A DNA stretch of 35,831 bases from Cyclobacteriaceae bacterium. Lineage in GTDB: Bacteria > Bacteroidota > Bacteroidia > Cytophagales > Cyclobacteriaceae. Where the stretch lies: NCBI GenBank assembly GCA_947458585.1, contig CANGYY010000024.1, positions 1 through 35,831 on the forward strand. The letters run 5' to 3'. Below, piece by piece: positions 1 to 35,831 of the stretch. Below the pieces are notes generated by a model, which made no database searches, was not told the DNA's origin, and worked only from the letters and a program-made list of their open reading frames with translations. Position 1 is the stretch's first letter. Every line of letters begins with the position of its first letter. The position numbers were made by a program, and so were the translations under genes.

Positions 1-1013
1 ACTTCTATTGAGTATTCTTCAAGCAATAATTCTCTGTTCCTACTTAAATCCACCTTCTGAGTATATTTGAAATTCTCAAGTTCGTAAATATCGAATACTA
101 TATACCCTCTTCGCTTTAAAGATTGATATGCAGGCGATTGGGGATTAAAAAAAACTGGTTTCCCTAATGATAACAACTGAATTGTAACTCCCATCGCTTC
201 CTGTCGATTGTGATTGAAAACTGCGAAGTCAATACAATCTAAAATCTTTAAATATTCATTTAATGGCAAGAACTTTGTTACCGCACGAAACTTTGTACCA
301 AACATCTTTTCACCTATTTTGATAACACTCTCTTTGTAAGAATCATAAATTCCATAGGAAAGAATAGAGGTAATCATTTCTGGATGCAGACTCGACTTTT
401 GGAGAATTTCCAAAGCTTTAATATGATTATTACTAGGATCTGTTGAATTCCCCAAAAGAATATTTTTATATCTGAAACCTTTGTTGTATAAAAAATCTCT
501 ATCATCTTTTATATTACTAAAGGTATTTGAGAGATAACAAGGAGAATATTTAAAACCCGCATCAATACCAAGTATTCTATTAACTATATCTGAATCCTCC
601 TTTATATGGGTTGAATGAGTTCTTATTAATCTCTTATACAATAAATCTAAATATTCGCTAATATTCTTTGATTTATTGGATACCGGAATATCAACACCAC
701 CGTGTACCACCCAAATTACTTCCTTTATTTTTTGTGGTATAAATAGAAAGAAAATAGATGCCGGTGCTGCGTGTGATATTATTACATTAGACTTGCATAT
801 TTCCCTTAAAAAGGTATAAAGATTAGATAAAAAATAAAACCTGTTAGGCACATTTATCCTAGAAATAAATGATGATTCAAAACTTTTTCCATTTTTTTTT
901 CCTATTACCAAAAACCTATGATTTTCCAGACTCAAATCGTTTATTAAGTATTTCATTAATGGTATTGTGAATTTATCATCTTCAACCATTACATGAAGAA
1001 TCCTATTTTTCAT
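1..1013 (-). CDS. WecF/RffT-like 4-amino-fucosyltransferase (GT56), 3' partial
   Basis: The frame opens with ATG at 1013 (MKNRILHVMVEDDKF) and runs unbroken for 337 codons to the window edge, so the C-terminus is missing; E. coli WecF is about 359 residues. The blocks LLGNSTDPSNNHIKAL and AVFNHNRQEAMG match the conserved blocks of the TDP-Fuc4NAc:lipid II Fuc4NAc transferase family (GT56), whose members add 4-acetamido-4,6-dideoxygalactose to a lipid-linked intermediate at the inner membrane in enterobacterial common antigen synthesis. The start overlaps the end of the WecE gene by 11 nt, so the two are translationally coupled, and WecE makes the dTDP-Fuc4N donor precursor. The fit of neighbour and family is strong. 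The acceptor and the exact N-acyl group are unknown here. Confidence 0.8.
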   Translation of the reverse strand, partial: MKNRILHVMVEDDKFTIPLMKYLINDLSLENHRFLVIGKKNGKSFESSFISRINVPNRFYFLSNLYTFLREICKSNVIISHAAPASIFFLFIPQKIKEVIWVVHGGVDIPVSNKSKNISEYLDLLYKRLIRTHSTHIKEDSDIVNRILGIDAGFKYSPCYLSNTFSNIKDDRDFLYNKGFRYKNILLGNSTDPSNNHIKALEILQKSSLHPEMITSILSYGIYDSYKESVIKIGEKMFGTKFRAVTKFLPLNEYLKILDCIDFAVFNHNRQEAMGVTIQLLSLGKPVFFNPQSPAYQSLKRRGYIVFDIYELENFKYTQKVDLSRNRELLLEEYSIE

Positions 1014-2139
1014 TCAAAAGAACTTGGATTATCTTATTTTGATCTTGGGATGGCAACTCAAAATACATTGGCAGCCTCAGTAAACAATCACTATATCTAT
1101 CCGATTCTCTCAAAATTCTTCCTTCGTGCTTATCACAATAATAAGCACTTTGATGCAAGCTTAAATAGTGAAATACCGCAGATATTCCGTTTGCTCTAAA
1201 TTTTTCGATCATTCTACCTCTTTGCTCAAAGTTCTGACACGTTACATAAAACATGTGAGCATTATTAGAAGCAAAAACAGGAATGCTCGGCAGCATTACA
1301 TCATTCTTCCTGGCCCAATCTGCCAATCCATCTAAATATTTATTCCAAATTTCTTTTCTTTTGTTTTGTATAATTTCAATATTTTCAAGTTGCGCATAAA
1401 GAAAGGCTGAAATTATTTCTGACGGCAAAAAGGATGACCCAACATCGACCCAACCATACTTATCAACCTCCCCTCTAAAAAACGAAGATCGATTGGTGCC
1501 CTTCTCCCATATAATCTCTGCTCTTTTTGCAAACTGGTTATCATTTATAACAAGCATACCCCCTTCTCCCGATATTATATTTTTTGTTTCATGAAACGAA
1601 AAAGCTGCTAAATGACCTATACTCCCAAGTGGTTTTCTTATTCCATCCTTGCCGGTAAAATAGCTATCTATTGCTTGGGCAGCATCTTCTATCACGAATA
1701 ATTTGTGCCTATTGGCAATTTCCATAATCGCGTCCATATCACATGCTACCCCAGCATAGTGAACTGGTATAATTGCCTTAGTTTTAGATGTAATCAAACC
1801 TTCTATTGAAGCTTCATCTATTCCAGGATGATCCTTTCGACTATCAGCAAATACGAGTTTCGCCCCTCTTAAAACGAATGCATTAGCTGTACTCACAAAG
1901 GTATAAGAAGGCAAAATCACTTCATCTCCTTGTTGAATATCAATTAGAATTGCTGCCATTTCGAGAGCATCTGTGCACGATGTTGTAAGTAAACATTTAC
2001 CAAATCCGTAAGTTTGTTCAAACCACTTCTGGCATTTTTGGGTGTAAATACCATTTCCTGATAGTTTACCCGTATGTACTGCATCATAGATATAATGAAC
2101 TTCCTTTCCTGTAAGATAAGGTTTATTAAATGGTATCAT
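1003..2139 (-). CDS. wecE: dTDP-4-amino-4,6-dideoxygalactose transaminase WecE
   Basis: A 378-residue PLP aminotransferase of the DegT/DnrJ/EryC1 family, almost the length of E. coli WecE (376). The N-terminus MIPFNKPYLTG, the block GDEVILPSYTFVSTANAFVL, PVHYAGVAC (126-134) and SFHETKN with the PLP lysine at about 186 follow WecE closely, including the WecE-type EKGTNRSSFFRGEVDKY stretch. It would transfer an amino group from glutamate to dTDP-4-keto-6-deoxy-glucose, giving dTDP-Fuc4N. Its ATG at 2139 overlaps the TAA of the upstream formyltransferase by one base (TAATG), and its end overlaps the GT56 start. Both suggest a single translationally coupled block. rmlA/rmlB for dTDP-4-keto-6-deoxyglucose are not in the window. 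Confidence 0.9.
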   Translation of the reverse strand: MIPFNKPYLTGKEVHYIYDAVHTGKLSGNGIYTQKCQKWFEQTYGFGKCLLTTSCTDALEMAAILIDIQQGDEVILPSYTFVSTANAFVLRGAKLVFADSRKDHPGIDEASIEGLITSKTKAIIPVHYAGVACDMDAIMEIANRHKLFVIEDAAQAIDSYFTGKDGIRKPLGSIGHLAAFSFHETKNIISGEGGMLVINDNQFAKRAEIIWEKGTNRSSFFRGEVDKYGWVDVGSSFLPSEIISAFLYAQLENIEIIQNKRKEIWNKYLDGLADWARKNDVMLPSIPVFASNNAHMFYVTCQNFEQRGRMIEKFRANGISAVFHYLSLHQSAYYCDKHEGRILRESDRYSDCLLRLPMYFELPSQDQNKIIQVLLNEK

Positions 2140-2807
2140 TATAATTCATTAAATATTTTAAAACTAAATTCAATACTTGTAAAAGGTAAAGATGGGGAAA
2201 AATAAACGTTTTTTTGATTTATCATAGCCGTTTGTATTATTTCCTTGTTTTGGTTTAATTTTTTAATTATACCTGATAATAAAAGTAGACAAGACAACTT
2301 AAAAACAGTATCTACAATTAAATCAAAGCTTTCAATATCCCAATCGCCAATAGCAAAAGCACCTTGATAAAGTATTTTACCTGCATCTACCATTTCAGCC
2401 ACATCATGGCAAGTCCCTCCGACAAATTGGACGTTTTGAACCTTTGCTTCTTCCAAGGTTTTCATTCCAATAAGTCCAGAAAATGCAGGCAATAAGGAAT
2501 AATGTAGATTGATAAATTTACCTTCAAATTCATTTAAAGTTTCTATATCAATAATTTTATGAAAGTTTGTTACAATTAGATCAGGACTAAACCTTCTTAA
2601 TTCTGATTTTAGTTCTAAAGTGTTATCCTTAATATACTTAACTTTCACAAATTCAATTCCTTCTTCTTTTAAAAAATACTGAAATGGAATATCTCTATCC
2701 GCAATAACACCAGAAATTCTACAATTTAAATTTAATGCTTTGATTGAGTATTGGACGAACTTTAAATTTGCACCACCACCTGATACTAAAAAAACAATAT
2801 TTTTCAT
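2139..2807 (-). CDS. PurN-like formyltransferase, candidate amino-sugar N-formyltransferase
   Basis: A 222-residue protein with the formyl_trans_N fold. It has a PurN-like SGGGANLK loop (9-16), the catalytic block INLHYSLLP (99-107; N100 and H102 aligned with PurN N106/H108) and a matching Asp at 141 in AEMVDAGKI (PurN D144). PurN makes formylglycinamide ribotide from 10-formyl-THF, but a purine role is unlikely inside a sugar operon. The ATG directly abuts the TAA of the ATP-grasp gene, and the stop overlaps wecE by one base. I infer that it N-formylates the 4-amino sugar made by WecE, replacing the WecD acetyltransferase of the enterobacterial pathway, for which I see no homologue. The C-terminal 60 residues do not match the sugar-formyltransferase tails I know. 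Confidence 0.65.
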   Translation of the reverse strand: MKNIVFLVSGGGANLKFVQYSIKALNLNCRISGVIADRDIPFQYFLKEEGIEFVKVKYIKDNTLELKSELRRFSPDLIVTNFHKIIDIETLNEFEGKFINLHYSLLPAFSGLIGMKTLEEAKVQNVQFVGGTCHDVAEMVDAGKILYQGAFAIGDWDIESFDLIVDTVFKLSCLLLLSGIIKKLNQNKEIIQTAMINQKNVYFSPSLPFTSIEFSFKIFNEL

Positions 2808-3983
2808 TTAATTTGTTTTAATGATAAGAACTTTTGAAGGATCATTAATTGGATTTGCCAAATTAGACGAATAAACCATAATACCACTTCGTTTATCAGC
2901 CCCATCAACTAAGGAATCAATTATATCACCAACCTTACATAATGACTCGCAATATAAAATATCAGGAAAATCGATAAAATTATTTTTTATGCTCATTACT
3001 TTCCCAGGATTAGCTACAATATAATAAACTCCCGAAAATGGCTTCTTAGGATTTCCTTTACAATTATTATAATCAAATTGATTTAAGGCAACATCTATAG
3101 TAGCCTTTAAAAAATCAAATCCAGTAGACAATTGAACCATGTGACTCCCAATCAACTCTCCACCCATTCTTCCAGCACTTTCAACCACTCTAATCTCGCC
3201 ATTATTTAAGAGATATACTTCAGTATGACTTGCTCCGTTCTCAATATTTAAAGCATTAAGGACATCGATTGTTACTTTGTATATTTTATCAGCAATTTCT
3301 TTATTAACATTAGCAGGTTGATGATGAGCCATTTCAACAAAAAAGGGCTCACGAGTTGTTACTTTATCTGTTATTGCAAGTGGATAATGTTTGCCATTGA
3401 ATGAAATAAACTCAACCGAAAACTCCCTATCACTTTGAATAAATTCTTCGATAATAACACGTTTATTGATAGAATTGGCCAAAGCTTTAAGTATTGCCTT
3501 GTTAGCTTCATCTATAGAATAAACTTTTGTAACTCCTCGCGATCCAGATCTATCAGTTGGCTTGACGATTAAAGGAAATTCAAACCCTTCATGGTTTTTA
3601 AAATTATCTATATCATAAAAACTAAACCTTGGGCAAGGGATATTTTTAGATGATAAAGCTTTCCTCATTTCATATTTATCTGTAGAAATTAATGTTGCCT
3701 CCAATGAATTCCCTTTCAGCTTTAAAGCATTTGCAATATAATTTACTGTTGGCATTGCAATATCTGTTCCAACTGTTGTAATACCATGTATGCCAATTTC
3801 TATACATTTCTGCAGAATTGCCTCTTTATCTAAAATAGATATAGGGTAAAAATTAGATGCTAATTCTTTGCCGACTGCCCCATCCTCCCATGCAAAAACA
3901 TGAGTTTCCAAGCCCATTTCATTTCCTTTTTTAATCAATGGTACTTGCAAATAACTAGCACCTAATATTGCCAATTTCATCAT
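2808..3983 (-). CDS. ATP-grasp carboxylate-amine ligase family protein
   Basis: A 391-residue ATP-grasp protein. An N-terminal Rossmann-like domain (LAILGASYLQVPLIKKG) precedes the ATP-grasp fold, with LIVKPTDRSGSRGV at 138-151 (nucleotide lysine K141 and a glycine-rich loop), the hinge IIEEFI at 177-182, and metal-ligand acidic residues at E255 (HTEVYLL) and E269 (VVESAGRMGGE). The family joins a carboxylate to an amine or thiol through an acyl phosphate; relatives include PurK, PurT, BacD and carbamoyl-phosphate synthase domains. The stop codon abuts the start of the formyltransferase, so the products are probably made together. A reasonable inference is attachment of an amino acid or other acyl group to an amino sugar. 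PurT-like formate activation is a second option. The substrate cannot be read from sequence. Either of two adjacent ATG codons may be the start. Confidence 0.7.
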   Translation of the reverse strand: MMKLAILGASYLQVPLIKKGNEMGLETHVFAWEDGAVGKELASNFYPISILDKEAILQKCIEIGIHGITTVGTDIAMPTVNYIANALKLKGNSLEATLISTDKYEMRKALSSKNIPCPRFSFYDIDNFKNHEGFEFPLIVKPTDRSGSRGVTKVYSIDEANKAILKALANSINKRVIIEEFIQSDREFSVEFISFNGKHYPLAITDKVTTREPFFVEMAHHQPANVNKEIADKIYKVTIDVLNALNIENGASHTEVYLLNNGEIRVVESAGRMGGELIGSHMVQLSTGFDFLKATIDVALNQFDYNNCKGNPKKPFSGVYYIVANPGKVMSIKNNFIDFPDILYCESLCKVGDIIDSLVDGADKRSGIMVYSSNLANPINDPSKVLIIKTN

Positions 3984-4005
3984 AATAAAAATTACAATTT
4001 TTTAT

Positions 4006-4692
4006 TTATTTTATTGCTTTTGCGGTGACAACATACATCCATGTCCAACCAAAACTTTTGTCAAATTTATTAAACCACAATCCAAATCGATTTACAAAAT
4101 AAACATATGCATCAAATAAGCCGATTTTTTTTACTAGACCTCTATTAATTCTTCCTGATAAAACATACAAGTGAAGTTGAAGAAAAGTAACAAAGAAACC
4201 AGACAGAGGTTTGATTTCGATAATCTCGAAACCAGCTTTTTTAAATAAGTACTCTAACCCATAATTCGTATATCTGAAGAAATCTCTAGGTTCTTCATGT
4301 ATATGCCAGATAAAAGGAACAGAATATATTGCAACTCCACCAGGTTTTAATATTCTATAACATTCTCTAAGTGCCAGTTCAGGTTCCTCCAAATGCTCCA
4401 AAACTGCTGTGCAAAGTGCAGAGTCAAAATAATCATTTTCGGACGGAATATTGTAAGCCGTTCCAACTAAATCAAATTTTGATTTATCATGAATACTCAA
4501 TTCATGATCTACCCCAATATGCACATCAACAAAAGATTGAAGTGGACGAAAGTATGGTTTATTTCCACATCCAATATCAATTAACCTACCCTTAAAATAT
4601 TTATTCGCCTGATTAAAAAGATGCCGTTCTAGCAATTCAAAAATCATGTGATTAAATTTTCTCTCATTATCAACTTTCTTTTTGTAATTCAT
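4006..4692 (-). CDS. Class I SAM-dependent methyltransferase
   Basis: A 228-residue Methyltransf_11-type protein. Motif I RLIDIGCGNKPY (about 36-47) binds SAM, an acidic GVDHE follows at the end of the second strand, and FDSALCTAVLEHLEEPELAL is the usual post-motif region, followed by RILKPGGVAIYSVP (motif III). The family methylates small molecules, and in polysaccharide loci commonly a sugar hydroxyl or a lipid-linked saccharide. It sits 11 bp downstream of the flippase gene and 22 bp upstream of the ATP-grasp gene, within the same minus-strand operon. Residues 150-200 are hydrophobic and aromatic (FFVTFLQLHLYVL), which may give membrane association. The acceptor is unknown. A partly similar group of proteins is annotated only as hypothetical methyltransferases. 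Confidence 0.75.
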   Translation of the reverse strand: MNYKKKVDNERKFNHMIFELLERHLFNQANKYFKGRLIDIGCGNKPYFRPLQSFVDVHIGVDHELSIHDKSKFDLVGTAYNIPSENDYFDSALCTAVLEHLEEPELALRECYRILKPGGVAIYSVPFIWHIHEEPRDFFRYTNYGLEYLFKKAGFEIIEIKPLSGFFVTFLQLHLYVLSGRINRGLVKKIGLFDAYVYFVNRFGLWFNKFDKSFGWTWMYVVTAKAIK

Positions 4693-4703
4693 AATACGGG
4701 TTG

Positions 4704-6167
4704 TTAAAGATTTTGTGAAAATCCTTTTAATTTAAGAATTCTCATTGTTGAGTTAAATATTGAAATCAATTCTTTGTCACGATATAACTTTAAATAAATT
4801 AAAATCATAATAAGAAAAGATGAAAATAAAGTTAATAAAATAGTAAAGGGTGAAAAATCTTTTAAGATTAAGCGAATAAAACTCAAAATAGTAATTTCGA
4901 TTACTATAATAAATATTTTTGCTTTTAATTCTTTAAAGTGATTATAAATCGAATAATCGTAAATTTTTTTAAAAACAAAAATTGTATGCACGTATCCAAT
5001 TAAACTAGAAACGACTAATGAAACTAAAAAAATATTTTCACCAAAAATAAATGCAAATATTAATGTCCCTAAAACATATATAGAATAGTAGAACTGTAGT
5101 TTAAGATAAAGATCGGATCGACCATAAACACTTATTGCGTTAATCATAATAGAACAAAGGGGCATGGTAAACCCAACTAAAGTTAAGTATTTTAAAATTT
5201 TAGCAGAGTAAAGCCATTTTGCTCCTAACAGGAACTCAATTAGTGGTTCTGCAGTTGAAAATAAAAATGCTAAAGTTAATCCAACAATTAAAAATGTATA
5301 CTTCATTGTTTGGACAACAAGTCTCAAAAAAGCCTCTTTATCATCTTGTAAACTAGCTAAAACTGGGTAACTTGAACTTGTAATCACAGACTCAATGTTA
5401 TTAGTAACAAGATTTCTTAACATCTCTGATCTATTATAAAAACCTAGAAAATCAATAGAAATAATTCTACCGATCATCAAGGCAAAAACATCTTTGTAGA
5501 TCCAGCCTAACAAACCACTGGCCAAAAGGTTCTTCGCAAAATTCCAATGTTTGACAATAATGGATTTGGAAAAAATAAATTTAGGAGTCCAACTTGTTGC
5601 AATGACCAATAAAAATAATGTTATTAAATAATTTATCAATGTTTTGAATATTAAGCTCCATACACCCGCTCCATTCAAGGCTAAAGTTATTGCACATATT
5701 CCAGAAATTACGCTTGAAATTATTATGACATTATTAAGTGACTTAAATTTAAAATTCTTAGTGAGAATCGCTTTATATACAATAGAAAGTGAACTTAGTA
5801 TTACAGACAAACCAACTACCCTCAGTAATAGAGTTATTTTAGGCAAACTGAAGTATGATGAGATAATTGGGGCTATTATAAATAGTACAAAATAGGTACT
5901 AGACCCGATTATTATGTTCAAGAAAAAAATAGTAGAATAATCAATTTCGCCCACAAAACGGTCCCTCACTAATGATTGATTCAGACCTGAATTTATAATA
6001 ATTTGCGAAATCATAATGAAAACGGAAAGTATCGCGATCAATCCAAAATCTGAAGGCGATAATATTCTTGCCAAAACAACTCCAAAAAAAAACTCAAAAA
6101 TGAGTGTTGAAAATTGACCAACTAAACTCCATTTAATACCGCTTTTAAATTGATTTATTCTTGTCAA
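4704..6167 (-). CDS. Wzx-like polysaccharide flippase (MATE/PST superfamily)
   Basis: About 487 residues with roughly a dozen hydrophobic segments and the family-typical N-terminus SGIKWSLVGQFST followed by VVLARILSPSDFGLIA, the hallmark of PST/Wzx O-unit translocases. It would flip undecaprenyl-linked repeat units across the inner membrane. The open frame extends upstream to a TTG at 6209, which would overlap the epimerase gene by 32 nt. I chose the TTG at 6167, giving MTRINQFKSGIKW, because it begins just after the epimerase stop and matches the usual short N-terminus. No ATG is available before residue 60, so the start is uncertain. The very A/T-rich codon use matches the surrounding cluster. 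Confidence 0.8.
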   Translation of the reverse strand: MTRINQFKSGIKWSLVGQFSTLIFEFFFGVVLARILSPSDFGLIAILSVFIMISQIIINSGLNQSLVRDRFVGEIDYSTIFFLNIIIGSSTYFVLFIIAPIISSYFSLPKITLLLRVVGLSVILSSLSIVYKAILTKNFKFKSLNNVIIISSVISGICAITLALNGAGVWSLIFKTLINYLITLFLLVIATSWTPKFIFSKSIIVKHWNFAKNLLASGLLGWIYKDVFALMIGRIISIDFLGFYNRSEMLRNLVTNNIESVITSSSYPVLASLQDDKEAFLRLVVQTMKYTFLIVGLTLAFLFSTAEPLIEFLLGAKWLYSAKILKYLTLVGFTMPLCSIMINAISVYGRSDLYLKLQFYYSIYVLGTLIFAFIFGENIFLVSLVVSSLIGYVHTIFVFKKIYDYSIYNHFKELKAKIFIIVIEITILSFIRLILKDFSPFTILLTLFSSFLIMILIYLKLYRDKELISIFNSTMRILKLKGFSQNL

Positions 6168-6177
6168 AACTACTTGG

Positions 6178-7179
6178 TTATAATTTATTGATATACCAAT
6201 TATAGACAATCCCTAAACCATCTGTAAACTTGATGACGGGTGAATAATTAATACTATTTTGAATTTTATAGATACTAGCTTTTGAATGCTTTACGTCACC
6301 TGGCCTCTCTGATCCGTATGTTATCTTAATTTCTTTTTGACTCATCACACTGAGCATTTCTATTATTTCGTTTAAACTAATTTGATCTCCACAAGCAACG
6401 TTCATTACTTCATGGTTTTCAAATACTGGATTCAACATTGCTTTTATGTTTGCTTGTACAGCATTCTCTACAAATGTGAAATCTCTACTTGTATTGCCAT
6501 CGCCATTAATTATTAGCTCTGTATTTTCAATGAAATGTTTACAAAAGATTGGTATTACCGCCGCATAAGGATTATTTGGATTCTGTTTTGGTCCAAAAAC
6601 ATTGAAATACCTGAGGCCAATTGTGTTCAATCCATAAACTCTACTAAATACATCAGCATACAACTCATTCACTAATTTAGTTACAGCATAAGGAGATAAA
6701 GGCCTTCCTTCTTTTCCTTCAACCTTTGGCAAATCAGTACTATCACCGTATGTACTACTACTAGCGGCGTATACCATTTTTCTTAACCACTTTGATTCAC
6801 TTGCAGCAACCATGATGTTTAAAAATCCACCAACATTGACGTCATTAGATGTAATCGGGTCTGCAATACTTCTTGGGACTGATCCCAATGCAGCTTGGTG
6901 AGAAATGAAATCTATGCCATTTACAGCTCTTTTACAGGTTTCCAAATCACGAATATCTCCTTCAACAAATTCAAAATTTGGCAACTCAATAAAATCTTTA
7001 ATATTTTCGAAATACCCATTTGAAAGGTTATCCAATACTCTTACGTGTCCGGCATTATATTTAAGTAAATATTCAACCAAATTAGACCCAATAAAACCAG
7101 CACCCCCTGTAATTAAAAAAGAATAATTTGATAACTCTATATCATGGTAAGACTTATTATATAATTGGTTGTTGAACAT
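6178..7179 (-). CDS. tviC: UDP-N-acetylhexosamine 4-epimerase (WbpP/TviC type)
   Basis: A 333-residue extended SDR enzyme. GGAGFIG at 25-31 binds NAD; the active-site region SSSTYG (about 140-145) and YAVTK (Y164, K168) form the catalytic triad. HQAALGSVPRSIADPITSN and GLRYFNVFGPKQNPNNPYAAVIP are characteristic of WbpP/TviC-type epimerases for N-acetylated sugars rather than GalE. It interconverts UDP-GlcNAc/UDP-GalNAc or the corresponding uronic acids. The dehydrogenase gene ends 12 bp upstream. Together the pair would supply UDP-GalNAcA, by either order of reactions (WbpP then WbpO, or TviB then TviC). The family call is firm; preference between the neutral sugar and the uronate cannot be read. 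Confidence 0.87.
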   Translation of the reverse strand: MFNNQLYNKSYHDIELSNYSFLITGGAGFIGSNLVEYLLKYNAGHVRVLDNLSNGYFENIKDFIELPNFEFVEGDIRDLETCKRAVNGIDFISHQAALGSVPRSIADPITSNDVNVGGFLNIMVAASESKWLRKMVYAASSSTYGDSTDLPKVEGKEGRPLSPYAVTKLVNELYADVFSRVYGLNTIGLRYFNVFGPKQNPNNPYAAVIPIFCKHFIENTELIINGDGNTSRDFTFVENAVQANIKAMLNPVFENHEVMNVACGDQISLNEIIEMLSVMSQKEIKITYGSERPGDVKHSKASIYKIQNSINYSPVIKFTDGLGIVYNWYINKL

Positions 7180-7191
7180 ATATTTTATTGA

Positions 7192-8472
7192 TTATAATCT
7201 TGAATCAATTATCTCTTTTGGTAATATTCCCTTAACATCATAAACAATTCCATTTGGAGCGAATGACCTAACATCTAATGACAAAAACTCTTTATGGGCA
7301 ACAGCTAAAATCACTGCTGCAAATGGGCCATCCGGAAGTTTTTTAACAATTTCAATATCATATTCGTGCTTAACTTCTATTGGATCAACCCATGGATCAT
7401 AAACATCAACTTTTATATCAAAATTCACTAACTCTTTGTAAATATCAATTACTCGAGTATTACGCACATCAGGACAATCCTCTTTAAAAGTAAAACCTAG
7501 TAACAATACTTTAGAATCAATAACTTTCACCTCTTTTCGTAACATTAATTTAACTACTTCAGTAGCAACATGTTTGCCCATTGAATCATTAAGTCTTCTG
7601 CCAGCTAAAATTATTTCAGGGTGATATCCTACTTCCTGAGCTTTTTGTGCTAAATAATAAGGATCAACACCGATACAATGACCACCGACTAGACCGGGTT
7701 TGAATTTCAAAAAGTTCCATTTAGTACCTGCGGCTTCTAGTACATCATTTGTATCAATACCAATCAAATTAAATATTTTACTTAGTTCATTAACAAAGGC
7801 TATATTTATATCTCTTTGAGAATTTTCAATTACTTTAGACGCTTCGGCAACTTTAATGCTAGGTGCCTTATGCGTTCCTGCAGTTATAATTGATTTATAC
7901 AAGTTATCAACTACTGTGGCAATTTCAGGGGTAGATCCGCTGGTAACCTTTAGAATTTTAGTTACCGTATGTTCTTTATCTCCAGGATTAATACGCTCAG
8001 GTGAATAACCACAATAAAAGTCTACATTATGTTTTAAGCCACTCACGCGTTCAAGTACAGGCACCATCTCATCTTCAGTCACACCAGGATATACTGTTGA
8101 TTCATAGATGACAATATCATCTTTTTTAAGAAAAGCGGCAATTGTCTCGCTTGCCCTTATCATAGGAGTTAAAACTGGTCGATTATGTTTATCTGTTGGA
8201 GTTGGCACTGTAATAATGTAAATATTACAATCTTTTAGAAAATCCATATCTGTTGTGATGAATAATCCTAAATTTCTAGAATTATCAATATCCAATACAG
8301 AGTTTAACATTTGATTTTCTATCTCTAATGTTGAATCATGACCATCATTTAAATCCTTGACACGTTGATTATTTACATCAAAGCCAATCACTTTATACTT
8401 TTCAGCAAAAGCTACTGATAGAGGAAGTCCAACGTAACCTAATCCGATAATTGCTATTTTTATATTTTTCAT
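7192..8472 (-). CDS. tviB: UDP-N-acetyl-hexosamine 6-dehydrogenase (TviB/WbpO family)
   Basis: A 426-residue UDP-sugar dehydrogenase. It has the NAD-binding GLGYVGLP at 10-17, YESTVYPG (about 123-130), YSPERINPGDKEH (156-168), AAGTKWNFLKFKPG and the catalytic cysteine C266 in LVGGHCIGVDPYY. LGFTFKEDCPDVRNTRV in the C-terminal domain is also standard. These blocks match the TviB/WbpO group, which oxidises C6 of UDP-GlcNAc or UDP-GalNAc in two NAD-dependent steps. The gene starts 2 bp after the stop of the upstream transglutaminase-like gene and is followed by the epimerase, so UDP-GalNAcA is the likely joint product for the capsule or O-antigen. Confidence 0.88.
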   Translation of the reverse strand: MKNIKIAIIGLGYVGLPLSVAFAEKYKVIGFDVNNQRVKDLNDGHDSTLEIENQMLNSVLDIDNSRNLGLFITTDMDFLKDCNIYIITVPTPTDKHNRPVLTPMIRASETIAAFLKKDDIVIYESTVYPGVTEDEMVPVLERVSGLKHNVDFYCGYSPERINPGDKEHTVTKILKVTSGSTPEIATVVDNLYKSIITAGTHKAPSIKVAEASKVIENSQRDINIAFVNELSKIFNLIGIDTNDVLEAAGTKWNFLKFKPGLVGGHCIGVDPYYLAQKAQEVGYHPEIILAGRRLNDSMGKHVATEVVKLMLRKEVKVIDSKVLLLGFTFKEDCPDVRNTRVIDIYKELVNFDIKVDVYDPWVDPIEVKHEYDIEIVKKLPDGPFAAVILAVAHKEFLSLDVRSFAPNGIVYDVKGILPKEIIDSRL

Positions 8473-8474
8473 AA

Positions 8475-9068
8475 TTAGTAATTGAAATAATAAATGTCCG
8501 GTAAATAATTAGGGGCTAAAAATCTTCCATTTCGATTATTAACATAACGCAAGTAATGTACTCCGCTTTTTGGAAAGGACCAAGAAGTCTCTGTCTTTAA
8601 AAACTCATCCAATTTTTGCAACTTCAACATTTTTGTATTTGTATTCATGACATAATAGTTACTCCCCCATTTGAATTCAAATATTGAATGGGATTTTAAT
8701 TTTGATGAAAAGATTAAATCCAAAGGGCTATTTGTTGGCCCCCCGTAATAGAGATATATAGGTCTCAGAGAAATTTTATTTAAAATTAAAATTTTCTGCA
8801 AAATCAAAGATCTGTCATAACACTCACCTTTATAAAGTTTCTGTTTTAAAATAAATTCTAAATCATTTACAAAACCATGTTTACACATCTCCTGAACTCT
8901 ATTCTGCACACGAATTAAATCATTTGTATTATTTATATAAATATTCCCATACACATCTTCTAATAATTTAATTTCCATTTGATTAGGACTTAATTGATTC
9001 CTATTGATTTGCAACAAAATATTAGTTCCCACAAATACCATTATTGACAGAATTAAAATATAATTCAA
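8475..9068 (-). CDS. Membrane-anchored transglutaminase-like protein of unknown role
   Basis: 197 residues. An N-terminal hydrophobic segment (1-20) is followed by a small domain carrying KGECYDRSLILQ (C83), then SHSIFEFKWGSNYYVMNTN (H127 and, 15 residues on, N142). This Cys...His...Asp/Asn spacing, with RS after the Cys, resembles the transglutaminase-like papain fold, including the Transglut_core3 group that contains lasso-peptide B2 proteases. The third residue here is Asn, not the usual Asp. It is the first gene of the AT-rich sugar block and lies 2 bp before the dehydrogenase. The frame starts with TTG at 9068; an ATG at 9041 is an alternative and would shorten the membrane segment. I cannot assign a reaction. 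Processing or cross-linking of an envelope protein is a guess. Confidence 0.55.
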   Translation of the reverse strand: MNYILILSIMVFVGTNILLQINRNQLSPNQMEIKLLEDVYGNIYINNTNDLIRVQNRVQEMCKHGFVNDLEFILKQKLYKGECYDRSLILQKILILNKISLRPIYLYYGGPTNSPLDLIFSSKLKSHSIFEFKWGSNYYVMNTNTKMLKLQKLDEFLKTETSWSFPKSGVHYLRYVNNRNGRFLAPNYLPDIYYFNY

Positions 9069-9289
9069 TTTGCAATGATTTTTTTTGGGGGGGGGGTGGG
9101 GTAAATTTCAAACAAAATATATTATAATTTTTAATTGTGCACCAAACTGCGCACCGAACTAAATTATTTATTATGATTTGCAGTAACTTGAAATTTTAAA
9201 TAAACCTATTTAACGCTGTAAATCAACGAATTAATGATTTACGATTATTTGAATATACGAATAGGCCGAATGGACCACACTAATCTTTT
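9069..9289. promoter_or_regulatory. Leader region of the sugar operon with a G10 tract and direct repeats
   Basis: This gap separates the cytidylyltransferase gene from the AT-rich operon. It holds a run of ten G (9087-9096) preceded by eight T and followed after one T by four G, only 19 bp from the first codon of the downstream gene. A 10-bp direct repeat GCACCAAACT / GCACCGAACT lies at 9139-9148 and 9151-9160 (12-bp period) and could be a protein site. I find no exact TAnnTTTG on the minus strand, only a weak TATATTTTG. A promoter here is plausible from the layout but not shown. Confidence 0.35.
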
Positions 9290-9712
9290 TTACTTCTTCA
9301 ACAACCAAGAACTTGATTGTATCTTATCTCCCAATCCGTCTATCAACTCGATACCTAAAGCTTGACAGATAGGCACTTCAGGTATGGAATTGTTATTTTG
9401 ATCCCCTCCATTGGCAAAAGCCAATTGATGGGTTTTCCCAAATTGGGAAAACAACATTTCAAGTGTTTTGCACACCGTACGATCTTGATCTATGGAAAGA
9501 AACGCCTGATCCACTTCCTTGATGTGTTGGACAATAAAGAGACGCTCATCTTCCTTTTGAAATTCCTTAGACCCTTTTAAGCCACGCTGGTGATCCGAGT
9601 TCACAATCACAAAAAGTAAATCCCCTTTGGCCTTGGCGTTAATAAAGTACTCCAAATGCCCCTTATGAATTGGATTAAAGTATCCGGAAACAATAATGAT
9701 TTTTGGTTTCAT
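9290..9712 (-). CDS. Cytidylyltransferase-like nucleotidyltransferase
   Basis: A 140-residue protein of the nucleotidylyl transferase (HIGH) superfamily. IIVSGYFNPIHKGHLEYF holds the HxGH motif (HKGH at 16-19), and FVIVNSDHQRGLKGSKEF corresponds to the second substrate loop of TagD/RfaE-C-like enzymes. The family activates small phosphates with CTP or ATP, such as glycerol-3-P, ethanolamine-P or heptose-1-P. The longest frame begins with TTG at 9724, directly after the Wzz stop. I prefer the ATG at 9712, which gives the compact N-terminus MKPKIIIVSGYF usual for the family. It is 12 bp from the Wzz-like gene, with which it is probably co-transcribed. The usual ISTTxLI signature is replaced by IQSSSWLLKK at the C-terminus. 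The substrate is unknown. Confidence 0.72.
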   Translation of the reverse strand: MKPKIIIVSGYFNPIHKGHLEYFINAKAKGDLLFVIVNSDHQRGLKGSKEFQKEDERLFIVQHIKEVDQAFLSIDQDRTVCKTLEMLFSQFGKTHQLAFANGGDQNNNSIPEVPICQALGIELIDGLGDKIQSSSWLLKK

Positions 9713-9724
9713 TGTAACAGACAA

Positions 9725-10834
9725 TTAGGAATCACCTTGTATCCCCTTAATGAACTCCTGAAATGGTTTTCTAACCAAAAACCATCCAGCAGAAAAAAAT
9801 AATCCAATAAAAAAAGCCCCCAATACATAGATACTTTTCTTCGGTCCTGTTTTTTCCTTAGGCACCTTTACTGGATCCAAAACGGAAAAAGTAGGGGTAT
9901 CCTTACTCAACTGAATCGCCGCTTGCTCTTTTTGTTTGGCCAATTCAGAGTATACGGTATTCACCAAATCAAATTCGGCTTGGAGGCGTTCCAAACGGGT
10001 CAGGTAAGTAGCCGAAAGCACATTTTGGTTTCGATCCATATAACCTGCCAATTGGTCTTGTATTGAATAAAATTCCTTTTGCTTCGCATCAAACTGTTTT
10101 TCAATAAAGTCGTATTGCGCCTTAGCATTTTTGATTTTGTGCTCGATAATCCAATCTTGCAGTACTTCCTCTGTAACCTTCGCTACTTCTGCAGCAACTA
10201 TAGGATCACTTTCTACCACAGTAATGGATACAACACCCTCTTTTTTATCAGTTTCTATGGTTACTTTACCTGCCAAGGCATTATGCAACTTATATTCATC
10301 ATCCGATAAAGCTTGTAATCCTCCGGCTGTGCTCTCAACACCATCCTTCTTATCTTCAGAAAGCGCACCTAGTATCTTTCCAGGCAATCCAATGGTATAT
10401 TCTTTGATAGTCCCTAGACCAAAACCTGATGAAGTCCGACTTTCTAAATAGTCCCGGTAACTTATGGTATCTCCATCTACCCAAATAGTTGCGTCCAACA
10501 AGCGCTTTCTAAAAGGTTCGGATGCCAATACCTTCGCATACATTGTAGGAGGGATCTCCCCTCCAGCCATGGGTGCATTTAAGTTGATGCCTGCAAGCGA
10601 AGCTAAGCCTCCCAAGCTCCCTGATAATCCTCCACCCGCTTGTGCCGTCTGCGGCAAAAAGGTACTGCTCGCGGTATAGGTGGCCGGGGTCAAGAAACCG
10701 ATAATTCCTCCTATCACTGCAAAAATTAGAGCGGTAGTGAGGATTTGCTTGCGGGCTTTCCAGAGGGGGATGATGAGATCTTTTAAATCAATTTCATCTT
10801 CGGAATTGGATGGGGATGGGGTATTGTCTGTCAT
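9725..10834 (-). CDS. Wzz-like polysaccharide chain-length/co-polymerase protein
   Basis: 369 residues with two membrane segments (about 35-55 and 345-362) enclosing a periplasmic domain with predicted coiled coil (about 240-320), the plan of polysaccharide co-polymerases (PCP, Wzz family). IDLKDLIIPLWKARKQI before the first segment, the PATYTASSTFLPQ start of the periplasmic domain and a proline-rich segment before the last helix (VKVPKEKTGPKK) all fit. No cytoplasmic Walker A kinase domain is attached, so it is PCP1-like. It would set polymer length with the polymerase and the export protein. It lies next to the export gene except for the inserted repeat/GxxExxY module. Confidence 0.82.
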   Translation of the reverse strand: MTDNTPSPSNSEDEIDLKDLIIPLWKARKQILTTALIFAVIGGIIGFLTPATYTASSTFLPQTAQAGGGLSGSLGGLASLAGINLNAPMAGGEIPPTMYAKVLASEPFRKRLLDATIWVDGDTISYRDYLESRTSSGFGLGTIKEYTIGLPGKILGALSEDKKDGVESTAGGLQALSDDEYKLHNALAGKVTIETDKKEGVVSITVVESDPIVAAEVAKVTEEVLQDWIIEHKIKNAKAQYDFIEKQFDAKQKEFYSIQDQLAGYMDRNQNVLSATYLTRLERLQAEFDLVNTVYSELAKQKEQAAIQLSKDTPTFSVLDPVKVPKEKTGPKKSIYVLGAFFIGLFFSAGWFLVRKPFQEFIKGIQGDS

Positions 10835-10908
10835 AGCAGAATATTAGTTAACTACGAAGAGTGTTTATTAACCACGGAGATCAATAAATATTTGTGGTGA
10901 GGAGTTTT

Positions 10909-11173
10909 TTAACCACGAATTTCACGAATTATGCGAAGAACATTTTAAAGCTAGTAACCATAAATTATATCCTTCATTTAAATTTTAAGCCCCCTAAAGG
11001 TGGAATTTGACGAATTGAGATTAGTGAAGAAGTAACTATTTGCTTTGCTTTAGGATTCTTCGTCTAATTCCGCGTGACGCGGCTTTTTAATCAATCAAAG
11101 AAGTTAAAGGGTCTAAAAGGTTTCTAATTCTACGAATTATATTCTTCGTTTAATTCGTCTAATTCGTGGTTAA
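10909..11173 (+). repeat. 265-bp palindromic element, copy A
   Basis: Left arm 10909-10943 (begins TTAACCACGAATTTCACG) and right arm 11139-11173 (ends AATTCGTGGTTAA) are imperfect inverted repeats of 35 bp. Inside are a second inverted pair (GGAATTTGACGAA with TTCGTCTAATTCC) and a stem CCGCG-TGA-CGCGG (11070-11082) followed by CTTTTT. The whole 265 bp can fold as one long hairpin with side stems. It fills most of the gap between the Wzz gene and the first GxxExxY gene. Degenerate arm-like fragments lie at about 10848-10900. Confidence 0.85.
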
Positions 11174-11180
11174 ACCCTTT

Positions 11181-11199
11181 TTTCTTATTCGTGGTTAAC
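11181..11199. repeat. Solo right-arm tip of the palindromic element
   Basis: TTATTCGTGGTTAACC repeats the outer end of the 265-bp element's right arm, separated from copy A by a few T. It ends about 4 bp from the stop of the GxxExxY gene. The mirror tip lies on the other side of the gene. Confidence 0.6.
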
Positions 11200-11202
11200 C
11201 CT

Positions 11203-11574
11203 TCAAAGCACTATCCTTTTGTACTGCAGTGAATTGCCTCCAAAATTAATCAATAAGGCTAAGTTCATTTGAGTTGCTTTAAGGTAGTTGAAGACCTGGG
11301 CTTCGTGCTCATTGGTTAGGCCCGATACACTTTTTAACTCCAACACTATCTTTTCGAAGCAAATAAAATCAGCAACAAAGTATTTACTCAACTTATCGCC
11401 TTTGTAAAACAACTCTAGAATATGCTCTCTAGAGAAAGGAATTTTTCTTTTGTTAAACTCCAATCCTAAAGACTCTTGATAAACACTCTCTAAAAATCCA
11501 TTGCCTAAAGTACGATGAACTTCCATCGCTGCTCCAATAATGGCATAGGATTCCTTTTTGAATAGTACTTCCAT
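11203..11574 (-). CDS. GxxExxY protein (PD-(D/E)XK nuclease-like), copy 1
   Basis: A 123-residue GxxExxY family protein. The signature is GFLESVY (after RTLGN), and the PD-(D/E)XK-type core follows as ADFICFEKIVLELKS (Asp, then E-x-K). The tail FNYLKATQMNLALLINFG is typical of the family. The fold is that of Mg-dependent nucleases, but no function is established for the family. The ATG at 11574 is preferred over a TTG at 11580. The gene is bracketed by inward-facing tips of the 265-bp element and then by full copies A and B. A second copy at 15137-15508 differs at about 19 of 125 positions, mostly conservatively, and the core motifs are kept in both. Constrained divergence suggests the protein is in use. 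Confidence 0.85.
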   Translation of the reverse strand: MEVLFKKESYAIIGAAMEVHRTLGNGFLESVYQESLGLEFNKRKIPFSREHILELFYKGDKLSKYFVADFICFEKIVLELKSVSGLTNEHEAQVFNYLKATQMNLALLINFGGNSLQYKRIVL

Positions 11575-11604
11575 AAACAAGTTGAAAAAAATAGGTAAAA
11601 AATT

Positions 11605-11640
11605 TTAACCACGAATTTCAATAATTATTCGCAGTGAAAA
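11605..11640. repeat. Partial left arm of the palindromic element
   Basis: TTAACCACGAATTTCA matches the left-arm tip of the 265-bp element, followed by a divergent AATAATTATTCGC stretch. It is 30 bp upstream of the GxxExxY start and directly precedes copy B. The same partial arm precedes copy C at about 14530-14568. Confidence 0.6.
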
Positions 11641-11645
11641 GTTTT

Positions 11646-11910
11646 TTAACCACGAATTTCACGAATTAGGCGAAGAACATGGTAAGGTTATTAGTTACTA
11701 TTTATATACTTCAACAAATTTAAAGCCACCTAAAGGTGAGATTTGACGAATTGAGATTAGTGAAGAAGTAACTATTTGCTTTGATTTAGGATTCTTCGTC
11801 TAATTCCGCGATTAGCGGCTCTTTAATCCCTTATAAAAATTTGAAGTTTATAATTAAGGATTAAATCTAGAAATTATGTTCTTCGTTTAATTCGTCTAAT
11901 TCGTGGTGAA
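11646..11910 (+). repeat. 265-bp palindromic element, copy B
   Basis: Same length and orientation as copy A. Arms are 11646-11680 and 11876-11910. The internal hairpins keep their pairing with changed bases: CACCT-AA-AGGTG and CCGC-GATTA-GCGG. It separates the GxxExxY gene from the 3' end of the export gene, 14 bp away. Confidence 0.85.
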
Positions 11911-11924
11911 GATTTTTTTCTTTT

Positions 11925-14489
11925 TTAATTTGCCGGGATCAACTGGTTTATTAATAGTCCAAGTGTCGCTAGACTCGTTCCAATCCCGATCCATCCTTGC
12001 GCTGTGATGCCTTCACGCTCGGGCTTTTGAGGCACGACAATCTCGGCTCCAGGCTCCACACGGGGGAAGAAGGACATAAATAAGAACTTCTTGGTTCGGT
12101 TTACATTTCCGTTGGCATAGACCACGTAGGACTTGCTTTTACGGGAGCGGTCTGTAAAGCCACCTGCACGAGAAATGTACTGCTTAAATCCTGCTCCCTG
12201 TTCAAATCGGGTAGAGGTAGGAAATAGTAACTCCCCTCGCATACGGACCGTCTGCAATTCTTTCGGAATAGAAAGCACATCCCCTTCTAATAAAATCAGG
12301 TCCTGTGCTCCTTGAGTATTTTTCAAAATAGCCTCCAAGTCAATCCCAATCATTTCGGTAGTCTTCATTACTACCTGAATGGAATCGCGTTGAGCTAAAG
12401 CCTCGATACTTTCCTTTCTAAACTGGTCTACCATCAGTACTTCTGGATTCGCCGAAGTCGCCTTGGATTTGTTGTCAATGTCTTTTTGGATACGACCTTC
12501 TAATTGTGCATTGAGCTCGCTTCGACTGAGGCTATCCAAAGGAAGGTTCCTTTTTACAGATTCCAAAAGCTGCTGCTGTTGTTGGGCCTCGGTAGGAGAT
12601 TGAAAGTACTCGTTGCGACGAATCAGCGTAGCCCCTTTAGGGTAGGCATAGGATGTAAATCCTCCCGAACGGCGAAGCAGGTCGGAAATGCGCTCGTTGG
12701 AAGAAGTAAGCGCATACTCTCCTGGATACATGATCTCTCCCTCTACGCGTACGAGTTGCTCGGAACGGTAGCCTGGGTTGCGACGCACAATCACGTGATC
12801 AAAGGGTTGCAGCACGATGGGCGTCTCGCTGATACTCAAGTCCGCTGCGATGGCTACAGGCAAGATCTCGGCAATCTGGCTGCCATCTTCGGAATTTTTA
12901 CGGCGTACCACTTCGATACGGCCGGCCGCAGCACCTGCCTTGAAGCCTCCTGCTTGGAGCACTAGATCCGCGACCCGCATATTTTCACCGAAGGCAAAAG
13001 CACCTGGGCTATTCACTTCCCCGGAGATCTTTAGGTAATACTCTTCCTGTAGCTCGTAGCGGCTAGGGATATTCAACACATCTTCACGCTGCAAGGCAAT
13101 GTCTGCCACTTTGCCTGAAAGTACCCCTTGCACATCCACAGGGACAATCGCCAAGGAGTAATCCGCCTGTGTACGGTACAAAGTAGCACGGTTCACAAAA
13201 GCATCGGGACGAAGGCCTTCTGCTTTTTGAATGAGTTGGCCTAGGGTCAAGCCCGGCTCCAAGGCGAAGGTCCCCGGACGAAGCAGGGCACCAGATATCT
13301 GTACTCGGTTTTCAAAACGCTCTAGGATCTCTCCGATGCGGAAACTGTCCCCATCCTTGGGAACGAAGGCTGAAAAGCCCCCCGCTTCCACTTCCTCCAC
13401 CCTACGCTCGGTACCCGTCATGCGGGTGAGGGTGAGTCGATCCTTATATCCTTCAGGCTTGAAGCCTCCAGCAAAGGAAAGGAGGTCATTTAAATTTTCA
13501 TTGGGCTTTACTTCAAAAAAGCCTTCCCGACGTACAGGGCCTGTTAGCTCCACACGAGCACGTACCGGCGGTACGATGATCACGTCGTTGTCCCGGAGGG
13601 TGATGCTGCTGCTATGCGAACCCTTGATTAAAAAGTCGTAGACATCGATCTCCGTAAATAGCTTGCTGTCACGGTACACTTGGATGTGACGGAAGGAACC
13701 GTTTTCATTCGGTCCACCGGCAGCAAAAAGCGCATTGAAGGGAGAAGCAAAGGCGGGTAGCGTGTAGTTACCGGGACGATTCAGTTCCCCTGCAAGGGCT
13801 ACCTGTACCGTACGGATGTTGCCTAGTCGCAAATCCATGGAACTGATGCCGGACGATAGGCCTGAATAGATCTGGGTAAGGGCGGTTTTGATACGGGAGG
13901 TAGCGGCAGCAACGGTGGAACCTCCTACTGCAATAGAACCCACGTTAGGAATAAGCACCTTGCCTTCAGGACTGACCTTCAAGTCGTAAGACTGCTGTGA
14001 AGCCCCGTAAATATCAATCAACAACTGATCCCCTGCGCCCAGTACATAGCCTTGTGGGGTAGGGATATTCAAACTGGGGTTAAAGTTGAGGGCTTTGTTG
14101 TAGAATAGCGTAAAGCCGAAGATTTTTTGTTGGTAAGCGCTCAAACCTGTACCATCCGAACCAGAAGAAGCTGTCTGCGTGGCTTCTACGGCCCTTCCTT
14201 CAGTTGCGCTGGTTTGGGTGGCAGCTCCCTGATTTCCTCCCTGCTTCAGTTTGGCCAAGCGCTGCTGCAATTTCCCTACTTCAGCCATAGGCATCCCACG
14301 TTCCCTTGCCATACTCACCACCTGAGACTCGTTGAGTCCCTGGCCCTTGGCACGATCTAGCATTTCTTGCAGCTGGGCGTCGGATAGCATATCGACTTTT
14401 ACCTTGCCGATGTCGGAGAGGGACTGGGCTAGTAACGAGGTAGTACCTAGTGCAAAAAGAAAAAGGAGAAGGAGAATTCTGAGTTTCAT
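11925..14489 (-). CDS. SLBB-domain outer-membrane polysaccharide export protein (Wza family, large)
   Basis: 854 residues. A signal peptide (MKLRILLLLFLFALGTTSLLAQ, broken after AQ at 21-22) precedes a low-complexity Q/A-rich segment (about 85-115). The Poly_export domain follows (about 145-230: GYVLGAGDQLLIDIYGASQQ), then a series of about five SLBB beta-grasp units up to about 800, such as VQVALAGELNRPGNYTLP, VELTGPVRREGFFEV and LVRVEGEIMYPGEYAL. The C-terminus is a hydrophobic helix (GIGTSLATLGLLINQLI). The protein would form the export channel across periplasm and outer membrane. It is much longer than E. coli Wza (379 aa), as is usual in Bacteroidota. There is no lipobox cysteine after the signal. 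It lies between the two repeat/GxxExxY modules, which separate it from the Wzz-like gene and from the regulator. Confidence 0.88.
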   Translation of the reverse strand: MKLRILLLLFLFALGTTSLLAQSLSDIGKVKVDMLSDAQLQEMLDRAKGQGLNESQVVSMARERGMPMAEVGKLQQRLAKLKQGGNQGAATQTSATEGRAVEATQTASSGSDGTGLSAYQQKIFGFTLFYNKALNFNPSLNIPTPQGYVLGAGDQLLIDIYGASQQSYDLKVSPEGKVLIPNVGSIAVGGSTVAAATSRIKTALTQIYSGLSSGISSMDLRLGNIRTVQVALAGELNRPGNYTLPAFASPFNALFAAGGPNENGSFRHIQVYRDSKLFTEIDVYDFLIKGSHSSSITLRDNDVIIVPPVRARVELTGPVRREGFFEVKPNENLNDLLSFAGGFKPEGYKDRLTLTRMTGTERRVEEVEAGGFSAFVPKDGDSFRIGEILERFENRVQISGALLRPGTFALEPGLTLGQLIQKAEGLRPDAFVNRATLYRTQADYSLAIVPVDVQGVLSGKVADIALQREDVLNIPSRYELQEEYYLKISGEVNSPGAFAFGENMRVADLVLQAGGFKAGAAAGRIEVVRRKNSEDGSQIAEILPVAIAADLSISETPIVLQPFDHVIVRRNPGYRSEQLVRVEGEIMYPGEYALTSSNERISDLLRRSGGFTSYAYPKGATLIRRNEYFQSPTEAQQQQQLLESVKRNLPLDSLSRSELNAQLEGRIQKDIDNKSKATSANPEVLMVDQFRKESIEALAQRDSIQVVMKTTEMIGIDLEAILKNTQGAQDLILLEGDVLSIPKELQTVRMRGELLFPTSTRFEQGAGFKQYISRAGGFTDRSRKSKSYVVYANGNVNRTKKFLFMSFFPRVEPGAEIVVPQKPEREGITAQGWIGIGTSLATLGLLINQLIPAN

Positions 14490-14529
14490 ATTGAGAAAAT
14501 CAATAAATGATGATGGTGCTAAGATTTTT

Positions 14530-14568
14530 TAAACCACGAATTTCAATAATTATTCGCGGTGAAAAGTT
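14530..14568. repeat. Partial left arm preceding copy C
   Basis: AAACCACGAATTTCAATAAT repeats the partial left arm seen at 11605-11640 almost base for base, including the ATTATTCGC tail. The unit 'partial arm plus full element' was therefore copied as a whole. Confidence 0.6.
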
Positions 14569-14570
14569 TT

Positions 14571-14835
14571 TTAACCACGAATTTCACGAATTAGGCGAAG
14601 AACATGGAAACTGACTTTTATACTTTTTTATATCCTCCAACCTAATTTAAAAGCCACAAGTGGCGATTTGACGAAGTTAAATGGATAGAGGTATTTAATA
14701 CTTTTCCCAAGTTGGGGTTCTTCGTCAAATTCCGCGGGACGCGGCTTTTTAATCAACCCGAGAAATCTAAGGGTATAAACGATTATTGAATCTGAGAATA
14801 ATGTTCTTCGTTCAATTCGTCTAATTCGTGGTTAA
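14571..14835 (+). repeat. 265-bp palindromic element, copy C
   Basis: Arms are 14571-14605 and 14801-14835. The first inner stem is changed to CCAC-AA-GTGG and the second to CCGCG-GGA-CGCGG, again with pairing kept. It lies just upstream of the export gene's start codon (14489) and may carry or shape its promoter region. Confidence 0.85.
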
Positions 14836-14842
14836 CCATTTT

Positions 14843-15098
14843 TTCACCACGAATTTCACGAATTAGGCGAAGAAAATGGTAAGGTTATAAGTTACTAAAT
14901 ATATCCTTCAACAAATGTTAAAAACACCTAAAGGTGAGATTTGACGAATTGAGATTAGTGAAGAAGTAACAATTTACTTTGCTATTGGGTTCTTCGTAAA
15001 ATTCTGCGGTACGCGGCTTTTTAATCAATCTGAGAAATTTGAGGGTATAGACGATTATTGAATCTGAGAATTATTTTCTTCGTTTAATTCGTGGTTAA
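14843..15098 (+). repeat. Palindromic element, copy D (256 bp)
   Basis: Tandem to copy C, 7 bp away. It has the same organisation but lacks one 9-bp TCTAATTCG-type unit in the right arm, which accounts for 256 instead of 265 bp. The second stem reads CTGCG-GTA-CGCGG, retaining pairing through a G-T pair. Confidence 0.82.
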
Positions 15099-15107
15099 AC
15101 CCTTATT

Positions 15108-15126
15108 TAATATTTCGTGGTTAAAA
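15108..15126. repeat. Solo right-arm tip next to GxxExxY copy 2
   Basis: ATATTTCGTGGTTAAAA is the outer end of the right arm. It lies 10 bp from the stop of the second GxxExxY gene, matching the arrangement at 11181-11199. Confidence 0.55.
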
Positions 15127-15136
15127 CATTTCCCTT

Positions 15137-15508
15137 TTACAGCACTATCCTTTTGTACTGCAGGGAGTTGGCCCCGAAGTTAATCAATAATGCTAGGTTC
15201 AGTTGACTAGCCTTGAGGTAGTTGAAAACCTGGGCTTCATGCTCACTAGTTAGACCTGAAACACTTTTTAACTCCAATATTATTTTATCAAAACAAATAA
15301 AATCGGCTGTAAAGTATTTGTTGAGCTTTTCGCCTTTATAAAACAACTCAAGGTTCTGCTCTTTTGAAAAAGGCACTTGCCTAATATTTAATTCTAACGC
15401 TAGCGACTCCTGATACACGCTTTCTAAAAATCCTCTACCTAGAGTTCGATGAACTTCCATCGCTGCTCCAATAATGGAATAAGATTCCTTTTTGAATAAT
15501 ACCTCCAT
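15137..15508 (-). CDS. GxxExxY protein (PD-(D/E)XK nuclease-like), copy 2
   Basis: A 123-residue paralogue of the gene at 11203-11574, about 85% identical by my count. GFLESVY, ADFICFDKIILELKS and the FNYLKASQLNLALLINFG tail are intact. Differences cluster at 38-60 (ALELNIRQVPFSKEQNLELF against GLEFNKRKIPFSREHILELF). The ATG at 15508 is preferred over the TTG at 15514. It is bracketed in the same way by inward-facing arm tips and by full copies D and E. Both copies are on the minus strand, so the modules are direct repeats about 3.9 kb apart around the export gene. Function is not established. Confidence 0.85.
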   Translation of the reverse strand: MEVLFKKESYSIIGAAMEVHRTLGRGFLESVYQESLALELNIRQVPFSKEQNLELFYKGEKLNKYFTADFICFDKIILELKSVSGLTSEHEAQVFNYLKASQLNLALLINFGANSLQYKRIVL

Positions 15509-15537
15509 AAACAAGTTGAAAAAATAGGTAAAAAATT

Positions 15538-15573
15538 TTAACCACGAATTTCACTTTTAACGAGCATCGTGAT
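15538..15573. repeat. Partial left arm next to GxxExxY copy 2
   Basis: TTAACCACGAATTTCAC is followed by unrelated bases. It begins 30 bp upstream of the GxxExxY start codon, the same spacing as at copy 1 (11605). Confidence 0.55.
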
Positions 15574-15582
15574 AAATAATTT

Positions 15583-15848
15583 TTAACCACGAATTTCACG
15601 AATTAGGCGAAGAACATTTTAAGGTTATCAAACCTAAATTATATCCTTCACTTTATTTTTAAACCACCTGAAGGTGGAATTTGACGAATTGAAATGAGTG
15701 GAGGAAGTAACTATTTTCTTTGTTGTTGAAGTATTCGTCAAATTCCGCGAAAAGCGGCTTTTTAATCAATCTGAGAAATCTGAGGGTATAGACGATTATT
15801 GAATTTGAGAATTATGTTCTTCGTTTAATTCGTCTAATTCGTGGTTAA
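15583..15848 (+). repeat. Palindromic element, copy E (266 bp)
   Basis: Arms begin at 15583 and end at 15848. The first stem is a perfect CCACCT-GA-AGGTGG and the second CCGC-GAAAA-GCGG. Two further solo right-arm tips follow at about 15859-15876 and 15902-15919. A short unrelated repeat (CCTTCGGCAGGCAGGCTCC) sits between them, apparently inserted into the second tip. Confidence 0.83.
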
Positions 15849-16008
15849 ACCCTTATTTTCTAATTCTTGGTTAACCTACCTTCGGCAGGCAGGCTCCTTT
15901 TTTCTAATTCGTGGTTAACCTTTTTTTCCCCCTCTGCTCGGATACAGCTTCGCCCTCTCAGTCACATTCATGACCTAGCGGGCAGGGAAATCGGAAAGCA
16001 AAAAGTCT

Positions 16009-16527
16009 TTAAACTCTTTCTGTTTGGCTGTAAAGCAAAAGTGCTTCTGGGTCGCTGATGCTGGATCGAACCTCGAAAACGACTTCTTTAGCAATGAGGC
16101 TTTTTAACTTCTCGGAGATATGTATTAAATAATCTTCGTTGAGTTGCGTGCCAGTAATCTGTACTTCAATGCGACCGGAGTCAATGCCATGCGCATAATC
16201 CCCTACCAAGGCAATTTGGCTCACCTGCCCCATGCGCTCAAGCACGGCAAGGATGAGCTTGTCCAAACCCAGATACTTCTGGATCAGGTCCTGTAGGTTG
16301 GTAAAGAAAGCGTGGTTGGGATTGGCTTGGTAGTCGACGCGGTTTTTCTCTTCGGACTTGAGGAGTAAACCCGCTTCGCAAAGGTTGTTGAGTTCCTTGC
16401 GGATGGAGTTGGTGGATTCTCCAAACTCTTCCGCCAAACCGCGAAGGTGCCCCATGTTCTTGGGGTTGGAGAAGAACTTCACGAGAAGCTTCTGCCGCGT
16501 TTTGGAGGTTATTAAAGAGTCAAGCAT
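16009..16527 (-). CDS. Winged-helix transcriptional regulator with nucleotidyltransferase-like C-terminus
   Basis: 172 residues from the ATG at 16527 (MLDSLITSKTRQKLLVKFFS). Residues 1-70 are a winged HTH of ArsR/MarR-like type: LITSKTRQKLLVKFF, then LAEEFGESTNSIRKELNNLCEAGLL as the recognition region. The C-terminal part (ILAVLERMGQVSQIALVGDYAHGIDSGRIEV) resembles a degenerate nucleotidyltransferase-like domain, with GDYAHG in place of a G[SG]xxxG active loop. Proteins of this layout are often found beside polysaccharide loci in this phylum, so control of the downstream export and sugar genes is plausible. The frame extends to a TTG at 16549-16551, inside a repeat that looks like an operator, which argues for the ATG. 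Confidence 0.68.
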   Translation of the reverse strand: MLDSLITSKTRQKLLVKFFSNPKNMGHLRGLAEEFGESTNSIRKELNNLCEAGLLLKSEEKNRVDYQANPNHAFFTNLQDLIQKYLGLDKLILAVLERMGQVSQIALVGDYAHGIDSGRIEVQITGTQLNEDYLIHISEKLKSLIAKEVVFEVRSSISDPEALLLYSQTERV

Positions 16528-16532
16528 GGAGT

Positions 16533-16566
16533 CCCACCGATTGAGTAACAAAAGTACTCATTGAGT
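16533..16566 (-). promoter_or_regulatory. Inverted/direct repeat upstream of the winged-helix gene, candidate operator
   Basis: Read on the minus strand, ACTCAATGAGT is followed by ACTTTTGTT and then ACTCAATCGGT, giving a direct repeat of ACTCAAT. GAGTA...TACTC across the spacer makes an inverted repeat. It ends just before the chosen ATG (16527). Autoregulation is an inference from position. Confidence 0.35.
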
Positions 16567-16744
16567 TTGGTAAAAAAAAAGGTTTTTGGACAGTTTTTAG
16601 GAACAAAACGGGATGTTACAGGTTTTTGAAAATTTTGGTTGAATTTTCGTTTGAAAATGAAGGATTTAGAAAGGGGAATGAGAGTTTAAAAAAAATGTGT
16701 AACAGAGATTTTTTTTTTGGTGTTACGGATTTTTAGGGGGAGAA

Positions 16745-17186
16745 AACGTTAAAAATCCCCCCGAAATGCTTCGGGGCAGGCTCCTTTCGGGGATCACCAA
16801 CTTATCCATTATCACTAAACTCATAGTATCATCCGCCGCAGCGGATTCACCAACTCATGCATCATCTATACCCCCGGTTTCACCGGGGGTTACAAACCTA
16901 TCAACCCCGCAATCCTGCGGGGCGGGCTCCTTCGGGTTTGAATAAAATTAGGATTCCATAAAAAAGGATTGAGCACAATAAATCCTTTAAAGCAAATTTG
17001 AATTGGTGGCACTAATAGCCTCGAAGAGGCGAAATGATAGTAACCGCGGGTAAAACCCGTGGTTAGGAAAAAAAAAATTAGCCTAGAGCCCCGAAGGTGG
17101 CGATACTTTTTTTTTGTTTCGCCGCCTGCGGGGCTCAAGGTACTTCCCTATCCTTAACCCCCGGTTTCACCGGAGGTCATAATTGT
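16745..17186. repeat. Composite intergenic repeat, left of the AbiE genes
   Basis: A chain of GC-rich hairpins with no coding frame I trust. It includes CCCCCGGTTTCACCGGGGG (16871-16889), CCCCGCAATCCTGCGGGG (16905-16922), GCCTCGAAGAGGC (about 17018-17030) and CCGCGGGTAAAACCCGTGG (about 17044-17062). Bases 16866-17067 match 19262-19466 in order over about 200 bp. The minus-strand frame at 16890-17138 runs through this repeat and is rejected as a gene. Confidence 0.7.
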
Positions 17187-17280
17187 CAGGATCCTTCGGA
17201 TCTGGAATCAAAATAATAATTGAATTAAAAATCAGCGGCCTTTTTCCTTAAAATCAGCGTGAAAAACCACCAATAATTTT

Positions 17281-17340
17281 GCCAATTCCAGAAGTAAAAC
17301 AATGCCAATTTCGGAAGTAAAACCGTGACAATTTCGGTAA
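17281..17340. repeat. 23-bp tandem repeat, about 2.6 copies
   Basis: GCCAATTCCAGAAGTAAAAC (+AAT) at 17281-17303, GCCAATTTCGGAAGTAAAAC (+CGT) at 17304-17326, then a partial third copy GACAATTTCGG. Multiple short terminal repeats of this look occur at the ends of IS21-like elements in the phylum, so it may be a relic end. No transposase is present. Confidence 0.5.
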
Positions 17341-17424
17341 TTATTTTTTAAATAGTTGATATTAAGAAGGTTGTACTATTGGGTGAAAAATAAAACTAAG
17401 GCTCAAAACTTAAATGGAATTGAA

Positions 17425-18276
17425 TCACTCCACTTTCAAATAATCGATCAATTGCTCGAAATAATTTGGAGACCAAATGTCTAATTCTTGAGGATTTGGA
17501 ATAAATCGGATGACATCTTCCTTCACTCTATTCATGTCTAGAGAACGAATACGTTCGATGAGTAACTGATGAAGTTGTCCCTTGGTAAGAGACGGTTCGC
17601 TCCAATCCCCACTTTCACGAGCGCGTTCAGCAAGGTGTGCTAAATTTACGGGGATGCCTTTTTTGATATACCAGTCCAAATCATACCAATCCCTTCCCTT
17701 CACTCGCTCTTTCCATTTGCGGAAAAGTAAGGCATGCATTTTCCCCGCAAAAAGATTGGGTAACGTAAAGCAATTGACGTAAAATGAAAAGGGCTTAATC
17801 AACAACTTATTTTCTGTTTCAAACAGCAAGGGAGGTTGGGTATCTACCTCCAACTTGATTTTTATACTGGGCTTTTGGGAAAGGGAAAGCTGAGGGAGAT
17901 TGGTTTCAACCAAAAGTTCTCCCCAAAGTGTCTCTGCCTTTAAGAATGCAGAATCAATGGCGGAAATTGCCACTTTTGATTTCTGAATAAAGGTGACTTG
18001 CATTCCCAAAGCAGCAAATTCACTTTTTACTCCTTCTAGATAGGGGGCTAATTCAAAGGCTGAATTTTTTTCCAAAAGGGAAAAATCTAAATCCTCCGAA
18101 AAGCGATTCAATCCATGAAAAATCCGTAGGGCTGTACCCCCATAAAATGCGGCCTGCTTAAAAAAATTCGCCCGATACAATCCTGCCAAGGTGATTTCTT
18201 GCATGATTTCACGCAAAGCTTGCTCTGTTTCTAGCACTGTTTTGGGTGCGTACGAATCCATCCATTCCTTGATCAT
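17425..18276 (-). CDS. AbiEii/AbiGii-family nucleotidyltransferase toxin
   Basis: 283 residues of the DNA-polymerase-beta-like nucleotidyltransferase family of AbiEii toxins. It shows FYGGTALRIFHG (44-55, G-G-T/S motif), FSEDLDFSL (59-67, metal Asp residues), KIKLEVDTQPP (third acidic position) and AGKMHALLFRKWKERVKGRDWYDL-type motif IV (about 177-200). In studied members the toxin is bacteriostatic, and related MenT enzymes modify tRNA. The start overlaps the antitoxin stop by 4 nt (ATGA), the usual coupled pairing. All core residues look intact, so an active type IV-like toxin-antitoxin or phage-defence unit is likely. Repeats flank the pair on both sides. Confidence 0.85.
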   Translation of the reverse strand: MIKEWMDSYAPKTVLETEQALREIMQEITLAGLYRANFFKQAAFYGGTALRIFHGLNRFSEDLDFSLLEKNSAFELAPYLEGVKSEFAALGMQVTFIQKSKVAISAIDSAFLKAETLWGELLVETNLPQLSLSQKPSIKIKLEVDTQPPLLFETENKLLIKPFSFYVNCFTLPNLFAGKMHALLFRKWKERVKGRDWYDLDWYIKKGIPVNLAHLAERARESGDWSEPSLTKGQLHQLLIERIRSLDMNRVKEDVIRFIPNPQELDIWSPNYFEQLIDYLKVE

Positions 18277-18911
18277 AAGGCTTCAATTGTGTTTATAACT
18301 TCTTGAATACTATTTCTTTTGGGGCAGCTAGGCAGCCAACTTTTTATTGTTTCCAAATTAAGACCTTGCAGTTTTTCGCTGTCCAAGCGAAGGTCTTCCA
18401 GGAGAAAGGCTAGTGCCTGCTTCCTACTACGTAAGTTAACCCCTGAAGTAGTCACTAGCTTGTCGCAAAGCGCTTTTTCGGGGCTTGCTATTAATATAGT
18501 TTGCCTTGGAGTTACTGCCAGAGACTGAATCCCAAATGAATAATAAGGACTTGGAAGATGCGTGAAGGTAAAGATTCCCGTAGGAATTCGAAATTCTTTG
18601 GAAGGGTTGGTAGTCACGGAACTTACCGTGTACACTCGCTCTGGAATCAATCCCCAATAGGCCAAAGCTGCATCTTGGGACACATAGCTAGGCCCATAGA
18701 GGTGATTAGCGATGCAAAATGGCTCAGGAATTTGGGGACTAACGAGGCCACTGGTATGGTAAAGACCCCTACGAAGTTGAACCAAAAACCCTTGCTGCAC
18801 CAATTCCATCAGTTTATCGTAAGGCCTACGGTAATCCTTCAAGACATCCATGAGGACCTGGGTAGGTAGCGGAATTTCGCTGTAGGTTGCTAAATCTTTT
18901 ACTGGGTTCAT
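18273..18911 (-). CDS. AbiEi-like antitoxin/transcriptional repressor
   Basis: 212 residues with the AbiEi plan. An N-terminal winged-helix region (about 1-60, YDKLMELVQQGFLVQLRRGLYH) precedes the AbiEi antitoxin domain containing YGPSYVSQDAALAYWGLIPE, TVSSVTTNPSKEFRIPTGIFTF and LIASPEKALCDKLVTT. These are the most conserved blocks of the family. Known AbiEi proteins neutralise the toxin and repress their own promoter by binding inverted repeats. Here a strong pair of inverted repeats lies just upstream. ATG at 18911; the product is translationally coupled to the toxin gene. Confidence 0.85.
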   Translation of the reverse strand: MNPVKDLATYSEIPLPTQVLMDVLKDYRRPYDKLMELVQQGFLVQLRRGLYHTSGLVSPQIPEPFCIANHLYGPSYVSQDAALAYWGLIPERVYTVSSVTTNPSKEFRIPTGIFTFTHLPSPYYSFGIQSLAVTPRQTILIASPEKALCDKLVTTSGVNLRSRKQALAFLLEDLRLDSEKLQGLNLETIKSWLPSCPKRNSIQEVINTIEAL

Positions 18912-18915
18912 TTGT

Positions 18916-18923
18916 CAAAAATA
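18916..18923 (-). promoter_or_regulatory. Bacteroidota -7 element of the abiE operon
   Basis: On the minus strand TATTTTTG matches TAnnTTTG exactly. It ends 5 bp before the ATG at 18911, so the transcript would be leaderless or nearly so. No TTG is present at the -33 position; that space is occupied by the inverted repeat at 18927-18955. Confidence 0.5.
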
Positions 18924-18926
18924 AAT

Positions 18927-18955
18927 AGTTAATTCGGATTTTTTCCGAATTAACT
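18927..18955. promoter_or_regulatory. Perfect inverted repeat, probable AbiEi operator 1
   Basis: AGTTAATTCGGA, five T, then TCCGAATTAACT: 12-bp perfect arms. It lies between the -7 element and the -33 position of the abiE promoter, the right place for repression. AbiEi antitoxins studied elsewhere bind paired inverted repeats. Confidence 0.65.
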
Positions 18956-18984
18956 CCATTTTTATTACATATTTTATCGATTTT

Positions 18985-19000
18985 GCTTACTTGAGTAAGC
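18985..19000. promoter_or_regulatory. Second inverted repeat, probable AbiEi operator 2
   Basis: GCTTAC-TTGA-GTAAGC. A related half site GGAGTAAGCG lies at about 19025-19034. Its sequence differs from that of operator 1, so binding by the same protein is uncertain. Confidence 0.45.
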
Positions 19001-19093
19001 AGTTTTGGATACTTTTTGTACAGTGGAGTAAGCGATTTTTGAAGTTTATCCCACTTTTTTAACGCGGATAGGAGGTTCTATTTTACGCAGATA

Positions 19094-19550
19094 AGGTGGT
19101 GCCGAAAGCCTCGTAGAGGCGAAATAATTGTAACCGCGGGTGAAGCCCGGGGTAGGAAGAGTATATATGGCCTTAGAGTCCGCCACGGCGGACGATACTA
19201 GTTGCGCCCCCGCAATTCTACGGGGCAGGCTGCTTCGGGGCTTACCAAATCATACATTTTCCATACCCCCAGTTGCACCGGGGGTCATAATTGTATCAAT
19301 CCCGCAATCCTGCGGGACAGGCTCCTTCGGGTTTGAACAAAATGAGGATTCTACCTAGAAAGATTGCATAAACTATAGATCCTTTAAAGCAAAATTTAAA
19401 TAGGGACTACAAAAAGCCTCGAAGAGGCGAAACGATTATAACCCCGGGTGAAGCCCGGGGTATGGAAGCATGAAGTTGGTGAAGAGTCCGCCGCGGCGGA
19501 CGATACTATTTTTTGTGTCGCCCCCGCAATGCTACGGGGCAGGCACCTTA
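19094..19550. repeat. Composite intergenic repeat, right of the AbiE genes
   Basis: The same repeat family as at 16745-17186, here as two tandem units. The markers GCCTCG(T/A)AGAGGCGAAA, AACC(G/C)CGGGTGAAGCCCGGGG and CCGCAAT(C/G)CT(G/A)CGGG each recur. TCCGCCGCGGCGGACGATAC (about 19487-19506) repeats TCCGCCACGGCGGACGATAC (about 19178-19197). No gene is seen in it. Confidence 0.7.
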
Positions 19551-19624
19551 ACCCCTTGTCAAGGGGGATAAAGGTTTTTTTTGAAATAAAACCTTCGGGG
19601 TCTTTAGAGACCTTAAAAAAATAA

Positions 19625-19656
19625 AACCTTTGGGGTCTTTAAAGACCCCAAAGGTT
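19625..19656. terminator. 32-bp perfect palindrome, bidirectional terminator candidate
   Basis: AACCTTTGGGGTCTTT followed directly by its exact reverse complement AAAGACCCCAAAGGTT, then AAAAAAAA. A degenerate half copy (AAACCTTCGGGGTCTTTAGA) lies about 40 bp to the left. It lies behind the glnN terminator and could also stop transcription arriving from the left. Confidence 0.5.
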
Positions 19657-19682
19657 AAAAAAAAGCCCCGTAAACGGGGCTT
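19657..19682 (-). terminator. Rho-independent terminator of glnN
   Basis: On the minus strand AAGCCCCG-TTTA-CGGGGCTT is followed by a run of T (opposite 19657-19664). It begins 6 bp after the glnN stop codon. Confidence 0.85.
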
Positions 19683-19687
19683 AAAAC

Positions 19688-21850
19688 TTATCGAATAAAC
19701 AACATCTCTCTGTACTTCACCAGTGGCCAGCTTTCGTCGTCCACGAGCAACTCTAACTTGTCGACCGCATAGCGGATCTTGTCAAAGTAGGCTTCCTTCA
19801 CCTTGGACTGGTAGCCTTTGGCACGCTTGGTCACATCGTCTTCCTTGTTCAGCTGCTTGCGCGCCTCGGTCATCTCGTTGACCAAGGTCTGCAAATTGCC
19901 TACATGCTTGGAAATCTCCTTGATGCTATCTACCGCAGCAGAGTGATCCAAGCCCAAGCCTATCAATCCATTTGCATTTTCAATCAACTTGTTTTGATAC
20001 AAAATAGCAGTTGGAATGATGTGGTTCAAGGCCAAATCCCCCATCACACGGCTTTCAATCTGCACTTTCTTCATGAAAGCTTCCAATTCGATCTCGTGGC
20101 GCGCATGCACCTCCACATGGTTCAAGACCTTGTGCTTCTCAAATAGCTCTTTGGTGCTTTTCTTGGTATACACATCCAAGGCCTCTGGGGTAGACTTCAA
20201 GTTGGACAGGCCACGCTTCTGCGCTTCCTTAGCCCATTCCTCCGAGTAGCCATCTCCCTCAAAACGAATCTTCTTAGACTCCTTGATGTACTTACGCAAT
20301 ACGTCTACAATGGCAATTTTCTTTTCCTTGCCTGCATTCAATTCCTTCTCAATGTCCTTGTACAGCTGACGCAATACCTCGGCCACGATCACGTTCAAGG
20401 TAGTCATCGGTCCACCCGAGTTAGCAGAAGAGCCTACTGCGCGGAACTCAAATTTATTGCCCGTAAAGGCAAAAGGTGAGGTACGGTTACGATCGGTGTT
20501 GTCTAGGATGATTTCTGGGATCTTGGAGATGCCCAACTTCATGTACATGTTATCGCCCTTCTCGATCTTCACATTGCCGTTTTTCTCCAACTCATCCAAC
20601 AATTCGGACAAGGTCTCGCCCAAGAACACGGACATAATCGCTGGAGGAGCCTCGTTGGCACCCAAACGGAAGTCGTTGGAAGCGGAAGCAATGCTCGCAC
20701 GAAGCAAGTCAGCATGGTCGTATACCGCCTTTACGGTAGCCACGAGGAATACGAGGAACTGCAAGTTTTCACGGGCAGAGTTGCTCGGCTGAAACAAGTT
20801 GACTCCGGTATCGGTGATCAAAGACCAGTTGTTGTGCTTGCCACTGCCGTTCACGCCCGCAAATGGTTTCTCGTGAAACAAGACCTTGAAGCCATGCTTC
20901 TCCGCTACCTTGTCCATCACGTCCATTAGGAGTTGGTTGTGGTCTACTGCCTTGTTGATTTCTTCAAAAATCGGGGCCACCTCAAACTGTCCAGGTGCCA
21001 CCTCGTTGTGACGGGTAGATACTGGGATACCCAACTTGTGTGCTTCCACCTCAAACTCCATCATGTAGTCCTTCACACGGGTAGGGATGCTACCAAAATA
21101 GTGGTCTTCCAACTGCTGTCCACGTGCTGGGGTATGTCCAAATACCGAGCGACCTGCCATCACCAAATCGGGACGGGCAGCATACAAGGCCTTGTCAATT
21201 ACAAAATATTCTTGTTCGATCCCCAAAGAAGGAGATACCTTGCGTACATCACGGTCAAACAATTGGCAAATCGCCACCGCAGCCTCGTTGATGGACTCCA
21301 TGGACTTCAAAAGTGGGGTCTTGTAGTCTAGCGCCTCTCCCGTGTAGGACACGAAGATGGTCGGGATACACAAGGTCTTCTCGAATACGAAGATCGGAGA
21401 AGAAGGATCCCAAGCGGTGTAGCCTCTCGCCTCAAAAGTAGAGCGAATACCCCCATTTGGGAAAGAAGACGCATCAGGCTCCTGCTGAACGAGCGCAGAT
21501 CCTTTAAATTTTTCCATTCCCGCATACATATCAAAGAAGGAGTCGTGCTTCTCGGCAGTAGTGCCTGTCAAAGGCTGAAACCAGTGCGTGTAGTGGGTCA
21601 CTCCCTTACCAATCGCCCAGGTCTTCACTGCAGAAGCAACCTCTTCGGCGGTGCCTGTATCGATTTTGGAACCTTTGTCGATAGCTTCCATCACCTTTTT
21701 GAAGACGGAAGGAGCCAAGGTTTCTTTCATTTGCTGGGTGCCAAACACGTTGGAACCGAAGTAATCGGAAATCTTCGAAGAAGGTGGGGTGACATGGATT
21801 CGAGGTCTTGCCTGAACCATCGCCAATGCGCTTTGTCTGAGTGTTGCCAT
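19688..21850 (-). CDS. glnN: Type III glutamine synthetase (GSIII)
   Basis: 720 residues, the size of GSIII (about 700-730) and far longer than GSI (about 470). The N-terminus SKISDYFGSNVFG is GSIII-specific. Catalytic-fold blocks include THYTHWFQPLTGTTAEKHD, EQEYFVIDK (metal Glu), TRHNEVAPGQFEVAP (the NEVAPGQ/H motif), FHEKPFAGVNGSGKHNNWS and NRTSPFAFTGNKFEFRAVGS. It makes glutamine from glutamate, ammonia and ATP in the cytoplasm. GSIII is the main GS of many Bacteroidota. A TATTTTTG -7 element lies 33 bp upstream and a clear terminator follows. It is monocistronic and divergent from mtaB, and shows no anomalies. Confidence 0.95.
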   Translation of the reverse strand: MATLRQSALAMVQARPRIHVTPPSSKISDYFGSNVFGTQQMKETLAPSVFKKVMEAIDKGSKIDTGTAEEVASAVKTWAIGKGVTHYTHWFQPLTGTTAEKHDSFFDMYAGMEKFKGSALVQQEPDASSFPNGGIRSTFEARGYTAWDPSSPIFVFEKTLCIPTIFVSYTGEALDYKTPLLKSMESINEAAVAICQLFDRDVRKVSPSLGIEQEYFVIDKALYAARPDLVMAGRSVFGHTPARGQQLEDHYFGSIPTRVKDYMMEFEVEAHKLGIPVSTRHNEVAPGQFEVAPIFEEINKAVDHNQLLMDVMDKVAEKHGFKVLFHEKPFAGVNGSGKHNNWSLITDTGVNLFQPSNSARENLQFLVFLVATVKAVYDHADLLRASIASASNDFRLGANEAPPAIMSVFLGETLSELLDELEKNGNVKIEKGDNMYMKLGISKIPEIILDNTDRNRTSPFAFTGNKFEFRAVGSSANSGGPMTTLNVIVAEVLRQLYKDIEKELNAGKEKKIAIVDVLRKYIKESKKIRFEGDGYSEEWAKEAQKRGLSNLKSTPEALDVYTKKSTKELFEKHKVLNHVEVHARHEIELEAFMKKVQIESRVMGDLALNHIIPTAILYQNKLIENANGLIGLGLDHSAAVDSIKEISKHVGNLQTLVNEMTEARKQLNKEDDVTKRAKGYQSKVKEAYFDKIRYAVDKLELLVDDESWPLVKYREMLFIR

Positions 21851-21882
21851 GGAAAAAGAGAGGGGGTTTGAAATTATCCCTA

Positions 21883-21890
21883 CAAAAATA
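21883..21890 (-). promoter_or_regulatory. -7 element of glnN
   Basis: TATTTTTG on the minus strand matches TAnnTTTG exactly. A TTG lies 22 bp upstream (21913-21915), slightly beyond the usual 19-21. The predicted leader is about 29 nt. Confidence 0.6.
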
Positions 21891-22028
21891 GAAATTTTTG
21901 CTAATTTTTTACCAAACGGGTATTTTTTAAGGAGGTTTTTCTAAATTTTTATTGATTTCAAATTTTTTAGCCTCTTTTTGAGCCAAAAATTGGAAAAAAC
22001 ACGTTTTTTGATGACTTCACTTGAAGAA

Positions 22029-22058
22029 TTGTAAAAACCTTGGGATTGCCTACCTTTG
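22029..22058 (+). promoter_or_regulatory. Promoter of mtaB (TTG-N19-TACCTTTG)
   Basis: TTG at 22029-22031 and TACCTTTG at 22051-22058 match the Bacteroidota -33/-7 consensus, with 19 bp between. The expected transcript start is near 22062, downstream of the TTG codons (22040, 22046) of the longest frame, which rules them out as starts. Confidence 0.7.
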
Positions 22059-22084
22059 TGCATCAAATCAGTTCCACTCTTACT

Positions 22085-23395
22085 GTGAAGAAAGTTGCTT
22101 TTTATACCCTGGGTTGCAAACTCAATTTCTCGGAAACGTCGACCATTGCGCGGCAGTTTGAAGAAAAGGGCTTCCTGAAAGTTGATTTTCAGGAAAATCC
22201 GGACATCTACATCATCAATACCTGTTCGGTTACCGAAAACGCAGACAAGAAGTGTAAGAAGTTGGTTCGCGAGGCGAAAAAAATCTCTCCTGACTCCTAT
22301 GTTGCGATCATTGGCTGCTACGCACAGCTGAAGCCTACTGAAATCGCGGAAATAGAAGGCGTAGATGCCGTACTCGGCGCTGCCGAAAAATTCCGATTAC
22401 TCGAATTATTGGATGGATTTGCGAAGGAACAAGAAACCAAGGTGCTGGCCTCCGAGATCAGTGCAGCCACCAGCTTCGAAACTGCCTTTTCCATCAATGA
22501 CCGCACCCGAACTTTCTTAAAGGTTCAAGACGGCTGCAATTACGGTTGCGCCTTTTGTACCATACCCCTCGCTCGGGGGAAAAGTCGGAGCTCCAGCATC
22601 GCTCAGGTCCTGGAAGCAGCCCGAGCTATCGCCGACACGGAAGTGAAGGAAGTGGTCTTGACAGGCGTAAATATTGGGGACTTTGGCATCGTGGATGGCA
22701 AGCGTGAAGAGCGCTTTGCCGACCTGGTAATGGCCTTGGACGAGGTAGCAGGCATTGACCGCTTCCGCATCTCCTCCATAGAGCCCAACCTGCTTACCAA
22801 CGAGGTAATTGAATTTGTATCGCGATCCATGCGATTTGTACCGCACTTCCATATCCCGCTCCAATCCGGGTCGAATACCATCCTACGAAAAATGGGAAGA
22901 CGCTACCTGCGGGAATTGTACGAAGATCGGGTAAGCAAAATCAAAACCCTCCTCCCCCAGGCCTGTATCGGCGTGGACGTGATCGTGGGTTTCCCCGGGG
23001 AGACGGAGGAACTCTTCTTAGAAACCTACAACTTCCTGAACGAGCTAGACATTTCCTACCTCCACGTATTCACCTATTCGGAGCGTGCGAATACCCGTGC
23101 GGTGGACATGGAGGGGGTGGTTCCCTTGAAAATCCGGAACGAGCGCTCCAAGATGCTCCGCATTCTCTCGGAGAAAAAGCGTCGCAAATTTTACGAGGAG
23201 AATTTGGGCCAGACCTTTACTGTACTTTTTGAGGAGGACATTGAGGACGGGATGATGCATGGATTTACGGAAAACTACATCCGCGTCGCCGCCAAATACG
23301 ATCCCATGCTCATCAACGAACTGAAGCTTGTGACCTTGGATGAGGTGATGGGAAATGGGAATGTGAGTGTTACCGAGCCTGTCTTAGTCAGTTAA
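22085..23395 (+). CDS. mtaB: tRNA t6A37 methylthiotransferase MtaB
   Basis: 436 residues beginning at GTG (MKKVAFYTLGCKLNFSET). An N-terminal UPF0004 domain carries the cluster cysteines in YTLGCK, NTCSV and IGCYAQ. The radical SAM core follows with CNYGCAFCTIPLARG (CxxxCxxC), then a TRAM domain at the end. LGCKLN at the N-terminus places it in the MtaB (YqeV) group rather than MiaB or RimO. It adds a methylthio group to N6-threonylcarbamoyladenosine at tRNA position 37. The frame extends upstream to TTG 22040, but that part contains the promoter, so GTG 22085 is chosen. It is convergent with glgB across a palindrome array. Confidence 0.9.
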   Translation: MKKVAFYTLGCKLNFSETSTIARQFEEKGFLKVDFQENPDIYIINTCSVTENADKKCKKLVREAKKISPDSYVAIIGCYAQLKPTEIAEIEGVDAVLGAAEKFRLLELLDGFAKEQETKVLASEISAATSFETAFSINDRTRTFLKVQDGCNYGCAFCTIPLARGKSRSSSIAQVLEAARAIADTEVKEVVLTGVNIGDFGIVDGKREERFADLVMALDEVAGIDRFRISSIEPNLLTNEVIEFVSRSMRFVPHFHIPLQSGSNTILRKMGRRYLRELYEDRVSKIKTLLPQACIGVDVIVGFPGETEELFLETYNFLNELDISYLHVFTYSERANTRAVDMEGVVPLKIRNERSKMLRILSEKKRRKFYEENLGQTFTVLFEEDIEDGMMHGFTENYIRVAAKYDPMLINELKLVTLDEVMGNGNVSVTEPVLVS

Positions 23396-23433
23396 ACCTC
23401 CTTGGGCAGCTAGCCGTCGGCTAGCTTAAGGTT
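23394..23433 (+). terminator. Hairpin after mtaB, probable terminator
   Basis: AGCTAGCC-GTC-GGCTAGCT forms the inner stem (23407-23425). AAACCT and AGGTTT close it outside, followed by TTTCTTT. It starts at the stop codon. Confidence 0.5.
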
Positions 23434-23475
23434 TCTTTCATGAACTTCATGCAGAATAATCATGCCATTTTTTTT

Positions 23476-23938
23476 ATTCGCGCAAAGGTGCCATGACCTG
23501 CCTATGGTAGGTAGGCGTCCAATAATTTTTATTCGCGCAAAGGCGCCAAGAAGCAAAGAAATCCTGCTTTTCCCGATTTAATTGACAGGTAAATTTACCC
23601 TAATAAATCCTTTGCGGCTTATGCGGCTTTGCGAGATAAAACCCTTAGCCTACTCCAAGGAAGCAGGTAAAAAAAATATTCACGCAAAGAGCGCGAAGCC
23701 GCAAAGAAACTCAGCTTTTAATCGGCGGTTAGACAAGCCCTATTAAATCCTTTGCGCCTTATGCATCTTTGCGAGATAAAATTTAGCCTACTCAATGCAG
23801 GCAGGTAAAAAAAAATATTCGCGCAAAGGCGCCAAGACCTGCCTGCGGAAGGCAGGCGCAAAGAAATTTATCTTTTAATCGGCGGTTAGTCTAGCTCCAT
23901 CAAATCCTTTGCGGCTTATGCGGCTTTGCGAGATAAAA
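23476..23938. repeat. Tandem array of palindromic elements (three units plus a partial)
   Basis: Units lie at 23531-23643, 23678-23781 and 23817-23938. Each opens with ATTC(G/A)CGCAAAG and closes with CCTTTGCG(G/C)CTTATGC(G/A)(G/T)CTTTGCGAGATAAAA, an imperfect inverted pair. A partial unit is at 23476-23520. Spacers share AGCCTACTC and GCAGGTAAAAAA. A short CCTGCCTGCGGAAGGCAGGC repeat is inserted in the left arm of the third unit. The array fills the gap between convergent mtaB and glgB; no gene is present. Confidence 0.78.
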
Positions 23939-23941
23939 CCC

Positions 23942-25972
23942 TTATCCGCCGCGGCCCTCCTCGGCGGACAGGCGGACCAACACCATCCCCACCCGACTTG
24001 GCACATACAGCAGGAGCTCCTGATTGGCATTCGTGGTGTAGGTCAACGCAGTATCCAAGCGGTCAAAGCCTCCAAACTCTGGCGCATCCGAATGCAGCAG
24101 CAGCTGGTAATCCCCTGCGTTAGGCACACGTATCGCTAATCCCTCAAAGGAATCGCTGGGGTGAAAGCAAAACACAAAAATCAAGTTCCCACGAGTGTAG
24201 GCCAGCACTTTTTTGTTGGGTTCCAGGTACAATTGCTGGGCGGGACCAGCCAAAAGCACTTCATGGGCTGTTACCAATTGGATCATCGCCTTGTCCCAGG
24301 CAGCCAACTGCTGGTACCGCAACAGCGGATTATCCACCAAGCTCCACTGTCGGCGGGCATACTGGTAGCTCCAGTCATTGCCCTCTCGGGGAAAATCCAC
24401 CCATTCGGGGTGCCCAAACTCATTGCCTATAAAATTCAAATACCCTTCTCCTCCCAGCGTGAGCGTGAGCAGTCGGATCAATTTGTGTAAGGCTATTCCT
24501 CGGTCGATGACTAGGTTTTGCTCCAGAACCGACATGGAAAAATACATCTCCTTGTCCATCAGCCAAAAGGCAAGGCTCTTATCCCCGACCAGAGCCTGGT
24601 CATGACTCTCCGCATAAGCGATGGATTTCTCCTTTGCTGGGCGGTTGGTCAGTTCATGCCACAGCTCAAAAAGGTCCCATTGCTCGTCTGTCTTGTGTTT
24701 GAGCGTGCGGATCCAAAAATCCGGAATCCCCATGGCCAAGCGAAAATCGAAACCGATGCCTCCTTCTTCTACCGTTCGACTCAATCCCGGCATGCCACTC
24801 ACCTCCTCGGCTATGGATATGGCGGCGGGATTCAAGGCATGAATGAGCGTATTGGCCAACTGAAAGTAGGTCAGCGCCTCCTCATCCACCCCTTCGTCGA
24901 AGTAGCGGTCGGCACTATCAAACGAAATTAAGCCGTGATGGTGATACAGCATGGAAGTGGCCCCATCAAAGCGGAAACCGTCAAAGTGGAATTCCTCCAT
25001 CCAGTAGCGAATGCTGGAGAGCAGAAACTGCTGCACCTCCCATTTGCCATAGTTGAACAATTTGGAATCCCAGCCTACGTGGTAGCCGCGATCGCCCGCA
25101 TGAAAGTAGGCGTCTTCGGTGCCATCAAACTCGTTTAAGCCCTCGTTCGTGTTTTTGACCGCATGGGAATGCACCAGGTCCATGATCACCGCAATCCCCA
25201 GCGAATGCGCGGCATTGATCAAGGACTTGAGTTCCTCCGGTGTACCAAACCGAGAGGAAGGCGCAAAAAAATTGGACACGTGGTAACCAAAAGAACCGTA
25301 ATACGGGTGCTCCATCACAGCCATGAGTTGAATGGCCGTATAGCCCGCAGCATGGATACGTGGAAGGATGGATTTCTCAAATTCACGGTAGGTGCCCACT
25401 CCTTCTTTTTCCTGCGCCATCCCCACATGGCATTCATAGATTAAAGGTGGTTGTAGCGATTTTTTCGGGGAAAAGGCCTGGTCAGTCCATGAAAAGGGTT
25501 GCGCTGGGAACCAGAGTTGCCCGGCAAAATCTTTCGACTCCTCATCCTGTACGACGCGACGAATGTAGGCTGGGATGCGGTCTAGGTCGCTGTCGTTGGC
25601 ACCGATTACCCGAACCTTCAGTTTACTCCCGTGAACAAAGGAGTCTTGGTATTGGGTTTGTGGCAAGAAGATCTCCCAATCCCCTCGGCTATTTCTTCGG
25701 AGGGGGTGGGAAGTTCGGTTCCAACCATTGAAATCCCCGATCAAGTACAGGGCTTGGGCATGGGGAGCCCATTCTCGGTAGGTCCAACCTTTGCGAATGG
25801 AGTCGATCTGTATCCCGTAGTACTCGTGTCCACTTGCAAATTCGGTGATACTGCCCGCATAGTCTTCAATGGCGCTGTATGCGGCTTGAAAGCGGGCTTG
25901 GCGCCGCTGGATTACCTCCCCATAAGGCTGCAACCAAGATTCCTCTTTTAGAAGTGCAAATGAAGTAGACAC
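23942..25972 (-). CDS. glgB: 1,4-alpha-glucan branching enzyme (eukaryotic-like GH13)
   Basis: 676 residues from GTG at 25972 (MSTSFALLKEESWLQPYGEVI). A CBM48 domain (about 50-110, REWAPHAQALYLIGDFNGWN) precedes the GH13 barrel. Region I is MDLVHSHAVKN, region II GFRFDGATSM (nucleophile Asp near 336), region III SIAEEVSGMPG (acid Glu near 390) and region IV AESHDQALVGDK (near 455-465). AESHDQALVGDK and HHGL are typical of the branching-enzyme group related to eukaryotic GBE1 (GH13_8). It makes alpha-1,6 branches in glycogen. The longest frame starts at TTG 26047, but the extra 25 residues are unlike the family. The stop lies 3 bp beyond the palindrome array. No other glycogen gene is nearby. 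Confidence 0.92.
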   Translation of the reverse strand: MSTSFALLKEESWLQPYGEVIQRRQARFQAAYSAIEDYAGSITEFASGHEYYGIQIDSIRKGWTYREWAPHAQALYLIGDFNGWNRTSHPLRRNSRGDWEIFLPQTQYQDSFVHGSKLKVRVIGANDSDLDRIPAYIRRVVQDEESKDFAGQLWFPAQPFSWTDQAFSPKKSLQPPLIYECHVGMAQEKEGVGTYREFEKSILPRIHAAGYTAIQLMAVMEHPYYGSFGYHVSNFFAPSSRFGTPEELKSLINAAHSLGIAVIMDLVHSHAVKNTNEGLNEFDGTEDAYFHAGDRGYHVGWDSKLFNYGKWEVQQFLLSSIRYWMEEFHFDGFRFDGATSMLYHHHGLISFDSADRYFDEGVDEEALTYFQLANTLIHALNPAAISIAEEVSGMPGLSRTVEEGGIGFDFRLAMGIPDFWIRTLKHKTDEQWDLFELWHELTNRPAKEKSIAYAESHDQALVGDKSLAFWLMDKEMYFSMSVLEQNLVIDRGIALHKLIRLLTLTLGGEGYLNFIGNEFGHPEWVDFPREGNDWSYQYARRQWSLVDNPLLRYQQLAAWDKAMIQLVTAHEVLLAGPAQQLYLEPNKKVLAYTRGNLIFVFCFHPSDSFEGLAIRVPNAGDYQLLLHSDAPEFGGFDRLDTALTYTTNANQELLLYVPSRVGMVLVRLSAEEGRGG

Positions 25973-26051
25973 AAAAAATTTAAGTTTAGAGATGGAGAGT
26001 GAAATTAGAGAAAAAGGTTGGAAGTAGGAGAAAAATACCGGTCTCAAGTGT

Positions 26052-26216
26052 AAAAAATCCCCCTAACCCCCTTAAGAAGGGGGAGTCGCACCAATTATGA
26101 TTCAAACAATTATTTTAGACCTACAAAAATCAACTTTAAGAAAAGTGAATTTTGATTTAAATAGTTGAGGAGCTATAGATGCGATTCCCCCTTGAAAGGG
26201 GGTAAGGGGGATTTTT
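26052..26216. repeat. MITE-like AATCCCCC element, copy 1 (about 165 bp)
   Basis: Left end AAAAATCCCCCTAACCCCCT with its own small hairpin and GGGGGAGTCGCA; right end TGCGATTCCCCC...GGGGGATTTTT. The ends are terminal inverted repeats of about 35 bp around an AT-rich core. It sits between the glgB start and the katG end and has no coding capacity. Confidence 0.8.
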
Positions 26217-26241
26217 GCAAGATTTCAGAAAGATTTTGCAC

Positions 26242-26272
26242 AAAAAAAAACGGCTCCTTTCAGAGCCGTTTT
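26242..26272 (-). terminator. Rho-independent terminator of katG
   Basis: On the minus strand AAAACGGCTC-TGAAAG-GAGCCGTTTT is followed by further T. It lies 23 bp after the katG stop. Confidence 0.85.
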
Positions 26273-26294
26273 CCCACTATAAACTTATCAAAAT

Positions 26295-28589
<2,295 letters not shown>

Positions 28590-28656
28590 TTATATCAGGA
28601 ATTGAAGGAGGGTAGAAAAATGGTGGTATAAGTGTTGAAAAAACCCCCATTCAATT

Positions 28657-28800
28657 AAATCCCCCCTGCCCCCTTGTAAGGGGGAGTCGCATGAATTGGA
28701 CTTCAAACAGATACTAGTATTTCAAAAGTCCTGATTTATAATTAATGGTTGGTGAGCGCCAAGATGTGATTCCCCCTTTAAAGGGGGTAAGGGGGATTTT
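28657..28800. repeat. MITE-like AATCCCCC element, copy 2 (144 bp)
   Basis: Opens AAATCCCCCCTGCCCCCTTG and GGGGGAGTCGCAT; closes ATGTGATTCCCCC...GGGGGATTTT. It lies upstream of katG and ends inside the stop codon of the DUF559 gene (28799-28801). Confidence 0.8.
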
Positions 28801-29176
28801 AACTGATTTTTTTCTCAAAATCATCGATAAAATACCCAATCTCCTCTAATACACTAGGCATTGATCGCTTAACCTCTAAATCCGAAAAACGCAGAAAATT
28901 CACACCCATACGCTCAATAACCTTTTGTCTTTCTTGGTCCTCCACTACAGATTCTTCAAAAAAATGAGAATTACCATCAACCTCAATGACTAGATCCAGT
29001 TTTAGACAATAAAAATCAACAATGTAATTACCAAGCGGCTTCTGCCTATTGAAGGCATATCCTCGAAACTGACTTGCTCGTAGTTTTTGCCAAAGCAAAA
29101 TCTCTGAAAGCGTTGAGTGACTTCTAAGATCTCTTGAAAATTCTTTGAGGTTTTTATTGTAAGGAAGAAAAAACAT
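28799..29176 (-). CDS. DUF559 endonuclease-like protein
   Basis: 125 residues of the DUF559 family, related to the very-short-patch-repair (Vsr) endonuclease fold. The blocks are LRSHSTLSEILLWQKLRASQFRGYAFNRQKPLGNYIVDFYC, then LVIEVDGNSHF (I-V-D...E-V-D-G core with the catalytic acidic residues) and VNFLRFSD near the end. It probably cuts or nicks DNA, but the physiological role of the family is not established. The gene lies exactly between two copies of the AATCCCCC element: the TAA is formed at the border of copy 2, and copy 3 begins 84 bp upstream of the ATG. No methylase or restriction partner is adjacent. Confidence 0.82.
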   Translation of the reverse strand: MFFLPYNKNLKEFSRDLRSHSTLSEILLWQKLRASQFRGYAFNRQKPLGNYIVDFYCLKLDLVIEVDGNSHFFEESVVEDQERQKVIERMGVNFLRFSDLEVKRSMPSVLEEIGYFIDDFEKKIS

Positions 29177-29259
29177 GGAAGAGGATTAAAAAATGAATTG
29201 TCGAATGGTTCACTCTAAAAAAAATCAAATCAATTAACTGATTTGCAATGAAAAAAAAG

Positions 29260-29447
29260 AAATCCCCCTTGCCCCCTTATTAAGGGGGAGTCGCATCACT
29301 GGCACCTCAAACATTATACTAAGAAATAAACTGGATCAATTCAAAAGAAAGGATTTCACTGCTTAATTAAGTGCCTGAGAAACAGCAGATGTGATTCCCT
29401 CCCGATAGTCATCGGGACAGGCCCTTTAAAGGGGGTAAGGGGGATTT
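29260..29447. repeat. MITE-like AATCCCCC element, copy 3, with nested insertion
   Basis: Left end AATCCCCCTTGCCCCC and GGGGGAGTCGCAT; right end GATGTGATTCCCTC...GGGGGTAAGGGGGATTTG. The right arm is interrupted by CCCGATAGTCATCGGGACAG (about 29401-29420), itself a short palindrome common in the phylum. This makes the copy longer (188 bp). It ends 9 bp before the esterase stop codon. Confidence 0.78.
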
Positions 29448-29456
29448 GTTAATTTC

Positions 29457-30749
29457 TTACTTCTTCCTCTTCTGCGCAGCGGTCCACTCCATGATGCTTA
29501 CCGGACGTCCATTCAGCAGTACCGGAGAACCGTCCTTATCGGTGCGCGCTACATTGGCGTGGGAATACACCCAAGACCAGTGCCCATTGTAATGAAAATC
29601 CTTCCCTCCATAAAATCCAGTTACGTCGGTCACGTTATCGTAAAGGGATAAAAATACATTCTTCGCACCTGCCTTTTTCATGCGGTCGTACAGGGGAAGT
29701 ACCGTTTCATCGGCCTTGGTCGTCATGTCGTCCTTGGCATGCACAAACCAGATGGGTGTCTGCTTGAGTGATTGCACCTGGGCATCGCTGATAAACTCAT
29801 TGTTATACGCAAGTGCGGAGATATAGCCCGCCGCAAAGTAGCTCGGGTGCTCCAAAATCAATTTGAGCGACATGTACCCGCCATTGGAGCAGCCACCTAC
29901 ATAGATGCGGCTAGCGTCCACCTGCGGATTCTTAGCCACAAAATCTTCTATCAAGGCAAATACCGCAGCATTGTAAATGTCATTCACTTTTCCACGAGTC
30001 ATGCCCTCCCCTGCGTTCATCCAGAAGGTAGGCGTTTGCGGAGCCAAGACATAGGCACCCTCACCAAATAAGGCTTGTATCTCAGGCGAAGCGTAATTGA
30101 AGGCTTTATTGCCCATCAAGGCAATCGTAGGATCGGTGCCTCCCTCTCCTCCACCATGAAGCCAAATGATCAAAGGAGCCTTGGCAGTTATTTTTTTCGG
30201 AGAAAAGGCACCATAAGTCAAGGTAGTTCCTTCATGCGTGAATGTTCCTTTTAGATCAAACTCATCCACGATAGGACGTACTCGAGCAGATTCCTTGTTC
30301 CAGGTTTTTCCTGTTTTGGGATGCACCACAGTAACTCCATAGTCAATCCAGACGTTGGAAGCGCCAGATCCCATGCGCAGGTATTGAATACCCGATCCCA
30401 GGGGATTTATTGGGCTTACGGCCAATACCAAAGTCAAATGGGGCCCATTTTCCACGCGATTCCCCTTGTCATCCGAGGAATAGGTGTACACCACGGTCCG
30501 CTTGCCAGAAGCCTGGGCAGCGGGAATCTCTCCCAAGGAAGTAGCGCGAGTGACGAATACCTCAAAGTCTGCGACGGTAGTTTCTTTACTTGCCTTCAGG
30601 TCGTGTAGCACCACCTTGCTAGCAGCTGGCCCCCAATCAAAGCCCTCCATCACTAAGGTGTAGGAACCCGGATTTGCGGCTGGTTTACTCGCCCACAAAG
30701 AGGCAAAAGACAAGAAGAAAAGGAATGCTAGCGACAGGAGCTTTTTCAT
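29457..30749 (-). CDS. Secreted alpha/beta-hydrolase esterase with N-terminal Ig-like domain
   Basis: 430 residues from the ATG at 30749. The signal peptide MKKLLSLAFLFFLSFASLWA is followed by a beta-rich domain (about 25-175) like the Esterase_Ig-like domain, then a PHB-depolymerase/feruloyl-esterase-like hydrolase. Visible are IIWLHGGGEGG (oxyanion hole), YVGGCSNGGYMS (nucleophile Ser near 288), FVHAKDD (Asp near 340) and HYNGHWSW (His near 390). The frame also begins with an ATG at 30764, but the later one gives a normal signal peptide. It would be released to the periplasm or outside and hydrolyse an ester of unknown nature. It is transcribed alone; a strong hairpin lies upstream. A related esterase family acts on short-chain esters. 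Confidence 0.8.
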   Translation of the reverse strand: MKKLLSLAFLFFLSFASLWASKPAANPGSYTLVMEGFDWGPAASKVVLHDLKASKETTVADFEVFVTRATSLGEIPAAQASGKRTVVYTYSSDDKGNRVENGPHLTLVLAVSPINPLGSGIQYLRMGSGASNVWIDYGVTVVHPKTGKTWNKESARVRPIVDEFDLKGTFTHEGTTLTYGAFSPKKITAKAPLIIWLHGGGEGGTDPTIALMGNKAFNYASPEIQALFGEGAYVLAPQTPTFWMNAGEGMTRGKVNDIYNAAVFALIEDFVAKNPQVDASRIYVGGCSNGGYMSLKLILEHPSYFAAGYISALAYNNEFISDAQVQSLKQTPIWFVHAKDDMTTKADETVLPLYDRMKKAGAKNVFLSLYDNVTDVTGFYGGKDFHYNGHWSWVYSHANVARTDKDGSPVLLNGRPVSIMEWTAAQKRKK

Positions 30750-30883
30750 AGGGGTTTGGGTCATGAGTTAACGAGAAGGAATATTCAAAAAAATGCGGAC
30801 AATCCCATCAAAAATTATGCAGTCGGCGAAAATTAGTAGCAAGGGATCAAATCCCATGGGTCGAGGTTACTGCCACCAAACCA

Positions 30884-30919
30884 CAAACCGGCTGACTTCA
30901 GGAGAAATCAGCCGGTTTG
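30884..30919. terminator. Strong hairpin after the permease gene
   Basis: CAAACCGGCTGA and TCAGCCGGTTTG are perfect 12-bp arms around a 12-nt loop, 43 bp after the permease stop. There is no T run on the minus strand, so termination is likely but not certain. Confidence 0.5.
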
Positions 30920-30961
30920 GGTAGGAAAATCTTGAGTATCCTGCTGCTAATTAAGCAGGGC

Positions 30962-32206
30962 TTATTCGTAGCGAAGGGATTCGATGGGATCGAGTTTGCT
31001 CGCCTTGTACGCAGGAATATACCCTGCCAACAAACCCACGATGATACAAATCACAAAAGAAATAATCATCCAAAGCCAAGGAACCAAGAATCCTCCTGGA
31101 CCAATGAAATTGGCAATCACGTTGCCAATCAAAATTCCGAGCACCATGCCAAAAATCCCACCAATCACACAAATGGTGATTGCTTCAATTAAGAACTGCT
31201 GCCGAATGCGGAGTGGAGTCGCACCCAATGCCTTGCGAATACCAATTTCGCGAGTTCGCTCGGTGACGGATACGAGCATGATATTCATCAAGCCGATAGA
31301 CGCACCCAAAAGCGTAATAAATCCAATACCAAAGCCTCCTATGCGCAAGTAACCCGCCACTTCTTCCAAACTCTCGGCTACCGACTCACTCTTAGATAAC
31401 TCAAAGGAGTCTGGTTGGGCTACGCGATCCTGACGAATCTTGCGCATCATGCCAGTGGCTTGTCCCATCTCGTAATCAATTTTACCGGGATCTGAGGCTA
31501 TCCCCGTGATGCGGTAGTTGAAGGTGCCTCGGAAATCAAGTCGGGCTGCATTTTCAATAGGAATCAAAATCTGACGGTCAGCACCCTGATCCTGCCCCAC
31601 TCCACCTTGCTTGTCCAATACGCCGATTATCGTGTAAGGCTTTCCAAAAATGGTGATGGATTGGTTGATGGCTTCTTCCCCTTCGGTAAACAAGGTTTCT
31701 TCCAATTCCTTGCCGATGATGGCCACATTGTTGCCGTAGCGAACCTCCACTTGAGAAAAATTACGTCCCTCTAACAATTTCATGGCCTTGATGGCCAAGT
31801 AATTCTCGTCTCCACCACGAACGCGGATGTTGGGATTGGTTTTTTTGGATCCTCGTTTGATCTCTGCAATGCCTGAGGCGGTAGCAAAGACGGTAGAAAT
31901 GCCGATGGAGGCATATTCCTCCTTGAAACTCTGCGCTTCACGAAAAGTAATGGGAGGATAAGTTTTCTCGGTTTTCCCCTCTTGAACTACCCTACCTCCG
32001 TTGGAACCGCTACTTACTAGATCAAATGAGTTGGCCCCAAGTCCAGCAAAACTTTCTGCAATCTGGGCTTTGATGCCGTCAATCGCGGTGAGCATGCCTA
32101 CTAAGGAGGATATTCCGATGGCGATGATGGCTCCAGTGAGCACCGTTCTGAGGAGGTGAACTTTCACTGAGTTCAAGGCTTCCCGGACATTTTCGATCAA
32201 ATTCAT
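30962..32206 (-). CDS. MacB/FtsX-type ABC transporter permease
   Basis: 414 residues. The first membrane helix near 20-40 follows the MacB motif LRTVLTGAIIAIGISSLVGML. A periplasmic MacB_PCD domain (about 50-265) is followed by three helices of the FtsX domain, with SVTERTREIGIRKALGATP (about 315-333) and the ending PAYKASKLDPIESLRYE. Such proteins couple cytoplasmic ATP hydrolysis to periplasmic work: antibiotic, lipoprotein or peptide export, or mechanotransmission. No ABC ATPase or membrane-fusion partner is next to it in the window, which is unusual for a MacB system but common for scattered permeases in this phylum. The substrate is unknown. Confidence 0.87.
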   Translation of the reverse strand: MNLIENVREALNSVKVHLLRTVLTGAIIAIGISSLVGMLTAIDGIKAQIAESFAGLGANSFDLVSSGSNGGRVVQEGKTEKTYPPITFREAQSFKEEYASIGISTVFATASGIAEIKRGSKKTNPNIRVRGGDENYLAIKAMKLLEGRNFSQVEVRYGNNVAIIGKELEETLFTEGEEAINQSITIFGKPYTIIGVLDKQGGVGQDQGADRQILIPIENAARLDFRGTFNYRITGIASDPGKIDYEMGQATGMMRKIRQDRVAQPDSFELSKSESVAESLEEVAGYLRIGGFGIGFITLLGASIGLMNIMLVSVTERTREIGIRKALGATPLRIRQQFLIEAITICVIGGIFGMVLGILIGNVIANFIGPGGFLVPWLWMIISFVICIIVGLLAGYIPAYKASKLDPIESLRYE

Positions 32207-32507
32207 GGTATGTTCGTTTTGGAACAGCTATTCTAGTTGGTTCTACTTCTTTCCCTGAAGTATAATTAAAAAAAAGATTTCAACGCAAGTTACCTCGGAT
32301 TTTTGAGCAGAACGAAGATTTGGTGAGACTTTTTTGGTATCTATTTGTACGAAGTACGGATTATCACTTGTACAATGTACCAAGTACAAAGTACAAAGTA
32401 CGGTTTTCTGCTAGCAGGATGCTTGTACTGATATCTGAAAGAATAATTGTCATTTCGCTCAGAACATGCATTCAGAGGATACTTGGCCTGTCTGCCGACA
32501 GGCAGGT

Positions 32508-32689
32508 ACATCCTACTTGATACCTGCTACTTGATACTTGATACTTTTTTTCAATTTCGAATGTCCAACGCTGAATATTGAATGAAGAAGTACTTGGCAC
32601 ATCCTACTTGATACTTGATACCTGCTACTTGATACTTTTTTTCAATTTCGAATGTCCAACGCTGAATGTTGAATGAAGAAGTACTTGGT
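32508..32689. repeat. 91-bp tandem repeat, two copies, made of TACTTGA units
   Basis: Copy 1 (32508-32598) and copy 2 (32599-32689) share ATCCTACTTGATAC, TTTCAATTTCGAATGTCC and GAATGAAGAAGTACTTGG. The start of each copy is itself a cluster of (C)TACTTGATA units with one rearranged. Related GTACCAAGTACAAAGTAC units occur at about 32375-32401. There is no gene in 32207-32703. Confidence 0.7.
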
Positions 32690-32703
32690 ACTTGGTACAA
32701 TCC

Positions 32704-34665
32704 TTAGTCAAACAAATACCAACTAATCCCCAAATCCAAGAACGAACGGTAGCCGGTGTAGTCTGGAGTCACGAAATACCCTTCCTGAGCCATCAAACCG
32801 GCATTCAGGTGGTTGTACTTGAAGAGTACTCGGGTTCGGTTGATTCGGAAATCCAGGAAAAGATCGACTATAGGATAACCCTGTACCTCAAAGCTGTCTT
32901 GCAGGTGGAATTGCTGCAAAGAAGGCTGGTAGGCATCTGCAAAAAAGGAGGATCGAAACCGCACATCTACCCCCATCTGCACGTACACATTTTCGTCAAA
33001 AAGTGGCCCATCAAAGTATACTCGGGTATTGTTGTACCAAGCTGGGATACGTAACAGGTCCGCGGACTCCCCGCTCCGCTTGGTGAAAATCAGTTCTGAA
33101 TCCACCTTAAATTTCTTTCCCACAGGCAGCGTTGCCTTTAGCGAAGGCATTACTAAAAAGGCTTGCCCTGTGGCTTGCATTGCCTTGAAGTCGGTTCCTA
33201 GGTAAACAAAATTATTAACCCGAGTCAGTGTCAAACTCGGCCGCAACTGGATTTTTTCCAAAGGAACTTTCACGGTCCCTTTCAACTGATCTACGCCAAT
33301 ATCCCTGAAGTCATTATTCCATTCCCGGTGATTACCGCGGTACTGCTGGTGAAACAAACTCGGCTTGTACAAGGCCTTGGTGTATTCGACGTCCAGCCAT
33401 GGAGAGATAAATAGCCCGTGCAACCGAAAATTGCCTGGCAACAAGTACTCCCCATCCGCCTGCAGCTGCCAGGTGTCGGATAACTTGCCAATCAACTCTC
33501 CCCCTACATACACTTCGGTAAAATTCCGCGTTGGATCCGTCAGTTGCGGAGACCAGCGGTTGCCGTTGCGCAACTTGACATAGCTGTTGTAATAAAAACC
33601 CTTGACAGTCCCCTTAAAGCCCAACTCGTTTCGCCACTCCGAAAAGTCATTTCTATTTTGGGTGCTATCGGGATCAATCAAGCGCTCTTTGGGGAAAAAT
33701 AAGCCGTCCGAGCCGCTGAGCAAGGATTCAAATACCAGGGCTTGGTTTTTACGATCGAGCACGTGGTAAAACTGAAATCCATTGCCAAGTTTGAATTCCT
33801 GATACAGGTGGTATTCTTGCCGAAGTTCCCGTGCACGGGACTCCTGCAGCCAAACCTTGGCGTCCTCGTAGGTGAAATAAATGGAAGTGGGATCAATGGA
33901 TGGGGGCACAATCCCACCAATCTCATTCACCACATGCTTCATTCGAGAAAAGGAACCTAGGAGCCAGTATCGCCCATTTTCAGAGCGGTAGTTGGTATGC
34001 AAAGCGTAGGCATTCTGCTCCACCATGAGGTCGTCCCGCTTGGAGGGATTGAGCGTTTTTCTTACACGTTGTGTAGAAAAATCAAAACCAATATTCCAGC
34101 GGGGATTTACGTTGCGTGCAAAAGACAGGTCGAGCATATTTCGGTGTCCTCCGCCAAAAAAGGCAGCCATTTCCGTAAAGGGCGACTTGGAATCGTAGAA
34201 CTTTCGGGTGGAAGGATCCTTGAAATACAAGTCGTAGGCATCAAAGCCCGAACTCAGACCAATTTGTTCGGGCAGCCCAAAGAAGACCGGCTTGGCAGCA
34301 GATCCAATATTGCCCAAGTCCTGGTATTTCCAGCCCGACTTGGCTACGGGATCGTAGTTATGGAAATTGTTGAGCAGGGTATCCATCTCATACAGCACGA
34401 GGCTATTGCGCTTGATGGCCTGCTCGTAAAAGTACAGGGTAGTCTTGGGCCCGTAAACCTGCTTGGTACTATCGTCTAGTAGGGTGCGCCGCCCTTCTGG
34501 ATCTTCTTCGTCCTTAGGATCAGCGAGTTGCTTCGCTGGACGAGGAGCCGCTGGATTACCCGGATTTATAGGTTGGGTTGGACGAGGAACAGGGCGCTGT
34601 CCCAAAGCAGCTTGCGCTACCAAGAGAAAAACTACTACGGACAGACTGAGAGACTTCCTGATCAC
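32704..34665 (-). CDS. Porin_10-family outer-membrane beta-barrel protein
   Basis: 653 residues from GTG at 34665. The signal peptide MIRKSLSLSVVVFLLVAQAA ends near LGQ; a proline-rich linker (RPVPRPTQPINPG) and an acidic segment follow, then a long barrel of alternating aromatic and hydrophobic strands (WNIGFDFSTQRVRKT, YWLLGSFSRMKHV). The last residue is preceded by DLGISWYLFD, a C-terminal strand typical of barrel insertion. The family is annotated as putative porin. The longest frame starts within lpxK and is rejected because the GTG makes a GTGA overlap with the lpxK stop and gives a clean signal peptide. Co-transcription with lpxK links it to outer-membrane biogenesis. Confidence 0.8.
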   Translation of the reverse strand: MIRKSLSLSVVVFLLVAQAALGQRPVPRPTQPINPGNPAAPRPAKQLADPKDEEDPEGRRTLLDDSTKQVYGPKTTLYFYEQAIKRNSLVLYEMDTLLNNFHNYDPVAKSGWKYQDLGNIGSAAKPVFFGLPEQIGLSSGFDAYDLYFKDPSTRKFYDSKSPFTEMAAFFGGGHRNMLDLSFARNVNPRWNIGFDFSTQRVRKTLNPSKRDDLMVEQNAYALHTNYRSENGRYWLLGSFSRMKHVVNEIGGIVPPSIDPTSIYFTYEDAKVWLQESRARELRQEYHLYQEFKLGNGFQFYHVLDRKNQALVFESLLSGSDGLFFPKERLIDPDSTQNRNDFSEWRNELGFKGTVKGFYYNSYVKLRNGNRWSPQLTDPTRNFTEVYVGGELIGKLSDTWQLQADGEYLLPGNFRLHGLFISPWLDVEYTKALYKPSLFHQQYRGNHREWNNDFRDIGVDQLKGTVKVPLEKIQLRPSLTLTRVNNFVYLGTDFKAMQATGQAFLVMPSLKATLPVGKKFKVDSELIFTKRSGESADLLRIPAWYNNTRVYFDGPLFDENVYVQMGVDVRFRSSFFADAYQPSLQQFHLQDSFEVQGYPIVDLFLDFRINRTRVLFKYNHLNAGLMAQEGYFVTPDYTGYRSFLDLGISWYLFD

Positions 34666-35711
34666 GGGTGAAGAAGGTTTTTTCGTAGCCTTTGAAGCAG
34701 CCGCTCTTCCTGGCTGGGTTCGAGCGCTACTTGTATAGGCAGGGCAAAAATCGAAATTTTCGACCACATTTCGGTTGCAGCGAGGGTTTTAAGTTTCACC
34801 GCATCCTTTTCCGTGGTGAGTAGCACCGCATTTTTTCCCTTTTCCTGTCCCAAAACCTCCAAAATTCGAACTGCATCTTCGGCGCGGTAGGCGTAATGAT
34901 CTGAAAAAGAAAAAGAATCGACCACGGCATACTGCTGCTTGCAATACCCCAAAAACGGCCCGTTATCCGCCAAGCCTGCAAGGGCAATGACCTCCTTAAA
35001 ATCGGTTTGCTTTGGGCCAGACACTTGGTAAGGCTTCCCATAGGTTAGGGAAGAAAAGTAAAGGTCTGCCTCCGAATTTAAGTAGGGTGCTAGCTCCTGG
35101 GCTAATTTGTTTTTTTCATCCTGACTCAGTTCGGCCGGGCACTTGGTTACCACCACCACCTCTGCCCGCTTCGCCCCTGCCCTCGATTCCCGAAGTCTGC
35201 CCATAGGAAGTAGGTAATCTTTGGAGAATGGAGAACTGTAAGGAGTCAATACGATCCGAAAATCAGGGTTCAGTTTGCGATGTTGGAAGGCATCATCCAA
35301 AATGAGGAGTCGCAGGTCAGGCCGGAGTTGCTGGATTTTTTGCGTAGCGCCTACCCGATCCTCTCCTACAAAAACAGGGATTTCTTCCTTGAACTGAGTA
35401 AAAAGTTGCAAAGGTTCATCTCCCACCTCGGCTGCCGTACTGCTCGCAAGCACTTGGATAAATCCTTTGGTGTTGCGTCCATAGCCTCTGCTCAGGGTTC
35501 CTACGGCCACCTCATTGCGAAGCTTGCGTACCAAAAATTCCACCCAGGGAGTTTTACCTGTGCCCCCTACCGAAAGGTTGCCCACCACCAGCGTCGGGAT
35601 GGGAGATTTCTGACTACGGATCAGCCCTCGGTCAAACAGAAAGTTTCGTGCCGCAGTAATCCCATGAAAAAGAAAAGCTGCCGGAGCAAGAAGGTAGGCG
35701 TACCAAGGCAT
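34662..35711 (-). CDS. lpxK: Tetraacyldisaccharide 4'-kinase LpxK
   Basis: 349 residues. It carries the Walker A-type loop VVGNLSVGGTGKTPWVEFL (about 43-61), LSRGYGRNTKGF, VGDEPLQL, VGEDRVGA and LILDDAFQHRKL, the last with the acidic residues that bind metal and lipid. The N-terminal hydrophobic stretch AYLLAPAAFLFHG anchors it to the inner membrane. It phosphorylates the 4' position of the lipid A disaccharide precursor, so the organism makes a lipid A-type outer membrane. Its end overlaps the porin start by 4 nt. It is divergent from the NIF3 gene, with 39 bp between starts. A CAAATTAA (one mismatch to CAAAnnTA) lies in the gap. Confidence 0.94.
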   Translation of the reverse strand: MPWYAYLLAPAAFLFHGITAARNFLFDRGLIRSQKSPIPTLVVGNLSVGGTGKTPWVEFLVRKLRNEVAVGTLSRGYGRNTKGFIQVLASSTAAEVGDEPLQLFTQFKEEIPVFVGEDRVGATQKIQQLRPDLRLLILDDAFQHRKLNPDFRIVLTPYSSPFSKDYLLPMGRLRESRAGAKRAEVVVVTKCPAELSQDEKNKLAQELAPYLNSEADLYFSSLTYGKPYQVSGPKQTDFKEVIALAGLADNGPFLGYCKQQYAVVDSFSFSDHYAYRAEDAVRILEVLGQEKGKNAVLLTTEKDAVKLKTLAATEMWSKISIFALPIQVALEPSQEERLLQRLRKNLLHP

Positions 35712-35724
35712 TGAATAGAATTGC

Positions 35725-35732
35725 TATTTTTG
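35725..35732 (+). promoter_or_regulatory. -7 element of the NIF3 gene
   Basis: TATTTTTG matches TAnnTTTG exactly, 18 bp before the ATG at 35751. No TTG lies at the right distance, so the upstream half is weak. Confidence 0.45.
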
Positions 35733-35750
35733 TTCAAATTAAAGAAAAAA

Positions 35751-35831
35751 ATGGGATACCGCATTCAGGATATACTTTCCTTCCTCGACCAGCTTGCTCC
35801 TCCTGCCTACCAGGAGTCCTACGACAATGCC
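35751..35831 (+). CDS. NIF3-family dinuclear metal protein, 5' end only
   Basis: Twenty-seven codons before the window ends. MGYRIQDILSFLDQLAPPA followed by YQESYDNA is the start typical of Nif3-like proteins (GTP cyclohydrolase 1 type 2/YbgI homologues). The conserved YDN-(V/A)-G precedes the metal site, and the family is often found beside lpxK in this phylum. The function of the family is not settled. Confidence 0.75.
   Translation, partial: MGYRIQDILSFLDQLAPPAYQESYDNA

Follow-up and report, generated by a model that had tools for sequence, protein, structure and literature searches.

The window, i.e., the whole stretch of 35,831 nucleotides that was analyzed, is contig C24 of a draft genome of 2.78 Mb (82.6% complete). 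It carries five palindromic elements (A to E), two GxxExxY nuclease genes and several smaller pieces of element arms, which are listed with the basis of each call:

10909..11173, plus strand, palindromic element A, arms at 10908-10943 and 11139-11174 (BLAST)
11187..11201, plus strand, solo right-arm tip directly past the stop of gene 1 (sequence)
11203..11580, minus strand, GxxExxY nuclease gene 1 (PF13366, 3.1e-39; TIGR04256, 2e-42)
11607..11636, plus strand, mini-palindrome in the gap between gene 1 and element B, an arm pattern match with 3 mismatches (sequence)
11646..11910, plus strand, palindromic element B, arms at about 11646-11680 and 11876-11910 (BLAST)
14532..14561, plus strand, mini-palindrome ahead of element C, common to the related locus L184 (sequence, alignment)
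14571..14835, plus strand, palindromic element C (the BLAST query copy)
14843..15098, plus strand, palindromic element D, with a 9-bp deletion in the right arm (BLAST match 14843-15092, end taken from the sequence)
15113..15126, plus strand, solo right-arm tip directly past the stop of gene 2 (sequence)
15137..15514, minus strand, GxxExxY nuclease gene 2 (PF13366, 6.9e-40; TIGR04256, 4e-43; AlphaFold2 pLDDT 95.7)
15540..15554, plus strand, partial left arm in the gap between gene 2 and element E (sequence)
15583..15848, plus strand, palindromic element E (BLAST; z = -7.82 as DNA, -7.95 as RNA)
15859..15920, plus strand, two more solo right-arm tips past element E, at 15859-15876 and 15903-15920 (repeat family D8, sequence)

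An earlier note on this DNA had placed five same-strand copies beside two nuclease-like genes, and BLAST of copy C against the whole genome confirmed all five where they had been placed, with A, B, D and E being 73-79% identical to C and all on the plus strand. No sixth full copy was found in the whole 2.78 Mb draft genome, and the other 19 matches of copy C (E up to 10) are arm-to-arm matches or short stretches. The inverted arms are about 35 nt long, and an arm pattern with up to 3 mismatches matched 11 times genome-wide, 10 of these in this cluster, while the reversed control gave 0 matches. Measured from the coordinates, elements A to E lie about 30, 66, 302, 39 and 69 bp from the nearest gene. 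The two genes had also been described as having the same surroundings. This is partly so, as solo right-arm tips are present past both stops; a partial left arm upstream is found at gene 2, while at gene 1 this feature is the 30-bp mini-palindrome. The arm tips adjoining the two genes face outward, which means that the genes sit between elements and not within one. Judged by eye among the 91 genes with a flank score of at least 14 (see below), this outward layout is the less common arrangement.

Both genes are real members of the GxxExxY family, as their 125 aa proteins score 134-137 bits with PF13366 and 144-147 bits with TIGR04256 against curated cut-offs of 22 and 35. Both ORFs open with TTG and have an in-frame ATG 6 nt further in. 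Pfam detected no domain other than PF13366 in the two window genes, and no transposase domain. All 50 aligned relatives share the full PD-(D/E)XK set (E31, D71, E81, K83 and Q95) without variation, and dN/dS is 0.041-0.070 in all eight pairs compared, window paralogues included. These comparisons show that the protein is under strong purifying selection and that its active site is intact. With a dS of 1.29 between them, both window paralogues are old and both have been kept. An orthologous protein with 98% identity is encoded by a contig titled uncultured Algoriphagus (L069), and we accordingly regard the host as Algoriphagus-like. The nearest PDB folds to the AlphaFold2 model are Cas4, lambda exonuclease and RecE, but these matches are weak (E 2e-3 to 1.3e-2, 0 at E 0.001 or below), and GxxExxY with its 125 aa is a small protein beside that branch. 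By sequence, the PDB gave two matches only, both at chance level. One GxxExxY query matched 0 of 50,697 phage records and 8 of 72,556 plasmid records. A 149-bp insert in the GxxExxY gene of locus L219 is an unrelated insertion and not a copy of the palindromes.

The association of gene and arms was then measured in a sample of 80 loci (the best 80 of 311 relatives) together with 80 stretches taken from the window genome itself and from its relatives. A profile built from these matches gave 162 GxxExxY ORFs in 157 of 161 sources. For each gene, the 300 bp upstream were aligned to the reverse complement of the 300 bp downstream, which kept the 155 genes having at least 100 bp on each side and dropped 7 of 162 with short flanks. 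Controls were mispaired flanks and 879 ORFs that share a locus with a GxxExxY gene but lie more than 700 bp away from it. The median inverted-flank score was 15 for the 155 genes, while control ORFs (p 6e-52) and mispaired flanks (p 6e-54) both had a median of 9; the rows are not all independent, as orthologues and the duplicate pairs L069 = L184 and L107 = L188 are included. The 95th percentile of the controls, 12.5, was reached by 109/155 GxxExxY genes, leaving 46/155 under this threshold, and after removal of relatives above 70% identity 61/98 genes were still bracketed. Of the bases up to 300 bp from the gene, a stricter palindrome finder covered 2.89%, versus 0.31% of those at 2-6 kb, and it placed arms within 300 bp of the gene in 43/157 loci, again with orthologues and the same two duplicate pairs among the loci. 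Records of the 91 genes scoring at least 14 include Bacteroidetes, Planctomycetota, Deltaproteobacteria, Desulfobulbaceae, Lentisphaerae, Limnochordia, Calditrichota, Dependentiae, Chloroflexi and Campylobacterales, which we take to span about nine phyla.

The arm sequences vary by locus (e.g., CCACGAAT, CCACAGAG, CGCAAAG, CACATAG), and many arms obey one rule: words of the form CRCnnAK follow each other in steps of about one helical turn. In the window the word is CACGAAT. Runs of CRCnnAK, for which equal nn letters and a 9-12 bp step were preset conditions of the count and not results, are found in 54/155 gene flanks versus 25/879 controls, while the reversed grammar is found once in each set (1/155 and 1/879). 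The steps themselves are 9 or 10 bp in 66 of 73 cases. The linkage between element and nuclease seen by the earlier note is thereby borne out far beyond the window, both in the bracketing and in an arm grammar tied to the gene.

When the two arms of a locus are compared with each other, words and spacers behave differently. Over 50 arms, mismatches were seen at 104/904 word positions and 114/226 spacer positions, and over 30 non-redundant loci at 66/594 (11%) and 76/152 (50%). Because the words had been located on one arm and the alignment favors long matches, the mask was slid along the arms as a control; the contrast was largest at slide 0, and a slide of 2 or more removed or reversed most of it. 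The window copies fit this pattern. Copy D has lost the first spacer (TC versus AG, read on one strand), which differs between arms in A, B, C and E; the second spacer differs in all five copies, although its G's could still pair as G-U. Since words agree and spacers do not, it is the words that seem to be kept and not continuous pairing. This contrast points to recognition of the words as sequence: selection for continuous pairing would hardly spare the spacers, whereas word recognition would.

The earlier note had instead taken pairing conserved against drift as a sign of selection on structure, and one alternative is that the arms are selected as RNA or single-stranded DNA hairpins which the protein processes. 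Copy E, the only copy folded, is indeed very stable (z about -8, 0/200 shuffles as stable), the inner stems are still paired in most copies with 94% of the cells in named stems pairing, and the second window spacer keeps its potential for G-U pairs. The covariation that should distinguish selection from shared ancestry did not bear this out. In 54 pairs from six copies (A to E and one relative), we counted two double changes, a number matched by 131/500 shuffles, and stem covariation was rejected as evidence. In the comparison across loci, it is the spacers that interrupt the pairing and the words that are conserved, and the whole window has 0 Rfam matches at gathering scores. Hairpin selection is therefore an improbable explanation of the arms.

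A word class was assigned to 85/162 genes, leaving 77/162 without one. After exclusion of pairs that share context or exceed 85% identity, same-word pairs went from 84/1466 below 40% protein identity through 97/1006 (40-50%) and 189/674 (50-60%) to 36/76 (60-85%), figures that, like those within the genus below, distant shared context missed by the DNA comparison could inflate. This contrast was reached in 0/500 permutations. Protein pairs without a BLAST hit share a class in 28/235 cases (12%), which is above the bin below 40%, and the nearest non-orthologous neighbor has the same class in only 32/85. Between genomes of one genus (45 genes), the corresponding same-word counts were 35/332, 35/337, 41/160 and 23/39, and 0/1000 within-genome permutations reached the signal. 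Paralogues of one genome gave no word-class signal (487/1000). Collectively, these sequence data show that word class is linked to protein relatedness, so gene and arms tend to change together. Along with the frequent bracketing, this suggests that the nuclease and its repeats form one little-known genetic element.

The sites at which the cassettes lie were compared across genomes. In the window, 1.1 and 1.5 kb of cassette lie beside wza. For 26 wza orthologues of other genomes (L155-L180; loci given from 39 genomes with a match), 25 carry none of the three genes GxxExxY, IVP and DUF559; their distance to the HTH gene is 29-220 bp, and these sites are too diverged for the junction to be read. 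In the one other, from genome G015, a GxxExxY gene and a 23S_rRNA_IVP gene lie on opposite sides. At L184, a single element is found where the window has C and D, a difference that recombination or insertion could explain.

Such a change in copy number also suits a passive origin, in which an unrelated transposase moves the MITE-like arms, or ordinary recombination between near-identical arms multiplies them, and the nuclease merely shares the intergenic gaps. Recombination between arms can by itself give C and D versus one element, and no target-site duplication is known. On the other hand, passive arms would not be expected to follow the protein, as the word class does in loci of one genus that have no context in common (none of the 1000 permutations), nor to have a grammar tied to GxxExxY genes as opposed to control genes of the same loci. 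We consider passive hitch-hiking rather unlikely on these grounds.

A second site, upstream of argS, was followed in the best 30 of 72 loci, of which 29 could be anchored. A GxxExxY gene above 80 bits is present in 14 of them, in pieces or shortened in 8, and absent from 7; among the 7 gene-less sites, 5 retain the right arm and 2 retain nothing, with two of the five right-arm-only sites (L325 and L326) being near-identical relatives. In most cases no more than about 12 bp separate the upstream stop from the beginning of the left arm, and the right arm stops just short of the argS start; the order is operon-like. This tight placement, and words at every helical turn which would also suit an operator, could mean that the arms are host regulatory sites, i.e., terminators, attenuators or operators for the nuclease's own gene, and not the ends of an element. 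We give this little credence, as the arms flank the gene on both sides, gene-less palindromes exist, and 5/29 argS sites retain the right arm but not the gene.

Trees of 14 argS loci disagree between flank and gene. In the flank tree, G021 and G019 are sisters (100/100). In the gene tree, G021 groups with G075, G004 and G025 (100/99), all of which belong to the AAAG word class, while G019 is of the AGAG class; three further AAAG genes fall on the opposite side. The flank clade was rejected on the gene data (AU p 0.004, for a group named after the pairwise identities had been seen). BLAST homology between G021 and G019 extends up to 4 nt short of where the upstream gene ends, and the first 21 nt of argS are identical in the two, and in G025 too. 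The ends of the exchanged stretch are only coarsely resolved. The simplest reading is that gene and arms were likely replaced together. Alternatively, two old versions may have been sorting at this site for a long time, because three AAAG genes lie across the tree and the ends of the exchange are coarse.

Arms are also found away from the gene. A stricter arm pattern was found in four of 72 genomes of the genus (G000, G088, G085 and G015). In three of these (G000, G088 and G015), arms of the window's word type accompany a GxxExxY gene, and the G085 contig breaks off within the element. The two exact arm matches in G015 have no GxxExxY gene in the 9 kb of sequence covered, and solitary arms thus exist. 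With a search pattern that was itself derived from GxxExxY arms, 17 arm matches were obtained in the closed genome G033 (control 0): 14 are no further than 12 kb from one GxxExxY gene, 7 of these no further than 1 kb, and the other 3 have no GxxExxY gene nearby; by the same search, 2/3 matches in G083 bracket a GxxExxY gene, and G021 is discounted because pattern and reversed control give one match each. Ten genomes from other groups gave 96 arm matches (control 0), and 14/96 were within 500 bp of a PF13366 match versus 0.14 expected, an excess that is largely circular because the genomes were chosen through arm-bearing loci. Beyond these loci, only two arms at G096:C20 are clearly new. The other 82/96 matches are at distances above 500 bp from any GxxExxY gene, several of them as compact hairpins, which indicates that copies can be dispersed. 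Whether elements are as common away from the genes as near them, which the earlier note saw as decisive for the linkage, thus has a divided answer, as most arm matches in the ten genomes are distant whereas 0/5 full elements of the window genome lie more than 500 bp away.

We propose that the window holds a chromosomal nuclease-plus-repeat element. The GxxExxY nuclease, perhaps acting as a multimer along one face of the helix, would recognize the CRCnnAK words (here CACGAAT) that recur about once per helical turn within the inverted arms. It would nick or cut there, and repair would then copy or move the arms and the gene-less palindromes, and sometimes the gene along with its arms; copies A to E would be gene-less members kept near the gene. 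Binding and cutting of the words, and copying driven by the cutting, are what we infer from these patterns, and we put the probability of the mechanism as a whole at about one in two. The earlier suggestion that the protein serves an element which moves or amplifies is a reasonable one in this light: the link between word class and protein, the copy number at L184 and the replacement at argS speak for it, while neither cleavage nor a target-site duplication was seen.

Among known systems, the closest in its manner of working is RAYT/REP. RAYTs are described as conserved chromosomal genes with inverted repeats around the gene, gene-less copies, coevolution of gene and repeats, and repeats that may build up close to the gene (PMC2817692). 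The GxxExxY system resembles this in having a chromosomal gene flanked by inverted palindromic repeats, in the coevolution of gene and repeats (between genomes, and not significant between paralogues), and in repeats that lie near the gene, as in the window and G033, or are dispersed, as in the ten genomes. However, GxxExxY is a PD-(D/E)XK nuclease, with no match to a Y1 transposase of the IS200/IS605 kind (Transposase_17), and its arms are phased heptads and not 20-40 bp REPs. It is not a member of the RAYT/REP class because the defining enzyme differs, and our best reading is that it would work like RAYT/REP with an unrelated nuclease and iterated arms. MITEs and insertion sequences share the inverted ends, gene-less copies and intergenic location, but the two window genes have no transposase domain, no target-site duplication was found, and GxxExxY genes are under strong purifying selection.

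More broadly, there might be a class of chromosomal elements in many phyla in which a small PD-(D/E)XK nuclease, and not a transposase, recognizes inverted arms made of helically phased heptads and spreads them. The two-letter specificity of each word would be changeable and would coevolve with the protein, and DUF559 nucleases and 23S_rRNA_IVP four-helix proteins would be parallel systems with their own arm codes. We offer this wider reading tentatively, at somewhat less than even odds. The name GxxExxY only denotes a motif, and the literature searched, with subscription papers and bioRxiv outside its scope, gave no function or repeat association for the family; its arm-like repeats would pass as anonymous intergenic DNA. 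The link between gene and arms gives a widespread nuclease family a testable function, and possibly a second, non-Y1 route to REP-like repeats. The word types (CACGAAT, CACAGAG, CGCAAAG, CACATAG and others) are a natural series for matching protein to DNA word.

The intervening sequences of 23S rRNA are a further system to compare, as stand-alone genes for the S23 four-helix protein (PF05635) in the sampled loci are also bracketed by inverted arms; the difference is that this is another protein family, and the window has no rRNA match. In Coxiella, the intervening sequence is reported to be excised by RNase III (PMC4990558). Ten high-scoring control proteins, picked by eye from 33 outliers of the flank test, were sent to Pfam, and 9/10 were PF05635. 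In the loci, 14/16 PF05635 genes reached 12.5 (12/14 without duplicates). The same score was reached by 17/25 DUF559 ORFs with usable flanks, a count in which the window gene and one split gene each appear twice, and by 15/23 without duplicates. Many DUF559 ORFs carry CCCCCTT/AAGGGGG arms, and one bracketed DUF559 ORF lies within the window at 28799-29176.

The single gap between wzz and wza takes two kinds of cassette. While the genome G015 carries a gene for the four-helix 23S_rRNA_IVP protein (IVP, PF05635) at this position, the window carries GxxExxY gene 1 together with the palindromic elements A and B.

L188 2278-2658: IVP gene of G015, between wzz and wza

Inverted arms also surround stand-alone PF05635 genes, with arm words that are other short iterated ones, e.g., GTTAAAAGTTAAACG. 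Such genes were bracketed, i.e., their flanks formed inverted arms scoring at least 12.5 (95th percentile of control ORFs), in 14 of the 16 cases in the compared loci, and in 12 of 14 without duplicates (bracketed loci named: L078, L216, L110, L089, L242, L087, L136, and L107).

A second palindrome family in the window, CCCCCTT/AAGGGGG, is found around a DUF559 gene. Among relatives, 17 of 25 DUF559 ORFs were bracketed (15/23 without duplicates).

26053-26216: CCCCCTT/AAGGGGG palindrome
28657-28799: CCCCCTT/AAGGGGG palindrome
28799-29176 (-): DUF559 gene, bracketed by these palindromes
29257-29450: CCCCCTT/AAGGGGG palindrome

The window additionally contains palindromes of a CCCCGG..CCGGGG type and an AbiEii gene, whose adjoining ORF had no Pfam match.

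16870-17182: CCCCGG..CCGGGG-type palindrome
17425-18911: AbiEii gene and adjoining 212-aa ORF
19259-19467: CCCCGG..CCGGGG-type palindrome

In the genome G019, a GxxExxY gene is interrupted by an insert whose ends carry a repeat of about 10 bp; this insert does not belong to the palindromes. A stretch of the closed genome G033 intermingles right-arm copies, a GTAGGGAA-like repeat of 8-bp period, and another repeated palindrome.

L219 about 5231-5379: 149-bp insert in G019
L264 4500-16500: 12-kb mixed-repeat stretch of G033
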